From positions 762,295 through 826,294 of the forward strand of contig NZ_BMRJ01000001.1 of NCBI RefSeq assembly GCF_014648575.1: DNA of 64,000 bases, in the 5' to 3' direction. Below are positions 1 to 64,000 of this stretch, piece after piece (positions within the stretch are counted from its first letter, which is position 1; every line of letters starts with the position of its first letter). The notes under the pieces were generated by a model. It saw only the letters and a program-made list of their open reading frames with translations, was not told the origin of the DNA and ran no database searches. The DNA comes from Agromyces mediolanus. Lineage in GTDB: Bacteria > Actinomycetota > Actinomycetes > Actinomycetales > Microbacteriaceae. Both the position numbers and the translations under genes were made by a program.

Positions 1-1
1 G

Positions 2-253
2 CACCTGCTCGACGACGCGGTGCTCGAGTACGGCAGCCTGGAGGAGGCCCGTCGCTTCGTCAGCACCCCGGAGGCCTCGAACCACGTCACCGGCCGGGCG
101 ATCGACATCGGCCCCACCGACGCCGACAGCTGGCTCTCGCAGCACGGCGCCGACTACGGGCTCTGCCAGACCTACGCGAACGAGATGTGGCACTTCGAAC
201 TCTCGACCGAGCCCGGCGGCGAGTGCCCGGTGATGCTGCCGGACGCCTCGTGA
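2..253 (+). CDS. D-alanyl-D-alanine carboxypeptidase, M15/VanY family (C-terminal part)
   Basis: The gene enters from the left edge, so only the last 83 residues are visible and the start is missing. The segment SNHVTGRAIDIGP carries the His and Asp zinc ligands of M15 peptidases, and EMWHFEL near the end carries the catalytic Glu and third His ligand. Enzymes of this family trim the terminal D-Ala from peptidoglycan stem peptides outside the membrane. The TGA stop overlaps the GTG of the next small gene (GTGA), which suggests translational coupling. Family assignment is firm; the exact substrate (D-Ala-D-Ala or other) is inferred. Confidence 0.85.
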   Translation, partial: HLLDDAVLEYGSLEEARRFVSTPEASNHVTGRAIDIGPTDADSWLSQHGADYGLCQTYANEMWHFELSTEPGGECPVMLPDAS

Positions 254-399
254 GCCGGCTCGACGGCCTCGGCGCCGCGTGGTCCGCCCTCGCGCTGCTC
301 GCGCTCGGCGTGCTCGCCGTGCCGCTCCTCGCGGTGTGGCTCATGCTGCCACTCGTGCCGGCGGTGGCGATGCTCGCCCAGCTGCTCGGGGTGTTCTAG
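250..399 (+). CDS. Small hydrophobic membrane protein, 49 aa
   Basis: This short gene starts at a GTG that overlaps the upstream stop (GTGA), which is why this start was chosen over an in-frame ATG at 187. After about ten polar residues it is almost entirely hydrophobic (SALALLALGVLAVPLLAVWL, then a second stretch), so it would span the membrane once or twice. I do not recognise a family. Its coupling to the M15 peptidase suggests a role at the envelope beside that enzyme. It ends convergently on the MFS gene, overlapping it by 4 bp. Confidence 0.55.
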   Translation: MSRLDGLGAAWSALALLALGVLAVPLLAVWLMLPLVPAVAMLAQLLGVF

Positions 400-1787
400 G
401 CGGGCCGCTCCGCCCGGCGATGCGCTCGGCTCGCCCAGAACAGCACCGGGATGAGCACGAGCGAGAGGATGCCGCCGCCGAGCGCCAGCGCCGCATAGCT
501 CGACGCCGCCATCACCACGCCGGACATCACGCCGCCGCCGGCCCCCGCGAGCGCGATCAGCACGTCGATCGTGCCCTGGGTGCGCGCCCGGTTCGCGGGT
601 ACCGTGGCGTCGACGACGAGCGCGGTGCCGGCGATGAGGCCGAAGTTCCAGCCGAGGCCGAGCAGCACGAGCGCGAGGATCAGCAGGCCGAGCGAGTCCG
701 CCGGGGCGACCGCCGCGACGATGCCGGCCGCGAGCAGGGTCACGCCCGCGGCGATCGCCATCGGCGTGCGGCCCACGCGGTCGACGAGCACGCCCGTGAC
801 GAGCGACGGCAGGTACATCGCCGCGATGTGCAGGCCGATGACGAGGCCGACCTCGCTGAGGCCGTGATGATGGGCGCGCATGTGCACCGGGGTCATCGTC
901 ATGATCGCCACCATCGCGATCTGCGTGAGCACCATCACGGTGGCGCCCGCGTACGCGCCGGGGCCGGGGCGTACGGGCGCAGGCGGAGCGGATGCCTCGG
1001 CAGGAGCGGATGCCGCACCGGGCGCGGATGCCTCGGCGGGCGGCACCGCCTCGGCCGGGTCCGGTGTCTCGACGGTCGCGGGCGCCTCGGCATCCGGCAG
1101 CCGGCGGGCGAGCAGGAAGGGGTCGGGCCGGAGCAGTGCGAGCAGCACCGCACCCGCGGCGACGTAGGCGGCCCCGCCGAGCAGGAACGGCCCCGCGAGC
1201 GCCGGGATGCCCCAGGACTCGGCGAGCCGGCCGAGCGGCTCGACGAGGTTGGGGCCGGCGACCGCGCCGAGCGTCGTCGACACCATCGCGATGCTGACGG
1301 CGGTGCCGCGGGTGCGCGGCGTCGCGAGGTCGGCTCCCGCGTACCTCGCCTGCAGGTTCGTCGCGGTGCCCGCCCCGTAGACGAAGAGCGAGAGGAACAG
1401 CAGCGGCACGTTGTCGGCGACGGCGGCGAGCACGACGCCCGCCGCGCCGATGCCGCCCGCGGCGAAGCCGAGGCCGAGCCCGAGTCGGCGACCTCGGCGC
1501 TGAGTGACCCGGCCGACGAGGAACGCGGCGAGCGCCGAACCGAGGGTGAAGAGCGCCGTCGGGACGCCGGCGAGGCCGTCGCTGCCGAGCACCTCCTGGG
1601 CGAGCAGCGCGCCGACGGTGACCCCGGCGGCGAGGCCGGCGCCGCCCAGCACCTGGCTCGCGACCACGACCGCGAGGGTGCGGCGCTGCAGCAGGCGGCG
1701 CAGCTCGTCGTCGGCGGCGACCTCGCGGGCGAGCTCGTCGAGCGCGGCGGCGCCGTGCGACGCTCGCGGCTCAGGCGATGCGGGCAA
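396..1787 (-). CDS. MFS transporter
   Basis: A 463-residue protein with twelve predicted hydrophobic segments in two bundles of six, and the loop motif GRVTQRRGRRLGLG after the second helix of the first half, as in major facilitator permeases. A Pro/Ala/Glu-rich linker (about residues 230-265) separates the halves. The start is a TTG that lies 17 bp inside the end of the ArsR-rhodanese gene, so the pair is one operon. The ArsR partner hints that the cargo is a metalloid, metal or reactive sulfur compound, but the substrate cannot be read from the sequence. Confidence 0.85.
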   Translation of the reverse strand: MPASPEPRASHGAAALDELAREVAADDELRRLLQRRTLAVVVASQVLGGAGLAAGVTVGALLAQEVLGSDGLAGVPTALFTLGSALAAFLVGRVTQRRGRRLGLGLGFAAGGIGAAGVVLAAVADNVPLLFLSLFVYGAGTATNLQARYAGADLATPRTRGTAVSIAMVSTTLGAVAGPNLVEPLGRLAESWGIPALAGPFLLGGAAYVAAGAVLLALLRPDPFLLARRLPDAEAPATVETPDPAEAVPPAEASAPGAASAPAEASAPPAPVRPGPGAYAGATVMVLTQIAMVAIMTMTPVHMRAHHHGLSEVGLVIGLHIAAMYLPSLVTGVLVDRVGRTPMAIAAGVTLLAAGIVAAVAPADSLGLLILALVLLGLGWNFGLIAGTALVVDATVPANRARTQGTIDVLIALAGAGGGVMSGVVMAASSYAALALGGGILSLVLIPVLFWASRAHRRAERPA

Positions 1788-2445
1788 GGTCGTCTCCGTC
1801 CGTCGCGCGCCATTCGATGACGCCCTCGTTCATGGCGGAGGCGCGCAGGCCCTTCGCCCGGAGCAGGAGGGCCGCCTCCCGGGCCATCCGGCAGAACTCG
1901 CCGCGGCAGTAGACGACGACCTCCCCGTCGGGGTCGAGCTCGACGTGGCGTGCCTCGAGCTCGTCGAGGGGGATGGAGACGGCGCCCGGCACGTGTCCGG
2001 CGTCGTACTCGAGCCGCGGGCGAACGTCGAGGACCGTGGCCGACGGCGCGACCTCGGCGCGCGAGACGAGCGGCAGCTCGGCGGCGCCTTCCGGTGCCCC
2101 GAGGTAGCCGTCGAGCGTCGCCCGGAGCGTCGGCGAGTGCCGGAGGGCGACCCGCTTGGCCACGAGGTAGAGCTCGGCGACCTCCGGGCCGGCGAGCGAG
2201 TAGTGCACGGTGGTGCGCTCGCGCCGGGCGCGCACGAGTCCGGCCTGGCGCAGCGTCTGCAGCGCCGAGGAGACGGTGGTGAGCGGCATGCCGGTCATCC
2301 GGGCGAGCACCTCGACCGAGTGCTCGCCCTGGGCGAGGAGCTCGACGAGTTCGAGCCGACGCCCGTTGGCGATGGCCTTCAGCGCCTCGGCGAGCGCGTC
2401 GTAGACCTCGAGCTTGTCGCCCGATCCGATATTCCGTGGATTCAC
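1771..2445 (-). CDS. ArsR-family regulator fused to a rhodanese domain
   Basis: Residues about 10-95 form a winged helix-turn-helix of the ArsR/SmtB type (MTGMPLTTVSSALQTLRQAG is the recognition region). Residues about 125-220 form a rhodanese domain with active-site Cys in VVYCRGEFCRMA. Such fusions couple DNA binding to a sulfurtransferase-like sensor of reactive sulfur or metalloid. The GTG start is supported by a -10 box TAGGCT six bases upstream, so the mRNA is probably leaderless. An 8+8 bp palindrome covers the start codon, implying autorepression. It is first in an operon with the MFS gene. The ligand is unknown. Confidence 0.88.
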   Translation of the reverse strand: MNPRNIGSGDKLEVYDALAEALKAIANGRRLELVELLAQGEHSVEVLARMTGMPLTTVSSALQTLRQAGLVRARRERTTVHYSLAGPEVAELYLVAKRVALRHSPTLRATLDGYLGAPEGAAELPLVSRAEVAPSATVLDVRPRLEYDAGHVPGAVSIPLDELEARHVELDPDGEVVVYCRGEFCRMAREAALLLRAKGLRASAMNEGVIEWRATDGDDLARIA

Positions 2446-2450
2446 GGAAT
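2431..2450 (-). promoter_or_regulatory. Operator palindrome over the arsR-rhodanese start
   Basis: ATTCCGTG and CACGGAAT form perfect 8-bp inverted arms around four bases. The site covers the GTG start codon (2443-2445) and the presumed transcription start, where a bound ArsR dimer would block RNA polymerase. Confidence 0.7.
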
Positions 2451-2451
2451 A

Positions 2452-2457
2452 AGCCTA
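2452..2457 (-). promoter_or_regulatory. -10 box TAGGCT of a leaderless arsR-rhodanese transcript
   Basis: TAGGCT on the minus strand lies six bases before the GTG start, the spacing expected when the first base of the start codon is the transcription start. No convincing -35 was found. Confidence 0.55.
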
Positions 2458-2473
2458 ACGGCTGGATCGGGCG

Positions 2474-3301
2474 CTACGTCTGGACCGCGGCGATGGGCTC
2501 CGTGGTGGGCTGCTCCGAGCCCCCGGCCGGTTCGACCGTGAGGCCGACGACCATGCCGTCGACGAAGTCGCCCTCGAGCACGCGCCAGCTGTTCGCGCCG
2601 ACGAGTCCCGCCGGCGCCGGCCCCGCCTCGTCGATGTACCAGAGCTCGTAGTCGTGCGTGGAGCCGAGCTCGGGCAGGCCGTTCGCCATGACCGCGCTGC
2701 GCCCGAGTTCGGCCGACCAGAGCACCGTCACCTCGCCGCCGCCGGACACCTCGACCGTCTGCCGCTGGGCGTCCGGGGCCGCCTCGAGGGCGGCGAGCTC
2801 GCGCTGCGCGCCCCAGCCGTTCGGGCCGGACCAGCCGATCCCGATCGCGACGCCGATCGCGAGGATCGCCACGGAGGCCGCGGCGGCCAGCGTCGTCACG
2901 AGGCGACGCCGCCGGCGCCGGGCGGCGAGCTCGTCGACGGGCCCAGCGTCGGGCTCGGGCGCAGCGGGCTCGGGCGCAGCGACGGGCTCGGGCGCCGTGT
3001 CGGGCTCGGATGCCGACGCCGGGAACGCGGTGGGCTCGGCGAGCGGTTCGGCATCCACCGGCGGCAGCTGCGGCGTCTCGTCGAGGCGGGCGAACAGCCC
3101 GGCCTTCAGCGAGGGCGGCGGCGCGAGCTCGGGCGCCTCCGCCCCGAGCCCGGCGGCGACGGCGCGGAAGCCGTCGACCTCGGCCCGGAGCTCGGGCGAT
3201 CGGGCGAGCTCAGCCTCGAAGCGGCGCAGCTCTTCGCCGTCGAGCGCGTCGAGCGCGTAGGCCGCCGCGAGCGCGCGGAGCTCCTCGTCGGGTTCGGTCA
3301 T
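2474..3301 (-). CDS. rskA: Anti-sigma-K factor RskA
   Basis: A 275-residue bitopic protein. Residues 1-50 (ALDALDGEELRRFEAELARS) match the cytosolic sigma-binding domain of RskA-type anti-sigma factors, without the zinc-binding HxxxCxxC. A long Pro/Ala/Glu linker follows, then one membrane span (about 134-157) preceded by six arginines, and an extracytoplasmic domain ending with GLTVEPAGGSEQPT. It holds SigK at the membrane until regulated proteolysis releases it. The ATG overlaps the sigK stop by 4 bp, so both are coexpressed. In mycobacteria the same pair controls dipZ and fasciclin lipoproteins, which are the next genes here. Confidence 0.92.
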   Translation of the reverse strand: MTEPDEELRALAAAYALDALDGEELRRFEAELARSPELRAEVDGFRAVAAGLGAEAPELAPPPSLKAGLFARLDETPQLPPVDAEPLAEPTAFPASASEPDTAPEPVAAPEPAAPEPDAGPVDELAARRRRRRLVTTLAAAASVAILAIGVAIGIGWSGPNGWGAQRELAALEAAPDAQRQTVEVSGGGEVTVLWSAELGRSAVMANGLPELGSTHDYELWYIDEAGPAPAGLVGANSWRVLEGDFVDGMVVGLTVEPAGGSEQPTTEPIAAVQT

Positions 3302-3942
3302 GAGGTCACCCCCAGCAGGTGGCGCAGCCGGATCATGCCGTCGCGCAATCGGGTCTTCACCGTGCCGAGGGGCAGTTCGAGCGCGTCGGCGATCTCGGAC
3401 TGACTCTTCCCCTCGTAATAGGCCATGGCGAGGGCGGTGCGTTGCGCCTCGCTGAGCTCGCCGAGCGCGGCGCTCACGCGCTCGTGCTCGACGCTGAGCT
3501 CCACGCGCTCCTCGACGTCCTCGGCGGGCGTGGCGAGCTCGCGGATGCCGGCGCGGAGATCGCGCTCGGCGCTCGCCTGCGCCGAACGCACCCGGTCCAC
3601 CGCACGGCGGTGCGCGATCGTCAGGAGCCAGGCGACGGCGGCGCCGCGGCTCGCGTCGAAGCGCGCCGCCTGCTGCCAGACCTCGAGGAACACGTCCTGG
3701 GTGACCTCCTCCGCCTGGGCGGCGTCGACGAGGATCCGTCGCACGAGGCCGAACACCCGCGGCGCGGTGCGGTCGTAGAGCTCGCCGAACGCGGCGCGGT
3801 CGCCGCCCGCCGTGCGCGCGAACAGCACGTCGATCGACGGCTCCCCGCTGCTGCCCTCGCCGTCGCTCACCCGACCAAGCATGGCAGACCCCCGGCCGAG
3901 CGTCGCCCGGTCGGCCCGAGGTCGTTCCAGCAGCTGGGTCAT
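3298..3942 (-). CDS. sigK: ECF RNA polymerase sigma factor SigK
   Basis: A 214-residue ECF sigma factor. Region 2 spans about residues 40-110 ([26 protein letters not shown], cut here: [13 protein letters not shown] is the diagnostic part) and region 4 spans about 145-205 ([20 protein letters not shown]). The ATG at 3942 overlaps the dipZ stop (ATGA), which fixes this start over an internal ATG at 3882. It directs transcription of dipZ and, divergently, the fasciclin lipoprotein gene through the promoters at 5.73-5.86 kb, and it would autoregulate because it lies downstream of dipZ. Assignment rests on sequence plus the conserved neighbourhood. Confidence 0.93.
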
Positions 3943-5690
3943 CCGAAGGTGAAGGAGTAGGCCTGCACGTCGCCCTCGACCGTGACGTCGAGGGTGCCGC
4001 GCTCGGGCGAGTCGGACTGGTGGACCGCGTAGGAGCGGGGGACGCCGGAGATCTCGATCCGCTGCGTCGTCCCGCCGTCGCGCACGGTGATGGTGCCCTC
4101 GCCGCCGAGCACCATGCGCACCTCGCTCGCGAGGTACGAGAGCCGCACGGCGGCCTTCCCGCCGTCGGCGGGGGCGATCGACTGGGTGTCGAGCGCCCAC
4201 GAGCCGTCGAGGGCGAAGCGGTCGTCGGCGAGCTTCGCGGGGAATGCGAACGCGCTCGTGCTGCGCCGGTAGGGCTCCTCGCCGCCGAAGTTCGCCTGCT
4301 TCGTGGTGCCGAGGAAGGTCTCGGGCGTGGTCGAGCCGGCGTCGGGCGTCTCGTCGGCCACCTCGGTGGCGGCCGGCAGGGCGACGCCCGGGTCGGCGTC
4401 CTCGAGGAGCTGGCGGATGAGCCGCTCGGTGTCGGCGTAGTGGCCCTCGCCGAAGGAGACCTGGCGCACGACGCCGTCGGCGTCGACGAGGTAGTGCGCG
4501 GGCCAGTAGCGGTTGCGGAAGTTCGTCCAGGTCGCGAGGTCGTTGTCGAGCGCGACGGGGTAGTCGATGCCGAAGTCGCGGATGCCGGCCTCGACGTTGC
4601 GCGGCTCCTTCTCGAAGGCGTACTCGGGCGAGTGCACGCCGATCACGCTGAGCCCGGCGTCGCGGTAGGCCTCGTCCCACGCGACGACGTGCGGGATCGA
4701 GCGCTGGCAGTTGATGCAGGAGTACGCCCAGAAGTCGATGAGCACGACCCGGCCGCGCAGCTCGTCGAGGTCGACGGCCGCGCCGTCCGGCGTGTTGAAC
4801 CACTGCTGGATGCCGCGGATCGAGGGCACGGGCCCGCACGATTCGAGCTCGGCGGCCCCGTTGGTGCACTGGTCGAGCTGGCGGTTCTCGTCGGTGACGA
4901 GGCCGCCGAGGTCGAGGGCCTGGGTGACCTCCTCCGACTGCGCGAGCTGCCGCTGCAGGTCGCTCGTGTAGTCGGGCACGAGCCGCTGCAGCGCGCCGGG
5001 CAGGTCGAAGACGAGCCCCACGGCGAGCGCGATCATGACGATGCCGCCGGTGATGCGCACGCCCCGCTGGTGCTTGCGGAACGCGGCGACGCGCTCGGCG
5101 ACCCGGCGGCCGGCGAGCGCGAACAGCAGCAGCGGCGCGGCCGCGCCGAGCGCGAAGGTCACCGTGAGCACGATCGTCTCGACGCCGATGCGACCCGTCG
5201 AGCCGGCGACGGTGATCGCGGCGAGCACGGGGCCGGCGCAGGGCACGTAGACGGTGCCGAGCACGAGGCCGAGCACGAAGCCGTTGCCCTCGGTGCCGAC
5301 GCTGCGCCGCGGGATCCAGGCGAAGGGCTTCTCGAGCAGCTCCTCGAAGCGCGGCACGATGAGGCCGATGCCGATGAGCACGAGCACGACGAGGCCGGCC
5401 CAGCGGAGCACGTCCTGCGGCAGGCCGAGCAGCCCCAGCACGAGCGAGCCGGCGAGGGTGATCAGGCTGAAGCTCACGACGAGGCCGGCGATGACGAGGT
5501 AGGGCCGCCACCGGCTCGGGCCGGGCGGGGCGGCAGCCGGGACGCCGTCGGGGTCGACCGCGGTCCCCGCGGCGCTGCGTGCGCTCTGCGCGCCGCCCGA
5601 GAGCAGGATCACGGGCAGCACGGGCAGGATGCACGGCGAGATCCCGGTGATGAGACCGCCGGCCAGGCCGATCAGGGCGAGCGCGATCAT
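3939..5690 (-). CDS. dipZ: DipZ-like cytochrome c biogenesis/thioredoxin membrane protein
   Basis: A 583-residue fusion. Residues 1-235 form a CcdA/DsbD-type membrane domain with the redox cysteines in SPCILP (C20) and VPCAGP (C151). Residues about 290-435 form a TlpA-like thioredoxin domain with active site SCINC (C325, C328), and the last 150 residues form a beta-rich extracytoplasmic domain typical of DipZ. It passes electrons from the cytosol to extracytoplasmic disulfide exchange. The ATG at 5690 is used because longer frames run into the intergenic promoter region. A SigK-type promoter lies 43 bp upstream, and it shares an ATGA overlap with sigK. Confidence 0.92.
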
Positions 5691-5732
5691 GGGGTCCCTC
5701 GATTCAGCTGGGCGACGGGTGGGCTGCCAGGG

Positions 5733-5759
5733 ATTCGGAGCGGACGCCGGATCGGATGG
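5733..5759 (-). promoter_or_regulatory. SigK-type promoter for dipZ-sigK-rskA
   Basis: On the minus strand CCATCC (5759-5754) and CCGAAT (5738-5733) are 15 bases apart. These hexamers match the mycobacterial SigK -35/-10 elements as I recall them. The inferred transcript starts about 36 bases before the dipZ ATG. Confidence 0.65.
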
Positions 5760-5829
5760 CCCGAGGCATCCGGCGGGGCGGACGCCGCGGTACCCGGCGA
5801 GGCCGCCCCGAGGCATCCGCGATTCCGTC

Positions 5830-5856
5830 CAATCCGATCGGCGGATGCCTCCGAAT
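5830..5856 (+). promoter_or_regulatory. SigK-type promoter for the fasciclin lipoprotein gene
   Basis: CAATCC (5830-5835) and CCGAAT (5851-5856) are again 15 bases apart. The two divergent sites share ATCCGATC at the -35 side and CTCCGAATCCC at the -10 side. The inferred leader is about 42 bases and ends with a strong AAGGAGG before the ATG. Confidence 0.65.
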
Positions 5857-5904
5857 CCCCCGTGTCGGCCAGAACCGGGCCGACGCATCCGAAGGAGGAA
5901 GTCC

Positions 5905-6564
5905 ATGCGCACGATCCGCACTCGCACCGCATCCGCCCTCGTCGCCCTCGCGGCGATCACCTCGCTCGGCCTCGCCGGGTGCAGCATGGGCGGCTCGTCC
6001 ACTCCCAGCGAGGAGTCGACGCCGAAGACGGAGTCGACGCCCTCGGCCGAGTCGATGGAGACCGACCCCGCCGCCGACCTCGTGGGCTCCGGCTGCGCGG
6101 CCTACGCCGAGCAGGTGCCCGACGGCGCCGGCTCGATCGTCGGCATGTCGCAGGACCCGGTCGCCGTCGCGGCCTCGAACAACCCGCTGCTGACGACGCT
6201 CGTCGCGGCGGTCTCCGGTCAGCTGAACCCCGACGTGAACCTCGTCGACACGCTGAACGGCGACGAGTTCACCGTGTTCGCCCCCGTCGACGACGCCTTC
6301 GCGAAGATCGACCCGGCGACGATCGAGTCCCTGAAGACCGACTCGGCGACGCTCACCTCGATCCTCACGTACCACGTGGTGCCCGGTCAGCTCTCGCCCG
6401 ACGAGGTCGTGGGCACGCAGACCACGGTGCAGGGCGGCACGGTCGAGGTGACCGGCTCGGGCGACTCGCTCAAGGTCAACGACGCCAACGTCATCTGTGG
6501 CGGCGTGCACACCGCGAACGCGACCGTCTACCTCATCGACGGCGTGCTGATGCCCCCGATGTGA
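5905..6564 (+). CDS. Fasciclin-domain (MPT83/MPT70-like) lipoprotein
   Basis: A 219-residue secreted lipoprotein. The signal peptide ends in a lipobox SLGLAGC, with the lipidated Cys near residue 27. A Ser/Thr/Glu-rich linker follows, then one FAS1 domain (about residues 75-219) with the H1 and H2 motifs [12 protein letters not shown] and LTYHVVPGQ. The family mediates adhesion or envelope functions. AAGGAGG six bases upstream fixes the ATG. It lies divergent from dipZ and has its own SigK-type promoter, matching the SigK regulon arrangement mpt83/dipZ/mpt70 of mycobacteria. Its exact partner is unknown. Confidence 0.92.
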
Positions 6565-6570
6565 TCCCCG

Positions 6571-6594
6571 CGTGCGTCGGCAGCACGACGCACG
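6571..6594 (+). terminator. Terminator hairpin after the fasciclin gene
   Basis: CGTGCGTCG and CGACGCACG form a 9-bp stem with a 6-base loop, seven bases after the stop codon. There is no U-run, as is common in actinobacteria. Confidence 0.5.
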
Positions 6595-6600
6595 CGCTCA

Positions 6601-6637
6601 CATCGGGACCCCCGAGTTCATCGGGAACCCCCGAGTT
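6601..6637. repeat. Tandem pair of an 18/19-bp unit
   Basis: CATCGGGACCCCCGAGTT is followed directly by CATCGGGAACCCCCGAGTT, one base longer. The second unit runs into the adjacent dispersed palindrome, sharing GAGTT. Confidence 0.6.
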
Positions 6638-6667
6638 GCCCGACTTTCATGGAAGTCGGGCAACTCG
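6632..6667. repeat. Dispersed palindromic repeat, copy 1
   Basis: CGAGTTGCCCGACTT and its exact reverse complement flank TCATGG, making a 15-bp stem. A nearly identical element lies at 14030-14063. Here it sits between two convergent genes and may act as a bidirectional terminator. Confidence 0.75.
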
Positions 6668-6686
6668 CCTGTTCAGGGGGTGCCGC

Positions 6687-8507
6687 TCACTCGACGGCGT
6701 CGTCCGAGCGTTCGCGCTTCGTCGTCGCCCCGCGCTCGGGGATGAGCGCGTAGTCGGTCAAGAGCTCCCCGATCTGCGTGCCGTCGAGCTTCGCGAACAG
6801 CCGCTCGCGCAGGAACTTCGGCCCCGGCAACCCCACCTCGGCGCCGTCGCGCAGGCGGCTCGTCGCGTTCAGCAGCCAGCGCACGTCGTACGTCGAGCCG
6901 AACACCTCCGGCACCCCGCGGTCGACGCCCAGCAGCTGGTACGCGGCCTCCATGCCGGTGCGCACCGAGTACTCGGTGGTGAAGATGCAGTCGCGCGTGG
7001 TCTCGGCGAACTGCCCGATGAAGGCGAAGTTCTGTGCGCCCGCCGGCACCACCGCGGGCCGGTCGCCCGCCTCCCGCGGCATGAAGAACGAGGTGACGTA
7101 CGGCATCATCACCGGCACGCAGCTGGCGGCCTCCGCGGCGAGCCCGTCGATCTCCTCGACCGGGACGCCGAGGTGGTACAGCCACTCGCGGGTGATCTCC
7201 TCGCCCGTCGACTCCTGCAGCGTCTTGCCCGTGTAGTCGCCCGGCACGTCGACGAACAGGCCGTACACCCAGACCACGATCTGGTCGGCGGGCTGCTGCT
7301 TGAAGTGCGGCTGCCGGTTCACCGTCCAGCTCATCAGCCACGCCGAGTCGCGCGCGGTGACGATGCCGCCGGTCACGACGCGGCCGCTGAACGGGTCGCG
7401 CTTCGCGATGCGGCGGATGTACTCGGGGATCCGCTCGTCGAGCGTCGTGACCGTCGCCGACTCCCACTTGGTCTTCGCGATGTCGCCGCAGAAGACCTCG
7501 GGACGACCGAAGGACGAATGCTTCGCCGCGATGTTCTGCCAGAGCGCCCAGCCGGCCGCGGGGGACTCGTCGAGCTTCGCGGGCGTGTGCTGGTCGCCCT
7601 CGTTGGAGTTCTCGGTGAGCCCGCCGATGGTCGCGAGCACGAGGTCGTCGTCGCCGAGGTCGACGCCGCCCTCCACGCCGTCCTGCACCCAGTGGATGCG
7701 GGTCGCGCGCTTCGAGGCATCCGGCTCGTCGCCGTCGATCGCGAAGTCGATGTCCGTGACCTGCGTGTCGAAGTGGAAGGTGACGCCCTGGTCGAGCAGC
7801 CAGCGGTACATCGGCAGCACGAGCGACTCGTATTGGTTGTACTTCGTGAACTTCAGCGCCGAGAGGTCGGGCAGCCCGCCGATGTGGTGCACGAAGCGGT
7901 GCAGGTAGAGCTTCATCTCGAGCGCCGAGTGCCACTCCTCGAAGGCGAACATGGTGCGCCAGTACAGCCAGAAGTTGCTCTCGAGGAAGTCCTTCGAGAA
8001 CACCTCGTCGATGCGCTTGCGCTCCATCTCCTCGCGGGTGGCGAGGAAGATGCGCACGATGTCCTTCTGCGCGGTGTCGTTGAGCCCGAAGAGGTTGTTC
8101 GTGTGGGCGTCCTGGCCCTGCTGCTCGGTGACGCGGCAGAGCGAGAAGTTCGGGTCGTCCTTGTTGAGCCAGAAGAACTCGTCGAGCACGCTCGCGCCCT
8201 CGATCTCGAGCGACGGCACCGTGCGGAACGCGTCCCACAGGCACTCCATGTGGTCTTCCATCTCGCGCCCGCCGCGGATGACGAAGCCCTTCGCCGGCTT
8301 CTTGATGCCGTCGAGCGCGCCGCCCGGCAGCGGCAGCCGCTCGAGGATCGTGATGCGCTCCCCCGGCAGCTGGCCGTCTCGGATCATGAAGAGCGCGGAG
8401 GACATGGAGGCGAGCCCCGCCCCCACGAACCACGCCGACGCCCGATCCGATCGCTCCGGCTTGCGCGGCCTCGCGAATGCCTCGTAATTGCCCGTGCTGT
8501 AGTACAT
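6687..8507 (-). CDS. ohyA: Oleate hydratase (MCRA family)
   Basis: A 606-residue FAD protein of the 67-kDa myosin-cross-reactive-antigen family. Residues 1-60 hold the FAD-binding fold (AWFVGAGLASMSSALFMIRD), and the family segments GGREMEDHMECLWD and FFMPREAGDRPAVVP are present. It adds water to the cis-9 double bond of unsaturated fatty acids, giving 10-hydroxystearate from oleate, often as detoxification. It is full length for the family. The ATG follows GGGGGAG, and a TAGCGT -10 box lies about 55 bases upstream on the minus strand. It stands alone, with no obvious operon partner. Confidence 0.95.
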   Translation of the reverse strand: MYYSTGNYEAFARPRKPERSDRASAWFVGAGLASMSSALFMIRDGQLPGERITILERLPLPGGALDGIKKPAKGFVIRGGREMEDHMECLWDAFRTVPSLEIEGASVLDEFFWLNKDDPNFSLCRVTEQQGQDAHTNNLFGLNDTAQKDIVRIFLATREEMERKRIDEVFSKDFLESNFWLYWRTMFAFEEWHSALEMKLYLHRFVHHIGGLPDLSALKFTKYNQYESLVLPMYRWLLDQGVTFHFDTQVTDIDFAIDGDEPDASKRATRIHWVQDGVEGGVDLGDDDLVLATIGGLTENSNEGDQHTPAKLDESPAAGWALWQNIAAKHSSFGRPEVFCGDIAKTKWESATVTTLDERIPEYIRRIAKRDPFSGRVVTGGIVTARDSAWLMSWTVNRQPHFKQQPADQIVVWVYGLFVDVPGDYTGKTLQESTGEEITREWLYHLGVPVEEIDGLAAEAASCVPVMMPYVTSFFMPREAGDRPAVVPAGAQNFAFIGQFAETTRDCIFTTEYSVRTGMEAAYQLLGVDRGVPEVFGSTYDVRWLLNATSRLRDGAEVGLPGPKFLRERLFAKLDGTQIGELLTDYALIPERGATTKRERSDDAVE

Positions 8508-8618
8508 GCGTCTCCCCCCGGAACGTCGCGTCGCGACGATGCGCGGCGCACCCTGTTCCCCACGCTAACCCGGTTCGCGCGGATTGCACCCGCGGATTCG
8601 GGTTCGCTGAGGCCCCCT

Positions 8619-8698
8619 GGTTCGCTGAGCCTGTCGAAGCGGGGGCATCCCTTCGACAAGCTCAGGGAACCAGCTGGCCCGCTGAGCTGGTCGAAGCG
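8619..8698. repeat. Three-unit dispersed repeat reaching into lacI
   Basis: A 23-bp unit GGTTCGCTGAGCCTGTCGAAGCG (8619-8641; shown as GGTTCGCTGAGC + CTGTCGAAGCG) is followed by an inverted relative at 8649-8671 (20 of 23 matching) and a third direct unit at about 8676-8698. The inverted unit supplies the lacI stop codon and the third unit encodes part of the LacI C-terminus. Confidence 0.75.
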
Positions 8699-9759
8699 GG
8701 GGGCGCGGAGGCGCGGGGCACCAGACGGTACGGCGCCTGCTCGACGCGCGGCGGCGAGTCGGGGTCGTCGACGAGCCGCAGCACCGAGGCGACGGCGAGC
8801 CGGGCGAGCTCGCCGAGATCGGGCGCGATGCTCGTCAGCGGCGGCACCGTGTACGCCGACTCCGGGGCGTCGTCCCAGCCGACGACGGCGACGCGGCCCG
8901 GCACCTCCACCCCAGCCTCGCGCAGCGCGCGCAGCGCACCGATCGCGAGCAGGTCGTTCGCGCAGACGAGGCCGTCGAGCCCCGCGAGGCCGTCCGGCCC
9001 GGCGAGCAGCGCCCGAACTCGCGCGTGGCCCTCCTCTCGGGAGTAGTCGCCGTCGGGCGAGCGCTGGTCCCACGGCGAGACCTCGAGCAGGTGCCTCGGG
9101 TCCGCCTCGAGCCCGGCCGCGCGGAGCGCCGTGCGGAACCCCTCGAGCCGCAGGTCGGCGGCGGCGGCGCCGCTCGAGGCATCCGGAACCGTGCCGAGGA
9201 AGCCGAGCGTGCGCCGACCCGCGGCGATGAGGTGCGCGGTCGCGTCGCGCGTGCTCGTCACGCTGTCGACGACGACGCGGTCGACCCGGGCGGCGCGGAT
9301 GCGCTCGCCCAGCACGACGAGCGGGGTGCGACCGCGGGCCGCCATCAGCTCCTCGTCGCCGATCGACATGGCCGACAGCAGGATGCCGTCGCTCAGCAGG
9401 GTGCGGTACCCGGATGCCGCGCGCAGCTCCCGCTCGGGATCGCCGTGGGTCTCGTCGACGACCACGTCGTAGCCGACCGCCTCCGCCGCGGTGACGACGG
9501 CGTGCGCGAGCTGGGCGAAGTACGGCAGCGAGAGGAACGGCACCGAGAGGGTCAGCAGGTTGCTGCGCCCGACGCGCAGCTGCCGTGCCGCGAGCTGCGG
9601 GCGGTAGTCGAGCTCGGCGACCGCGGCCTCGACCCGGGCGCGCGTCGAGGCGCTCACGGGCGCCTTGCCGCTGATCACGTTCGAGACGGTGCGGTACGAG
9701 ACGCCGGCGATCGCCGCGACGTCCTTCAGCGTCGGCCCGGCCGAGCGACGGGGGCTCAC
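8662..9759 (-). CDS. LacI-family transcriptional regulator
   Basis: A 365-residue repressor. Residues 8-30 (TLKDVAAIAGVSYRTVSNVI) are the LacI helix-turn-helix, the hinge KAPVSASTRARVEAA follows, and residues 60-340 form the periplasmic-binding-protein-like sugar sensor (LVCANDLLAIGALRALRE; VGWDDAPES). The GTG overlaps the DUF2804 stop (GTGA), so it is the last gene of the carbohydrate operon it probably represses through the palindrome at 13975-13988. Oddly, the last dozen residues and the stop are encoded by a dispersed repeat, so the C-terminus is likely a recent replacement. Confidence 0.92.
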   Translation of the reverse strand: MSPRRSAGPTLKDVAAIAGVSYRTVSNVISGKAPVSASTRARVEAAVAELDYRPQLAARQLRVGRSNLLTLSVPFLSLPYFAQLAHAVVTAAEAVGYDVVVDETHGDPERELRAASGYRTLLSDGILLSAMSIGDEELMAARGRTPLVVLGERIRAARVDRVVVDSVTSTRDATAHLIAAGRRTLGFLGTVPDASSGAAAADLRLEGFRTALRAAGLEADPRHLLEVSPWDQRSPDGDYSREEGHARVRALLAGPDGLAGLDGLVCANDLLAIGALRALREAGVEVPGRVAVVGWDDAPESAYTVPPLTSIAPDLGELARLAVASVLRLVDDPDSPPRVEQAPYRLVPRASAPPASTSSAGQLVP

Positions 9760-10784
9760 CAGCGGTTCCGGACGTCTTCGGCCCAGCCGAGCAGGCCGTC
9801 GAGTTCGATGCGCTCACCGTCGGCCTCGACCCACCCCGAGTAGTGGCCGAAGCACTGGTGCCCGTGCGAGCCGAACACGCCGAGCTCGGTCGCGCTGACC
9901 CGGTCCCAGAACGGCTCGAAGCGCAGCTCGGCGCTCGCGCCGTGGATGCGCCAGGGGGCGAGCCAGTTCCGCTCGTCGTACTCCCAGTCGAGCTCCTCGC
10001 TGAGCTTGCGGAGCCGGCCGTCGACGACGATCGCGTTCTCGGTGGAGCCGGTGCCGTCGGTCCACTTGCCGCCGAGCTGCAGTCCGACGACGCGGTCGCC
10101 GACCCGGCCCGAGGCGGCGCCCCAGTTCCACACCATGCGGTAGGGCCAGCGGCCCCGGCCGTGATCGAGCACCGCCCAGCTCTCACCGAGCGGCAGCTCC
10201 ACGATCTCGGGGGCGCCAAGCTCCGGCGCGTCGAGCTCGAGCCGGCCGCGCGCGGGGCGGGCGACGTCCTTCACCGTGTACTGGAACCGCCGCTTCGACC
10301 ACGGCACCACGACCCCGAGCCGCTCGTGCCCGGCCGGCAGCTCGGCCAGGATCTCGATGCGGGCACCCGGCACCTCGGCGCGCAGCAGCGTGCCCTCCGC
10401 AGTCTCCTCGAGGTCGATCGCGAGGTGCTTGGCCCGCGCCCGGGCCGGTCCGTCGCCGAGCGAGGCGGGCAGCATCGCACCGCGGCCGAACGGCACGATC
10501 GCCCCGCGGTCGAGCGTGCGCCCGGTGCGCCGGTCGTGCACGAGCACGCCGTGCACCGCCGCGTAGTCGATCGAGGAGACCGTGAGCGCCACGAGATGAG
10601 TCGGCGTCGTCACCGCCCAGTACTCCCAGCGCTTGTTGCGCCCCCAGCTGCGCCGGCCGTCGATGCCCGAGGTGTCGTGCAGGGGCGTGCGCGTCCAGCC
10701 GACCGCGGCCGCGTTCAGCCGGTTGTCGGCGCCACGCAGCGCGATGGGGGCGGTGAGCTCACGCTCGGTGATCGTGCGAGGCAT
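9756..10784 (-). CDS. DUF2804 domain protein
   Basis: A 342-residue protein matching the DUF2804 family through nearly its full length (NAAAVGWTRTPLHDT near the N-terminus; GKWTDGTGSTENAIVVDGRL and GHQCFGHYSGWV near the C-terminus). It has no signal peptide or membrane span. The biochemical function is unknown; the lipocalin-like beta-rich pattern suggests ligand binding. It overlaps the upstream GH2 gene by 26 bp and lacI by 4 bp, so it is cotranscribed with a transporter and glycosidase. A role in carbohydrate or glycolipid handling is only a guess from context. Confidence 0.85.
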   Translation of the reverse strand: MPRTITERELTAPIALRGADNRLNAAAVGWTRTPLHDTSGIDGRRSWGRNKRWEYWAVTTPTHLVALTVSSIDYAAVHGVLVHDRRTGRTLDRGAIVPFGRGAMLPASLGDGPARARAKHLAIDLEETAEGTLLRAEVPGARIEILAELPAGHERLGVVVPWSKRRFQYTVKDVARPARGRLELDAPELGAPEIVELPLGESWAVLDHGRGRWPYRMVWNWGAASGRVGDRVVGLQLGGKWTDGTGSTENAIVVDGRLRKLSEELDWEYDERNWLAPWRIHGASAELRFEPFWDRVSATELGVFGSHGHQCFGHYSGWVEADGERIELDGLLGWAEDVRNRW

Positions 10785-12609
10785 CCTGGGCCTTTCTCGT
10801 GGGGTGCGGCGCGGGCGCGACCGCCTTCGCGAACCGGGCGGCGAGCTCGGCGTTCACCTCGCGCACGCGGTCGGCGTGCAGCTTCCGCACCGTGCGGTCG
10901 GCCGTGAGGAGCCCGTTCAGCTCGTCCTCGACATCGGAGAGCTGGGTGTAGACGTAGCCGCCGAGCCCGGCGTCGATCGCGGGGGCGATCTCGGCGCGGT
11001 GCAGGGCGACGAAGGCCTCCGTCAGCTCGTCGACGCCGGCGTACCGACGGTAGCCGAACTCGCGCGGCCCGAACTCGTGGCCCGGCAGGCGCAGGCTGTA
11101 GCCGCCGTACTCCGAGACGACGATCGCCCGCCGCTCGCGCCGCCAGCCGCGCTCCGGCCGGAGCTTGCGGAAGTACACGTGCAGGCTGCGCAGGTCGCCA
11201 CCGCCCTGGTCGTGCCAGCCGCTCGCGTGGTCGATCACCCGGTCGGGGTCGAGCTCGCGCAGCCGCGCGGTGACGGCGAGCGCATCGAACTGCCCCCAGC
11301 CTTCGTTGAACGGCACCCACACGGCGATGCTCGGGGCGTTGCCAAGCAGGCGGACCGTCTCCTCGAGCTCCGCCAGGAACTCCGCTCGCCCCTCGGCGTC
11401 CTGCCGGCCGAATCTGCGATGCCGGCGATCGTCGAGCCGCAGCGGCAGCTTCACCGGCAGCGTCACGACGGCCGGGTGATAGCGGCGTCCGCCGTTCACG
11501 AAGTCCTGCCAGACGAGCATGCCGAGCCGGTCGCAGTGGTGGTACCAGCGCAGCGGCTCGATCTTGATGTGCTTGCGCAGGGCGGTGAAGCCGAGCGCCT
11601 TCATCTCCTCGATGTCGTGCACGAGCGCCGCGTCGGACGGCGGCGTGTAGAGGCCGTCCGGCCAGTAGCCCTGGTCGAGCACGGCGGCGTGCAGGATCGG
11701 CTCGCCGTTCAGCACGAGCCGCGGCCGGCCGTGCGCGTCGGGCGCGATGCCGACGGAGCGCATGCCGAAGTAGCTCTCGACGCGGTCCTCGCCGAGCCGC
11801 ACCTCGAGCTCGTAGAGGAAGGGGTCGTCGGGGTGCCAGCGGCGAGGCTGCGGCACCGGCAGGCGCAGCGGCTCACCGGTGGGGCCGGTGGCCCGCGCGA
11901 TCTCGCGGCCGGCGTCGCGCACGATCACGCTCGCCTCGGGCCGAGCGGATGCCTCGGGAGGAGCGGATGCCTCGGGCCATCCGCCCGCCTCGACGACGAG
12001 CTCGACCGCCTCCGCATCGAGGAGCGGCCGCACGCGGAGCGCCGCCACGTGCACCGCCGGCACGCGCTCGAGCCAGACCGTCTGCCAGATGCCCGACTGC
12101 GCGGTGTACCAGATGCCCCCGCGCTTCAGCGCCTGCTTGCCGCGCGAGTGGAACGAGGTGTCGCTCGGATCGACCACGTCGACGACGAGCTCGTGCGGCT
12201 CGCCGTCGCCGAGCTGCGCGGTCACGTCGAGCGTGAAGGGCAGGTACCCGCCGTAGTGCCCGCCCACCTGCACCCCGTCGACGAGCACCCGGCAGCGCTG
12301 ATCGACCGCGCCGAAGTGCAGCAGCACCCGGCCGCCGCGGGCCCCGCCGTCGAGCCGCACCGTGCGCCGGTACCAGAGGTGCTGGGCGGGCTGCAGCTGC
12401 CGTCCGACGCCGGAGAGCTCGGCCTCGGGCGAGAACGGCACGACGATCTCACCGTCCCACGCGCGCGGTTCGAGCGCGTCGTCGGTGATGGCGTACGACC
12501 AGCGGCCGTTGAGGTTCTGCCAGTGCTCGCGGACGAGCTGCGGGCGCGGATACTCGGGCAGCGGGTGGTCGGGGTCGAGGTCGTCGGCCCAGGGGGTGCG
12601 CCGGCTCAT
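10759..12609 (-). CDS. Glycoside hydrolase family 2 (beta-galactosidase/beta-glucuronidase-like)
   Basis: A 616-residue cytosolic GH2 enzyme. It has an N-terminal jelly-roll sugar-binding domain (REHWQNLNGRWSYAI), an immunoglobulin-like domain and a catalytic barrel with acid/base Glu in PFNEGWGQ and nucleophile Glu in VVSEYGGYS. It removes beta-linked sugars; the sugar specificity is not readable. The ATG overlaps the MFS stop (ATGA), and no signal peptide is present, so the substrate must be imported by that permease. It is shorter than LacZ-type enzymes (about 1000 aa) and closer to compact actinobacterial GH2 proteins. Confidence 0.92.
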   Translation of the reverse strand: MSRRTPWADDLDPDHPLPEYPRPQLVREHWQNLNGRWSYAITDDALEPRAWDGEIVVPFSPEAELSGVGRQLQPAQHLWYRRTVRLDGGARGGRVLLHFGAVDQRCRVLVDGVQVGGHYGGYLPFTLDVTAQLGDGEPHELVVDVVDPSDTSFHSRGKQALKRGGIWYTAQSGIWQTVWLERVPAVHVAALRVRPLLDAEAVELVVEAGGWPEASAPPEASARPEASVIVRDAGREIARATGPTGEPLRLPVPQPRRWHPDDPFLYELEVRLGEDRVESYFGMRSVGIAPDAHGRPRLVLNGEPILHAAVLDQGYWPDGLYTPPSDAALVHDIEEMKALGFTALRKHIKIEPLRWYHHCDRLGMLVWQDFVNGGRRYHPAVVTLPVKLPLRLDDRRHRRFGRQDAEGRAEFLAELEETVRLLGNAPSIAVWVPFNEGWGQFDALAVTARLRELDPDRVIDHASGWHDQGGGDLRSLHVYFRKLRPERGWRRERRAIVVSEYGGYSLRLPGHEFGPREFGYRRYAGVDELTEAFVALHRAEIAPAIDAGLGGYVYTQLSDVEDELNGLLTADRTVRKLHADRVREVNAELAARFAKAVAPAPHPTRKAQDASHDHRA

Positions 12610-13934
12610 CCGCGGTCCGCCATGGCGGGTTCGGTGCGACGCAGGACGCGTGTGCGGAGCGCGATGCCGAGCGGCACGAGCAGCAGCACGACGGCCGCCG
12701 CCGCGAATATCTCCGGGCCGGGCACCGGATGCGCGACCCCGAGCTCGACGTAGCTGTGCGCCGAGCCGGAGATGACGGCCGCGCCGATCGCCGGGCCGAT
12801 GATCATCGGCAGCATGACGGCCACGATCATGCGCGCGCCCTGCACGCCGCCCGCTCGGTCCTCCGGCGTGTGGTCGCGCGTCAGCGCGGACACCGCGGCG
12901 ATCGAGCCCATCATCCCGGCCATCATCACGGTGGCCGCGGCGATGACGCCGACGGCGTCGCGCACGAAGATCATCGCGACGAGTCCCGCCGCGAAGGCCG
13001 CGACGGCAAACGGCAGCACGCGCGCTTTGCCCAAGCGGTCGATGAGCCGTCCGCCGACGACGCTCAGCGCGGAGGCGAGCAGCAGCACGACGCCGAGCAC
13101 GATCGCGGAGCCGTCGAGTTCGAGCGAGTAGCGCAGGTAGATGAGCACGTAGGGCAGGAACACCTGCGAGCTGACGCCGATCACACCCCAGATCGCGAGC
13201 GTCGCGAACAGCGCGGGTTCGCGCCGCACCGTCGCGGGACGGAGGCCGTCGACGACGGCCTTGAGCACGCCGTGCTCGTGCCGGGCGACGCCGCGGTCGC
13301 GAACCAGGAACCACGCCGCGACGCCCGTGGCGGCGGTGAGGCCGCCGACGGTCCCGAAGAAGAGCTCCCAGCGGCCCTCCTGCGTGAGCGGGTCGAGCAG
13401 GGCGAAGACGAGCAGCATCCCGACGAGGGGCATGATCGCGAGCCAGCCGTCGACGCGCCCGCGGTTCGCCGGCACGGTGGAGTCGGTGACCCAGGCGGCG
13501 AAGGCGGCGTCGTTGGCGCCGGAGCCGATGAAGCTCATCACGCAGTCGAGGGCGATGATCGCGATCACGGCGGTCGCGACGGTCGCGCCGGCGCTCGCGA
13601 CGGCGGATGCCTCGCCGGCGGCCGCACCCGCGGCGCCCGCGCCGACCAGGCCGAACGCGGCGGTCACGAGCCCCCAGGCGACGTAGCCGATCGCGATGAA
13701 CTCGCGGCGGCGGGCGAGGCGGTCCGACCAGGCGCCGAAGAGGAGCGTGGCGGCGGTCGCGGCGATCGCGCTGAGCGCGACCATCCAGGCGATGACGGCG
13801 GGATCGGTCGAGATGGTGTCGTAGACGAACACGTTGAGGTACATGTTCTCGATGACCCAGGCGAGCTGGCCGACGAGGCCGACGACGAGCACCGCCGTCC
13901 AGGTGCGGGCGCCGAGCGGCGCGGGGGAAGCCAT
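12606..13934 (-). CDS. MFS transporter of the GH2 operon
   Basis: A 442-residue permease with twelve hydrophobic segments and the inter-helix motif GAWSDRLARRREFIA typical of MFS carriers. It is the first gene of the operon MFS-GH2-DUF2804-LacI. Its context implies import of a beta-linked oligosaccharide or glycoside that GH2 cleaves. The ATG follows AAGGAG by about nine bases. A LacI-type palindrome lies some 40 bp upstream, next to a TAGGGT -10 box, so induction by the sugar is expected. Confidence 0.9.
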   Translation of the reverse strand: MASPAPLGARTWTAVLVVGLVGQLAWVIENMYLNVFVYDTISTDPAVIAWMVALSAIAATAATLLFGAWSDRLARRREFIAIGYVAWGLVTAAFGLVGAGAAGAAAGEASAVASAGATVATAVIAIIALDCVMSFIGSGANDAAFAAWVTDSTVPANRGRVDGWLAIMPLVGMLLVFALLDPLTQEGRWELFFGTVGGLTAATGVAAWFLVRDRGVARHEHGVLKAVVDGLRPATVRREPALFATLAIWGVIGVSSQVFLPYVLIYLRYSLELDGSAIVLGVVLLLASALSVVGGRLIDRLGKARVLPFAVAAFAAGLVAMIFVRDAVGVIAAATVMMAGMMGSIAAVSALTRDHTPEDRAGGVQGARMIVAVMLPMIIGPAIGAAVISGSAHSYVELGVAHPVPGPEIFAAAAVVLLLVPLGIALRTRVLRRTEPAMADRG

Positions 13935-13974
13935 GGCTCGGGGACTCCTTGCGGTCGGGCGGGGCTGACCCGGG

Positions 13975-13988
13975 TTTCAACGTTGAAA
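13975..13988 (-). promoter_or_regulatory. LacI-type operator upstream of the MFS-GH2 operon
   Basis: TTTCAACGTTGAAA is a perfect 14-bp palindrome with the central CG step typical of LacI-family operators. It lies directly downstream of a minus-strand -10 box TAGGGT (14002-13997), so it covers the likely transcription start. Confidence 0.75.
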
Positions 13989-14029
13989 TCACGGGAACCC
14001 TAGCAGGGTGCACGTCCGAACCGCACCTC

Positions 14030-14063
14030 GAGTTGCCCGACTTTCATGAAAGTCGGGCAAGTC
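14030..14063. repeat. Dispersed palindromic repeat, copy 2
   Basis: The same element as at 6632-6667: GAGTTGCCCGACTT, centre TCATGA, then AAGTCGGGCAAGTC, with one mismatched pair in the stem. It lies between the end of the GntR gene and the MFS promoter. Confidence 0.75.
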
Positions 14064-14079
14064 GGGGACTGGGCGCCGG

Positions 14080-14730
14080 CTACGGCGCGGCGACCGCGGC
14101 GGCGAGGCGCTCCTCGGCCCGGCCGAGGTGCTCGGCGAGCACGGCGACCGCGGCCTCGGCATCGCCCGCCGCGATGAGCTCCAGGATGCGCTCGTGCTCG
14201 GCGAGGATCGTGTCGACCGAGATCAGCCCGCGGCCCTGCACCTGCGCCATGCACTGCCGCACCTCCTCGATGAGCGAGCGGTAGGCGCGGCTCGTGCGCT
14301 CGCTGCCGAGGGCGTCGACGATCGCCGAGTGGAACCGCAGGTCGGGGTCGACGATGTCGACGCTCGAGCCGCCGAGGTGCGTCGCGATCTCGGCATCCGC
14401 CTCGGCCGCGGCATCCGGCCGGCTCCGCGTGGCCGCCAGCTCGCGGATCGCGGCGCTCTCGATGCGGCGGCGCGTGCGGTAGACGTCGCGCACCGCGTCG
14501 GCGTCGAGCCGGCGCACCCTCGCGCTCCGGTGCGCGGCGCGCTCGAGCACGCCCTCGCCGACGAGCTTCTCGATCGCGGCCTTGGCGCTCGGTCGGGCGA
14601 CGGCGAAGCGGGCGGCGACCCAGGCCTCGGTGACGGGGCGGTCCGGCTCGAGCTCGCCGCCGATCGCGGCCGCGCGCAGCGCCTCGGCGACGGCGTCGAC
14701 CACGCCGGTGACCCGGATCCCTTCGACCAT
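14080..14730 (-). CDS. GntR-family regulator, FadR/FCD subfamily
   Basis: A 216-residue regulator. Residues 10-75 form the winged HTH (VTEAWVAARFAVARPSAKAA), and residues 85-210 form an all-helical FCD ligand domain with the metal-binding Asp/His pattern (DPDLRFHSAIVDALGS; AEHERILELIAAGDA). It is transcribed away from the hydroxyacid dehydrogenase gene, and operator motifs of the LldR type lie between them. By analogy with LldR/GlcC it would respond to lactate, glycolate or a similar acid; the ligand is inferred. The ATG at 14730 gives a normal family length. Confidence 0.9.
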   Translation of the reverse strand: MVEGIRVTGVVDAVAEALRAAAIGGELEPDRPVTEAWVAARFAVARPSAKAAIEKLVGEGVLERAAHRSARVRRLDADAVRDVYRTRRRIESAAIRELAATRSRPDAAAEADAEIATHLGGSSVDIVDPDLRFHSAIVDALGSERTSRAYRSLIEEVRQCMAQVQGRGLISVDTILAEHERILELIAAGDAEAAVAVLAEHLGRAEERLAAAVAAP

Positions 14731-14755
14731 GCGCTCGCCCTTCCGCCGCGCGTCA

Positions 14756-14794
14756 GTATACTTGTCCGACCATCCCGGTATACTTGTCTAACAA
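14756..14794 (+). promoter_or_regulatory. Twin TATACT promoter boxes with GntR/LldR-type operators
   Basis: GTATACTTGTC occurs twice (14756-14766 and 14778-14788), 22 bp apart. Each copy continues into TnGTnnnACnA: TTGTCCGACCA (14762-14772) and TTGTCTAACAA (14784-14794). TATACT in each copy is a near-perfect -10 box, so repressor binding would block the promoter. Confidence 0.7.
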
Positions 14795-14807
14795 TCTGGA
14801 GCCACCA

Positions 14808-17633
14808 ATGTCGCCTGCCGCCGTCGCCAGCGTCCTCGACTCCGCCCTCCTCGGCGAGCGCGTCGCGGTGAGCCAGCGCTCCATCGACCGCTTCGCGAAG
14901 GCGCACGACGCCTCGCACTACCTCTTCGTGCCCGAGGCCGTCGTCACCCCGCACGACGCCGACGCCGTCGCCTCGGTCTTCGCCGCCGCACGGGCGGCCG
15001 GCCGCAGTGTGACGTTCCGCTCCGGCGGCACGAGCCTGTCCGGCCAGGGCGTCACCGACGAGCTGCTCGTCGACACCCGGGCGCGCTTCCGAGGCATCCG
15101 CGTCGGCGAGGAGGGGCGCACCGTCCGCGTCGAACCCGGCGCCACCGTGCGCCAGGTGAACCAGCGGCTCGCGCGGCACGGCCGCAAGCTCGGCCCCGAT
15201 CCGGCGAGCGAGATCGCCTGCACCATCGGCGGCGTGATCGCGAACAACTCGAGCGGCATGGCGTGCGGCATCACCCAGAACGCCTACCGCACGATCGCCT
15301 CGCTCCGGCTCGTGCTGCCGAGCGGCACCGTGCTCGACACGGGGGCGCCCGATGCGGCCGAGCTCCTCGCCGCCCGCGAGCCCGAGCTGCACGCGGGCCT
15401 GCTGCGGCTGCGCGAGCGCCTGCTCGCCTCCCCCGCCTCGGTCGAGCGCGTGCGGCAGCAGTTCTCGATGAAGAACACCATGGGCTACGGCCTGAACGCC
15501 CTGCTCGACTTCGCCGAGCCGCTGCGCATCCTGGAGCACCTCGTGATCGGCAGCGAGGGCACGCTCGCCTTCGTCGCCGAGGCGGTGTTCGACACCGTGC
15601 CGCTGCTCCCCCACGCGGCGACCGCCCTGCTCGTGCTGCCCTCGCTGCGCGAGGCGACGGCCGCGCTGCCCGAGCTCGTCGCGACGGGCGCCGCGACGAT
15701 CGAGCTGATGGATGCCACGTCCCTCCTCGTCGCCCAGCGGGCCGCCGACGTGCCCGCGCAGATCGCCGCCCTCGCGATCGACGGCCACACCGCCCTGCTC
15801 GTCGAGTACCAGGCGGAGACCGCCGACGCACTCGACGCGGCGCTGGCCGGCGCCGCGCCGCTGCTCGACGCGCTGCCCCTCGCCGCCCCCGCCGCCTTCA
15901 CCCGCGACGCCGCACAACGGGCCGCGCTCTGGCACGTCCGCAAGGGCCTCTACACGACCGTCGCGGGCGCCCGCCCGAGCGGCACCACCGCCCTGCTCGA
16001 GGACATCGTCGTGCCGGTCGAGCACCTGCTGCCCACCTGCGAGCGCCTCATCGGGCTCTTCGCCGAGCACGGCTACGACGACTCGGTGATCTTCGGCCAC
16101 GCGAAGGACGGCAACCTGCACTTCATGCTCGGCGAGCGCTTCGACGACCCCGAGCAGCTCGCCCGCTACGAGCGCTTCACCGAGGATCTCGTGCAGCTCG
16201 TGCTCGAGCAGGGCGGCTCGCTCAAGGCCGAGCACGGCACCGGCCGCATCATGGCGCCCTTCGTGCGACGCCAGTACGGCGACGAGCTCTACGCGATCAT
16301 GCGCGAGGTGAAGCGGCTGTTCGATCCGAGCGGGCTGCTGAACCCGGGCGTGGTGCTCTCCGACGACCCCGACTCCTACCTGCGGCACCTGAAGCTCGTG
16401 CCGACGGTCGAGGCCGAGGTCGACCGCTGCGTCGAGTGCGGCTACTGCGAGCCGAGCTGCCCGAGCAAGGACCTCACGCTCACCCCGCGTCAGCGCATCG
16501 CCCTCCGCCGCGACATCGCGAGCGCCGAGGCCGCCGGCGACACCGCCCTCGCCGCCGAGCTCCGCGACGACTACGAGTACGACGGCGAACAGACGTGCGC
16601 CGTCGACGGGCTCTGCGCCATCGCCTGCCCGGTCGACATCAACACCGGCGACCTCGTGCGGCGGCTGCGCGCCGAACGCCGGAGCCCGGTGCTGAACGCC
16701 GGCTGGTCGGCCGCCGCCGCGGCCTGGGGCCCCGTGACCCGGCTCGGCGGCGCGGCGCTGACCGTCGCGAACGCGCTGCCCGCGGCGCTGCCGAAGGCGG
16801 CCACGACGGTCGGTCGCGCGCTGCTCGGTCGCGACACGGTGCCCGAGTACGACGGCGGCCTGCCGCGCGGCGGCGCGAAGCGCCCGGAGCCGGGCGGCGA
16901 CCCGGCGACGGCCGAGGCGGTGTTCTTCGCGGCCTGCATCGGCACGATGTTCGGCCCGGAGCCCGGCGGCATCGGCGCGACGGCGGCGCTGCTCGAACTC
17001 GCAGGCCGGGCCGGCGTCGGGCTCGTCGTGCCCGAGGGCATCGGCTCGCTGTGCTGCGGCACGCCGTGGAAGTCGAAGGGGTTCCTCGACGGCTACCGGT
17101 CCATGACGGAGCGGGTGCTGCCCGCGCTCCTCGCCGCGAGCGACGGCGGCCGGCTGCCGATCGTCTGCGACGCGGCCTCCTGCACCGAGGGGCTCGAGAC
17201 GATGCAGCACCTCGCCGCCGTCGCGGGCCGCGAGGCGCCGGCCCTGCGCTTCGTCGACGCGACGCAGTTCGCCGCCGATCGCATCCTGCCGCGGCTGGAG
17301 GTGACGGCGCCCGTCGGCCGGGTCGCCGTGCACCACACCTGCTCGACGACGGCGCTCGGCGCGGGCGGCGCGATCGACCGCATCGCGCACGCCCTCGCGG
17401 CCGAGGTCGTGCTGCCCGACGACTGGAGCTGCTGCGCGTTCGCGGGCGACCGCGGCCTCCTGCACCCGGAGCTCTCGGCGAGCGCGACGGCACGCGAAGC
17501 CGCCGAGGTCATCGCCGCCGACGCCGACTGGCACGTCTCCGCGAACCGCACCTGCGAGATCGGGATGACCCGGGCGACGGGTCGCCCGTACCGCCATCTG
17601 CTGGAGCTGCTCGAGGCCGCGACCCGGCCCTGA
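14808..17633 (+). CDS. FAD-linked D-lactate/2-hydroxyacid dehydrogenase fused to an Fe-S domain
   Basis: A 941-residue two-part flavoenzyme. Residues 1-540 form a vanillyl-alcohol-oxidase type FAD domain (RSGGTSLSGQGVTDE) and an FAD-oxidase C domain (LKAEHGTGRIMAPFVRRQYG). Residues 545-941 carry two 4Fe-4S motifs (CVECGYCEPSCPSKD; CAVDGLCAIACPVD) and two CCG-type cysteine motifs (LCCGTPWKS; SCCAFAGDRG). This fuses the GlcD- and GlcF-like parts, as in YdiJ/Dld-type quinone-linked dehydrogenases of D-lactate or D-2-hydroxyglutarate. The ATG is preceded by GGAG. The substrate is inferred from the family and the GntR neighbour. Confidence 0.9.
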   Translation: MSPAAVASVLDSALLGERVAVSQRSIDRFAKAHDASHYLFVPEAVVTPHDADAVASVFAAARAAGRSVTFRSGGTSLSGQGVTDELLVDTRARFRGIRVGEEGRTVRVEPGATVRQVNQRLARHGRKLGPDPASEIACTIGGVIANNSSGMACGITQNAYRTIASLRLVLPSGTVLDTGAPDAAELLAAREPELHAGLLRLRERLLASPASVERVRQQFSMKNTMGYGLNALLDFAEPLRILEHLVIGSEGTLAFVAEAVFDTVPLLPHAATALLVLPSLREATAALPELVATGAATIELMDATSLLVAQRAADVPAQIAALAIDGHTALLVEYQAETADALDAALAGAAPLLDALPLAAPAAFTRDAAQRAALWHVRKGLYTTVAGARPSGTTALLEDIVVPVEHLLPTCERLIGLFAEHGYDDSVIFGHAKDGNLHFMLGERFDDPEQLARYERFTEDLVQLVLEQGGSLKAEHGTGRIMAPFVRRQYGDELYAIMREVKRLFDPSGLLNPGVVLSDDPDSYLRHLKLVPTVEAEVDRCVECGYCEPSCPSKDLTLTPRQRIALRRDIASAEAAGDTALAAELRDDYEYDGEQTCAVDGLCAIACPVDINTGDLVRRLRAERRSPVLNAGWSAAAAAWGPVTRLGGAALTVANALPAALPKAATTVGRALLGRDTVPEYDGGLPRGGAKRPEPGGDPATAEAVFFAACIGTMFGPEPGGIGATAALLELAGRAGVGLVVPEGIGSLCCGTPWKSKGFLDGYRSMTERVLPALLAASDGGRLPIVCDAASCTEGLETMQHLAAVAGREAPALRFVDATQFAADRILPRLEVTAPVGRVAVHHTCSTTALGAGGAIDRIAHALAAEVVLPDDWSCCAFAGDRGLLHPELSASATAREAAEVIAADADWHVSANRTCEIGMTRATGRPYRHLLELLEAATRP

Positions 17634-17835
17634 CGACCGCCGCCGAGAGGCCGCACGAAAATTCTCGAAAAATCTTGGATTCGCCTGTAACGCTTTGCCC
17701 TCTGGTGGAAACAGAGCAATTGAGGTGGCCGGCGTGGTCCGCAGGTTCGGGGGAGCTTCGGACCCCGGCCACCTTCAACGTCGAGCTGTCGACCCCTCGA
17801 GCCGTCACGTCGGCGAGCCGGCGCGCGCGGCCCGA
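17634..17835. other. Convergent intergenic region with an AT-rich patch
   Basis: Both flanking genes end here. Bases 17656-17715 are unusually A/T-rich for this window and contain TGTAAC (17686-17691), a hexamer seen at some ECF -35 elements, but no gene follows it. It may be a remnant of a lost promoter and gene. Confidence 0.3.
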
Positions 17836-18984
17836 TCAGGCGGATGCCTCGTGCAGACGCGGGCTCCACTGCACCACCGTGCCCACCGCGCCGATCCCGC
17901 TCACGCCCACGACCCGGCCGCCGAGCTCGTGCCGGGCGACGAACTCCTCGCCGTCCTCGAGCCGAGCCTCGCCGCACGCCGGCGCGCCGACCCCCGAGAC
18001 GACGAGCCCGTGCACCATGGCGAGGTACGAGCTTCTGGGCCGGTAATCGCCGGGGTCCGCTCCCGCGCCGAACTCGTGAAGCACGGACTGCGCCGCGTGC
18101 GCCCCCTGCGCCGCGGCGTCCTCCCAGTGGTCGATCCGCCAGCTGCCGAGCACCTCGTCGCGGTGCACGGCCACGCCGCCCGCACCGAAGACCCCCGGCG
18201 CGTCGGCCCGCAGCCGGCCGTCGACGTGCACGCCGTCGGCCCACGGCGCCGGCCCGGACGGCTCGGTGCCGAACGCGAGCAGCGCGAAGTCGGCGACGAC
18301 GCGTTCGCCCCGATCGAGTTCGATCACGAGCCCGCCGTCGGCCGCCGCGACCGCGTCGACGCTGCGCCCGAAGCGGGTGAGGACGCGGGCGCTGTGTTCG
18401 GCGGCCAGCCGCTCGGCGACGGGAGCGCCGAACGCGGCGATGCCCGGCACGCGGCTGCGGGCGATCAGGATCACCGTGTGCCCCTGCGCCCGCAACGTCG
18501 AGGCCGTCTCGGCGGCGATCGCCCCGCCGCCGAGGATCGCGATGCGTGCGGCGCCCGCGAAGCCGGCCAGCCGCTCCCGCAGCCGCAGCGCGTCGTCGAG
18601 CGAGTGCAGCCCGTGCACGAGGCCGGCAGAGCTCGCCTCGGCGGCGCCGGGCAGCTCGGGCGGCAGCCCGCGAGGCCGGCTTCCCGTCGCGACGATGAGG
18701 GCGTCGTACCCGAGCCGGGCGCCGGAGGCCAGCCGCACCCGCCGCGCGCCGAGCTCGACCTCGTTCGCGGTGTCCGCGACGAACTCGACCTCGGGCAGCG
18801 GCAGGGCGACGGCCTCCGGCGGGAGGGGGCCGAACGCGACCCCCGTGATGAGCATCCGCGTGGACGGCGTCTCATCGCTCCGGGCCACGAGCGTGACCCG
18901 GGTGTCGCCGCGCGACGCGAGCATCCTGGCGGCCCCCACCCCGGAGGCTCCCGCCCCCAGGACGACGACGTGGCGCGACGACAC
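17836..18984 (-). CDS. FAD/NAD(P)-dependent oxidoreductase of the copper operon
   Basis: A 382-residue pyridine-nucleotide-disulfide oxidoreductase-like flavoprotein. The N-terminal GAGASGVGAARMLASRG is the FAD dinucleotide fold, LIVATGSRPRGLP is the ATG signature, AILGGGAIAAETASTL is the NAD(P) fold, and DAPGVFGAGGVA is the second FAD contact. There is no redox-active CxxxxC, so it resembles ferredoxin/rubredoxin reductases or NDH-2 rather than disulfide reductases. It is the last gene behind copZ-copA-YHS, five bases after the YHS stop, starting with GTG. Its electron acceptor is unknown. Confidence 0.82.
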   Translation of the reverse strand: MSSRHVVVLGAGASGVGAARMLASRGDTRVTLVARSDETPSTRMLITGVAFGPLPPEAVALPLPEVEFVADTANEVELGARRVRLASGARLGYDALIVATGSRPRGLPPELPGAAEASSAGLVHGLHSLDDALRLRERLAGFAGAARIAILGGGAIAAETASTLRAQGHTVILIARSRVPGIAAFGAPVAERLAAEHSARVLTRFGRSVDAVAAADGGLVIELDRGERVVADFALLAFGTEPSGPAPWADGVHVDGRLRADAPGVFGAGGVAVHRDEVLGSWRIDHWEDAAAQGAHAAQSVLHEFGAGADPGDYRPRSSYLAMVHGLVVSGVGAPACGEARLEDGEEFVARHELGGRVVGVSGIGAVGTVVQWSPRLHEASA

Positions 18985-18989
18985 GTCGG

Positions 18990-19280
18990 CTACGCCATGT
19001 TCGCGGCGTACTTGGCCGGGTCGGAGTCGAAGGCGGGCCCACAGCCGGCGCAGCAGAAGTAGTAGCGCTGGCCCTCGTAGTCGCGGAACAGTCCGACGGC
19101 CTCCGCCGCGGCCTTGCTGACCGGGCTGCCGACCATCACGGGGCAGGTGGTCTGGTCGTCGGCGGAGGCGCCGCCGAGCAGGTTCGCCTTGCCGTGGCCG
19201 CTGACCGCGGCGGTGTGGGCGGCGTCGCTCGCCGCCGCGCCGGTGCTGCAGCAGGAGCCCGTCTGGGTGTCGTTCGTCAT
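18990..19280 (-). CDS. YHS-domain small metal-associated protein
   Basis: A 96-residue protein. The N-terminus has a CC pair (TGSCCSTG). The C-terminal half is a YHS domain, TTCPVMVGSPVSK then YYFCCAGCGPAFDSDPAKYA, a small fold found on or beside copper-transporting ATPases and thought to bind metal. It lies 55 bases after copA and just before the FAD oxidoreductase, which supports a soluble metal-handling role. AAAGG precedes the ATG. Confidence 0.88.
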   Translation of the reverse strand: MTNDTQTGSCCSTGAAASDAAHTAAVSGHGKANLLGGASADDQTTCPVMVGSPVSKAAAEAVGLFRDYEGQRYYFCCAGCGPAFDSDPAKYAANMA

Positions 19281-19335
19281 GGTGGTGCCTTTCGTCTCTC
19301 GGTTGGAGCTGGTGGATCGGGCCGGGCGGCCCGGG

Positions 19336-21606
19336 TCAGGACTTGGCGACGCTGCGGAACCCGCGCAGCCGCAGGCTGTTGCCCACGACGAACACGCTCG
19401 AGAACGCCATCGCCGCGCCCGCGAGCATCGGGTTGAGCATGCCGAGGGCCGCGATCGGGATGGCCGCCGTGTTGTACGCGAAGGCCCAGAACAGGTTCGT
19501 CTTGATCGTGCTGAGGGTCTTGCGGGAGAGCCGGATGGCGTCGACCGCGCTGCGCAGATCGCCGCGCACGAGCGTCAGGTCGGATGCCTCGATCGCGACA
19601 TCCGTGCCGGTGCCCATCGCGAGGCCGAGGTCGGCCTGCGCGAGCGCCGGCGCATCGTTCACGCCGTCGCCGACCATCGCGACGACCTTGCCCTCCGCCT
19701 GGAGGCGGGCGACGACGTCGACCTTGTCCTGCGGCAGCACTTCGGCGTACACATGCTCGATGCCGACCTCGCTCGCGATCCGGCGCGCGACCGCCTCGTT
19801 GTCCCCGGTGAGGAGCACGGGGGTGAGCCCGATCTCCTTCAGCTGGGCGATCGCCTCGGCGCTCGTCGGCTTGACGGTGTCGGCGACGACGAGGATGCCC
19901 CGCGCCTGCCCGTCCCAGCCGATGGCGACGACGGTCTTGCCCTCGCCCTCGGCGCGCGCCTTGGCCGCGGCCACCTCGGGGGACAGCGTCAGCGCCCAAT
20001 CGGCGAGCAGCGACTCGCGGCCGATGACGACGGATGCCCCGTCGACGATGCCCTGCACGCCCTTGCCCTCGACGTTCGCGAAGTCCTCGGGCACGGGCAG
20101 CTGGCCGACCTCCTGGGTCGCCCCCTTCGCGATGGCCTGCGCGATCGGGTGCTCCGAGGCATCCTCCAGCGCGCCCGCGAAGCGGAGCAGCTCGGCGCGG
20201 TCGACACCCGACTCGGTGATCACCTCGACGAGCGTCATCTTGCCGGTGGTGACCGTGCCGGTCTTGTCGAGCACGACGGTGTCGACCTTGCGCGTCGACT
20301 CGAGCACCTCGGGTCCCTTGATCAGGATGCCGAGCTGCGCGCCGCGGCCCGTGCCGACGAGCAGGGCGGTCGGGGTCGCGAGGCCGAGCGCGCAGGGGCA
20401 GGCAATCACGAGCACCGCGACGGCGGCGGTGAAGGCCGCCGCGACCGGGAAGCCGGCGCCGAGCCACGCGCCGAGCGTGACGAAGGCGATGACGATCACG
20501 ATCGGCACGAACACGCCGGAGATGCGGTCGGCGAGGCGCTGCACCTCGGCCTTGCCGGTCTGGGCGTCCTCGACGAGCTTCGCCATCTGCGCGAGCTGCG
20601 TGTCCGAGCCGATGCGGGTCGCCCGCACCACGAGCCGGCCGCCCGCGTTGACGGTGGCGCCCGTGACCGGGTCGCCCGCGGCCACCTCGACCGGCACGGA
20701 CTCACCGGTGAGCATGGAGGCGTCGACGGCGGAGCTGCCGGAGACGACCACGCCGTCGGTCGCGATCTTCTCGCCCGGGCGCACGATGAACTCGTCGCCG
20801 ACTGCGAGCTCCTCGACCGGGATCTTCACCTCGGCGCCGTCGCGCAGCACCGAGACCTCCTTGGCGCCGAGCTCGAGGAGCGCGCGCAGCGCGGCCCCCG
20901 CCTGGCGCTTGGAGCGCTTCTCGAAGTAGCGGCCCGCGAGGATGAACATCGTGACGCCCGCGCCGACCTCGAGGTAGATGTTCGCGGCGCCGTCGGAGGG
21001 CGCGATCGTGAACTCGAAGGGGTGCGTCATGCCGGGGACGCCCGCGGTGCCGAGGAAGAGGGCGTAGACCGACCAGAGCAGCGCGACCGAGGTGCCCATC
21101 GAGATGAGCGTGTCCATCGTGGCGGCGCCGTGCTTGAGGTTGGTCCATGCGGCCTTGTGGAACGGCCAGGCGGCCCACACGATGACCGGCGCCGCGAGGG
21201 CGAGCGACGCCCACTGCCAGTACGTGAACTGCAGCGCGGGGATCATGGCCATCGCGATGACCGGAACGGTGAGCACGATCGAGCCGATGAGCCGCTGGCG
21301 CAGCGAGGTCAGCTCGGGGTCGTGCTCGGCGTCGTCGGCCGAGCCGTCGCGCGAGCGCTCGCTCGCCTTCGGGGTCGGCAGCAGGGCGGTGTAGCCGGTC
21401 TTCTCGACCTCGGCGATGAGCAGTGCCGGGTCGTAGCCCTCGGGCACGGTGACCTTCGCCTTCTCGGTCGCGTAGTTGACGGTCGCCTGCACGCCGTCGA
21501 GCTTGTTCAGCTTCTTCTCGATGCGGTTCGCGCAGGAGGCGCAGGTCATGCCGCCGATCTCGAGCTCGATGCCGGTGCCGCCGGCGAGGGGCGCGGTGGT
21601 GCTCAT
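19336..21606 (-). CDS. copA: Copper-translocating P1B-type ATPase
   Basis: A 756-residue heavy-metal ATPase. It has one N-terminal HMA domain with GMTCASC (residues 19-25), eight membrane segments, the actuator TGES loop ([10 protein letters not shown]), the copper-type transmembrane CPC motif ([11 protein letters not shown]), the phosphorylated Asp in DKTGTVT, the HP motif (SEHPIAQA) and [10 protein letters not shown]. It exports Cu(I) from the cytosol. The ATG overlaps the upstream gene by 4 bp. Control is likely from the two CsoR-like sites ahead of copZ. The CPC and GMTCASC motifs make Cu/Ag much more likely than Zn or Cd. Confidence 0.96.
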
Positions 21607-22535
21607 CGGTGCGCCTCCCCCGTCGCTCCGGCCGACGCGTCGACCACGAACTCGGCCGTGTGCACCTGTCCGTCGACCTGGAAGTCGAGGTAGAGCAGGT
21701 AGCGACCGGGCGTCGGGGCGTTCGCGGCGAACGCGATCTCCGGGCCGCCGGTCGACCCGGCCTCGGGCTCCTCGCCCTCGGGGTGCACGTGCAGGAAGGC
21801 GAGGTCGCCCTCGCGCAGGGCCACGAGGTGGCCGAACGCGCCGAGGTACGGCTCGAGTTCGGCGACGGGTCGCCCGTCGCGCTCCACCGAGAGGGTCAGC
21901 TCGCTCGAGGCGCCCGCGGCGAGCTCGCCGTCGAGGGTGACGACGAAGCCGTCGACCTCGCTGCGGCGGTTCGGCTCGGCCGTGACCGGCACGAACTCGC
22001 CCGCCACGTCGATCGTGCGGGTCAGGGTGATGCCCTCGGCGCCGTCGCCCGCGGGGGTGAAGTCCGCGTAGAGCCGGTAGCTGCCGGCCGCGTCCCACGT
22101 CCAGGGCAGCGACCAGACGCCGCTCGCCTCGTCGAGCACGGGGTGCACGTGCCGGAAGCCGGCGCCGTCGGAGCGCACCACGATGGTGTGCAGCTCGCGC
22201 TCGTGCGAGGTCGTGTACTCGGTGACGGGGTGGCCCGAGGCATCCAGCACCTGGAAGCGGAGCTCGCCCGCCTCGCCGACCGTGCCGGGCGCCGTCACCG
22301 GCGAGAGCAGATAGCCGTCGGCGTCGATCGAGACGCCGTTCGGCGCGTGCGCGGCCGTCTCGGCGCCGGCTCCGCCGTGCGCGTTCTGGTCGTCACCGTG
22401 TGTTTCCATGTCGCTTCCTTCCGCCCATGCCGCTACGAGGGAGTCGGGGACGACGACCCCGGCGAGCGCGAACGCGCCGCCGAAGGCCACCGCGACCCCC
22501 GCCCCGTAGAGGGCGAGTCGTGCCCCGGCCTGCAT
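21603..22535 (-). CDS. Membrane-anchored extracytoplasmic protein of the copper operon
   Basis: A 310-residue protein with an N-terminal hydrophobic segment ([19 protein letters not shown]) followed by a His-rich stretch. Two beta-rich domains follow, each with an HVHP motif ([13 protein letters not shown] and [11 protein letters not shown]), so it looks like an internal duplication. The His clusters suggest metal binding outside the membrane. It is coupled to copZ (TGATG) and to copA (ATGA), making a copper role likely. Similar actinobacterial proteins are annotated only as secreted or heavy-metal-associated; no enzyme motif was seen. Confidence 0.75.
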
Positions 22536-22744
22536 CAGATGCGCACGGCCGAGTAGCCGGCCTCCTCGACGGCCGCGAGCACCGCGGCGTCGTCGATCTC
22601 GTCGGCCGAGCTCACGACGAGCCGACCGGTCTGCGCACTGACCTGGATGTCCTGGATGCCGGCGAGCTCGCCGACCTCTTCGCGGATCGACAGCTCGCAG
22701 TGCCCGCAGGTCATGCCGGTCACCTGGTACTCGTTGGCGGTCAT
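22535..22744 (-). CDS. copZ: CopZ-like copper chaperone
   Basis: A 69-residue single HMA domain with the Cu(I) site GMTCGHC (residues 10-16) and the fold's closing AAVEEAGYSAVRI. It would deliver Cu(I) to CopA. It is the first gene of the copper operon; GGGAG precedes the ATG, and two CsoR-like palindromes lie 20-72 bases upstream. Confidence 0.93.
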   Translation of the reverse strand: MTANEYQVTGMTCGHCELSIREEVGELAGIQDIQVSAQTGRLVVSSADEIDDAAVLAAVEEAGYSAVRI

Positions 22745-22764
22745 CGCTTCTCCCTTTCAAGCCC

Positions 22765-22780
22765 GTACCCGTCGGGGTAC
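22765..22780 (-). promoter_or_regulatory. CsoR-like operator 1 before copZ
   Basis: GTACCC and GGGTAC form a perfect 6-bp inverted repeat around GTCG. The TACCC...GGGTA core is typical of CsoR-family copper repressor sites. It lies 20 bases before the copZ start. Confidence 0.65.
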
Positions 22781-22799
22781 CTGTGCACGAGACAACGAT

Positions 22800-22816
22800 A
22801 TACCCTCCGGGGGTAT
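22800..22816 (-). promoter_or_regulatory. CsoR-like operator 2 before copZ
   Basis: ATACCC and GGGTAT form a 6-bp inverted repeat around TCCGG. It resembles the first site and the published ATACCC/GGGTAT type of CsoR operators. No csoR gene is visible in this window. Confidence 0.65.
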
Positions 22817-22868
22817 TCCGCGAGTCGCGCAGAAGCGCAGAAAGGCGGCGGGCGGACGCCGGTGCGCG

Positions 22869-23048
22869 CTACTCCTCGCGGCTCGGGCCCGGCTTGCCCG
22901 GCCGGACGGCCGCGGAGTCGGCGACGTCGATGCGCGTCACGTCCTCGTCGCTCTCGGTGACCTTCACGCGCGGCGCGGCGTCGCCGGGGTCCGCCTTCGG
23001 GGCCGCGGTGAGCTGCTCACGGCGCTGGTCGGGATCGGCTGCGGGCAC
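22869..23048 (-). CDS. Small acidic hydrophilic protein, 59 aa
   Basis: This short frame begins at a GTG six bases after a good GGAGG. It encodes a charged, probably disordered peptide (PAADPDQRREQLTAAPKADP, then VKVTESDEDVTRIDVAD). No family is recognised. A longer in-frame reading exists but lacks a ribosome site. It lies upstream of the copper operon in the same direction but on the far side of the CsoR-like sites, so it is probably separate. Confidence 0.5.
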   Translation of the reverse strand: MPAADPDQRREQLTAAPKADPGDAAPRVKVTESDEDVTRIDVADSAAVRPGKPGPSREE

Positions 23049-23196
23049 GGTGATCCTCCGTTCCTGGGGTGACTCCCCCAGTCCATCGCGGAGTCCCGTC
23101 GCGCAGAAGCGGGTTGACACGGATCGGGCGGAGCACAGCCGGCCGGCCGCTGTCAACGCGCTCGCCCGGACATCCGGGCGGGCGTACGGTCGCCGG

Positions 23197-23505
23197 ATGG
23201 GCAGGATCGGATACAGCACCCGCGACTTCGAGGTCCCGGACCGCACGCTCGCGCACCTGCAGGTGGTCATCCTCGACAAGCTCCGACGCTCGGAGACCTT
23301 CAGTCTGACCCTGGGCAGCGGAAGCGACGGCGGCGCCCGCACCTTCGTCATCGGGCCGGGCACCGAGCTCGCCTTCGTCTACGCGGGCAACCGCCCACCG
23401 CGATTGAACCGCCGCTGGCTCGCCCAGCTGGCCGGGGTCGCCTCGACGAACAGCGGCCTGCTCGTCATCTCCGAACCGGACGACGGCGAACCACTGCCGG
23501 AGTGA
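23197..23505 (+). CDS. DUF7882 family protein
   Basis: A 102-residue protein of a small family common in Microbacteriaceae and often mislabelled 'ATP-dependent DNA ligase'. Typical segments are DRTLAHLQVVILDKLRRSET, and NRPPRLNRRWLAQL with the C-terminal SGLLVISEP. It contains no ligase motif (no KxDG), so that label should not be copied. The ATG at 23197 follows TACGGT by six bases, suggesting a leaderless mRNA. Its last 41 bases overlap the convergent surface-protein gene. The function is unknown. Confidence 0.8.
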   Translation: MGRIGYSTRDFEVPDRTLAHLQVVILDKLRRSETFSLTLGSGSDGGARTFVIGPGTELAFVYAGNRPPRLNRRWLAQLAGVASTNSGLLVISEPDDGEPLPE

Positions 23506-24949
23506 CGGCCGCGAGCCCCAGCGCGATCAGCAGCAGGCCCGCCGTCGCCGGTCCGGCCAGCGGACTGCCGGTCGCCGCGAGCTCCTTCGCCCCGCCGTGC
23601 TGCGCCGGCGCCGACACGACCGGCGCCGCCTCCACCGTCACCGTCTGGGCGGCATCGGCCAGATCGTGGTGCACGGCGACGGGCTCGGCGATCTCCGCCT
23701 GCGTCAGCGTCTCGAAGGCGACGAGCTGCTGCCCGGCGTAGCCGGACGGCACGGTGAACGACACCTGCACGGTGCCGTCCGGCACGGTCGGCGTGAACGT
23801 GGCCGAGGCGGTGATGCCGGTCGCGGATCCGTCGCTCTTGCGCATGAGCTCGCCGGACACCGTGTACTCGACGCCCGGGATGAGGTGCTGGTACGCGATC
23901 GTGTCGGTCGCGGTGCCGCCGTTCCAGGGCAGCGTCTGGTCGCCGTCCGCGGCGTCGACGAGCGTGGTGCCGATCACGGGCGGGACCGCGTCGCCGACCC
24001 ACTCCGCGGCGGCGCTGGCGGTGGAGACCGCACCGGCGGGCGCGACGAGGGCGATGGTCTGCGAATGGGCGGCCTCGCTCGGGGTGCCGCCCGGCGTCGT
24101 CGGGACCGAGACGATCCGGCCGCCGACGGTCGTGCCCTCGGCGGTGGCGGTGACGGTCGCGCTGCCGCTCGTGTTCGCATCGCGCAGATCGAGGTAGAGC
24201 TCCTGGCCGTCGACGACGGCATCCGCGTCGATCGGGGTGCCGGCGGCGTCGGTGATCGCGAACGCCGGGTCGGCCGTGACGCGCACGCTCGGCCGGTCGG
24301 TCGTCACCGTGAACGGTCCGACCAGGGTGCCGGCCTCCTGCGGGCCGGAGGGCCCGGAGATCGACAGGGTGATCGAGAGATCCGCGGGCGTGAGTCCGCC
24401 GCTCGCCTCCGCCCCGTCCGCGAGGTAGTGGTACACCGCCTCCGAGTTGGGGGTCTCCCACGGCCAGGTCGCGTCGAAGCCGAGGTCCGTGTACCGCCAG
24501 ATCGCGTACTGGGTCGCCTCGAACGCGTCGTTGGCGTCGAGCCCGGGCGCCCCGGCGGCCGTGCCGAGGTCCGCCAGTGAGACCGCCGGATAGCTGTGCG
24601 CGAGGATCCACAGCACCTTGCCCTGCACGACCGGGTCGAGGAACAGGTTGTCGCCGAGGAATTCGTCGGCTTCGCCGATCGTGCCCTCGAGCCCCGTTCG
24701 CGCGGTCACGTCGTGTTCGATGCAGAAGGCCCAGAGGTCGGGCTCGCCGGGGGCCGACGGGTCGACCGGGGTGTCGAGATAGATGGGGAAGGCGCCGGTG
24801 CCGCTGTAGCCCTGCCGCGGCCCGATGTAGACGGAGTCGCCGGCCTCGGGCGCCGCGACGGCCCCGAGGGGCACCGCCAGCAGTGCGCCGATCGCCAGCG
24901 CGCCGATCGCCCCGATGCTCCGCAGTCGACCAGTCCGTGTGCTCACCAC
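23465..24949 (-). CDS. Thioester-domain surface protein with LAxTG anchor
   Basis: About 494 residues. After a signal peptide comes a thioester domain: Cys76 in LWAFCIEH and Gln147 in ATQYAIW (numbered from the GTG at 24949) form the internal Cys-Gln bond that lets such adhesins bind host or surface amines. A VaFE-type beta domain follows (PVIGTTLVDAADGDQTLPW). The C-terminus is a sorting signal: LAATG, a hydrophobic helix and an Arg tail, suited to class E sortase. The true start is probably one of two adjacent GTGs (24949 or 24946) rather than the ATA/ATG-like codon at 24988. Confidence 0.88.
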   Translation of the reverse strand: MVSTRTGRLRSIGAIGALAIGALLAVPLGAVAAPEAGDSVYIGPRQGYSGTGAFPIYLDTPVDPSAPGEPDLWAFCIEHDVTARTGLEGTIGEADEFLGDNLFLDPVVQGKVLWILAHSYPAVSLADLGTAAGAPGLDANDAFEATQYAIWRYTDLGFDATWPWETPNSEAVYHYLADGAEASGGLTPADLSITLSISGPSGPQEAGTLVGPFTVTTDRPSVRVTADPAFAITDAAGTPIDADAVVDGQELYLDLRDANTSGSATVTATAEGTTVGGRIVSVPTTPGGTPSEAAHSQTIALVAPAGAVSTASAAAEWVGDAVPPVIGTTLVDAADGDQTLPWNGGTATDTIAYQHLIPGVEYTVSGELMRKSDGSATGITASATFTPTVPDGTVQVSFTVPSGYAGQQLVAFETLTQAEIAEPVAVHHDLADAAQTVTVEAAPVVSAPAQHGGAKELAATGSPLAGPATAGLLLIALGLAAVTPAVVRRRPVRR

Positions 24950-25119
24950 AATCCCACCGCCCTTTCGGTTCAGCGCGCGCGGGATCACCCCCGGCGGGCA
25001 TCACGCTAACCCCGCAGGGGCGACTGTGGCGAGAGGCGGCACCGGATCGCCCCCCGAACGGGGTCCAGGGCAGGCCCGACCGAGCAGCGCTGGTCGACCC
25101 TGCTGAGCGGATGGCCCGC

Positions 25120-25791
25120 CTACTCGGCTGCCACCGCGCTCGCCTCGTGCGGCGCTCCCACCGGCTTCGACTCGGACGAGCCGCGCTGCCGGAGGAAGAT
25201 CGAGAACGCCACCATGCTGCCGACGGCCAGGAACTCCGACTGCCAGTTCTGCAGCGTCCGGTTCCAGAAGTCGGCCGAGACGGCGTAGCCGAGCCAGTCG
25301 ACCGCCGCCTGGCCGTGCTCGGCCTGCTCCGCGTTGAAGGCGACCATGCCGGCGATCGACTGCGCGAGCCACGACAGCAGGAAGACGGCCCCCATCACGA
25401 GCAGCAGCGAGTTGGAGAAGAGCCAGCGACGCCATCCGTCGGCCCGGGCCCAGGCCGGCGAATCCGGCCGGGCGTAGCGCCCGACCAGCTGGGACTCGTC
25501 CGAGCCGACTCCCTCGTCGCCCGGCTTCTTCGACTCCGGGCTGCCGCGCTGCACGAGCCAGATCGTCGTCAGGATGAAGAGGAAGAACTGCAGGTATTCC
25601 GACTGCCAGTTCTCGGCCACGTCGACGACGAACTGCGAGGACAGCAGGTACTCGCCGAGGCCGGCCGACGGCAGCCCGTGCGAGGCCTGCTCCTCGTTTG
25701 TCAGCGCGAGGCCCGTGAGCGCCTGACCCGCGAGCGCCGCGAGGAAGATCGCGGCGAAGAACACGCTCAGGGCGTGCTGACGGACGCGCAT
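25120..25791 (-). CDS. DUF6766-like four-helix membrane protein
   Basis: A 223-residue membrane protein with about four spans. It consists of two related halves: NEEQASHG...AENWQSEYLQFF and NAEQAEHG...QNWQSEFLAVGS, each followed by a hydrophobic span and an RGS(P/S)ES segment. I recognise it as the DUF6766 type, whose function is unknown. The ATG at 25791 overlaps the stop of the tiny upstream gene (TGATG), fixing this start over an in-frame ATG at 25860. Confidence 0.8.
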   Translation of the reverse strand: MRVRQHALSVFFAAIFLAALAGQALTGLALTNEEQASHGLPSAGLGEYLLSSQFVVDVAENWQSEYLQFFLFILTTIWLVQRGSPESKKPGDEGVGSDESQLVGRYARPDSPAWARADGWRRWLFSNSLLLVMGAVFLLSWLAQSIAGMVAFNAEQAEHGQAAVDWLGYAVSADFWNRTLQNWQSEFLAVGSMVAFSIFLRQRGSSESKPVGAPHEASAVAAE

Positions 25792-25880
25792 CACACCGAC
25801 CTCCCGAGCAGGCCGATGACCAGCATGTAGACGATTCCGGCGGCGATGAACACCAGCCATCCGGTGAACACGACTCTCAT
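25791..25880 (-). CDS. Tiny single-span membrane protein, 29 aa
   Basis: A 29-residue frame, MRVVFTGWLVFIAAGIVYML and then VIGLLGRSV, which is one transmembrane helix. The ATG sits six bases after a TAGCGT box on the minus strand, so it is probably leaderless and the first gene of the transcript. Its TGA overlaps the ATG of the DUF6766-like gene (TGATG), implying coupled translation and perhaps a complex with it. No family is recognised. Confidence 0.6.
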   Translation of the reverse strand: MRVVFTGWLVFIAAGIVYMLVIGLLGRSV

Positions 25881-25965
25881 GCCCGCACGCTAGCCCTGGG
25901 GCGCAAGCGGCCGGCAGGGGCTTGAAGCGCGGTGCGCGACGCGGTACGGATGCCGCGGCGTCCCC

Positions 25966-26595
25966 TTACCCCGTCGAGGTGCCGTAGCGGGCGAGGAACG
26001 TCGTGACCGCGCTCGTCACGTGGGCGTCGAGCCCCTCGAACCGCTCGCCGAGGAGCGCGGCGTTGAGCGGGGCGCCCACGACGAGCCACGTAAACTCGGC
26101 GGCCGCAGCCAGGGGGTCGTCGACCGTGAGTGCGCCGGCGCGGTGGAGCGTTTCGAATGACGTCGCGAGGGCCGCGACGTTCCGCTCCCAGCTGTCCCGG
26201 CGGTAGGCCGCGGCCACCTCGGGCTGCACGTTCGCCTCGGTGATCACGAGGCGGCGCATCTCGACGACGGGCGGCGAGAGCATGCCGCGCAGCATGCCGT
26301 GGCCGAGCTCGACGAGGCCGTCGCGCGGCTCGGCGGCCGCGGCGAGCCGCTCGAGCATCGGCCGCGTCGCGTCGCTGCCGGAGGCCGCCCAGTCCGCGAC
26401 GACCGCGGCGAACAGCTCGGACTTCGACGGATGCTCCCGGTACAGCGAGCTCTTCGAGATCCTGGCGCGGGTGGCGATCTCGTCCATCGTCGTGGCGGTG
26501 TAGCCGCGCTCGAGGAACACGGCCCGCGCCTCGGCCAGCAGCGCCGGCCCGGCCAGGCCAGGGGGGCGGCCTCGGGTTCGGGGGGCGACGGGCAT
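25966..26595 (-). CDS. TetR/AcrR-family regulator
   Basis: A 209-residue repressor. Residues about 20-65 hold the TetR HTH (TATTMDEIATRARISKSSLY), and the rest is a helical ligand domain. The ATG is supported by a TAAAGT -10 box six bases upstream, again leaderless. It diverges from the DUF1761-like gene, and palindromes in the 78-bp gap overlap both promoters, so it probably represses itself and that gene. The ligand is unknown. Confidence 0.9.
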   Translation of the reverse strand: MPVAPRTRGRPPGLAGPALLAEARAVFLERGYTATTMDEIATRARISKSSLYREHPSKSELFAAVVADWAASGSDATRPMLERLAAAAEPRDGLVELGHGMLRGMLSPPVVEMRRLVITEANVQPEVAAAYRRDSWERNVAALATSFETLHRAGALTVDDPLAAAAEFTWLVVGAPLNAALLGERFEGLDAHVTSAVTTFLARYGTSTG

Positions 26596-26601
26596 GGTCC
26601 C

Positions 26602-26660
26602 ACTTTAGTACTTGACGGGACTAAATCACGCGACTACCTTGATTAGTACTCACCAGTACT
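26602..26660 (+). promoter_or_regulatory. Divergent promoter with TetR operators
   Basis: Plus strand: TTGACG (26612-26617), 17 bases, then TACCTT (26635-26640). Minus strand: TAAAGT (26607-26602). TTTAGT/ACTAAA (26604-26625) forms an inverted repeat over both promoters, and AGTACT occurs twice (26645-26650, 26655-26660), giving a second possible site. Confidence 0.65.
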
Positions 26661-26673
26661 GAAAGGACCGCGC

Positions 26674-27054
26674 ATGGCTCTCCTCGGCGTCGCACTCGCG
26701 ACCATCGTCTCCTTCGTCGCCAGCGCGGTGCTCTACGCCACCCCGCCGGTCGCCCGGCTCATCGCGGCGAACAGCACACCGCGTCCCGGCATCCCCGCCG
26801 TGGTGCAGATGCTCCTCGTCGTGCTCCGCAGCCTGCTCGTCTCGCTGCTCGTCCTCGGGCTCATGGTCGCCGCCGACTGGCACGGTGCCGGCCCGGGCGC
26901 CCTGCTCGGGCTGGCGCTCGCGGTCCTCCCCGCCGTGCTGCTGCTCGGATCCGTCGTGCACGAGAACACCCCGGTCGCCGTCGCCGCCGTGCACTTCACC
27001 GACTGGCTGGCCAAACTCGTCATCATCGGCGCCCTCGTCGGCGCCTTCCTCTGA
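26674..27054 (+). CDS. DUF1761-like integral membrane protein
   Basis: A 126-residue protein with four hydrophobic segments, resembling DUF1761 membrane proteins ([20 protein letters not shown] at the C-terminus). AAAGGA precedes the ATG. It is cotranscribed with the DUF1905 gene 11 bases downstream and is probably controlled by the divergent TetR regulator. The function of the family is unknown. Confidence 0.7.
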
Positions 27055-27065
27055 ACGGAGTCGTC

Positions 27066-27353
27066 ATGACCGACCACCCCACCCCGCTCGACCTCACCTT
27101 CACGTCCGTGCTGGGCAAAGTCCGCGAGGGCGACACCTGGACCTGCGCGCAACTGCCCGGCTCCGCCGAGATCTTCGGCACCCGCGGCCTCGTCAAGGTC
27201 GAGGGCACCGTCGACGGCGAGCCGTTCCGGGGCGCCTTCATGGCGCTCGGCGACGGCACCCACAAGCTGCCGGTCTCCGCCGCCGTCCGCTCGCGCATCG
27301 GCAAGGGCGACGGCGACACCGTCACGATCCACCTCACCACGCGACTCAACTGA
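27066..27353 (+). CDS. DUF1905 domain protein
   Basis: A 95-residue soluble protein with the DUF1905 pattern ([20 protein letters not shown], then [20 protein letters not shown] and a C-terminal DTVTIHL). The fold is a small beta-barrel of unknown function, often next to YdeI-like proteins. It is second in the TetR-linked operon and overlaps the convergent surface-protein gene by 8 bp. Confidence 0.85.
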
Positions 27354-30300
27354 ACGGCGCGACGCGGCGCGAACGGCGCAGCGTCAGGATGCCTCCCTCG
27401 ATGACGAGCAGCCCGAGCACCAGCGGCACCAGCGGCTCGGCACCGGTCGAGGCGAGCCCGCCGCCCTTCGATCCGCCGCCGCCTCCGCCCGATCCGGCCG
27501 TGACCGCCCAGACCCCCTGCGCGTCGTTGTCCGTCGGCGAGGCATCCGTGTCCGTGTCGATCGTCGGCACGACGAGCGGGCCGAACTGCTCCACGACCGT
27601 GTCCACGAAGCCGTCCCCGTCGAGGTCGCTCGGCGAAGCCGGAGCGACGTAGGCGACGTTCCGCATCGTCGCCGCACCGACCGGCACCGCGACGACCCGG
27701 GCGACGATCGTGAGCGGCGGGCCGTCCTCACCGGCCGGGATCTCCCCCGCGGCGGTCGCGACGTCGCCCGAGCGCGCGTAGCCGTCGCCCGACATGCCGA
27801 CGAGCTCGACGCCCGACGGCAGCAGCTGCGTGATCGACCACCCGGCCGGTGCGGCACGCGGGCCGGCATTGTGCGGCGTCAGCGTCCACGACAGCGTGTC
27901 GCCGGCGCGAAGGGCGCCATCGGGCGCCGCGAGCTGCTCCGTGAGGGAGAGGTCGATGCACGTCATCGGGTAGAGCACCGGCGCGACCGCGAGCTCGCGA
28001 ACCGCGGCCCCGCCGCCGTCGTACCAGAGCGCGCCGTCGAGGTACCCCGTCGCCCGGCACGCCGAGCCCCAGTCGTTCGGATCGTCGTAGTCGCGGGCGT
28101 CGACCGCCACCGGCCCGCCGTCCGGGAGCGACTGCAGCGCGGGTGCGGCGTCCTCCCCCTCGACCGCGTTCGGGAAGGTCACCACCGCGGTGGATGCCGC
28201 GGGGAACACGTTGCCCGTCACGAGCACCGGGTCGCGGAGCGTCCGCCGCTCGGCTTCCGGGGTCTCCGAGTCGGCCGTGCCGACCGAGATCCAGGTGCCG
28301 GTGCCGCGGAAGACGTTGCCCTGCACCCGGATGCCCGAGGACGAGTACGAGCCGGCCAGGGCGCCGTCCTGCCAGAGCGGCTCGACCGAGACCGCCACGG
28401 CCCCGTCGGCCTGCTCGACCGTGTTGCCCGCGATCGTGAGCCGGTGCGCGCCGCCCGCCGTGACGAACGCCGGCTGCCCCGAGACCGTGTTCCCTTCGAT
28501 CGCGACGTCGCTCGTGCCCTGCAGCACGCGGATGCCGTCGCCGTTGCCGGTCATCTCCACGTCGTGGATGCGCACGTCGTGGCTGATCCCGTCACCGGGG
28601 TTCGTCACGACGAAGAGCCCCGCCGCGCCGTTGTCCGCGAGCGTCGATCCGCTCACCTCGAGATTCGCGACGCTCCGCCCGTAGAGCGCGCGTTCGACGA
28701 CGCCCTCGACGGTGGCGTTCACGACCGTCGCGCCGTCCGTCGCGGAGTAGAAGAAGCCGTAGGAGCCCGCGTCGATCGAGGCGCCGTCGACGTGGACGCC
28801 CTGCGAGCCGTACGCACGGAGGATCGCCGCCCCGGTGACGGACGTGGGGCCCTCCCGGCCGTGCACCACGATGCCCGAGGCGGTGACCCCGGTGGACTGA
28901 TGCACCACGAGCGCCGCCCCGGTGAGCTCCGCCTCGACGTCGCTGACCACGGCGTCGACCGCTCCGAGCAGGTAGATGCCGCTCGAGGCGTCGGGCGCGC
29001 CCGTCGCGGTGACGTCGCTGATCGAGATGTCCGCGCGGTCCGAGCCGGGCAGCATCGACGACTGACTGCCGATCGCGTAGAGGAACCCGGTCGCCGTCAG
29101 CGCCGTCACCGTCGCGCGGCCCGCGTTCACGAGGTTCACCCCGGTGCCGCCGGGGCCCCAGGCGCCGGCGTCGACGACCGCCCCGGTGACCGACGCGCCC
29201 TGCGTCGAGCCGAGCGTCACCGCGCCGAAGGCGGTGATCTGCGGGGAGGTGATCACCGGCCCCTGGCCGGTGTTGTCGAGGTGGGTCGTGATGCCGTACA
29301 TCATGCCCGTCACGACGGCGTCCTCGATCTCGGTCTGCGTCGAGCGCAGCACGAGGATGCCGGTGGACTGCGCGGCATCGGCCCCCGTGATGCGCGGCCG
29401 GACGACGCTCGGCGCCGCCGTGGCCCCGAGCGCGATGCCCTCGCGGCTCGTTCCCGTGATCGTCGCGTCCGTGATCGTCGGGCCGGCGGCGGCGTTCGTC
29501 GTCGCGGTGCCGATGCCGCGGGCGAAGCCGTCGACGGTCACCCCGTCGACCACGGCGCTGCTCGAGTTGGCGAGGTCGATGCCCGTGCCCGTCCCCGGGG
29601 TGCCGCTGACCTCGACGCCGGTGACGAGCGGCGCGGTGGCCGAGCCGAGGCTGATCCCGGCGGTCTGCGCGGCGATGGTCCCGCCGGTGACCTGGATGCC
29701 CGAGGTCGTCGCCGCCGCGGTGACCGCGATGCCCGTTGCGACACCGCTGATCGCGGCGTCGGTGATCGTCGCCGAGCCGGTCGTCAGATTGACGCCGTAG
29801 GAGGATGCCTCGCCGGCACCGTTCATCGTGAGCCCGTCGATGACGACGCCGGTCACGCCCGCGGCGAGCTGCACCCCGATCGGCCTGGCCACCGGCGTGG
29901 GATTGCGCACCGTCACATCGCGCAGCGCGACATCCGATCCCGTGACCTGCACGATGGCACCGGTCGCCGCGGCCGCGATCGCGACGTCGGCGCCGAGCGC
30001 CAGCCCGCCGGCCGAGACGGTGAACCGCGAGTACAGCGTGGATGCCGCCGAACTGTCGATGGTCACCGAGCGCGCGACGGTCAGCGCCCCGGTGAACGCG
30101 TAGTCGCCGGGGTCGAAGGAGACGGTGCCGCCCGCGGCGACCGTGTTCAGCGCCACCTGCAGCGTCACGAGGCCCGCGGGGTCGACGGGCCGTTCCGCCG
30201 GAGTGCCGAGCCACGCGATCCGCAGCGCGTTCGCGTTCGGGGTGATCGCCGGGTCGGTCGGCGGCGAGTCGACGATCGAGTCGTCGATCGGCGGCGTCGG

Positions 30301-30522
30301 CTCGTCGAGGCCGTCGGGCACGTCCGCTCCGGCCGGGGGCGGCGGGTCCCCGGTCGCCGGATCCTCCGGCGCCAGCAGGGCGGGACGTACGGCCGCGCCC
30401 GGCGCGGCGGTCGCCGGTGCCGCCGTCACGCCGATCGCCCCGACGGCGACCCCCGCGCAGAGCAGCACTCCGAGCCAGCTCGGAACGGCTCGCCGACGTC
30501 GAACGGTGTGCGCATCGCCCAT
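27346..30522 (-). CDS. Parallel beta-helix surface protein with LAxTG anchor
   Basis: A 1058-residue secreted protein. A signal peptide ends near residue 40 and a Pro/Asp-rich stretch follows. About residues 100-800 hold many repeats of the pectate-lyase/right-handed beta-helix type ([22 protein letters not shown]). Next is a DUF11-like domain ([14 protein letters not shown]) and a C-terminal sorting signal LASTG, hydrophobic helix, basic tail. No polysaccharide-lyase catalytic set was identified, so binding or structural display is as likely as enzymatic action. The ATG follows GGGGGGAT. It is divergent from the glycine-rich surface protein. Confidence 0.85.
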
Positions 30523-30824
30523 TGCATCCCCCCGGAGCCGTCGGCCGTCCAGGGCGGGCCGACGCTCCGAAGTGTACCGAGCGGCCGGAGGAATGCCCAG
30601 GGTCGATCCGCCGACGCGGCGCTGCGCGACGCGTCGCGAGCTGCGGCTCCGTGACCCCTCTCGGGGAGCATTTCGCCGATTCGCTCGGAGCTGACGAACG
30701 ACCCTCCTTAGCGTGAGCCGAAGGGGGTCGTTCCCCTGTCGCGCGTTCGGTGCGCTCTTCGCCCCTGCCCGGTCGGGCATCCTTTCGCGCGCCCGACATG
30801 GCAAAGAGGTAAGGACGCATTTCG
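30523..30824. promoter_or_regulatory. Divergent control region of the two large surface-protein genes
   Basis: No gene lies in these 302 bases. AACGACCC (30697-30704) and GGGTCGTT (30725-30732) form an inverted repeat 20 bases apart. Read on either strand this is AAGG(A)GGGTCGTTC, so each gene faces one copy. A related GACCCCC/GGGGGTC palindrome precedes the sigma-fusion gene at 34.65 kb. The downstream end carries GGTAAGGA before the plus-strand ATG. Clear -10/-35 boxes were not found. Confidence 0.45.
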
Positions 30825-32753
30825 ATGACGCTACGTAGAGCTGAACGCCAAAGATCCGCACGAATCCCGCTGTTGGCGGGCGCCGCCGCCGTCGCGCTGC
30901 TGGCCCCCGCGCTGAGCGCCACGGCCGCGTTCGCGAGCCCGGCCCCGGATGCGGAACCCACCACGATCTCGGCCGCGGGCGCCTTCAGCCAGACGGTGCC
31001 CGACGGCGTCTGCAGCGTCCGGGTGACGGTCGCCGGGGCGCCGGGCGGGATGGCGATCATCGCCGGCGGCGGCGGCCCCGGCGGATCCGTCAGCCCGAAC
31101 GGCGCGGGCGGCGCGATCACGGCGACGCTCGCGGTCGGCGCAGGATCCGTCCTCACCGGAACCGTCGGAGGCGCCGGTGCCGACGGCGGAACCGGCGGCG
31201 CGCCGGGCGGCGGCGAGAGCGGCACCGGTCAGCACCGCGGCGGCGGCGGAGGCGGGTACTCCGAACTCTCCGCCGGGGGCGCGCTGCTCCTGCTCGCCGG
31301 CGGCGGCGGCGGCACCGGCGGCGGCCACACGGCCGAGTTCGGCCAGGGCGGCGACGGCGGCTCCGAGCTCGGTGCGGGCGTCGCGGTCGCCGGCGGCACC
31401 GTGTTCCCGGGCGGCGACGGCATGCAGGGCCAGGACACCGGCGTCGGCGAGACGCCGGCGACGGCGCCCGGTGGCGGTGCCGGCGGGAGCGCCGTGGGCG
31501 GCGCTGCCGGCACGAACCCCCGCAGCCAGACCGACGCCGAACTGCCCGGATTCGACTGGAACGGGAAGCCCGGCTCGGAGCGCCAGGGCGGCGCCGGCGG
31601 CGACGACAACAGCGCCGACACCGGCGGCGCCGGCGGCGGCGGCTACTTCGGCGGCGGCGGCGGTGCGGCCACCGACGGCGACGTCGGCAGCGGCGGCGCC
31701 TCGTTCGTCGGAGGCGGCGGAGGCGGCGGCTCGAGCTTCGCGGCCGACTCCGCGCTCATCGGCTCGGGTTCGGTGGCCCTCGCGACGAACCGCGACAGCG
31801 ACGGAGAGGCGCTCGCCGGCCACGTCACCTTCGACTGGGTGATGTGCGAGTACGACCTCGCCGTCACCAAGGCCGTCGTCGGCGACGCGGTCTTCGAGGA
31901 CGGCGCCACCGTGCGGTACGCCGTGACGGTGACGAACGCGGGCCCCGACGACATGGCGATCGGCGACACGGTCTCGCTCGTCGACGAACTCGCGACCGGG
32001 GGCACGCTGATCTCCGTCGACGGGCTCGGCGCCTCCGTGCCGGCGGTCGGCGAGGAGATCCCCGCCGACGGCATCCAGGCCTACGACCTCGTCGACCTCG
32101 GCATCCCCGACGCCCCGGCGGCCCAGCGCGGGCTGCCCGCCGGCGCCACCGTGGAGTTCGTGTACGAGACGACCGTGACCGGCACGGAGGACGTCACGAA
32201 CATCGTGACGGTCACCGACCGCGGCGACCAGAGCAACAACCGCGCCGAGGCGACGGTCGTCCCCGCGGCCCCCTCGCTCGCGCTGACGAAGAGCGCCGAC
32301 ACCGAACGCGCGACGAAGGTCGGCCAGCAGATCACGTACACGTTCGTCGTCACGAACACCGGCAACATCGAGGTGCGCGACGTCGCGATCGAGGAGCAGG
32401 AGTTCGACGGCGCCGGCACCCTCCCCCAGCCCAGCTGCGAGGACACGGTCCTCGCGGCCGGCGACCGCACCACCTGCACCTCCGTGTACACGGTCGTCGC
32501 CGCCGACCTCACCGGCGGCGCCCTGCGGAACACCGCGATCGCGAGCGGCACGACGCCGCTCGGCGCCGCGGTGGAGAGCGCCGAGTCGGCCGCGGAGCTC
32601 CTGACGGTCAAGCCGCAGCTCCCCGCGAAGGCGGCGCTCGCCGACACCGGTGTGGACGAGGGGCTCGGCCTCATCGCCGGCGGCGCGGCGCTGCTGCTCC
32701 TCCTCGGGCTCGGCCTCCTGGTGATCCGGCGCTTCTCGCCGAAGTCGTCGTAG
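30825..32753 (+). CDS. Glycine-rich/DUF11 surface protein with LAxTG anchor
   Basis: A 642-residue secreted protein. The signal peptide ends near ATAAFA. Residues about 45-335 are a glycine-rich domain (GGAGGGGYFGGGGGAATDG) resembling the Gly-rich module found in bacterial surface proteins. Two DUF11-type beta domains follow (VRYAVTVTNAGPDDMAIGD; ITYTFVVTNTGNIEVRD). The end is LADTG, a hydrophobic helix and basic residues, suited to class E sortase. It was probably built for display at the wall; its ligand is unknown. GGTAAGGA precedes the ATG. Confidence 0.88.
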   Translation: MTLRRAERQRSARIPLLAGAAAVALLAPALSATAAFASPAPDAEPTTISAAGAFSQTVPDGVCSVRVTVAGAPGGMAIIAGGGGPGGSVSPNGAGGAITATLAVGAGSVLTGTVGGAGADGGTGGAPGGGESGTGQHRGGGGGGYSELSAGGALLLLAGGGGGTGGGHTAEFGQGGDGGSELGAGVAVAGGTVFPGGDGMQGQDTGVGETPATAPGGGAGGSAVGGAAGTNPRSQTDAELPGFDWNGKPGSERQGGAGGDDNSADTGGAGGGGYFGGGGGAATDGDVGSGGASFVGGGGGGGSSFAADSALIGSGSVALATNRDSDGEALAGHVTFDWVMCEYDLAVTKAVVGDAVFEDGATVRYAVTVTNAGPDDMAIGDTVSLVDELATGGTLISVDGLGASVPAVGEEIPADGIQAYDLVDLGIPDAPAAQRGLPAGATVEFVYETTVTGTEDVTNIVTVTDRGDQSNNRAEATVVPAAPSLALTKSADTERATKVGQQITYTFVVTNTGNIEVRDVAIEEQEFDGAGTLPQPSCEDTVLAAGDRTTCTSVYTVVAADLTGGALRNTAIASGTTPLGAAVESAESAAELLTVKPQLPAKAALADTGVDEGLGLIAGGAALLLLLGLGLLVIRRFSPKSS

Positions 32754-32768
32754 TCGATCCGACCGGGA

Positions 32769-32800
32769 GAGGTGGGGCGTGCAGGAGCGCGCCCCACCTC
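32769..32800. terminator. Bidirectional terminator between convergent genes
   Basis: GAGGTGGGGCG and CGCCCCACCTC form an 11-bp stem with a 10-base loop, followed by TTCGTC. It serves the surface-protein gene on the plus strand and the sigma-fusion gene on the minus strand. Confidence 0.7.
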
Positions 32801-32804
32801 TTCG

Positions 32805-34580
32805 TCATTCCTCGGAGATCTCCCAGCTCTGCACGTCGTCCATCACCCACGGATCGAAGACGCCCTCCACGACGGAGACCGTCCGCGGGGTGTCGGGGCC
32901 GAAGGCGTCGCCGTCGCAGGGCGTGACCCGGAGCACGTACAGGCCGTAGTTCCAGAAGCGGAGCACCCGCTGCGCCGAGCCCGTGCCGTCGAGCGCGACC
33001 TGCGCCGACTGGCCGGTGTCCGAGTCGATGCAGACGGTGCCGCCCGGTGCACCGCGGAGGGTGAAGCGGAGGCCGTCTCCCATGCCGTCGCCCAGGGTGA
33101 TCGGCTGGTACTCGGAGAGGCCGTCGATCCCCAGCGGCTCGATGGTGAACTCCGCGATCGCGGGCGTCGAGGCGACGCCGTCGGCGACCGTCCACACCCG
33201 CGCGAGGTGCGTGCCCGCGGCCAGGGGCACGGTGCGCAGGTCGAACGTCCAGTCGCCCGCCTCGCTCGGCTCCGTCGTGTAGGTCAGCCCGTCCACCGCG
33301 ACGGCGATCACGGTCTCCGGCTGAGCCGTTCCGCTCAGCACGGGCGCGAGGAACGTCGACGAGGGCGCGGACACGACGACGCCGGGCGGCGGGGCGGCCG
33401 AACCGTCGTCGGGCGGAACCACCGTCCCCGGGGTCGCCGGCGTCGCGGGCGGCGGGCGCTCGGGAAGGCCGGCGTTCGGAGAGGCCGGGTCCCAGAAGAT
33501 GTCGATCGACTCGACCGGCGGCGTCTCGGGCCCGACGAGGGGCGGCGGGAGCTCGATGGGCAGCTGCGACGACTCCCTCGGCGGTGCGACGGGACCGGTC
33601 GGAGCAGCGACCTCCTCGCGGGGCTGGGCCGGACCGGGCAGCGCTTCGACCCTGGGGATCCACGGGTCGAGGAGACCGGGCACCAGACCCGTGACGAGCG
33701 CCCCGGCGACGACGGCGGCGGACCCGGCGAGCGCGAGGCCGGCCGCCACGGCCGTCGCCGTTCCGCCGGCCAGTGACGTCGCCCCCGGGAGGACGACGCC
33801 CAGCGCGCCGAGCCCGCTGATCGAGACGACCGTCTTCCGCCCCGCGCGGTACGCGGATCGCAGCTCGAGCTCGACGGCGCGGCAGCGCTCGCAGGCCTCG
33901 AGGTGGCGGATGACGCGGTCGGCGGTGTGCGCCCCCGCTCCCACGATCAGGGCGGGGAGGGCGTGCGCGACGTGGCCGGTGTCGTCGCGAAGCTCCTCCG
34001 GGATCTGGTGGTGCAACCACTGCACCCGGAGCCCCTGTCGGGCCCGGCCGTGGAGCGCCGAGAGCGCATTGGGACGGATGCCGAGCTCGGCGGCGACCTC
34101 CGCGCGCCTCGCGTTCTCGATCTCGGTGAGCCAGAGCACCCGCTGCCACCGGTTCGGGAGCGAACGGAATGCGCTGAGCAGGAGCGCGCCGTCGTACTCG
34201 CGTTCCAACGACCGCAGGCCGGACTCCTCCACCGTGTCGTCGACGTCCGGGGTGGCGACGAACTGCGCGTCCGTGCGATGCCACCGCGCGGCCGTGTTCC
34301 GCATGATCGTGAAGAGATAGGCGCGGAAGGAGCTGACGGGTCCGCCGCCGCGCACTCGGACCTGGTCGTAGATCGCGAGGAACGCCTCCGAGACGAGGTC
34401 GTCGGCGTGCAGCGGCGCGATGCGCCGGGCGGCGCGGCGGGCGGCGTCGACATGCCTGACCCACAGCGCCTCGTACGCCGCGTCGTCGCCATCGCGCAGC
34501 GCGGCGAGCAGGTCCTCGTCGCTCAGGACCGGATCCCGCGGGGAGGCCGTGCCGGACGAGGCAGCGATGGGCTGCGACAC
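32805..34580 (-). CDS. Membrane-tethered ECF sigma factor fused to a zinc anti-sigma-like domain and an external domain
   Basis: A 591-residue single polypeptide. Residues 25-100 form sigma region 2 (HADDLVSEAFLAIYDQVR; SFRAYLFTIMRN), and residues 130-188 form region 4 (WLTEIENARRAEVAAELGIR). Residues 215-235 carry the anti-sigma zinc motif H226-x3-C230-x2-C233. One or two membrane spans lie at about 251-303. A Pro-rich linker and an Ig-like external domain (residues about 400-591, SAPSSTFLAPVLSGTAQPET) follow. ECF groups with such C-terminal extensions are known in actinobacteria. The GTG start is supported by TAGCAT six bases upstream. Release would require proteolysis or a conformational change. 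Confidence 0.88.
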   Translation of the reverse strand: MSQPIAASSGTASPRDPVLSDEDLLAALRDGDDAAYEALWVRHVDAARRAARRIAPLHADDLVSEAFLAIYDQVRVRGGGPVSSFRAYLFTIMRNTAARWHRTDAQFVATPDVDDTVEESGLRSLEREYDGALLLSAFRSLPNRWQRVLWLTEIENARRAEVAAELGIRPNALSALHGRARQGLRVQWLHHQIPEELRDDTGHVAHALPALIVGAGAHTADRVIRHLEACERCRAVELELRSAYRAGRKTVVSISGLGALGVVLPGATSLAGGTATAVAAGLALAGSAAVVAGALVTGLVPGLLDPWIPRVEALPGPAQPREEVAAPTGPVAPPRESSQLPIELPPPLVGPETPPVESIDIFWDPASPNAGLPERPPPATPATPGTVVPPDDGSAAPPPGVVVSAPSSTFLAPVLSGTAQPETVIAVAVDGLTYTTEPSEAGDWTFDLRTVPLAAGTHLARVWTVADGVASTPAIAEFTIEPLGIDGLSEYQPITLGDGMGDGLRFTLRGAPGGTVCIDSDTGQSAQVALDGTGSAQRVLRFWNYGLYVLRVTPCDGDAFGPDTPRTVSVVEGVFDPWVMDDVQSWEISEE

Positions 34581-34586
34581 CCGAGC

Positions 34587-34592
34587 ATGCTA
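34587..34592 (-). promoter_or_regulatory. -10 box TAGCAT of the leaderless sigma-fusion gene
   Basis: On the minus strand TAGCAT is six bases before the GTG at 34580, the spacing of leaderless starts, and this decides the start. Confidence 0.55.
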
Positions 34593-34641
34593 TCCAGCCG
34601 ATCACCTCCATTTTCGGGCGAACGCCTGATCAGGCCCAGAT

Positions 34642-34658
34642 GACCCCCGTTGGGGGTC
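34642..34658. promoter_or_regulatory. GACCCCC/GGGGGTC palindrome between the sigma-fusion and LuxR genes
   Basis: Two 7-bp arms around GTT, about 65 bases upstream of the sigma-fusion start. The right arm continues as GGGGGTCGATTCC, close to GGGGGTCGTTCC at 30723-30734. Confidence 0.5.
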
Positions 34659-34767
34659 GATTCCGTCGGTGTCGCGTCACTTCGGCGCGCGTTCCGACCC
34701 TCGTGGGGTGAGGACGTCGCAGCGGCGGACTCGCCGCCCTTCCGGGCGGATCCCGCGGGGAGGCGAT

Positions 34768-35505
34768 GTGAGGCGAGACGGGCTGGGCTCGGCACCGCGG
34801 CTGCGGCGTGCGGCGGTCGTGGAGGAATCCGTCCTGCAGCGGAGCTACGCGGCGCAGCTGCTGGCCGCCGCCGGCATGGACGTGGTGCTGGCGTGCGGGA
34901 CGTTCCAGGAGTTCATGCGCTGGCTGCCGCAGTCCGAGCCGGCGTCCCGGCCCGAGCTCCTGGTCGTCGATCTCGCCCGCGACGTGCACTCACGGCGGCG
35001 GTTCGAGGCGGTGGCCGCACTCCGAGCGGCCGGGATCCGCGTGCTGGCGCTCTCGCCGATGCGGTCGCGCGCGACCGCCCGCTACCTGCTCGATCTCCAG
35101 GTCGAGGCGATCGTGTCGACGAGCGACAGTGTGGAGGAGTTCCTCGCCGCCGTCGAGGCCGTGCGCGCGGGTGGAACGGCGATCGCTCCTGTGGCGAGCG
35201 CGGCGATCCACGGACTGGAGTCGGCGCCCCGCCTGAGCGCGCAGGAGGAGCGGACGCTCGCGCTGTACGCGACGGGCCTGACGATCCTGCAGGTGGCCGA
35301 GCAGATCGGCGTGCGGCCGGACACCGCCCGCAAGTATCTCAAGCGGGTGCGCGCCAAGTACGCGGCGGCCGGGCGGCCCGCGCGCACCAAGCTGGAGCTC
35401 GCGCAGATCGCCTGGGCCGAGGGGTACGCGACGCTCGGTCGCGGCGCACCGGCCGGGCGGACGGATGCCGCGTCCGCCCCCGCGGATGCCGCATCGGAGG
35501 CGTAG
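34768..35505 (+). CDS. LuxR/NarL-type regulator with a receiver-like N-terminal domain
   Basis: A 245-residue protein. Residues about 10-130 have a response-regulator-like alternation (LRRAAVVEESVLQRSYAAQL; PELLVVDLARDV), with an acidic pair and a central Asp, but the conserved Thr and Lys are not clear, so phosphorylation is uncertain. Residues 150-215 form a LuxR-type HTH (LSAQEERTLALYATGLTILQ; RPDTARKYLKRVRAKYA). No histidine kinase gene is adjacent. The GTG at 34768 is chosen for its GGGGAGG. It diverges from the sigma-fusion gene and may control the local surface genes. Confidence 0.78.
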   Translation: MRRDGLGSAPRLRRAAVVEESVLQRSYAAQLLAAAGMDVVLACGTFQEFMRWLPQSEPASRPELLVVDLARDVHSRRRFEAVAALRAAGIRVLALSPMRSRATARYLLDLQVEAIVSTSDSVEEFLAAVEAVRAGGTAIAPVASAAIHGLESAPRLSAQEERTLALYATGLTILQVAEQIGVRPDTARKYLKRVRAKYAAAGRPARTKLELAQIAWAEGYATLGRGAPAGRTDAASAPADAASEA

Positions 35506-35566
35506 CTCCGAGCCGGTCGTGCGATTGGGGCTTGACGCCGCACTTTCATTTTACAAGTATGTGCCC

Positions 35567-35971
35567 ATGAGCCTCTTCATCAGCTGTCCCGTCGCGGACG
35601 TCGAGCGCGCGACCGCCTTCTACACCGCCCTCGGGTGGGTCCTCAACACCGAGATGTCGGATCACAACGTGTCCTGCTTCGCCATCGCCCCCGAGCAGTA
35701 CGTCATGCTCTCCAGCCGCGAGATGTACGCCAGCGTCGGCGGCACCGAGGAGCTGATCGGCGGCCCCGACACCCCCTCGAAGGTCACCGTCTCCTTCGAC
35801 CTCCCCAGCCGCGAAGCGGTCGACGAGCTCGTCGAACGGGCGCGCGCCGCCGGCGGTCGCATCGGCGACATCGACGACTACCCCTTCATGTACCAGCGCC
35901 AGTTCGACGACCCCGACGGCTACCACTACTCGCCGTTCTGGATGAAGCCGGACGCCGATCCGACCGCGTGA
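35567..35971 (+). CDS. VOC-family (glyoxalase/bleomycin-resistance fold) protein
   Basis: A 134-residue protein with the paired beta-alpha-beta-beta-beta units of the vicinal oxygen chelate fold (FISCPVADVERATAFYTALGW; YQRQFDDPDGYHYSPFWMKP). Such small PhnB/glyoxalase-like proteins may be metal enzymes or binding proteins; the activity cannot be assigned. The stop overlaps the GTG of the HxlR gene (GTGA). TTGACG (35532-35537) and AAGTAT with 17-base spacing form a plausible promoter, and an ACTT/AAGT repeat overlaps it. Confidence 0.85.
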   Translation: MSLFISCPVADVERATAFYTALGWVLNTEMSDHNVSCFAIAPEQYVMLSSREMYASVGGTEELIGGPDTPSKVTVSFDLPSREAVDELVERARAAGGRIGDIDDYPFMYQRQFDDPDGYHYSPFWMKPDADPTA

Positions 35972-36249
35972 GCGACCTCGCCGCCGCCCTCGACGTCGTC
36001 GGATCCCGCTGGGCGCTCCGCATCGTCGAGCAGCTGCTCGACGGCCCGCAGCGCTACGGCGACCTGCAGCGCGAGCTCGGGGCGCCCACCAACATGCTCG
36101 CGATGCGCCTGCGCGAGCTCGAGGAGGCCGGCTTGCTGTACCGCCTGCCCCTCAAGCACAACACCCGGGCCTACGCGCTGACCGAGCGCGGCCTCGCCCT
36201 TCGCGACGCGATCACCGCGCTCGGGCGCTGGGGCGCCGAGCAGGCCTAG
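35968..36249 (+). CDS. HxlR-type winged-helix regulator
   Basis: A 93-residue DNA-binding protein. Its signature is DVVGSRWALRIVEQLLDGPQ and RYGDLQRELGAPTNMLAMRL followed by a wing, matching HxlR/MarR-like regulators that respond to electrophiles or redox stress. It lacks the N-terminal Cys used by some HxlR members. The GTG overlaps the VOC gene stop, so the two form an operon that it probably autoregulates. Confidence 0.87.
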   Translation: MSDLAAALDVVGSRWALRIVEQLLDGPQRYGDLQRELGAPTNMLAMRLRELEEAGLLYRLPLKHNTRAYALTERGLALRDAITALGRWGAEQA

Positions 36250-36374
36250 CTCGACCCCCGACGGCATCGAGTCGACGGCTCACGAAACTCTCAGGACCGT
36301 CGGAAACCCCCTGAGGTACGCTGTGGGGTATTCGTGTTGCCGCCGAGTCCGACGGATCAAGGGAGGTGCGTCGC

Positions 36375-36818
36375 GTGCTGAACCTGACTCGTTCACTGTC
36401 GATGCGTCGCCTCCGACTCCTGCGGAACACCCTGCTGAGCGCGCTCGGCATGGCCGCGATCGTGATGGGGCTGCTGGCCATGCACTCGTCCGGTGCCGAG
36501 CACGGCGGCCTCCCCGGCTCCGCAGTCGTGAGCTCCGCTTCCGTCGATGCCGCCCAGTCGCCTGCAGTGCAGGCAGCGGCCTCGAGCGGTGCGCACTGCG
36601 ACGGTGACTGCTGGCACGACCTCATGGGTTGCGCCCTCGCGGTCATGGGTTGCGCGATGCTCCTGGGCGTCGCCGTGTCGCTGCTGTTCGCGCACCGCCC
36701 CGGCTTCTTCCGGTCGCTCCTCGACGCCGGCGGCCGTGCCGGGATCCGACTCCGCGGCCTCCTCCCGCCATCCGCGCCGCGCCCGGACCTCGTCATCCTC
36801 TCCATCAGTCGCACCTGA
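36375..36818 (+). CDS. DUF6153-like membrane protein at the head of the copper/lipoprotein module
   Basis: A 147-residue protein with an N-terminal span (NTLLSALGMAAIVMGLLAM), a Cys/His-bearing loop (GAHCDGDCWHDLMGC) and a second span. It resembles DUF6153 proteins found in actinobacterial metal-resistance islands. The GTG at 36375 is nine bases after AGGGAGG; an earlier GTG lies too close to that site. TACGCT (36317-36322) is a likely -10 box. The Cys/His loop suggests metal sensing or binding, but this is inference. Confidence 0.72.
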   Translation: MLNLTRSLSMRRLRLLRNTLLSALGMAAIVMGLLAMHSSGAEHGGLPGSAVVSSASVDAAQSPAVQAAASSGAHCDGDCWHDLMGCALAVMGCAMLLGVAVSLLFAHRPGFFRSLLDAGGRAGIRLRGLLPPSAPRPDLVILSISRT

Positions 36819-37050
36819 ACCCGGCCGCCCCACCACCGCGGCCCCTGCGACCGCGCTCGCCCCAACTGGCCTGACCTGTGGCGCGCCATGCCGGCGTGGA
36901 CCCGGAGCAGCCCACCGCACTGAGTCGACCGAACTGAGTTCACCGCACTGAGCCCCGGCGCGGTCCGCTGCCAGCTGCGGAGCCGTCACCCCAGCCCCGA
37001 GATCTCAAGGACCTTCTTCATGCCTCCCCTCTCCCCCATTCCGGCGTGCC

Positions 37051-37830
37051 ATGACTGAGCCGCCCCTGACCCGCCGCGCCCTCCGCGAGGCCGAACGTTC
37101 CCGACCGCGTCGACACCGCGCCTCCCCGGCGCCCCGAGCGGCGAGACGACGCCTCCTGCCGACCCTGGCACTCACCTCCGCGGCCCTGATGCTCGCGAGC
37201 ACCACCCTTCCCGCATTCTCGGCCGGCCCAGCCGGCGCAACGGCGACCCCCGCCACCGTCACCGCCGGCGAGGAGCCGCAGGACGTCATCGTCGGCCCGG
37301 AGGTCGCCCAACTCGACCTCCAGCGCGACAGCTACACGGCCGGCAAGGCCGCGACGAGCGGCGACTATGCGCAGACCGCGGCGACCTTCGTGAACTACTC
37401 CGGAGCGATCCAGTGGCCGTTCCTCACCGGGGTGCCGATCAGCACTGATTTCGGTCCGCGCATCCCGCCCTGCGCCGGCTGCTCCAGCTACCACAAGGGC
37501 ATCGACATGAACCCCGGCGACGGGTCCCCCATCCAGGCCATCGCCGCCGGCGTCGTCCGAGAGGTGTCGGCCTCCGACAACGGCGGACTCGGGGTGTACG
37601 CCGTCATCGATCACGTCGTCGACGGGCAGCTGGTCAGCAGCGTCTACGCGCACATGCGGGAGGGGAGTCTCGCCCTCTCCGTCGGCGAGACCGTCGCGGT
37701 CGGCGACCTCGTCGGCAAGGTCGGCAACACCGGCCAGTCCACGGGGCCGCACCTGCACCTCGAGATCCTGCTCGACGGCACCACCCCCACCGACCCGGTC
37801 GAGTGGTTGTCGGAACGGGTCGTCCCGTGA
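37051..37830 (+). CDS. M23-family (LytM/NlpD-like) endopeptidase, short form
   Basis: A 259-residue exported protein. It has an Arg-rich N-terminus, a hydrophobic signal segment (about residues 35-60) and a C-terminal M23 domain with zinc-site motifs SYHKGIDMNP and the HLHLEI pair; the middle His occurs in SSVYAHMRE. It would cleave peptide cross-links in the wall or, if inactive, regulate such cleavage. It is coupled to the next M23 gene by GTGA, heading a tight run of genes ending in lnt. Its tie to copper is by context only. Confidence 0.87.
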   Translation: MTEPPLTRRALREAERSRPRRHRASPAPRAARRRLLPTLALTSAALMLASTTLPAFSAGPAGATATPATVTAGEEPQDVIVGPEVAQLDLQRDSYTAGKAATSGDYAQTAATFVNYSGAIQWPFLTGVPISTDFGPRIPPCAGCSSYHKGIDMNPGDGSPIQAIAAGVVREVSASDNGGLGVYAVIDHVVDGQLVSSVYAHMREGSLALSVGETVAVGDLVGKVGNTGQSTGPHLHLEILLDGTTPTDPVEWLSERVVP

Positions 37831-39041
37831 CGGGCACGCGCCCCGCCGTCGCCGCGATCGCGGCCGCGGCCGCCCTGAGCTTCGCGATCGTCGGCGGGGT
37901 CGCCCCGGCGGCGGCCGGCAGCGACTACCCCTCCTGGCAGGACGTGCAGAACGCCCGCGCGTCCGAGTCGGAGAAGCAGACGCAGGTCGCCGAGTTGCAG
38001 GCGCTGATCCGATCCCTCACCGCGGAGGCGCAGGCGGCGGAGGAACTCGCGACCCGCCGCGGCGACGAGTACGAGCAGGCGCAGGGCAAGTTCGACGAAG
38101 CCACCTACGCCGCGAACACCCTGCAGGCCGAGGCGGATGACGCGGCCGCCGATGCGGAGTCCTCCGGCCGGGCCGCGGGCCAGCTGGCCGCGATGATGGC
38201 CCGCACCGGCGCATCCGATCCGGCCCTGACGATGTTCCTCGATGCGAGCGTCGCCGACGACCTCCTCGGCCGGCTCGCATCGATGGACAAGCTCACCGAG
38301 CGCATCTCCCTCGTCTATGAGGCCGCGGACGCCAGCCGGAACACCGCCGAAGCCCTCACGGAGCAGGCGCGGCTCGCGCAGAACGCGCTCGGCGAACTCG
38401 CCGAGGCCGCCGAGTCTGCCCTCGCCGCCGCGATCACGGCACGCGAGGACGCCAATCGCACGCTCGCCGAGCGGCAGGCCAACGAGGCGACGATGCGGGC
38501 GCAGCTCGCGGTCCTCACCGAGAACCGCGAGGCCACCGAGGCCGACTACGAGAAGGGCGAGGCGGCCCGTCGCGCCGCCGAAGCCGCCCGCGGCGGCGGC
38601 GACGGCGGCCTGGATTCCGGGCAGCTCAGCGGCCAGGGGTGGGCGCTCCCCGTCTCCGGATGGATCAGCGACCCGTTCGGCCCTCGCCCCAACCGTCCGG
38701 TCGCGGGCGTCGGTGCGTTCCACTACGGCACGGATCTCGCCGCCGGCTGCGGTCGACCGGTGTACGCCGCGACCGGCGGAACCGTCGTCTACGCCGACTG
38801 GCTCGGCAGCTACGGCTTGTGGGTCCTCATCGACCACGGCAACGGGGTGCAGACCGGGTACGCGCACAACAGCGCCCTCCTCGTCTCCCCCGGCCAGTCG
38901 GTGCCCGCCGGCGCGAACATCGCCGAGGTCGGCACCACGGGCGCGTCCACCGGCTGCCACCTGCACTACGAGGTGCGAGTGGACGGCGCCCGGATCGACC
39001 CGCAACCGTTCATGAGCAACAGAGGAATCACCCTTGGCTAA
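37827..39041 (+). CDS. M23-family peptidase with a long coiled coil (EnvC/RipC-like layout)
   Basis: A 404-residue secreted protein. A signal peptide ends at AAAGS, residues about 40-255 form coiled coil rich in Ala/Glu (ESEKQTQVAELQALIRSLTA), then a Gly-rich hinge and an M23 domain with FHYGTDLAAG, TGYAHNSALL and CHLHYEV, so the zinc ligands are present. The coiled coil often inhibits or positions the peptidase. The GTG overlaps the upstream stop; it overlaps the next gene by 8 bp. Confidence 0.9.
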   Translation: MTGTRPAVAAIAAAAALSFAIVGGVAPAAAGSDYPSWQDVQNARASESEKQTQVAELQALIRSLTAEAQAAEELATRRGDEYEQAQGKFDEATYAANTLQAEADDAAADAESSGRAAGQLAAMMARTGASDPALTMFLDASVADDLLGRLASMDKLTERISLVYEAADASRNTAEALTEQARLAQNALGELAEAAESALAAAITAREDANRTLAERQANEATMRAQLAVLTENREATEADYEKGEAARRAAEAARGGGDGGLDSGQLSGQGWALPVSGWISDPFGPRPNRPVAGVGAFHYGTDLAAGCGRPVYAATGGTVVYADWLGSYGLWVLIDHGNGVQTGYAHNSALLVSPGQSVPAGANIAEVGTTGASTGCHLHYEVRVDGARIDPQPFMSNRGITLG

Positions 39042-39957
39042 GTCCGCCCCATTCATCACCACCGGCGCGGCGGTGCTCGCGCTTGCCCTGACCGGATGCG
39101 CCGCCGGAAGCCCGACGACGACCGTGCCGCAGGCCGCGCTCGGCCATGTGCACGGCCTGGGGTTCGACCCCGACTCCGGTGGAACCTACGCCGCCACGCA
39201 CAACGGCGTGTGGTTGCTCCCCACCGAGCAGCTCCCCGCTTCCTACCCGAGCCAAGAAGCGGCCTCGATCGGCGCCCCGCGGAAGGTCGGCGGCCACACC
39301 CAGGACACCATGGGGTTCACCGTCGCCGACGGCGGAGAGCTCTTCGCCTCCGGCCACCCCGGCCCGGACGATCAAGAGGACCTCGGCGATCCGCTCGGCC
39401 TCGTTCGCAGCACCGACCGCGCGAACAGCTGGGAGACGGTGTCGCTCGCCGACGTGGTCGACTTCCACGATCTCGACGCTGTTCCCCTCCCCGGTGGGGA
39501 GCTGCGCGTGTACGGGTACGACGCCACCGCCGGGGTCGTCCGGGTCAGCGACGACGGCGGCGCGAACTGGCAGCAGAACGCAGCCATCGAGCTCCGCGAC
39601 CTCGCCGCCGACGCCGCGAACCCCGACCGGGTGTACGCGACGACGTCGAACGGGTTCCTCGTCAGCGACGATCGGGGCGCGACCTTCGACCGGGTCAAGG
39701 GCGCCCCGCCGCTCTATCTCGTCGACCTCCTCGACGACGGGGGCGGGTTCGTCGGCGTCGACGTCACCGGTCAGCTCTGGAGCTCCGACAGCCGGAGCTG
39801 GGTGAAGCACGGCATGGTCGAAGGCACGCCCGAAGCGCTCACCTCCGTGACCGGCGACGACGGCGAGCACTGGATCCTCATCGCCGACGCCCGCGGCATC
39901 GTCGCGACCTCCGACTTTGGCGAGACGGTCACGGTGCTCACCACGAACGGCGGGTGA
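39034..39957 (+). CDS. F510_1955-type sialidase-like beta-propeller lipoprotein
   Basis: A 307-residue lipoprotein with lipobox LALTGC and the body of a BNR/sialidase-like propeller (GHVHGLGFDPDSGGTYAATH; LVRSTDRANSWETV; GFLVSDDRGATFDRV). Such proteins are annotated as F510_1955 glycosylhydrolases, but no catalytic set was confirmed. They recur in Gram-positive metal-resistance operons beside multicopper oxidases. The TTG start follows AGAGGA and overlaps the M23 gene by 8 bp. It is a natural client of the lgt and lnt genes downstream. Confidence 0.82.
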   Translation: MAKSAPFITTGAAVLALALTGCAAGSPTTTVPQAALGHVHGLGFDPDSGGTYAATHNGVWLLPTEQLPASYPSQEAASIGAPRKVGGHTQDTMGFTVADGGELFASGHPGPDDQEDLGDPLGLVRSTDRANSWETVSLADVVDFHDLDAVPLPGGELRVYGYDATAGVVRVSDDGGANWQQNAAIELRDLAADAANPDRVYATTSNGFLVSDDRGATFDRVKGAPPLYLVDLLDDGGGFVGVDVTGQLWSSDSRSWVKHGMVEGTPEALTSVTGDDGEHWILIADARGIVATSDFGETVTVLTTNGG

Positions 39958-39961
39958 CCCC

Positions 39962-40054
39962 GTGCGTTCAGCCGTACGCAAGTTCGCCCCAGCCGCTGTG
40001 GTGCCGGAACTGCCGCTCACCGGCCGCGCCCCGACCTTGACGGAGACGGATTGA
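39962..40054 (+). CDS. Short frame translationally coupled to lgt, 30 aa
   Basis: A GTG-initiated 30-codon frame (VRSAVRKFAPAAVVPELPLT and then GRAPTLTETD) fills the gap before lgt, and its TGA overlaps the lgt ATG (TGATG). The ribosome site is weak. It could be a leader peptide or a decayed gene end; no family is recognised. Confidence 0.35.
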   Translation: MRSAVRKFAPAAVVPELPLTGRAPTLTETD

Positions 40055-40941
40055 TGCTCGAACTCGCCAACGGGATCCCCAGCCCCGACCTCACCTCCTT
40101 CCAGCTCGGCCCGATCACCGTCCGCTTCTATGCGCTGTTCATCCTGACCGGCATCGTCCTCGCGGTCTGGCTCACCTCTCGTCGGCTCACCCGACGCGGC
40201 GGCGCGCCCGGCGTCGTCCTGGACATCACGCTGTGGGCCGTGCCGTTCGGCATCATCGGCGGCCGGTTTTACCACGTCATCACGCACCCCAGCGACTATT
40301 TCTTCCCCGGCGCCGATCTCTGGAAGACGCTGTACGTCTGGGAGGGTGGACTGGCGATCTTCGGCGCGGTGCTCCTCGGCGGGGTCGGCGCCTACCTCGG
40401 ATGCCGGCGCGCCAGGATCCGCTTCCTCTCCTTCGCCGACGCGCTCGCCCCGGGGCTGCTGCTCGCCCAGGCGGTCGGCCGGCTGGGAAACTACGTCAAT
40501 CAGGAGCTGTTCGGCACTCCGACCACGCTGCCCTGGGGCCTGCACATCGACCCGGCGTCGCCGGCGTTCCCCGAGGGCCTGCCCGACGGAACGCTCTTCC
40601 ATCCGCTGTTCCTCTACGAATTGCTCTGGAACCTCGCGGGTGCCGCCCTGATCCTGCTCCTGGACCGGAGGCTCTCGCTTCGATGGGGCAAGGCGCTCGG
40701 TCTCTACCTGATCGTCTACGGCACCGGCCGCGCGTGGTTCGAGTCCTTCCGGCTCGACCCCACCGAACTCCTCCTGCTGGGCATCAAGGTCAACCTCCTG
40801 ACCGCGCTCGTCGTCGCGCTCATCGGGGTTCTGCTCATCGTCGTGCAAACGCGTCGGCACCCTGAACCGGAGACCAGCGTGTACCTCCCGGGGCGCGAGC
40901 CCTCGGCCGGCGAGGCACCCGCTCAGCCTGGTTCGAGTTGA
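40054..40941 (+). CDS. lgt: Prolipoprotein diacylglyceryl transferase
   Basis: A 295-residue enzyme with about seven membrane spans. The signature VGRLGNYVNQELFG includes the invariant Arg, Asn and Glu, and HPLFLYELLWN carries the other conserved His-Pro/Tyr-Glu region. It moves diacylglycerol from phosphatidylglycerol to the lipobox Cys of preprolipoproteins. The ATG follows GGAG. Because it lies among lipoprotein genes and the housekeeping lgt of such genomes is normally elsewhere, it is probably a dedicated second copy, which the window cannot prove. Confidence 0.93.
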   Translation: MLELANGIPSPDLTSFQLGPITVRFYALFILTGIVLAVWLTSRRLTRRGGAPGVVLDITLWAVPFGIIGGRFYHVITHPSDYFFPGADLWKTLYVWEGGLAIFGAVLLGGVGAYLGCRRARIRFLSFADALAPGLLLAQAVGRLGNYVNQELFGTPTTLPWGLHIDPASPAFPEGLPDGTLFHPLFLYELLWNLAGAALILLLDRRLSLRWGKALGLYLIVYGTGRAWFESFRLDPTELLLLGIKVNLLTALVVALIGVLLIVVQTRRHPEPETSVYLPGREPSAGEAPAQPGSS

Positions 40942-40993
40942 CCGGGTCCACCGCTTCCACTCGTACTCGGATCTCACCACGCAAAGGAGCATC

Positions 40994-41251
40994 ATGACCC
41001 CTCGCACCCCCGCTCCGCCGGGAAGCCCCGAAGACGCCCAGCGCAGGTACCGGCGCCGGCAACGATTCCTCCGCATCGGTCAGGCGGTGATGGCGCTGGG
41101 CTTCCTCGTCGCCCTGATCCACTGGCTGGCCCATCTGGAGGCCTTCGGGCCGGCCCAGCCCGAAGGCTGGATCGACCTGGTCGCTGGCTACCCGATGGGG
41201 GCGCTCCTCCTCGTCGCGGGCGCGATCCTCGCCAGCCGGAAGACGACATGA
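40994..41251 (+). CDS. Small two-span membrane protein before the multicopper oxidase
   Basis: An 85-residue protein with a basic N-terminus (RRYRRRQRFLRIG) and two hydrophobic spans (QAVMALGFLVALIHWLAHL; YPMGALLLVAGAILAS). AAAGGAG precedes the ATG. Its stop overlaps the multicopper oxidase ATG (ATGA). The function is unknown; context suggests copper-oxidase assembly or anchoring. Confidence 0.7.
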   Translation: MTPRTPAPPGSPEDAQRRYRRRQRFLRIGQAVMALGFLVALIHWLAHLEAFGPAQPEGWIDLVAGYPMGALLLVAGAILASRKTT

Positions 41252-42786
41252 ACCACGGCGCATCCTCACGAGTCGGGCGGGCGGACTCCCCGCGCGGGCC
41301 ACGCCAGCTGAGTCGTCGCACCCTCCTCGGCGGAGCGGTCGGCAGTGCGGCACTGCTCGCCCTGGCCGCGTGCACGCCCACGCCGCGCTTCCTCTCCCCC
41401 ACCTCTGCCGCGGTGGCCGCTACAGAGGCGGCCCGCCAGACCACCGGAGCCGTCACGAAGGTGGCCCTCGACGCGGCCCCCACCACGATCGACCTCGCCG
41501 GAGCGCAAGTGCAGACGTGGGCGTACGGCACGATCCCCGCTCCCGTGATCAGGGTCCGGCAGGGCGATCGGGTGCAAGCGACCTTGCGCAACGGCCTGCC
41601 CGACGCGTCGAGCGTCCACTGGCACGGGGTCGCACTCCGAAACGACATGGACGGGGTCCCCGTGCTCACCCAGGACCCGGTCTCGGCGGGCGGGTCGTTC
41701 ACGTACGACTTCGTGACGCCGCACTCGGGGACGTACTGGTTCCATCCGCACTCCGGCACCCAGCTCGACCGCGGGCTCTACGGTGCGCTCATCATCGACG
41801 ATCCGCGCGAGCCCGGGGGCTACGACGACGAGTGGGTCGTCATCCTCGACGACTGGCTGGACGGCGTCAGTGCCACCCCCGATGACGTCCTGCAGGAGCT
41901 CTCCGGCGGCATGGGCGGGATGGGTGAGATGGATGGCTTCATGCGGATGGGCAACCTGCTGATGGGCGCCGATTCCGATGCGCTGGGCGGCGACGCCGGC
42001 GACGTGTACTACCCGCACTACCTGCTCAACGGCCGGCCCTCGGCGGATCCGGAGACCTTCCGGGCGAGTGCCGGCGCGCGAGTGCGGATCCGCTTCATCA
42101 ACGCGGGGTCGGACACCGCCTTCCGGGTCGCGCTCGCGGGACACCGGATGACGGTGACCCACACCGACGGGTTCCCGGTCGAGCCGCTCACCGGTGACGC
42201 CGTCCTGATCGGAATGGGAGAACGCTACGACGTCGTGGTCACCCTCGAGGACGGCGCATTCCCACTGGTCGCCGGGGCGGAAGGGAAACGGGAGCGGGTG
42301 CGGGCCGTCGTCCGCACCAGCGACGCGGCGACGCCACCGGCGGACGTGGCCGTGCCCGAGCTGTCGGGGCAACTGATCACGGCGGATCTCCTTCGGGCCG
42401 CCGCGGACGTGCAGTTGGACGGCCGCTCACCGAGCCGGAAGCTGACGGTTCGGCTCACCGGGGGGATGGCGGCCTACGACTGGGCGCTCGATGGGCGGGC
42501 GTTCGATATGGACGACCCGATGAAGAACGCCATCCCGATCACCGAGGGCGACCGGGTCAGACTCACGTTCGTGAACGACACGAAGATGTGGCATCCGATG
42601 CACCTGCACGGCCACACCTATCAGCACGCGGGCGGGGGGCCGCGGAAGGACACGTCCATCGTGCTGCCCGGCGAGCGGCTGGTGGTGGACTTCGATGCCG
42701 ACAACCCGGGGCGGTGGCTCACCCATTGCCACAACCTCTACCACGGCGAAGTCGGGATGATGGGTGTCCTCGCCTACACCGACTGA
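41248..42786 (+). CDS. Multicopper oxidase, Tat-exported lipoprotein
   Basis: A 512-residue three-domain oxidase. The Tat motif SRRTLLGG (residues 22-29) is followed by lipobox ALAAC (C42). The copper ligands are all present: HWH (125, 127), HPH (167, 169), HPMHLHGH (449, 452, 454) and HCHNLYH (493-499), with the axial Met after it. A Met-rich insert (GGMGGMGEMDGFMRMGNLLM, about residues 215-245) resembles the Cu(I)-binding loop of CueO. It should oxidise Cu(I) to the less toxic Cu(II) outside the membrane using oxygen. It is cotranscribed with lgt and lnt. Confidence 0.95.
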   Translation: MNHGASSRVGRADSPRGPRQLSRRTLLGGAVGSAALLALAACTPTPRFLSPTSAAVAATEAARQTTGAVTKVALDAAPTTIDLAGAQVQTWAYGTIPAPVIRVRQGDRVQATLRNGLPDASSVHWHGVALRNDMDGVPVLTQDPVSAGGSFTYDFVTPHSGTYWFHPHSGTQLDRGLYGALIIDDPREPGGYDDEWVVILDDWLDGVSATPDDVLQELSGGMGGMGEMDGFMRMGNLLMGADSDALGGDAGDVYYPHYLLNGRPSADPETFRASAGARVRIRFINAGSDTAFRVALAGHRMTVTHTDGFPVEPLTGDAVLIGMGERYDVVVTLEDGAFPLVAGAEGKRERVRAVVRTSDAATPPADVAVPELSGQLITADLLRAAADVQLDGRSPSRKLTVRLTGGMAAYDWALDGRAFDMDDPMKNAIPITEGDRVRLTFVNDTKMWHPMHLHGHTYQHAGGGPRKDTSIVLPGERLVVDFDADNPGRWLTHCHNLYHGEVGMMGVLAYTD

Positions 42787-44344
42787 GTTCGTCCGGCCCC
42801 GCCCGGTCACGCCTTCCTCCCGCCGGAGCGCGTCGGCCGTGATGCCGTTCGCGAGCGCAGCCGCCGGTGGACTGGCGACCGCGCTCGCGTTCCCCGGCGT
42901 CGGGTGGTGGCCGTTGCTCTTCGTCGGCGTCCCGCTGCTGATGGCGGCGATGACCACCCCCCGTCTCGGCGTCGCGCTGTCGGCGAGCGCGTTGGGCGGC
43001 GGCGTCTTCTGGGGCGTGCACGTGTTCTGGCTCACGGTTTACCTGGGTCCGGCGCCGTGGCTCGGCTTGGCCGGGTTGCAGACGCTGTTCTTCGTGGTGG
43101 GCGGCGCAGCGACCTGGGCGGTCCACCGGGCCCTGAACCGGGAGGCCGGGGTCCGCCGGCTCCTCCTCGTTCCCGCGGCCTTGGCGGCGATCTGGGCCGC
43201 CCGGGAGTGGGTGACCGGGGTGTGGCCGTACGGCGGGTTCGGCTGGGGCAAGCTCGCGTATTCGCAATCGGAGAGCCCGTTCGCCGAGCTGATCGGCTGG
43301 ACCGGTGCGACCGGGATGTCCTTCGTCCTGGCTTTCCTGGCCGGCGTCCTCCTCCAGTCCGTCCGGTATCGCTCGACCGCACCGGCCCGGGGCGGCTACG
43401 TCGCGATGGTCCTCGTGCTGGCAGCCGCGCTGGTCCCCGCGTTCCCGGTCGCGAGCTCGGGAACCCTCCGGGTCGGCGCGGTGCAGGGAAACTCGGAGGC
43501 GGGCCTGCTCGCCGTGAACCGGCCGGGGCGGATCCTCGAGGACCATCTGCGGGCTGCGACCCCGTTGCTGGCCGAGGACCTCGACCTGCTCGTCCTCCCC
43601 GAGAACGCGGCGGACCTGAGCCCGCTGGACGACCCGGGGGCCGCCGACGCGATCGACGGACTCTCCCGCCTGGTCCGCGCGCCGGTACTGCTCGGGACGA
43701 TCACTCGTAGCGGTGACGACACCTACAACTCGGCACTCGTGTGGGAGGAGGGCGACGCCGTCGCCCAGTACGACAAGAAGCACCCGGTCCCGTTCGCCGA
43801 GTATCTCCCCGATCGTGAGTTCTGGTTCCCGCTCGCACCCGATCTGTTCTCGCTCATCCCCCGAGACTTCTCGTTCGGCGAGCGCAGCAACGTCCTCGAC
43901 ATCGGCGATGTGCGAGCCGGTGTCGCGATCTGCTACGACATCGTCGACGACGCGCTCATCCGGGAGATGATCGCCGGCGGCGCCCAGGTGATCATCTCCC
44001 CCACGAACAACGCGGACTTCGGCCGCACCGATCAGAGTGCGCAACAGCTCGCAATCGCACGTCTGCGCGCCATCGAGAGCGGACGCAGCCTCGTGAACGC
44101 ATCGACCGTCGGCGTTTCGGCCATGATCAGTCCCGATGGGCGGACCATCGAGGGGCTCACTCCGTTCACGCCGGGTGCGATGGTGAACGATGTCCCCTTG
44201 TCCGCGACGGTCACGCCGGCGATGGCCTTCGGCGACGCCGTCGAGATCCTGCTGGTCGGCGCGGGCGCGATGCTCGTCGTCGGGGCGACCCTCCGGATGC
44301 CGGGCGGCGGCCGGAGGCGGGCTTCGGCGAACGGAGAGCGGTGA
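42764..44344 (+). CDS. lnt: Apolipoprotein N-acyltransferase
   Basis: A 526-residue enzyme with six to seven N-terminal spans and an extracytoplasmic nitrilase domain. The catalytic triad is visible: Glu280 (LPENAAD), Lys338/339 (YDKKHPVP) and Cys390 (VAICYD). It adds the third acyl chain to the lipidated Cys of lipoproteins. The GTG start overlaps the oxidase gene by 23 bp; an internal ATG at 42842 is the alternative. It ends this gene run. In this context it would mature the oxidase and the propeller lipoprotein. Confidence 0.92.
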   Translation: MSSPTPTEFVRPRPVTPSSRRSASAVMPFASAAAGGLATALAFPGVGWWPLLFVGVPLLMAAMTTPRLGVALSASALGGGVFWGVHVFWLTVYLGPAPWLGLAGLQTLFFVVGGAATWAVHRALNREAGVRRLLLVPAALAAIWAAREWVTGVWPYGGFGWGKLAYSQSESPFAELIGWTGATGMSFVLAFLAGVLLQSVRYRSTAPARGGYVAMVLVLAAALVPAFPVASSGTLRVGAVQGNSEAGLLAVNRPGRILEDHLRAATPLLAEDLDLLVLPENAADLSPLDDPGAADAIDGLSRLVRAPVLLGTITRSGDDTYNSALVWEEGDAVAQYDKKHPVPFAEYLPDREFWFPLAPDLFSLIPRDFSFGERSNVLDIGDVRAGVAICYDIVDDALIREMIAGGAQVIISPTNNADFGRTDQSAQQLAIARLRAIESGRSLVNASTVGVSAMISPDGRTIEGLTPFTPGAMVNDVPLSATVTPAMAFGDAVEILLVGAGAMLVVGATLRMPGGGRRRASANGER

Positions 44345-44420
44345 ACTCACCGAGCTCGCCGACCTCGCCGAGGGCGTCAGCGACCGGCCACGCGCGTCAC
44401 GGCTGGAGGGCGAACGACGA

Positions 44421-44446
44421 AGGCCCCGGCGAACCCGCCGGGGCCT
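44421..44446. terminator. Terminator shared by tRNA-Leu and lnt
   Basis: AGGCCCCGGC and GCCGGGGCCT form a perfect 10-bp stem around GAACCC. It lies just past the tRNA 3' end on the minus strand and after the lnt stop on the plus strand. Confidence 0.8.
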
Positions 44447-44454
44447 TCTCGTGG

Positions 44455-44541
44455 TGGTGCGCAAGGGGGGAGTTGAACCCCCACGCCCTTTCGGGCACAC
44501 GGACCTGAACCGTGCGCGTCTGCCTATTCCGCCACTTGCGC
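44455..44541 (-). tRNA. tRNA-Leu (anticodon CAG)
   Basis: The minus strand folds as a type II cloverleaf: acceptor GCGCAAG/CTTGCGC, anticodon loop TTCAGGT with CAG at positions 34-36 (reads CUG), a long variable arm (TGCCCGAAAGGGCGT), T arm GGGGG-TTCAACT-CCCCC and an encoded CCA. TAGTCT (44575-44570) is a likely -10 box. A tRNA-Leu near fhaA is also found in mycobacteria. Confidence 0.95.
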
Positions 44542-44838
44542 ATGCCGGCACTCGCGTGCCAGCCGATCGAGACTAACACTTCACCCGCCCGAACTCCATT
44601 CGACGGCCGCCCCCTCGCGCCGTGCGAGTCGCACTACAGACCAGGGCACGCGCCCGTTCGGGTGGCGCTGCCGACGAATCGTCGTGCAACTCGCACCCCG
44701 GCGCGCGCCGCACGACGCTTCGAACCCGCTGAGCGTCCTCGCCTCCCCTCGCGGGCCGCGCGCCTCCGGGCATAGCATCGGACGCGGGTGTTGACGCCCA
44801 GACCGACGTGACGACGACGACGTGACGAAAGGACCGGC

Positions 44839-45624
44839 GTGACTACCGTCGACCCCTCCCCCGATCTCTCCCCCATCCGCGCGTGGCTCTTCGACCTCGA
44901 CGGGGTGCTGACGCCGACCGCGGTGGTGCACATGCACGCCTGGGCGCGGCTGTTCACCCCCTACCTCGCCGAGCACGGAGCGGCCCCGTACACCGAGGCC
45001 GACTACTTCGCGTACATCGACGGCAAGCCCCGCTACGACGGCGTGCGCAGCCTGCTCGCGAGCCGGGGCATCCGCATCCCGGAGGGCGAGCCGAGCGATC
45101 CGCCGAGCGCCGACACGGTGCACGGCCTCGGCAACCGCAAGAACGCCGTCTTCACCGACACCCTCGCCGAGGAGGGCGTCTCGCCCTATCCCGCGAGCGT
45201 CGCCTTCCTCGATGCGATCGAAGCGGCCGGATGCCTCGCCGCGGTCGTGTCGAGCTCGAAGAACGCCCCCGAGGTGCTGCGCGCCGCCGGCCTCGCCCCG
45301 CGCTTCGAGGTCGTCGTCGACGGCGGCTACGCGGCCGCCGAGCAGCTGCCCGGCAAGCCCGCGCCCGACACCTACACGCGCGCGGCCGAGCTGCTGGGCG
45401 TGCCGTCGCAGGCCTGCGCCGTCGTCGAGGACGCCGAGTCCGGCGTGCAGGCGGGCGCCGCGGGCGACTTCGGTCTCGTCGTCGGCGTCGACCGCGGCGT
45501 CGGACGCGATACGCTGCTGCGGCTCGGTGCCGATGTCGTCGTCGACGAGCTCGACGAGCTCGTCCCCGCGCTGAGCACCGCACCGCCCTGCCCCGACCCC
45601 ACGACCGGAAAGCGCACTGCATGA
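44839..45624 (+). CDS. HAD-superfamily beta-phosphoglucomutase
   Basis: A 261-residue HAD enzyme. Motif I is WLFDLDGVLTPTA (catalytic Asp pair), motif II is VSSSKNAPE, Lys lies in LPGKPAPDTY and motif IV is VVEDAESGVQAG. A helical cap follows motif I. It interconverts beta-glucose-1-phosphate and glucose-6-phosphate. It is coupled (ATGA) to the GH65 phosphorylase gene that makes beta-glucose-1-phosphate, a standard pairing. The GTG follows AAAGGA. Confidence 0.92.
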   Translation: MTTVDPSPDLSPIRAWLFDLDGVLTPTAVVHMHAWARLFTPYLAEHGAAPYTEADYFAYIDGKPRYDGVRSLLASRGIRIPEGEPSDPPSADTVHGLGNRKNAVFTDTLAEEGVSPYPASVAFLDAIEAAGCLAAVVSSSKNAPEVLRAAGLAPRFEVVVDGGYAAAEQLPGKPAPDTYTRAAELLGVPSQACAVVEDAESGVQAGAAGDFGLVVGVDRGVGRDTLLRLGADVVVDELDELVPALSTAPPCPDPTTGKRTA

Positions 45625-48131
45625 GGTTCGCCGACACCGACCCGCTGAACCGCACCCGGTTCCCGCTCGACGAGTGGGCGCTGGTCGAGACCGATTTCCA
45701 GGCCGACGACCAGGGCCGCACCGAGACCCTGTTCGCGGTCGGCAACGGCTACCTCGGCCTCCGCGGCAACATCGAGGAGGGCCGCGACGGCTTCGCGCAC
45801 GGCACCTTCGTCAACGGCTTCCACGAGACCTGGCCCATCCGGCACGCCGAGGAGGCCTTCGGCTTCGCCCGCGTCGGCCAGACGATCGTGAACGCGCCGG
45901 ACGCGAAGATCATCCGCCTCTACGTCGACGACGAGCCGCTCGTCATCACCGAGGCCGAGATCCTCGCCTACGAGCGCCGGCTCGACTTCCGCACGGGCGT
46001 GCTGAGCCGTTCGATCGAGTGGCGCACCCCGGCCGGCAAGCGGGTGCTCATCACGAGCCGCCGCATGACGAGCTTCGTCGACCGGCACCTCGCGGTGCTC
46101 GACTACGAGGTGGAGCTGCTCGACGCCGACGCCGCGGTCACGATCACGAGCCACATCCTGAACCGTCAGGACGGCCGCGACGAGTACCGCTCCGGCGTCA
46201 CCGAGGCCCCGGGCGCCTTCGACCCGCGCAAGGCCGAGACGTTCACCGAGCGGGTCCTGCAGCCGCGGGTGAAGCGGCAGCACGGCGACCGCTACCTGCT
46301 CGGCTACCAGACCACGAATTCCGGGATGGCCCTCGCGGTCGGCGCCGAGCACGCCATCGCGACCGACAACCCGTACACCGAGACCGGCACGATCGACGAC
46401 GACCTCGCCAAGCACACCTACCGGGTGCAGGCGAAGCAGGGCCATCCGATCCGCGTGACGAAGCTCGTCAGCTACCACTCGGCCCGCTCGGTGCCGGCGC
46501 GCGAGCTCGGCGACCGCGCCGACCGCACGCTCGACCGGGCGCTCGAGCAGGGTGTCGCCGAGCTCTTCACGCAGCAGCGCGACTGGCTCGACGACTACTG
46601 GGTCCGCTCGGACGTCGAGGTCGGCGGGCAGCCGCTGCTGCAGCAGGCGATCCGGTGGAACCTGTTCCAGCTCGCCCAGGCCTCCGCCCGCACCGACGGC
46701 GGCGGCGTCGCGGCGAAGGGGGTCTCGGGGTCCGGCTACGGCGGCCACTACTTCTGGGACTCCGAGATCTACGTCATGCCGTTCCTCACGTACACGGCGC
46801 CGATCGTGGCGCGGAACGTCATGCGCTTCCGGCAGAAGATGCTGCCGGCGGCCCGCGCCCGCGCGCTCGAGCTGAACCAGCAGGGCGCCCTGTTCCCGTG
46901 GCGCACGATCAACGGTCTCGAGTCGAGCGCGTACTACGCGGCGGGCACCGCGCAGTACCACATCGACGCCGACATCTCCTACGCGCTGATGCACTACGTG
47001 CAGGCCACGGGCGATGAGGACTTCCTCGCCCGCGGCGCGATCGACATCCTCGTCGAGACGGCGCGGATGTGGGAGGACCTGGGCTTCTGGCGGCACAACG
47101 CCGACGACGTGTTCCACATCCACGGCGTCACCGGGCCCGACGAGTACACGACCGTCGTGAACGACAACCTGTACACGAACGTCATGGCCCGGGCGAACCT
47201 CGAGGACGCGGCGAGCGCGGTCGACCAGCTGCAGGTGCGGCATCCGCTCGAGTACCACAAGCTCGTCGAGCGGCTCGGCGTGACCCCGGCGGAGGTCGCC
47301 GGCTGGCGCCGCGCCGCGGCGCACATGCACATCCCCTTCGACGCGAAGCTCGGCGTGCACCCGCAGGACGCCGCGTTCCTCGACAAGGAGCTGTGGGACC
47401 TCGAGCAGACCCCCGAGCAGCTGCGCCCGCTCCTGCTGCACTACCACCCGCTGGTGATCTACCGCTTCCAGGTGCTGAAGCAGGCGGATGTCGTGCTCGC
47501 CCTCTTCCTGCAGGGCGACCGGTTCACGACCGAGCAGAAGCTCGCCGACTTCGAGTACTACGACCCGCTGACCACGGGCGACTCGACGCTGTCGGCGGTC
47601 GTGCAGTCGATCATGGCGGCCGAAGTCGGCTATCACGAGCTCGCGCTGCGCTACTTCCGCTCGGCGCTGTTCGTCGACCTCGCCGATCTGCACCACAACG
47701 CCGCCGACGGCGTGCATGTCGCGTCGACGGGCGGCGTGTGGAGCGCACTCGTGTTCGGCTTCGGCGGCTTCCGCGACCACAAGGGCAAGTACGGCTTCGA
47801 CCCGCGGCTCCCCGACGGCTGGGACGAGCTGACCTTCCGCATCACGCTGCGCGGGGCACGGGTCCGCGTCACGGTGCAGCCCGAGGCGATCCGCTTCGCC
47901 CTCGAGACGGGCGAGCGGGTGGAGCTCGCGGTGCGCGGCACGCCGGTCGTCGTGACCGCCGAGGCGGAGGTCTCCGTGCCCCTCGACGGGCAGGGCCCGC
48001 GCATCCTCGGCCGGCCGACGATGCGCGACGTGGAGGGGGCCCGCCGGGCCGACGGCACGCTGCTCACCGCGTCGGTGCCGACGCTCTCGCTCGACGTCGA
48101 CGAGGGGGATGCGACCATCCCCCTGGACTGA
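45621..48131 (+). CDS. GH65 disaccharide phosphorylase (maltose/trehalose/kojibiose type)
   Basis: An 836-residue family 65 enzyme: N-terminal beta-sandwich (ETLFAVGNGYLGLRGNIEEG), an (alpha/alpha)6 barrel with catalytic Glu in GVTGPDEYTTVVNDN, and a C-terminal beta-jellyroll. It phosphorolyses an alpha-linked glucose disaccharide by inversion, giving beta-glucose-1-phosphate for the adjacent mutase. The exact disaccharide cannot be read. The ATG overlaps the mutase stop, so the two work as a cytosolic salvage pathway. Confidence 0.93.
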   Translation: MRFADTDPLNRTRFPLDEWALVETDFQADDQGRTETLFAVGNGYLGLRGNIEEGRDGFAHGTFVNGFHETWPIRHAEEAFGFARVGQTIVNAPDAKIIRLYVDDEPLVITEAEILAYERRLDFRTGVLSRSIEWRTPAGKRVLITSRRMTSFVDRHLAVLDYEVELLDADAAVTITSHILNRQDGRDEYRSGVTEAPGAFDPRKAETFTERVLQPRVKRQHGDRYLLGYQTTNSGMALAVGAEHAIATDNPYTETGTIDDDLAKHTYRVQAKQGHPIRVTKLVSYHSARSVPARELGDRADRTLDRALEQGVAELFTQQRDWLDDYWVRSDVEVGGQPLLQQAIRWNLFQLAQASARTDGGGVAAKGVSGSGYGGHYFWDSEIYVMPFLTYTAPIVARNVMRFRQKMLPAARARALELNQQGALFPWRTINGLESSAYYAAGTAQYHIDADISYALMHYVQATGDEDFLARGAIDILVETARMWEDLGFWRHNADDVFHIHGVTGPDEYTTVVNDNLYTNVMARANLEDAASAVDQLQVRHPLEYHKLVERLGVTPAEVAGWRRAAAHMHIPFDAKLGVHPQDAAFLDKELWDLEQTPEQLRPLLLHYHPLVIYRFQVLKQADVVLALFLQGDRFTTEQKLADFEYYDPLTTGDSTLSAVVQSIMAAEVGYHELALRYFRSALFVDLADLHHNAADGVHVASTGGVWSALVFGFGGFRDHKGKYGFDPRLPDGWDELTFRITLRGARVRVTVQPEAIRFALETGERVELAVRGTPVVVTAEAEVSVPLDGQGPRILGRPTMRDVEGARRADGTLLTASVPTLSLDVDEGDATIPLD

Positions 48132-48158
48132 TCACCCAGCATTTTCAGCCGCTCGCGC

Positions 48159-48164
48159 TAACAT
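48159..48164 (+). promoter_or_regulatory. -10 box TAACAT for the fhaA-pknB gene run
   Basis: TAACAT lies about 34 bases before the fhaA GTG, which is preceded by GGGAG. No other clear promoter is seen until after pknA, so this may drive the whole run. Confidence 0.5.
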
Positions 48165-48197
48165 GACGCGAAGTCAGACACCGGAATCGGGAGACCT

Positions 48198-48932
48198 GTG
48201 GGCCTACTGGACAACTTCGAGAAGGGTCTCGAGCGCGCCGTCAACGGCGCGTTCGCGAAGACCTTCCGTTCCGGTCTCCAGCCGGTGGAGATCACCTCCG
48301 CCCTGAAGCGCGAGATCGACACGAAGGCCGCCGTCGTCTCGCGCGACCGCGTCCTGGTGCCGAACACCTTCACGGTGCGGATGTCGGCGGAGGACTACGA
48401 CCGGATGTCCCGGCTGGGCCCCGCGCTCACCGACGAGCTCGTCGACCTCGTGCAGAAGCACGCCGCGAGCCAGCGCTTCCAGTTCGCCGGCGGCATCACC
48501 ATCGAGCTGCAGCCCGATGCCGAGCTCAGCGTCGGCATGGTGCAGGTCGACTCGCAGAACGTGAAGGGCCAGGTCGCCTGGACGCCGGTGCTCGACATCG
48601 ACGGCAAGCGCTACCCGATCATCAAGGGCCGCACGGTGCTCGGCCGCGGCAGCGAGGCCGACATCGCCCTCGGCGACACCGGCGCCTCCCGCCGGCACGC
48701 CGAGGTGCAGTGGGACGGCTCGCGCGCGCGCGTGCGCGACCTCGGCTCGACCAACGGCATCCAGCTCGACGGCGCCCCGGTGTCCGACTCCGTCCTGGAG
48801 CCGGACTCGGTGATCACCATCGGGCGCACCCGCATCGTGTTCCGCGTCCTCGCGCAGGCCGCGGCCGCGCCGCGCCGCGAACCCGCGACGGAGCGCCACG
48901 ACATGAACGGGTTCTGGGGGCCGGCCGAATGA
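48198..48932 (+). CDS. fhaA: FhaA: DUF3662 and FHA-domain protein
   Basis: A 244-residue cytosolic protein. The N-terminal DUF3662 domain (about residues 1-120, MGLLDNFEKGLERAVNGAFA) and a C-terminal FHA domain (about 145-220; GRGSEADIALGDTGASRRHA with phosphothreonine-binding Arg/Ser, then DLGSTNGIQLDG) are clear. In mycobacteria FhaA binds phosphorylated MviN and regulates peptidoglycan synthesis. The linker between the domains is short compared with the mycobacterial protein (about 530 aa). The GTG start overlaps nothing; the stop overlaps fhaB (ATGA). Confidence 0.95.
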   Translation: MGLLDNFEKGLERAVNGAFAKTFRSGLQPVEITSALKREIDTKAAVVSRDRVLVPNTFTVRMSAEDYDRMSRLGPALTDELVDLVQKHAASQRFQFAGGITIELQPDAELSVGMVQVDSQNVKGQVAWTPVLDIDGKRYPIIKGRTVLGRGSEADIALGDTGASRRHAEVQWDGSRARVRDLGSTNGIQLDGAPVSDSVLEPDSVITIGRTRIVFRVLAQAAAAPRREPATERHDMNGFWGPAE

Positions 48933-49477
48933 GTCAACTCACCCTCCTCGTCCTCCAGATCGGCTTCCTGCTGCTGATGTGGGTGTTCGTGTTCGCCATC
49001 GTGTACGCCCTGCGCAGCGACCTGTTCGGCCAGCGGGTGCGCAAGCTCCAGCCCGATGCGGCGCAGGCCGGCACCCCGGCGGCGTCCGGCTTCCCGAGCT
49101 CGCCGATCACGCCCGGCGGCGGCACCCGCAAGCCGGCCCCGGCCCCGGCTCCTGCCCCGGCCAACGGCGAGATCGCCTCGGCGCAGAACGCCCGCACGCT
49201 CGTGATCACCTCCGGCCCGAAGGCCGGTGCCGAGTTCCCGCTCGGCCGCGACGAGATCACCATCGGCCGCTCGGCCGATTCGGCGATCATCATCCGCGAC
49301 GACTACACCTCGACCCACCACGCCCGGCTCATGCTGTGGAACGACCGGTGGATGATCCAGGACCTCGATTCCACGAACGGCACCTTCCTCGACGGCTCCC
49401 GGGTGAGCGTGCCGACCCCGATCCCGCTCGGAGTCCCGGTCAAGGTCGGCGCGACGACGTTCGAGCTCCGGCGGTAG
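48929..49477 (+). CDS. fhaB: FhaB/FipA-like membrane FHA protein
   Basis: A 182-residue protein with one N-terminal membrane span (LTLLVLQIGFLLLMWVFVFA), a Pro/Ala linker and an FHA domain (GRSADSAIIIRDDYTSTHHA; DLDSTNGTFLDG). It is the FhaB type that links PknA/PknB signalling to the divisome. Its ATG overlaps fhaA; pstP follows three bases after its stop. Confidence 0.95.
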   Translation: MSQLTLLVLQIGFLLLMWVFVFAIVYALRSDLFGQRVRKLQPDAAQAGTPAASGFPSSPITPGGGTRKPAPAPAPAPANGEIASAQNARTLVITSGPKAGAEFPLGRDEITIGRSADSAIIIRDDYTSTHHARLMLWNDRWMIQDLDSTNGTFLDGSRVSVPTPIPLGVPVKVGATTFELRR

Positions 49478-49480
49478 CCC

Positions 49481-50702
<1,222 letters not shown>

Positions 50703-50710
<8 letters not shown>

Positions 50711-52208
50711 CCCCATCGCCCCCATCGCCTCGGGTTCCTCGAGCTCGACTGGTTCCCCGAACTCGGCCGGTTACCCGAGCTCGACTGGTTCCCCGAGCTC
50801 GTCGAGGGGCGGCCGTCGCGCCGCCCGGGCCGCCGGCGAGCCGACGCCGCCCTCCGGCATCCGCCGCATCCGCCTGCCACAGAAGCTCCGCAACCTCGAG
50901 CTCGCCCTGCTGCTCTTCGCCTGCGCGATCAACGCCGGCGCGATCGTGCTCGTGCAGCTCGGCGCGCTCGGCGCCATCGACACGCAGCTGATCCTGCTGG
51001 GCGCCGGGCTCTCGGCGCTCGTCCTGGCGCTGCACATCTCGATGCGTTTCGTCGCGCGCGACGCCGACCCCTTCCTGCTGCCGATCGCGACCCTGCTCAA
51101 CGGCATCGGCATCGCGATGATCTACCGCATCGACATCGCCGAGGGCGACACCGGCTGGGACAGCGCGGCCGTGCGCCAGATCGTGTGGAGCGCGATCGCG
51201 ATCGTCTGCGCGATCGTGACGATCCTCGTGATCCGCAACCACCGGGTGCTGTTCAAGTACACCTACCTGTCCGGACTCGTCGCGATCGTGCTGCTCCTGC
51301 TCCCCCTCGTGCCGGGGCTCGGCGACGACCACGACGGCGCGCAGGTGTGGATCTCCATCGCCGGCGTCATGAACTTCCAGCCCGGCGAGATCGCGAAGAT
51401 CGCCCTCGCCGTCTTCTTCGCCGGCTACCTCGTGCGCAACCGCGACTCCCTGTCGATGGTCGGCCGCACCTTCCTCGGCATGCGCTTCCCGCGGGCGCGC
51501 GACCTCGGGCCGCTGCTCGTCGTGTGGGCCCTGTCGATGGCGGTCATCGTGTTCCAGCGCGACCTCGGCACCGCCCTGCTCTACTTCGGGCTGTTCCTCG
51601 TGATGCTGTATGTCGCGACCGGTCGCCTGTCGTGGATCGTGCTCGGCCTCTCGCTGTTCCTCGCCGGCGCCCTCATCGCCAGCCAGGTGCTCGAGTACGT
51701 GGGCAACCGCTTCGCGAACTGGCTGAACCCCTTCGACCCGGCCCGCTACGAGGCCGAGGTGGGCGGCAGCTACCAGCTCGTGCAGGGCCTGTTCGGGCTC
51801 TCGAACGGCGGGCTGATCGGCACCGGCTGGGGTCAGGGCCGCCCGGACATCACGCCCGTGCCGCAGTCGGACTACATCATCGCGAGCCTCGGCGAGGAGC
51901 TCGGCCTCGCCGGCATCTTCGCGATCCTCGCGCTCTACCTGCTGTTCGTGTCCCGCGGTTTCCGGATCGGCTTCGCCGGGCAGGACGACTTCGGCAAGCT
52001 GCTCGGCGTCGGGCTCTCCTTCGTCGTCGCCCTGCAGGTGTTCATCGTCGTCGGCGGCGTCATGCGCGTCATCCCGCTCACCGGCCTGACGACCCCGTTC
52101 CTCGCGGCCGGCGGATCCTCGCTCGTCGCGAACTGGATCATCGTGGCGCTGCTGCTGCGGCTCTCCGACACGGTCCGCAACCATCCGAGGCTGGTGATCG
52201 ACGGATGA
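50703..52208 (+). CDS. rodA: RodA/FtsW-family SEDS peptidoglycan glycosyltransferase
   Basis: A 501-residue polytopic SEDS protein. After a Ser/Gly/Pro-rich cytosolic tail (residues 1-60) come about ten to twelve spans with conserved segments RDLGTALLYFGLFLVMLYVA and PQSDYIIASLGEELGLAG. It polymerises lipid II glycan strands with PbpA. The TTG at 50703 overlaps pstP. The tail is unusual: four 18-bp units related to a dispersed repeat encode near-identical hexapeptides, so the N-terminus was probably extended by repeat insertion. Confidence 0.95.
50735..50809. repeat. Four 18-bp tandem units inside rodA, related to the dispersed repeat at 8.6 kb
   Basis: The units start TTCCTCGAGCTCGACTGG, TTCCCCGAACTCGGCCGG, TTACCCGAGCTCGACTGG and TTCCCCGAGCTCGTCGAG. 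The last copy plus flanks (50787-50809) matches the reverse complement of 8649-8671 at 20 of 23 bases. Confidence 0.75.
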
Positions 52209-53655
52209 ACCGGGAACTGAAGCGCATCACGATCCTCGTCTTCGTGATGTTCCTGTCGCTCTTCGTCGCCTCGACGATCGTGCAGTACGCGCAGGCGGAG
52301 GCGCTGGCCAACGACCCGCGGAACTCGCGCACGCTGTACGAGAGCTACTCGGTCGAGCGCGGCCCGATCCTCGTCGGCGGCGAGCCGATCGCGTACTCCC
52401 AGCCCTCCGACGACGACTACAAGTTCCAGCGCGTCTACGCGAACGGCCCGCTGTACGCGCCGATCACCGGGTTCCTCCCGGTCAACGGCGAGGCGACCGG
52501 CCTCGAGCGCTCCCTGAACTCGTACCTCAGCGGCCAGTCCTCCACGCAGTTCTTCGACCAGCTGAACCGGCTGATCTCGGGCCAGGACCCGATGGGCGCC
52601 TCCGTCGAGGTCGCGATCGATCCCGTCGCCCAGCAGGCGGCGTGGGACGCCCTCGGCGACTACACCGGTGCGGTCATCGTCACCGAGCCCTCGACCGGCC
52701 GCATCATCGCGATGGTCACGAAGCCCACCTACGACCCGAACTCGCTCGCGGTGCACAACAGCGGCGAGGTCCAGGACACCTACCAGGCGCTCCTCGACGA
52801 CCCCTCCGACCCGCTCTACAACCGCGCGACGGGCGGCGACATGAACCCGCCCGGCTCGGTCTTCAAGCTCGTCGTCACCGCCGCGGCCCTCGAATCCGGG
52901 CAGTACACGCCGGACAGCACCTTCCCGAACCCCGCCGAGCTCACCCTCCCCGGCACGAACTCGGTCGTCCGCAACACCGACGGTGGAACGTGCGGCGGCG
53001 GTGCCCAGGTGACCCTCGCGGACGCCCTACGGCTCTCGTGCAACATCCCGTTCGCCGAACTCGGCATGGCCCTCGGCGACGACGCCATCCGCGAGCAGGC
53101 GGAGAAGTTCGGCTTCGACTCGGAGTTCGACATCCCGACCGCCACGGAGCCGAGCACGTACCCGCGGGCGCTCGACGAGCCGCAGACGGCGCTCACCGCG
53201 TTCGGCCAGGGCGACGTTCGGGCCACGCCGCTGCAGATGGCGATGGTCTCGGCCGCGATCGCGAACGGCGGCATCGTGATGAACCCGAACCTCGTCGACC
53301 AGATCACCGCTCCCGACTTCACTCCGCTGCAGGAGTTCCAGAAGAGCGAGTTCGGCCGCGCGATCAGCAAGCAGACGGCCGACACCATGGTGCAGATGAT
53401 GGTGAACGGCGTCGAGAACGGCGCCGCGAGTAATGCAAGAATAGACGGCGTCAGCGTGGCTGGGAAGACGGGCACCGCGGAGAACGGCGAGAGTGACCCG
53501 TACACTCTCTGGTTCACCGGTTTTGCCCCGGCCGACGCCCCCCAGTATGCGATCACGGTCCTGGTGGAAGACGGCGGGGGACAAGGGCAAGAGGGGTTCG
53601 GCAACGGAATTGCCGCACCGGTGGCGAAACAGGTACTAGAGGCGGTGCTGAACAA

Positions 53656-53659
<4 letters not shown>
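52205..53659 (+). CDS. pbpA: PbpA: class B penicillin-binding protein
   Basis: A 484-residue transpeptidase. One N-terminal span (residues 8-27), a short dimerisation domain and a penicillin-binding domain with S218-V-F-K221 (nucleophile), SCN in RLSCNIPF and K421-T-G. It crosslinks peptidoglycan with RodA. It overlaps rodA and pknA by ATGA on both sides, typical of this actinobacterial cluster. Confidence 0.96.
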
Positions 53660-55407
<1,748 letters not shown>

Positions 55408-55474
55408 CCCGCACTGGCGCGGCGAGCGGGGCCCCGAGCACCCGGGCTCGCGCCGATGGAAAGGACTGCACGAC

Positions 55475-57169
55475 GTGAACGATGAAGGACGCATTCTCGC
55501 GGGTCGCTACCGCGTGGGCGCGCTCATCGGGCGCGGCGGCATGGCCGATGTGCACGTCGGCACCGACACCCGGCTCGGTCGGCAGGTCGCCATCAAGCTG
55601 CTGAAGCCGCAGCTGGCGACCGATCCGGCCTTCCGGATGCGCTTCCGGCAGGAGGCGCAGTCGGCGGCGCGGATGGCGCACCCGACCATCGTGCGCGTCT
55701 TCGACGCGGGCGAGGAGACCGTGGTCGACCCCTCCGGCCACGAGGTGCAGCTGCCGTTCATCGTGATGGAGTACGTCGAGGGCCGGCTGCTGAAGGACGT
55801 CATCAGCGACGGCCCCCTCGAACCGCAGGCGGCGGTGCGGATCGCCGAAGGCGTCCTGACCGCCCTCGAGTACTCGCACCGCGCCGGCGTCGTGCACCGC
55901 GACATCAAGCCCGGCAACATCATGATCACCACCGCCGGCCAGGTGAAGGTCATGGACTTCGGCATCGCCCGGGCCGTCTCCGACTCGTCGACGACGGTCG
56001 CGCAGACCACCGCCATCCTCGGCACCGCGGCGTACTTCTCGCCGGAGCAGGCCAAGGGCGAGACCGTCGACGCCCGCACCGACCTGTACTCGATGGGCGT
56101 CGTCCTCTTCGAGATGCTGACCGGGCGGCCGCCGTTCCGCGGCGACACCCCGGTCGCGGTGGCCTACCAGCACGTCAGCGAGCGCCCGGTGAAGCCGAGC
56201 GTCATCAACCCGAAGGTCTCGCCGGCGCTCGACGCCGTCGTGCTGCACGCGCTCGCGAAGAGCCGTGACGACCGCTACCAGACTGCGGCGGAGTTCCGGG
56301 CGGATGTCGAGACGGCGGCGTCCGGCCGCGTTCCCGTGCACCGCGAGCCCGAGGGCGCCGCACTGCTGTTCGACGCGCCCACCGGCTCGCTCTCCAGCTC
56401 CGAGCTCGCCCTGCGGCAGCTCACCGAGGACGAGACGATGACGCGCACGCAGCGTCGCCCACCGGCCGTCTGGATCTGGTCGGGCATCGTCGCGGTCGTG
56501 GTCATCGTCATCGCGGTCATGTACTGGGCGCTGAACCTGCAGCCCACGACCGAGCTGCCGTCCGACGTCGCGCGGGTCCCGGACCTCACGGGGCAGACGT
56601 ACGAGCAGGCCGTCGATCAGCTGCAGGACCTCAACCTGCCGGCCACCAGGGTCGATCAGACCGACCCGTCGATCCCGGCGGGACAGGTAATCGACACCGA
56701 CCCTCCGGCCGGCGAGACGGTCTCGAGCGGCACGACCATCACCGTCTTCGTGTCCAGCGGGCGCGAGGCCGTCGCCGTGCCGGATCTCGCGAACCTGACG
56801 CTCGACCAGGCGAAGCAGGCCATCACCGATGCCGGCCTCGTCCCCGGCAGCGAGACGCGCGAGAACTCCCCCACCGTGGCCGAGAACACCGTGCTCGGCA
56901 GCGACCCGGCCGCCGGCACTTCGGTCGAGCTCGGGTCGACCGTGAACTTCAAGATCTCGAACGGCCGGGTCACGCTCACCGACCTGACGGGCCAGTCCCT
57001 CGCGGCGGCGAGCTCGTTCCTGCAGTCGCAGAACCTGCAGCTCGTCCCGGTGCCCGTGCCCGATCCGGAGTGCCCCTCGCAGCCCGGTTCGCCGGTCACC
57101 CAGCAGTCGCTGCCGCCCGGCGAGGTCCCGCAGAAGTCCGAGGTCGAGCTGAGCTACTGCGCCGGCTGA
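55475..57169 (+). CDS. pknB: PknB: PASTA-domain Ser/Thr protein kinase
   Basis: A 564-residue kinase. Kinase domain about residues 8-275 (IGRGGMADVHVG; Lys41; HRDIKPGNIM; DFGIARA), a juxtamembrane linker, one span (about 330-350, IWSGIVAVVVIVIAVMYWAL) and three PASTA domains (VPDLTGQTYEQAVDQLQDLN; VPDLANLTLDQAKQAITDAG; a third starting LTDLTGQSLAAAS). It senses wall fragments or lipid II and phosphorylates growth regulators. The GTG follows AAAGGA. It ends convergently on trpG. Confidence 0.96.
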   Translation: MNDEGRILAGRYRVGALIGRGGMADVHVGTDTRLGRQVAIKLLKPQLATDPAFRMRFRQEAQSAARMAHPTIVRVFDAGEETVVDPSGHEVQLPFIVMEYVEGRLLKDVISDGPLEPQAAVRIAEGVLTALEYSHRAGVVHRDIKPGNIMITTAGQVKVMDFGIARAVSDSSTTVAQTTAILGTAAYFSPEQAKGETVDARTDLYSMGVVLFEMLTGRPPFRGDTPVAVAYQHVSERPVKPSVINPKVSPALDAVVLHALAKSRDDRYQTAAEFRADVETAASGRVPVHREPEGAALLFDAPTGSLSSSELALRQLTEDETMTRTQRRPPAVWIWSGIVAVVVIVIAVMYWALNLQPTTELPSDVARVPDLTGQTYEQAVDQLQDLNLPATRVDQTDPSIPAGQVIDTDPPAGETVSSGTTITVFVSSGREAVAVPDLANLTLDQAKQAITDAGLVPGSETRENSPTVAENTVLGSDPAAGTSVELGSTVNFKISNGRVTLTDLTGQSLAAASSFLQSQNLQLVPVPVPDPECPSQPGSPVTQQSLPPGEVPQKSEVELSYCAG

Positions 57170-57205
57170 GTCCTCGCAGGCTGAGCTCCTGCGCGGGCTG
57201 AGCGC

Positions 57206-57838
57206 CTACTTGAGGAGCGGGTTCAGGCCGGCGGCGCGCTCGCGCGCCTCGGGGAGGCCTGCCGCCGCGAGCCAGTTGCCGAGCATGCGGTATCCGCCCT
57301 CGGTGAGCACCGACTCCGGGTGGAACTGCACCCCGTAGATGGGCGCCCGCTCGTGGCGCAGCCCCATGATGACGCCGCCCTCGGTCCGGCTCGTGACGAC
57401 GAGCTCGGGGGGCAGGGTGCCGTCGACGACCGCGAGCGAGTGGTACCGGGTCGCGGTGAACGGCTGCGGGACCCCCGTGTAGAAGTCGCCGTCGTCGTGG
57501 CGCACGTTCGAGGTCTTGCCGTGCATCAGCTCTTCGGCGTTGGTCACGACGCCGCCGAATGCCTCCGCGATCGCCTGGTGCCCGAGGCACACCCCAAGCA
57601 GCGGCTGCCCGCTCGCGAGCGCCGCCTCGACCGCGGGGATGGAGATGCCGGCGTCGGCCGGCTTGCCGGGACCCGGCGAGACGAGCACGGCGTCGAACTC
57701 CGCGAGGCGCGCCGGCACGTCGGCGACGGCGATGTCGTCGTTGCGGATGACCTCGGTCTCCGCGCCGAGCTCCTGCAGGTAGCCGTTGAGGGTGTAGACG
57801 AAGCTGTCGTAGTTGTCGATGACGAGGACGCGGAACAT
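57206..57838 (-). CDS. trpG: Class I glutamine amidotransferase of the TrpG/PabA type
   Basis: A 210-residue glutaminase subunit. Catalytic Cys84 (GVCLGHQAI), His173 and Glu175 (QFHPESV) are present, and SPGPGKP near residue 54 forms the oxyanion region. It supplies ammonia to anthranilate or aminodeoxychorismate synthase. In this location actinobacterial genomes label it either trpG or pabA, and the sequence alone does not decide. The ATG follows the tiny membrane protein gene with no gap. Confidence 0.93.
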   Translation of the reverse strand: MFRVLVIDNYDSFVYTLNGYLQELGAETEVIRNDDIAVADVPARLAEFDAVLVSPGPGKPADAGISIPAVEAALASGQPLLGVCLGHQAIAEAFGGVVTNAEELMHGKTSNVRHDDGDFYTGVPQPFTATRYHSLAVVDGTLPPELVVTSRTEGGVIMGLRHERAPIYGVQFHPESVLTEGGYRMLGNWLAAAGLPEARERAAGLNPLLK

Positions 57839-57994
57839 TTACTCCACCGTGACGTTGATCGGGTTCAGGATGTGGTCGACCCAGGGGAACACCCAGGTGA
57901 AGAGGGCGTAGACGGCCGCTGCGGCCAGCACGAGCATGATCAGCAGCCGCAGCCACCACGGACCGGGCAGAATGCGCCAGAGGGCTCCGTACAC
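57839..57994 (-). CDS. Small membrane protein between srtE and trpG, 51 aa
   Basis: A 51-residue frame that starts at GTG one base after the sortase stop and ends directly against the trpG ATG. It has one hydrophobic span (WWLRLLIMLVLAAAAVYALF) flanked by aromatic residues and ends HILNPINVTVE. The exact fit between two genes and the clean span argue that it is real. Similar short proteins occur next to sortase genes in related genomes, in my recollection; the function is unknown. Confidence 0.75.
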   Translation of the reverse strand: MYGALWRILPGPWWLRLLIMLVLAAAAVYALFTWVFPWVDHILNPINVTVE

Positions 57995-57995
57995 G

Positions 57996-58805
57996 TCACT
58001 GCTCCCATCGTGCGACGTCTGCCGCGATCTCGGCGGGCGGCCCGGCGGACAGCGGCTGCCACGACTCGAGCACCCCGTAGGCGATCAGGCGCTCGGCGGT
58101 GGAGTACAGCGGGTTGCAGGTCGTGAGGGTGACGATCCGGTCGGTCGCCTGCAGGTCCGGGCGGTGCGGCACCGGGGCGAGGACGTCGACCGTGTCGGGG
58201 GTGACGTACTCGAAGTCCCGGAAGCGGTAGGTGTACCAGCCGTCCTTCGTCTGGATGAAGATGCCGTCGCCCAGCTGGAGCTGCTCGATCTCGTGCATGC
58301 CGCCGCCGTAGGCGCTGCGGTGCGCGGCGATCGCGAAGTTGCCGACCTCGCCGGGCATCTGCGTCTCGGGGTAGTGCCCGACGCCGAGGTCGAAGCTGTT
58401 CAGCACGTCGAGGCCGTAGCCCTGCGCGATCGTCCGCACCGAGTCCACCGTGTCGGGGCTGTTGAACCGGGGCACGTACATCACCGCGAACGGCTCGGCG
58501 TTGCCGTACTCGCTCGTGTCGACGACGGGATCGCCGTAGTCGGCCGGATCCGGCGGCGGGGCGTCGCCCCGCGTCGCGCGCTCCTCCTCGATCCACTTCG
58601 ACGACTGGGTGGATGCCGCGGCGGACTGCTGCCCGGCCATGATCGCGTCGTTCCACCAGAGCTGCCAACCGAGGAAGAGCAGGATGAGCACGCCCGCGGT
58701 CACGAGGAGTTCGCCGAACACCCCGACCACGCTCACCCGTGGGCGCGGCCTCGCCGGGCGACGCGAGGCGCGTCGCCCACCCTCAACCGGCGCGGGCGCG
58801 GACAT
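57996..58805 (-). CDS. srtE: Class E sortase
   Basis: A 269-residue sortase with an N-terminal cytosolic tail, one span (about 29-50, FGELLVTAGVLILLFLGWQL) and the beta-barrel with His162 (AAHRSAYG), Cys230 (TLTTCNPLYS) and Arg239. Class E enzymes cleave LAxTG motifs and attach proteins to the wall. Four candidate substrates lie in this window. It heads a minus-strand run with the small membrane protein and trpG. Confidence 0.95.
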   Translation of the reverse strand: MSAPAPVEGGRRASRRPARPRPRVSVVGVFGELLVTAGVLILLFLGWQLWWNDAIMAGQQSAAASTQSSKWIEEERATRGDAPPPDPADYGDPVVDTSEYGNAEPFAVMYVPRFNSPDTVDSVRTIAQGYGLDVLNSFDLGVGHYPETQMPGEVGNFAIAAHRSAYGGGMHEIEQLQLGDGIFIQTKDGWYTYRFRDFEYVTPDTVDVLAPVPHRPDLQATDRIVTLTTCNPLYSTAERLIAYGVLESWQPLSAGPPAEIAADVARWEQ

Positions 58806-58897
58806 ACCCGTGAGTCTACTGCCGCCCGGCTGTGCCGGAACCGTGCGCTTCGCCGCCGGGATGGGCTCCGCGCCCCGCCTCGGCTAGAATCTCGGGC

Positions 58898-59137
58898 ATG
58901 GCACGTGCGAAATCCCCGAAGCCCGCGAACGCGGAGCAGCCGAGCGGCGAAGAGGCCCCGAACCCCGTCTGGTTCAAGCCCGTCATGTTCGGCTTCATGC
59001 TGCTCGGACTGGCCTGGATCATCGTGTTCTACGTCTCCGGCGGGGCCTGGCCCATCGCCGACCTGGGTCCGTGGAACATCCTGATCGGATTCGGCATCGC
59101 CTTCATCGGCTTCCTCATGACCACCCGCTGGCGCTGA
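58898..59137 (+). CDS. crgA: CrgA cell-division protein
   Basis: A 79-residue protein with a charged N-terminus and two spans (FKPVMFGFMLLGLAWIIVFY; WNILIGFGIAFIGFLMTTRW), the CrgA layout. It helps regulate FtsZ/PBP assembly at the septum in actinobacteria. TAGAAT seven bases before the ATG suggests a leaderless mRNA, which selects this start over upstream in-frame codons. A strong terminator follows. Confidence 0.95.
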   Translation: MARAKSPKPANAEQPSGEEAPNPVWFKPVMFGFMLLGLAWIIVFYVSGGAWPIADLGPWNILIGFGIAFIGFLMTTRWR

Positions 59138-59158
59138 CGCCGGACGGACCGACGACGA

Positions 59159-59192
59159 GAAAGGGGCGGGTGCTTCGGCACCCGCCCCTTTC
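59159..59192 (+). terminator. Strong terminator after crgA
   Basis: GAAAGGGGCGGGTGC and its exact reverse complement flank a TTCG loop (15-bp stem), followed by TTC. It begins 21 bases after the crgA stop. Confidence 0.9.
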
Positions 59193-59210
59193 TTCATGCC
59201 GAGCGAACCG

Positions 59211-59376
59211 CTTTCCACAGCTCTCCACAGCGTTCTCCCCATTCTCCACAGACTCCTGTGGAATCTGGGGATAACCCCGCTCGCGGCGAGATTGCCGGGA
59301 ATCCGGGCCTCTGGAGCAGCATCCACTGAATCACACCTCTGTAATTCTCCCCAGACTGTGGAGAGGGTGTGGATAA
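59211..59376. other. Cluster of DnaA-box-like sequences
   Basis: TGTGGATAA at 59368-59376 is a perfect DnaA box on the minus strand (TTATCCACA). Near matches are TTCTCCACA (59242-59250), TTATCCCCA read from 59274 to 59266, CTTTCCACA (59211-59219), CTCTCCACA (59221-59229) and the inverted TGTGGAGAG (59357-59365). The stretch is less GC-rich than its surroundings. Confidence 0.6.
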
Positions 59377-59377
59377 C

Positions 59378-60232
59378 TCAGAAGGCGCCGATCTTCCAGC
59401 GGGCCACGAGGAAGCCGAGCACGAAGAGCGCGACGACGAGCCCGGCAAGCAGGCCGATCTGGAGTCCGCGGCGCGAACGGTCCCGCGTCTCGAGGTAGAT
59501 GAGCCCGACCAGGGCGCCGCCGATCAGGCCGCCGAGGTGGGCCTGCCAGGAGATGTTCGCGCCGGGCAGGAATCCGATCGCGAGGTTGATGGCGAGCAGC
59601 ACGTAGAGCTGGGTGAGGTTGCCGCCCAGCCGTCGCTGGATCACGACGAACGCGCCCATCAGGCCGAAGATCGCTCCGGATGCGCCGAGCACCCAGGTGA
59701 ACGGGTCGGCGAACACGACGACCCCGATCGAGCCGGCGAGCCCCGCGATCAGGTACAGCGCGAGAAAGCGCCAGCGGCCGAGCATCGACTCGAGCAGCTG
59801 GCCGAACAGCCACAGCGTGTACATGTTCAGCAGCACGTGCAGGATCGACCCGTGCAGCAGCAGGCTCGTGAGCGCCCGCCACGGCTCGATCGACAGCACG
59901 AAGGCCTGCGGCGTGAACGCGAAGAGGTTCGTGAGCAGCGAGCCGGTGAGGAACTGCAGCAGGTAGACGACGAGCGTCACGCCGATGATCGAGTATGTGA
60001 CCACCGGAGCGCCGCGGCCCGCGGCGCTCCGCATGCGGGTGAAGGCGGCCGGTTTCGTGCGCGGCGCCTGTGCGCGCTGCTCACGCATGCACTCGGGGCA
60101 GATCACCCCGACGGGCGCCGGGGTCTGGCACTCGCCGCACACGGTGCGGCCGCAGCGCTGGCACAACACGTAGCTCCGCCGATCGGGATGCCGATAGCAG
60201 AAGTCCTCGCGGGACGGCGCGCCCTCGCTCAC
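59378..60232 (-). CDS. Rhomboid-family intramembrane serine protease
   Basis: A 284-residue protein. Residues 1-50 hold Cys pairs (CYRHPDR, CQRCGRTVCGEC, CPEC) that look like a B-box-type zinc finger. Six spans follow with catalytic Ser185 in GASGAIFG and His232 in QAHLGG, plus HGSILHVLLNMYTLW. It cleaves transmembrane segments; its substrates are unknown. In actinobacteria it lies between ppiA and crgA, as here. Confidence 0.93.
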   Translation of the reverse strand: MSEGAPSREDFCYRHPDRRSYVLCQRCGRTVCGECQTPAPVGVICPECMREQRAQAPRTKPAAFTRMRSAAGRGAPVVTYSIIGVTLVVYLLQFLTGSLLTNLFAFTPQAFVLSIEPWRALTSLLLHGSILHVLLNMYTLWLFGQLLESMLGRWRFLALYLIAGLAGSIGVVVFADPFTWVLGASGAIFGLMGAFVVIQRRLGGNLTQLYVLLAINLAIGFLPGANISWQAHLGGLIGGALVGLIYLETRDRSRRGLQIGLLAGLVVALFVLGFLVARWKIGAF

Positions 60233-60257
60233 CCGATGCTCGAGATTCTCGGGCGGG

Positions 60258-60818
60258 TCAGCGCTGCTCGATGGCGATCGACTCGATCACCACGTCCTCG
60301 AGCGGCTTGTCGCGGCCGTCGGTGGGAACCGCGGCGAGCTTGTCGACGACCGCCTGGCTGGCGGCGTCGGTCACCTTGCCGAAGATGGTGTGCTTGCCCT
60401 GGAGCCAGGTGGTCGGCCCGACGGTGATGAAGAACTGGGAGCCGTTGGTGCCGCCGCCGGTGATGCGGTCGGGGCCGGCGTTGGCCATGGCGAGCACGTA
60501 GGGCTCGGTGAAGTCGAGCTCGGGGTTGATCTCGTCGTCGAACTGGTACCCGGGACCGCCGATGCCCTGGCCGAGCGGGTCGCCGCCCTGGATCATGAAG
60601 CCGGGGATGATGCGGTGGAACACGACGCCGTCGTAGAGCGGCACACCGCTCTGCTTCTGGCCGGTGCCCGGGTGGGTCCACTCCTGCTCACCGGTCGCGA
60701 GACCGATGAAGTTGCGCACCGTCTTCGGCGCGTGGTTGCCGTAGAGCTCGACCTCGATCGGGCCGTGGTTCGTCGTGATCGTCGCAACAGCGGTGGGGAG
60801 AGCAGCCATGTCGGCCAT
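60258..60818 (-). CDS. ppiA: Cyclophilin-type peptidyl-prolyl isomerase
   Basis: A 186-residue cytosolic cyclophilin. The signatures [20 protein letters not shown] (catalytic Arg and Phe), [20 protein letters not shown] and FGKV are complete. It speeds cis/trans isomerisation at proline. Start choice lies between ATGs at 60818 and 60809; the first is given. It is followed by the rhomboid gene in the same direction. Confidence 0.95.
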
Positions 60819-60929
60819 TCTCTCATGCACGAAGCGGCATCCGCTGGCAACCCCCGACGACTCCCACCTCGTTTCCAGGCGGTTCGGTGGCAAGATGGAG
60901 GAGTTCGCTGCACAACGATGGAGGTCGAC

Positions 60930-61439
60930 ATGAGCCTGTCACGCAAGCGCCGGAAGGAACTCAAGCGGCTGCGGGGGAGTGCGGAAGAACTGTGGGGGAA
61001 CCAGCAGGCCGTACTGGAGCACGCGAATTCCGTCGCCCGTGAGGCCAGCCGCCAGCTCGGCAACCTGACGCGCGAAGAGGTCGTCCCGCGGGTTCGAGAC
61101 GGGTACCAGACGTACGTCCGGCCCGGAATCGACACCGCGCGCGTCGTCGCGAAGCGCGCGGGCGACACCGCCGAGCGCACGGTGGGCGGCTTCCTCGGCT
61201 CGCTGCTCTCGGTCGGCGACATCGCCAACGACACCCGGGTGCGCCGCGCGATCGAGCGCGTCAACCCGCGCGCCGTGGTCGTCGAGCAGAAGAAGGGCCC
61301 GGGCGTCGGCACGATCCTCGCGATCGGCGCCGGCGTGGTTGTCGCCGCCGGCGTCGCGTACGCCGTCTGGCAGACGTTCCGCGCCGACGACGAGCTCTGG
61401 GTCGCCGACGACGAGCCCGAGAGCCCCGCGGCATCCTGA
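60930..61439 (+). CDS. Uncharacterised membrane-anchored basic protein, 169 aa
   Basis: A 169-residue protein with a very basic N-terminus ([20 protein letters not shown]), a helical middle and one span near the C-terminus ([20 protein letters not shown]) followed by an acidic tail. I do not recognise a family. GGAGG five bases before the ATG at 60930 selects it over an ATG at 60918 that contains that site. It diverges from ppiA and is followed by a hairpin terminator. Confidence 0.72.
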
Positions 61440-61473
61440 TCCCCCGCGTCCCTTCCGACGCGCACCACTGAGC

Positions 61474-61502
61474 GATGGCCCCGCTGATCCAGCGGGGCCA
61501 TC
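61474..61502 (+). terminator. Terminator after the 60.9-kb gene
   Basis: GATGGCCCCGCT and AGCGGGGCCATC form a 12-bp stem around GATCC, 35 bases after the stop codon. Confidence 0.75.
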
Positions 61503-61617
61503 GGTGTTTCCGGATCGTTCGGATCCGATTTCGGCCAGGCACTTGCGCGGGCGGCGCGAACACCGATAGGTTCGTGACCGTTCGTTTCCGCCGAGTTTCA
61601 GAGAGGAGTGATGACCG

Positions 61618-61698
61618 ATGATGAAGCAGACGTTCCAGTCGCCCGCCGGCCACACCTTCCTCGGCGCAGCGTTCGCGGCCTCCGTCGCCGCCTGCTGA
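61618..61698 (+). CDS. Possible small peptide gene, 26 aa
   Basis: The frame MMKQTFQSPAGHTFLGAAFA, then ASVAAC, begins at either of two adjacent ATGs after GAGAGGAG. TTGCGC (61543-61548) and TAGGTT (61567-61572), 18 bases apart, form a fair promoter ahead of it. The peptide ends in Cys. No family is recognised, and the 271 bases after it hold no other gene. A regulatory leader for the next gene is the main alternative. Confidence 0.4.
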   Translation: MMKQTFQSPAGHTFLGAAFAASVAAC

Positions 61699-61969
61699 GC
61701 CCGGGCTGAGCGCCGCCAGTCTGCACTGGCCCCGTCGCTCTTGAAGGCTCCAGCCCCACGGGCACGTCGCGCCATCGAGGCGCATCGCCCATCACCGAGT
61801 CGGTGACTCGGACGCCGTACGCTGCGGCTCCCCGCTCCGGAACCTCCGGTGCGGCCGCGCGACGCCGGTCCGCCCGGACCCGTCGCGACTGAGACTCGGC
61901 GCGCCCGCGCGCGTCGACCCGGCTCCGAGCATCCTCGGGCGCCGACCATCCTGAAACGAAGGAACCATC
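61699..61969. other. Gene-free stretch between two small genes
   Basis: Only a short hairpin (CCGAGTC-GGT-GACTCGG, near 61796-61814) and scattered GC-rich inverted repeats are seen. No promoter or conserved RNA was recognised. Confidence 0.3.
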
Positions 61970-62218
61970 GTGAATCCCACGACCATCACCACCATCGGGA
62001 CCACCGAATCCCGAGCGAGCGACGTGCGCACCGGTGCGCGCATGCTCCGCGAGCGCGTGGCCGCACGGCTCGGGCTCGCCCTCCTCGAATGGAGCCGTCG
62101 TCACGACGAGCGGCGCACGCACCGAGCGGTGGCGCACCACCGCGAGGCGCAGCGCATCGCGACGGCGCTCCGTGACGAGGAGTTCGCCCGCATCGCACTG
62201 AGCGTCACCGCCAGGTGA
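61970..62218 (+). CDS. Small basic helical protein, 82 aa
   Basis: An 82-residue, Arg/Ala/His-rich protein (ERVAARLGLALLEWSRRHDE; TALRDEEFARIALSVTAR) predicted to be helical with no signal peptide. The GTG follows AAGGAA. I do not recognise a family. A strong terminator 50 bases downstream supports a real transcript. It may share a promoter with the small frame at 61.6 kb. Confidence 0.6.
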   Translation: MNPTTITTIGTTESRASDVRTGARMLRERVAARLGLALLEWSRRHDERRTHRAVAHHREAQRIATALRDEEFARIALSVTAR

Positions 62219-62268
62219 CCCCGTGAGCACCGTACGTCCCGCCGGGTGCACCGCCCCGGCGCCGATCC

Positions 62269-62298
62269 AACGGCCCCGTCCGCTCGGACGGGGCCGTT
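62269..62298 (+). terminator. Terminator after the 62-kb small gene
   Basis: AACGGCCCCGTCC and GGACGGGGCCGTT form a 13-bp stem around GCTC, followed by CCCTTTTC, a clear intrinsic terminator. Confidence 0.88.
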
Positions 62299-62341
62299 CC
62301 CTTTTCTCCGAGGCGGCGACGTGCTGCGGGGCACGGACCGC

Positions 62342-62779
62342 TCAGCGCTGACGCCCGTCCGCGGGCTCCTCGGCGTTGAGTCGCAGCCCGATGTCCAGCA
62401 GGCTCACCCGCTTCAGACGCGGGATCTCCTCGAGCCGCACCCAGCGCGCCTCGTCGCTCGACCCGCCCACCTCGTTGCGCAGCTCGCCGCCGACGACGTG
62501 CGCGCGGTAGACCACCCGCATCGCGTAGAGCGGCGCCTGCCCCGTGTTCCGCCGCTCCGCCGGGATCACCATCGTGTCGATGCCGAGCAGGCGATCGATC
62601 TCGGCGTCGTAGCCGGTCTCCTCGCGGATCTCGCGGACCGCCGCTTCGAGCGGATGCTCCGACCCCTCGATGCCGCCACCGGGGAGGGTCCACCCCGAGC
62701 GGCCGTGCTCGTTCCAGTGCGAGAGCAGCATTCGCCCCTGGTCGATGATGACGCCATACGCCGCGATGCGGATGTCCAT
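62342..62779 (-). CDS. NUDIX hydrolase
   Basis: A 145-residue hydrolase with a complete Nudix box (GGIEGSEHPLEAAVREIREE plus TGY), which binds Mg and cleaves nucleoside diphosphates linked to another group. The substrate is not readable. The ATG at 62779 follows TACAGT by six bases, again suggesting leaderless translation, and matches the normal family start (MDIRIAAYGVI). It is transcribed after the surface-protein gene and its terminator. Confidence 0.92.
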   Translation of the reverse strand: MDIRIAAYGVIIDQGRMLLSHWNEHGRSGWTLPGGGIEGSEHPLEAAVREIREETGYDAEIDRLLGIDTMVIPAERRNTGQAPLYAMRVVYRAHVVGGELRNEVGGSSDEARWVRLEEIPRLKRVSLLDIGLRLNAEEPADGRQR

Positions 62780-62806
62780 TCGGTCACTGTACCCGCACGA
62801 GCCGAA

Positions 62807-62841
62807 GCCCCGGCGCCCGCACTGCACGCGGACGCCGGGGC
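62807..62841 (-). terminator. Terminator after the right-edge surface-protein gene
   Basis: GCCCCGGCG and CGCCGGGGC pair over nine bases and CCGC/GCGG extends the stem after a one-base bulge. It lies 16 bases past the stop on the minus strand. Confidence 0.65.
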
Positions 62842-62857
62842 GGTCGGATGCCGGGAC

Positions 62858-64000
62858 TCAGCCCAGACGGCGGCGCAGGAACACCGTGCCGCCGGCGGCG
62901 AGCAGCGCCATGGCGAGCAGCGTCAGGCCCCCGATCGCGGCACCGTCGACGCCGGTGTCGGCGAGGCTGCCCCCGTCGCCCGTGCCCGGGTTCGGGCTCT
63001 GGCCCGGAGCGGGCGTGCCCGGACCCGGCGTGCCCGGACCCGGTGTGCCCGGCCCGGACGCCGCAGTCACGGTGAGCGTCGCGCTGGCGACCCGGTCGCC
63101 GCGGCCCACGGTCACCTCGTACTCACCGGGCTCGACCCCGGCAGCCCGAAGGGTGTAGCGCACCTCGCCGTCGCCGTCGGGCACCGCCGTGCCGATCTCC
63201 TCGCCGTCGAAGAACACCGAGACCTCCTCGCCCGCGATGAAGCCGCTCGCGGTCAGCGCCACCCCGGCGCCGGCGAGGGCGTCGCTCGCGATGCTCGTCT
63301 GGGCGAGCTCGAGCGTCGGCTCGCCCGGGCCCGGGTCGGCCGTGACCGTGAGCGTCGCCTCGCCGAGCACATCGCCGGCCGCGAGCGGGCCGACCAGCGC
63401 GAACGGCTGCACCGGCAGGATCGGAGCGAATCCCGGACCCTCGACGAGCTGCACGAGGTATGAGCCCGGAGCGACGTCCGCGACGCTGAACTCCAGCGAC
63501 CCCCCGCCCGTCGGCGAGCTGGTGAAGGCACCGACCTGGTCGCCGTCGAACAGCACGCGGACCGGAACCCCGGCGGGGAGGCCGTTGACGTCGAGCGTGA
63601 CGCCGTCCCCCTCGAGGTCGCTGCTGCTGAGCTCGTTCGGCGTCAGCACGACCTCGGCCGGGACCGCCGGGTCCTCGGTGACGACGAGCTGCGCCGAGGC
63701 CTCCCACTGCCCGCTGCGGAGCAGCACGGTCGACGTGCCGACCGGCGCGCCGGCCCGGACGAGCTGGGTCGAGACCGCGCCGTTCGCATCCGACCGCACG
63801 GTGGTGACGAGCTCGCCGTCGAAGCGCAGCTCCACGTCGGCGTTCTCGGGGAACCCGGCTCCCGTGACCCCGACCCCGGTGCCGGCGAGTCCGCTCTGCG
63901 TGACCGACCCCGGCGACACGGACGTCTCGGGCTCGTAGACGATCGGGTCCTCGGTCACCTCGAAGCCGGTCTCGGCGCTCCACTGCCCGCTGCTCAGCAC
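62858..64000 (-). CDS. Ig-like repeat surface protein with LAxTG anchor (N-terminus outside window)
   Basis: The visible 380 residues are the C-terminal part; the start lies beyond the right edge. Four related Ig-like beta units are seen, each with a phrase such as VELRFDGELVTTV, VRVLFDGDQVGAF or VSVFFDGEEIGTA. A Pro/Gly/Thr repeat (PGTPGPGTPGPGTPAPG) spans the wall. The end is LADTG, a hydrophobic helix and RRRLG, suited to the class E sortase at 58 kb. Repeats of this kind suggest a stalk or adhesin; no enzyme motif was seen. Confidence 0.88.
   Translation of the reverse strand: MLSSGQWSAETGFEVTEDPIVYEPETSVSPGSVTQSGLAGTGVGVTGAGFPENADVELRFDGELVTTVRSDANGAVSTQLVRAGAPVGTSTVLLRSGQWEASAQLVVTEDPAVPAEVVLTPNELSSSDLEGDGVTLDVNGLPAGVPVRVLFDGDQVGAFTSSPTGGGSLEFSVADVAPGSYLVQLVEGPGFAPILPVQPFALVGPLAAGDVLGEATLTVTADPGPGEPTLELAQTSIASDALAGAGVALTASGFIAGEEVSVFFDGEEIGTAVPDGDGEVRYTLRAAGVEPGEYEVTVGRGDRVASATLTVTAASGPGTPGPGTPGPGTPAPGQSPNPGTGDGGSLADTGVDGAAIGGLTLLAMALLAAGGTVFLRRRLG

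Follow-up and report, generated by a model that had tools for sequence, protein, structure and literature searches.

Does the part of the Agromyces mediolanus genome where a SigK-like sigma factor gene lies beside rskA, dipZ and a fasciclin lipoprotein gene form a SigK regulon, and if so, does it hold all the targets and is it an old arrangement? In mycobacteria, the release of SigK through RskA is established. In Mycobacterium tuberculosis, SigK-dependent promoters lie before each of mpt83, dipZ and mpt70, and DipZ is a possible source of the disulfides in MPT83 and MPT70 (PMC9861118). As described in PMC7509140, SigK sites are conserved across Actinobacteria, sigK is autoregulated, and a minimal mpt83-sigK-rskA cassette with SigK sites, credited to Veyrier 2008, is found even in Yersinia; the signal to which SigK responds is described there as still unknown. 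Corynebacterium pseudotuberculosis has cskE, sigK and dipZ listed together (PMC3078919).

Gene content and layout of the locus

We analysed one stretch of 64 kb, referred to as the window (NZ_BMRJ01000001.1, 762,295-826,294). Read directly, the gene order is rskA-sigK-dipZ on the minus strand with a divergent fasciclin gene on the plus strand (Table 1), and ATGA overlaps occur at both joins, dipZ/sigK and sigK/rskA. An earlier sequence-only reading had placed the four genes together, and gene reading and family-model scores agree with it. The overlap of sigK with dipZ and the two boxes, CCATCC-N15-CCGAAT before dipZ and CAATCC-N15-CCGAAT before the fasciclin gene, are also where that reading had put them. 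Its range for the locus (3298-6564) takes in sigK, dipZ and the fasciclin gene but omits rskA (2474-3301), part of the same operon. No sigma-70 promoters or intrinsic terminators were found in 1600-6800.

Table 1. Features of the SigK-type locus of A. mediolanus, in window coordinates
Feature	Position	Strand	Remark
rskA, anti-sigma factor	2474..3301	-	last operon gene, start overlapping sigK end
sigK, ECF sigma factor	3298..3942	-	ATGA overlap with dipZ
dipZ, membrane thiol-disulfide protein	3939..5690	-	first operon gene
predicted SigK promoter of dipZ-sigK-rskA, CCATCC-N15-CCGAAT	5733..5759	-	42 nt from box end to dipZ ATG
-35 of predicted dipZ promoter, GGATGG/CCATCC	5754-5759	-	
-10 of predicted dipZ promoter, CCGAAT	5733-5738	-	
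predicted SigK promoter of fasciclin gene, CAATCC-N15-CCGAAT	5830..5856	+	48 nt from box end to ATG
-35 of predicted fasciclin promoter, CAATCC	5830-5835	+	
-10 of predicted fasciclin promoter, CCGAAT	5851-5856	+	
fasciclin-domain lipoprotein gene, MPT70/MPT83-like	5905..6564	+	Fasciclin domain match

The sigma factor matches PRK09646 with 255.2 bits (cut-off 226), and its best solved relative by sequence is M. tuberculosis SigK (4nqw, 157.8 bits; next best 93.2). The protein encoded directly after it matches RskA_C (73 bits, cut-off 29.4) and an NCBIfam anti-sigma model (174.7 bits, cut-off 100), while RskA_N, the SigK-binding N-terminal domain, reaches 23 bits, under its cut-off of 27 (E 8.8e-05). 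DipZ has matches to DsbD_TM, AhpC-TSA and Thioredoxin_10, that is, a CcdA/DsbD-like membrane part, a thioredoxin CxxC and a C-terminal domain, and is closest among solved proteins to M. tuberculosis DipZ (5cyy, 385.7 bits). Six of its cysteines, C325-C328 among them, are invariant in 19 aligned homologues. A DipZ search across the phylum gave 20 of 396 genomes. The fasciclin protein contains one Fasciclin domain (99.2 bits, cut-off 22), and its best solved relative is MPT70 (1nyo, 223.1 bits); the cysteine pair lines up between the two. Cys64 and Cys198 are present in 58 of 58 family orthologues, and the predicted lipobox Cys26, of the MPT83 type, in 50 of 50 where aligned.

The SigK protein has no cysteine at all, as is the case for 103 of 120 SigK stretches in the family; read on the protein sequence, the Cys 133 and Cys 183 pair is absent in A. 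mediolanus. PMC7509140 gives these cysteines as conserved in 94% of ECF18 and 56% of ECF19, and since it also reports a working cysteine-less SigK, the pair does not define SigK. With no cysteine in the protein, the redox sensing through a SigK disulfide that was proposed for M. tuberculosis cannot be the sensing mode of A. mediolanus SigK.

A box with a fixed spacer

The pattern CMATCC-N15-CCGAAT has two sites in the 64-kb window and none in 100 dinucleotide-preserving shuffles. For comparison we drew 199 family genomes from a larger group, 124 with sigK and 75 without; 120 sigK loci besides the window are covered (G047, G096 and G113 were left out, with G113 counted as sigK-bearing in the tallies of boxes before genes). 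Over these 120 related loci (2.13 Mb), the exact box has 47 matches at spacer 15, and none of the other spacers between 6 and 29 exceeds 2. The variant ending in CCGAAC, which joined the consensus after its spacer-15 matches appeared, likewise has 47 at spacer 15 and 0-4 at the others. As no shuffle has a match and spacer 15 stands far above the other spacers, chance is excluded for the two window boxes. A control with the pattern reversed gave 1 match in all; since the reversed letters contain TAA, we rest on the spacer test and not on this control. We call the box SigK-type by its likeness to what we take to be the mycobacterial SigK consensus. As a caution, of 15 known links between sigma factors in M. 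tuberculosis, published consensus sequences found just 6 (PMC4821874).

A family profile from 57 sites has G after CAATCC (79%), T just before CCGAAT (72%) and C two and three bases past CCGAAT (74% and 79%). The flanks ATCCGATC and CTCCGAATCCC that the sequence-only reading saw shared by the two boxes are present, and the profile makes them part of an extended promoter consensus rather than a separate repeat. In the sigK-bearing genomes the exact box precedes 28 of 57 fasciclin, 10 of 31 dipZ and 19 of 82 DUF4383 genes; eight other spacers together give 1, 3 (all at spacer 16) and 0. With a profile scan, spacer 16 also gives matches (5 fasciclin, 4 dipZ, 7 DUF4383). Anywhere in the genome, the exact box was counted by hand in 96 of 124 genomes with sigK against 27 of 75 without, coding coincidences accounting for some of these sites.

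A relaxed pattern, CMAWCC-N15-MCGAA[T/C/G], was chosen once the profile had been built, and the profile itself was trained on exact sites from these genomes. In the 400 nt ahead of sigK the relaxed pattern matches in 59 of 89 other sigK loci, eight other spacers totalling 1; these 89 are the loci in which neither a fasciclin gene nor dipZ lies upstream of sigK, oriented as in the window, and a few of them carry either gene elsewhere in the locus. The counts are 5 of 11 for loci of the fasciclin type (plus 2 at spacer 16) and 8 of 20 for those of the dipZ type (1 at spacer 16).

Conservation of the promoter pair

From 584 confirmed matches the best 80, which are nearest to the query, make up the named loci. 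All four genes occur in 46 of these 80, and the divergent fasciclin-dipZ pair is found more often, in 74 of 80. By the relaxed pattern, the 46 four-gene loci have the box before the fasciclin gene in 42, before dipZ in 21, before both in 20 and before neither in 3; spacers 11-14 and 17-19 give none and spacer 16 gives 3, before dipZ. By the strict consensus the corresponding numbers are 30, 13, 8 and 11. The sequence-only reading had made conservation of the motif pair in orthologous loci its test, and among these best 80 of 584 it withstands that test.

The same reading held that the locus is self-amplifying, with sigK following dipZ behind the dipZ box. The box is there in the Agromyces locus, but the design is not general: in the four-gene loci from the best 80 of 584, a relaxed box reads into dipZ or directly into sigK in 25 of 46, and the dipZ box is absent by the relaxed pattern in 25 of 46. 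The loci lacking it include 4 of the 6 named Agromyces among the matches listed. Taken together, the sequence data support a SigK-type regulon with two divergent predicted promoters of SigK type, and a regulator positioned so that it would raise its own expression.

DUF4383 as a predicted third target

A third exact site in the A. mediolanus genome lies before a DUF4383 gene, far from the locus, which counts against calling the locus complete, as the sequence-only reading did. Across the family, 46 of 82 DUF4383 genes have a SigK-type box, against an off-spacer mean of 1.4. DUF4383 orthologues are found in 78 of 124 genomes with sigK and 6 of 75 without, uncorrected for kinship and genome size; the gene itself is part of 8 of the 120 sigK loci of 18 kb. 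Among the 6 DUF4383 genes of sigK-less genomes none has the exact box, and 2 of their promoters, at 15.4 and 13.1, exceed the score threshold of 12. We found no literature report of DUF4383 as a SigK regulon gene, and we predict it here as a third likely SigK target, elsewhere in the genome. A DUF1365 gene, the kind to which Rv0448c presumably belongs, was not found in A. mediolanus.

Other readings of the boxes

The boxes might be real promoters that another ECF sigma factor reads, with SigK a mere neighbour or sharer. SigK-like stretches are indeed numerous in the A. mediolanus genome (49 first-look candidates), 2 or 3 SigK-like genes are present in several genomes of the family, and box-like DUF4383 promoters occur in some genomes without sigK, 2 of the 6 above. 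We nevertheless consider this unlikely, given that the box stands before sigK itself in 59 of the 89 other loci, that DUF4383 tracks sigK, and that the proteins match M. tuberculosis SigK, DipZ and MPT70, whose genes have SigK promoters as described in PMC9861118.

The two boxes do fall in an inverted repeat (5730-5757/5832-5859, found by repeat search) with 28-nt arms that are 75% complementary, and could then be arms of one operator or hairpin for some other regulator. Such a role is hardly credible when a lone box, also with spacer 15 and about as far from the start codon, precedes DUF4383 and sigK elsewhere, and when 22 of the 46 four-gene loci (best 80 of 584) keep the fasciclin box without a dipZ box. 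Promoters read by SigK remain the reading we prefer.

Comparison with known loci and evolution of the join

Compact SigK regulons are already known in kind, and the Agromyces locus is a further example: the mpt83-sigK-rskA cassette (PMC7509140) and cskE/sigK/dipZ (PMC3078919), as described there, leave no newness to the compact form as such. Like that cassette, the window has at 2474-6564 a fasciclin lipoprotein gene beside sigK-rskA and a SigK-type site before it, with dipZ between; it differs in that dipZ comes first in the sigK operon and the same box stands at the distant DUF4383 gene. The M. tuberculosis regulon shares SigK, RskA, DipZ and MPT70/MPT83-type proteins with Agromyces, and its SigK promoters before the targets (PMC10540498, PMC9861118) and its autoregulation (PMC7509140) have predicted counterparts there. 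It is divided, as these sources (PMC10540498, PMC9861118) describe it, over two loci, mpt83-dipZ-mpt70 and Rv0449c-rskA, with two fasciclin paralogues, whereas Agromyces has one locus plus the distant DUF4383 gene, a single fasciclin gene beside dipZ, and a cysteine-less SigK. Island PiCp2 of C. pseudotuberculosis is similar in keeping an anti-sigma gene, sigK and dipZ together outside mycobacteria, and different in that a fasciclin gene is not named in its description (PMC3078919). The statement in the same paper, citing Veyrier 2008, that full-length actinobacterial dipZ is exclusive to pathogens is not borne out, because environmental genera are among the matches listed (Agromyces, Microbacterium, Leucobacter, Mycetocola and others).

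The sequence-only reading took the unit of regulator and targets to be the ancestral form. The wide occurrence in Microbacteriaceae (all four genes in 46 of the best 80 of 584), the C. pseudotuberculosis genes (PMC3078919) and the cassette described as conserved to Yersinia (PMC7509140) are in its favour; that cassette, as described, is without dipZ, and sigK adjoins dipZ in 47 of the 57 Microbacteriaceae loci that were judged, against 0 of 10 in Demequinaceae and 1 of 8 in Pseudonocardiaceae. We find the ancestral form doubtful, and the dipZ-sigK join may instead be derived. The adjacency needs at least 6 changes on the tree, and because this tree is unrooted, gain and loss of the join are indistinguishable on it.

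Proposed mechanism and relevance

It is very probable from the sequences that a SigK-RskA switch is stored here together with its targets. By analogy with mycobacteria, RskA would hold SigK until a signal frees it. Freed SigK would then steer RNA polymerase to CMATCC-N15-CCGAAY promoters, three in the A. mediolanus genome: that of dipZ-sigK-rskA, through which SigK, its inhibitor and DipZ would rise at once; that of the divergent MPT70/MPT83-like lipoprotein gene as second target; and that of the distant gene for a small hydrophobic DUF4383 protein as third. Outside the membrane, DipZ most likely makes or repairs the disulfide that joins the fasciclin protein's two invariant cysteines. For Microbacteriaceae in general, we give an even chance to the view that SigK runs a small envelope module with the DUF4383 protein as core target, present and boxed even where neither the fasciclin gene nor dipZ is beside sigK, and that the redox state of SigK's cysteines is not the signal that releases it. 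If true, the DUF4383 proteins would make up a family of SigK targets so far overlooked and would work together with DipZ and the fasciclin protein in one pathway.

MPT70, MPT83 and DipZ have been studied as antigens of the tuberculosis complex, and the same promoter-linked module in environmental genera suggests a basic role other than virulence. These genera offer safe organisms for finding the SigK signal and the function of the module, with DUF4383 as an added handle, and because the 15-base spacer is so strictly kept, SigK targets can be predicted in Microbacteriaceae.

Sites not taken as promoters

Sites 157-239 nt upstream of clgR, in 11 of 11 genomes chosen for sites ending GTCTCCGAAT, were dismissed as coding coincidence because they lie at the 3' end of cinA, in the protein motif AIR...VSESL by eye; the A. 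mediolanus genome, also searched, has no site of this type. Exact sites inside sigK occur in 14 of 121 loci, and where these were inspected by eye, they match a conserved piece of the protein that ends in FDPN. A further site, CAATCCAGTAATGCTAA..., present in several genomes, looks by eye like ribosomal RNA.

Locus layout and predicted promoters

The sequence-only reading had reported sigK, rskA, dipZ and a fasciclin (MPT70/MPT83-type) lipoprotein gene (fas) together with two matching divergent promoter-type boxes, and this is borne out: the genes were read directly, both boxes were located, and window-wide they are the only matches to CMATCC-N15-CCGAAT, with none in 100 shuffles. The boxes lie back-to-back in the 214-nt dipZ-fas intergenic gap, separated by 70 bp, while an ATGA overlap occurs at dipZ/sigK and again at sigK/rskA.

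Features of the SigK locus, its surroundings and the distant DUF4383 gene
Feature	Position	Strand	Remark
ArsR-HTH/rhodanese gene	1771-2445	minus	
9-nt inverted repeat	2430-2438/2443-2451		TATTCCGTG/CACGGAATA, perfect
rskA	3301-2474	minus	read from sequence
sigK	3942-3298	minus	read from sequence
dipZ	5690-3939	minus	read from sequence
Predicted dipZ-side box, CCATCC-N15-CCGAAT	5759 to 5733	minus	42 nt from box end to dipZ start codon
Predicted fas-side box, CAATCC-N15-CCGAAT	5830 to 5856	plus	48 nt from box end to fas start codon
fas, fasciclin lipoprotein gene	5905-6564	plus	read from sequence
Inverted repeat	6569-6596		11 nt, perfect
Inverted repeat	6625-6674		25 nt, 84%
Oleate hydratase gene	6687-8507	minus	PRK13977, 863.8 bits (cut-off 567)
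DUF4383 site and gene (own genome; L001, L140, L166)	G000:C1:116265-116738, outside window		box 42 nt before gene

The protein SigK exceeds the cut-off of the curated SigK model (255.2 bits vs 226), and its best relative among solved structures is M. tuberculosis SigK (4nqw). RskA passes the RskA_C cut-off and does not reach that of RskA_N. The best relatives of DipZ and the fasciclin protein are M. tuberculosis DipZ (5cyy, 385.7 bits) and MPT70 (1nyo, 223.1 bits). All six DipZ cysteines are invariant across 19 aligned homologues; for the fasciclin protein, all 58 family orthologues keep Cys64 and Cys198, and all 50 that align at the lipobox also have its Cys26. The closest named genome among the matches listed is Agromyces soli (DipZ identity 97%).

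Two inverted repeats lie between fas and the convergent oleate hydratase gene, and both lack the T-run of an intrinsic terminator. The gene just downstream of rskA encodes a protein that joins an ArsR-type HTH to a rhodanese domain, and the 9-nt repeat overlaps the start of this gene; judged from sequence, the product is likely a self-regulated thiol or sulfur sensor.

The box across the family

A SigK search at E 1e-30 was positive in 124 of 199 family genomes, and 120 sigK loci, mostly of 18 kb (2.13 Mb in total), were scanned on both strands. With solely the window's own hexamers, a spacer of 15 between CMATCC and CCGAAT gave 47 hits and one of 16 a single hit, while the remaining lengths between 6 and 29 gave 0-2 each; the CCGAAC-ending form gave the same peak (47 vs 0-4 elsewhere). 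At least one exact site is present in 96 of 124 SigK-positive genomes but also in 27 of 75 SigK-negative ones (hand count), and part of the exact sites are coding coincidences. We read as such the sites at the cinA 3' end, 157-239 nt upstream of clgR (loci L161, L165, L407-L415). A caution for consensus-based prediction comes from M. tuberculosis, where searching with published sigma consensus sequences retrieved 6 of the 15 sigma-sigma links already known (PMC4821874).

Within 300 nt upstream in SigK-positive genomes, the exact CMATCC-N15-CCGAAY box precedes fas in 28/57, dipZ in 10/31 and DUF4383 in 19/82 cases, against 1, 3 (all spacer 16) and 0 for eight other spacers summed. A profile at score 12 places a box before fas in 40/57, dipZ in 11/31 and DUF4383 in 46/82 (absent in 17, 20 and 36), compared with 1.75, 0.5 and 1.4 on average for eight distant spacers and 5, 4 and 7 for spacer 16; these values are descriptive, not a test, because training of the profile drew on exact sites from the same genomes.

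Among 80 named dipZ loci, the best of 584 confirmed matches, 74 have divergent fas and dipZ, and 46 have all four genes in order (divergent fas, then dipZ, sigK, rskA). In these 46, the strict box precedes fas in 30, dipZ in 13, both in 8 and neither in 11; for the relaxed box (CMAWCC-N15-MCGAA[T/C/G]) the counts are 42, 21, 20 and 3, and 25 loci have one into dipZ or straight into sigK. The predicted fas promoter is therefore nearly constant and the route to sigK variable; four of the six named Agromyces loci have no dipZ-side match to the relaxed pattern. Where sigK was not classed with fas or dipZ upstream, a relaxed box stands within 400 nt before it in 59 of 89 loci (one in total at eight other spacers), indicating that autoregulation is probably common. 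In the window, to judge by the layout, it would go via the dipZ box.

DUF4383 as a third predicted target

The own genome holds exactly three CMATCC-N15-CCGAAT sites, the third upstream of a DUF4383 gene (135 aa; PF14325, 98.3 bits), and thus the locus is not the "complete" regulon proposed before. The relaxed search gives seven sites, of which only these three end in CCGAAT. The box-before-DUF4383 arrangement recurs across the family, and orthologues occur in 78 of 124 SigK-positive vs 6 of 75 SigK-negative genomes (Fisher p 1.5e-15, uncorrected for kinship and genome size). Eight of the 120 sigK loci (18 kb) contain one; in Agromyces agglutinans and A. lapidis the gene lies downstream of fas on the same strand. 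Of six DUF4383 promoters from SigK-negative genomes, two exceed threshold 12 (15.4 and 13.1). Our literature search returned no report joining DUF4383 with a sigma factor; its one hit for DUF4383 was a study of Mycobacterium avium under hypoxia, in which the passage on a DUF4383 gene does not mention SigK. DUF4383 is the part worth testing.

Several DUF4383 promoters carry ACGAAT or CAAACC with the 15-nt spacer kept (loci L239, L247, L254, L259, L260, L193, L231), which may mean that SigK specificity has drifted between lineages or that a different sigma factor is at work.

Relation to known SigK systems

According to PMC7509140 (citing Veyrier 2008), Actinobacteria show high conservation of SigK sites, sigK is autoregulated, the ancestral form is a lipid-anchored MPT83, and a minimal mpt83-sigK-rskA cassette that includes a SigK site is kept as far as Yersinia. 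In C. pseudotuberculosis, cskE, sigK and dipZ are listed together (PMC3078919). A compact regulon is hence already known in kind; a search on fasciclin, dipZ and Microbacteriaceae returned nothing covering Microbacteriaceae. The SigK-type boxes at dipZ and fas speak for a SigK regulon, but its "ancestral" status is not supported, for sigK adjoins dipZ in 47 of 57 judged loci of Microbacteriaceae vs 1 of 8 in Pseudonocardiaceae and 0 of 10 in Demequinaceae. On an unrooted DipZ tree (quick method) the adjacency requires at least six changes. The data lean towards, without proving, a family-level dipZ-sigK join added to a wider fas-dipZ pair.

In the most likely mechanism, RskA would keep SigK bound until a signal releases it, and SigK would then transcribe its own operon, fas and the DUF4383 gene. 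By analogy, DipZ probably makes or repairs the fasciclin-protein disulfide, a role suggested for mycobacteria (PMC9861118). RskA is described as both inhibitor and activator of SigK, with processing involving the Rip1 protease; it makes a difference whether cysteines 133 and 183 of SigK are oxidized, and a natural cysteine-less SigK is functional (PMC7509140). The SigK of Agromyces mediolanus has no cysteine, like 103 of 120 SigK stretches in the family, so sensing here must differ from the cysteine-oxidation model, and the redox model for M. tuberculosis would not apply to most Microbacteriaceae.
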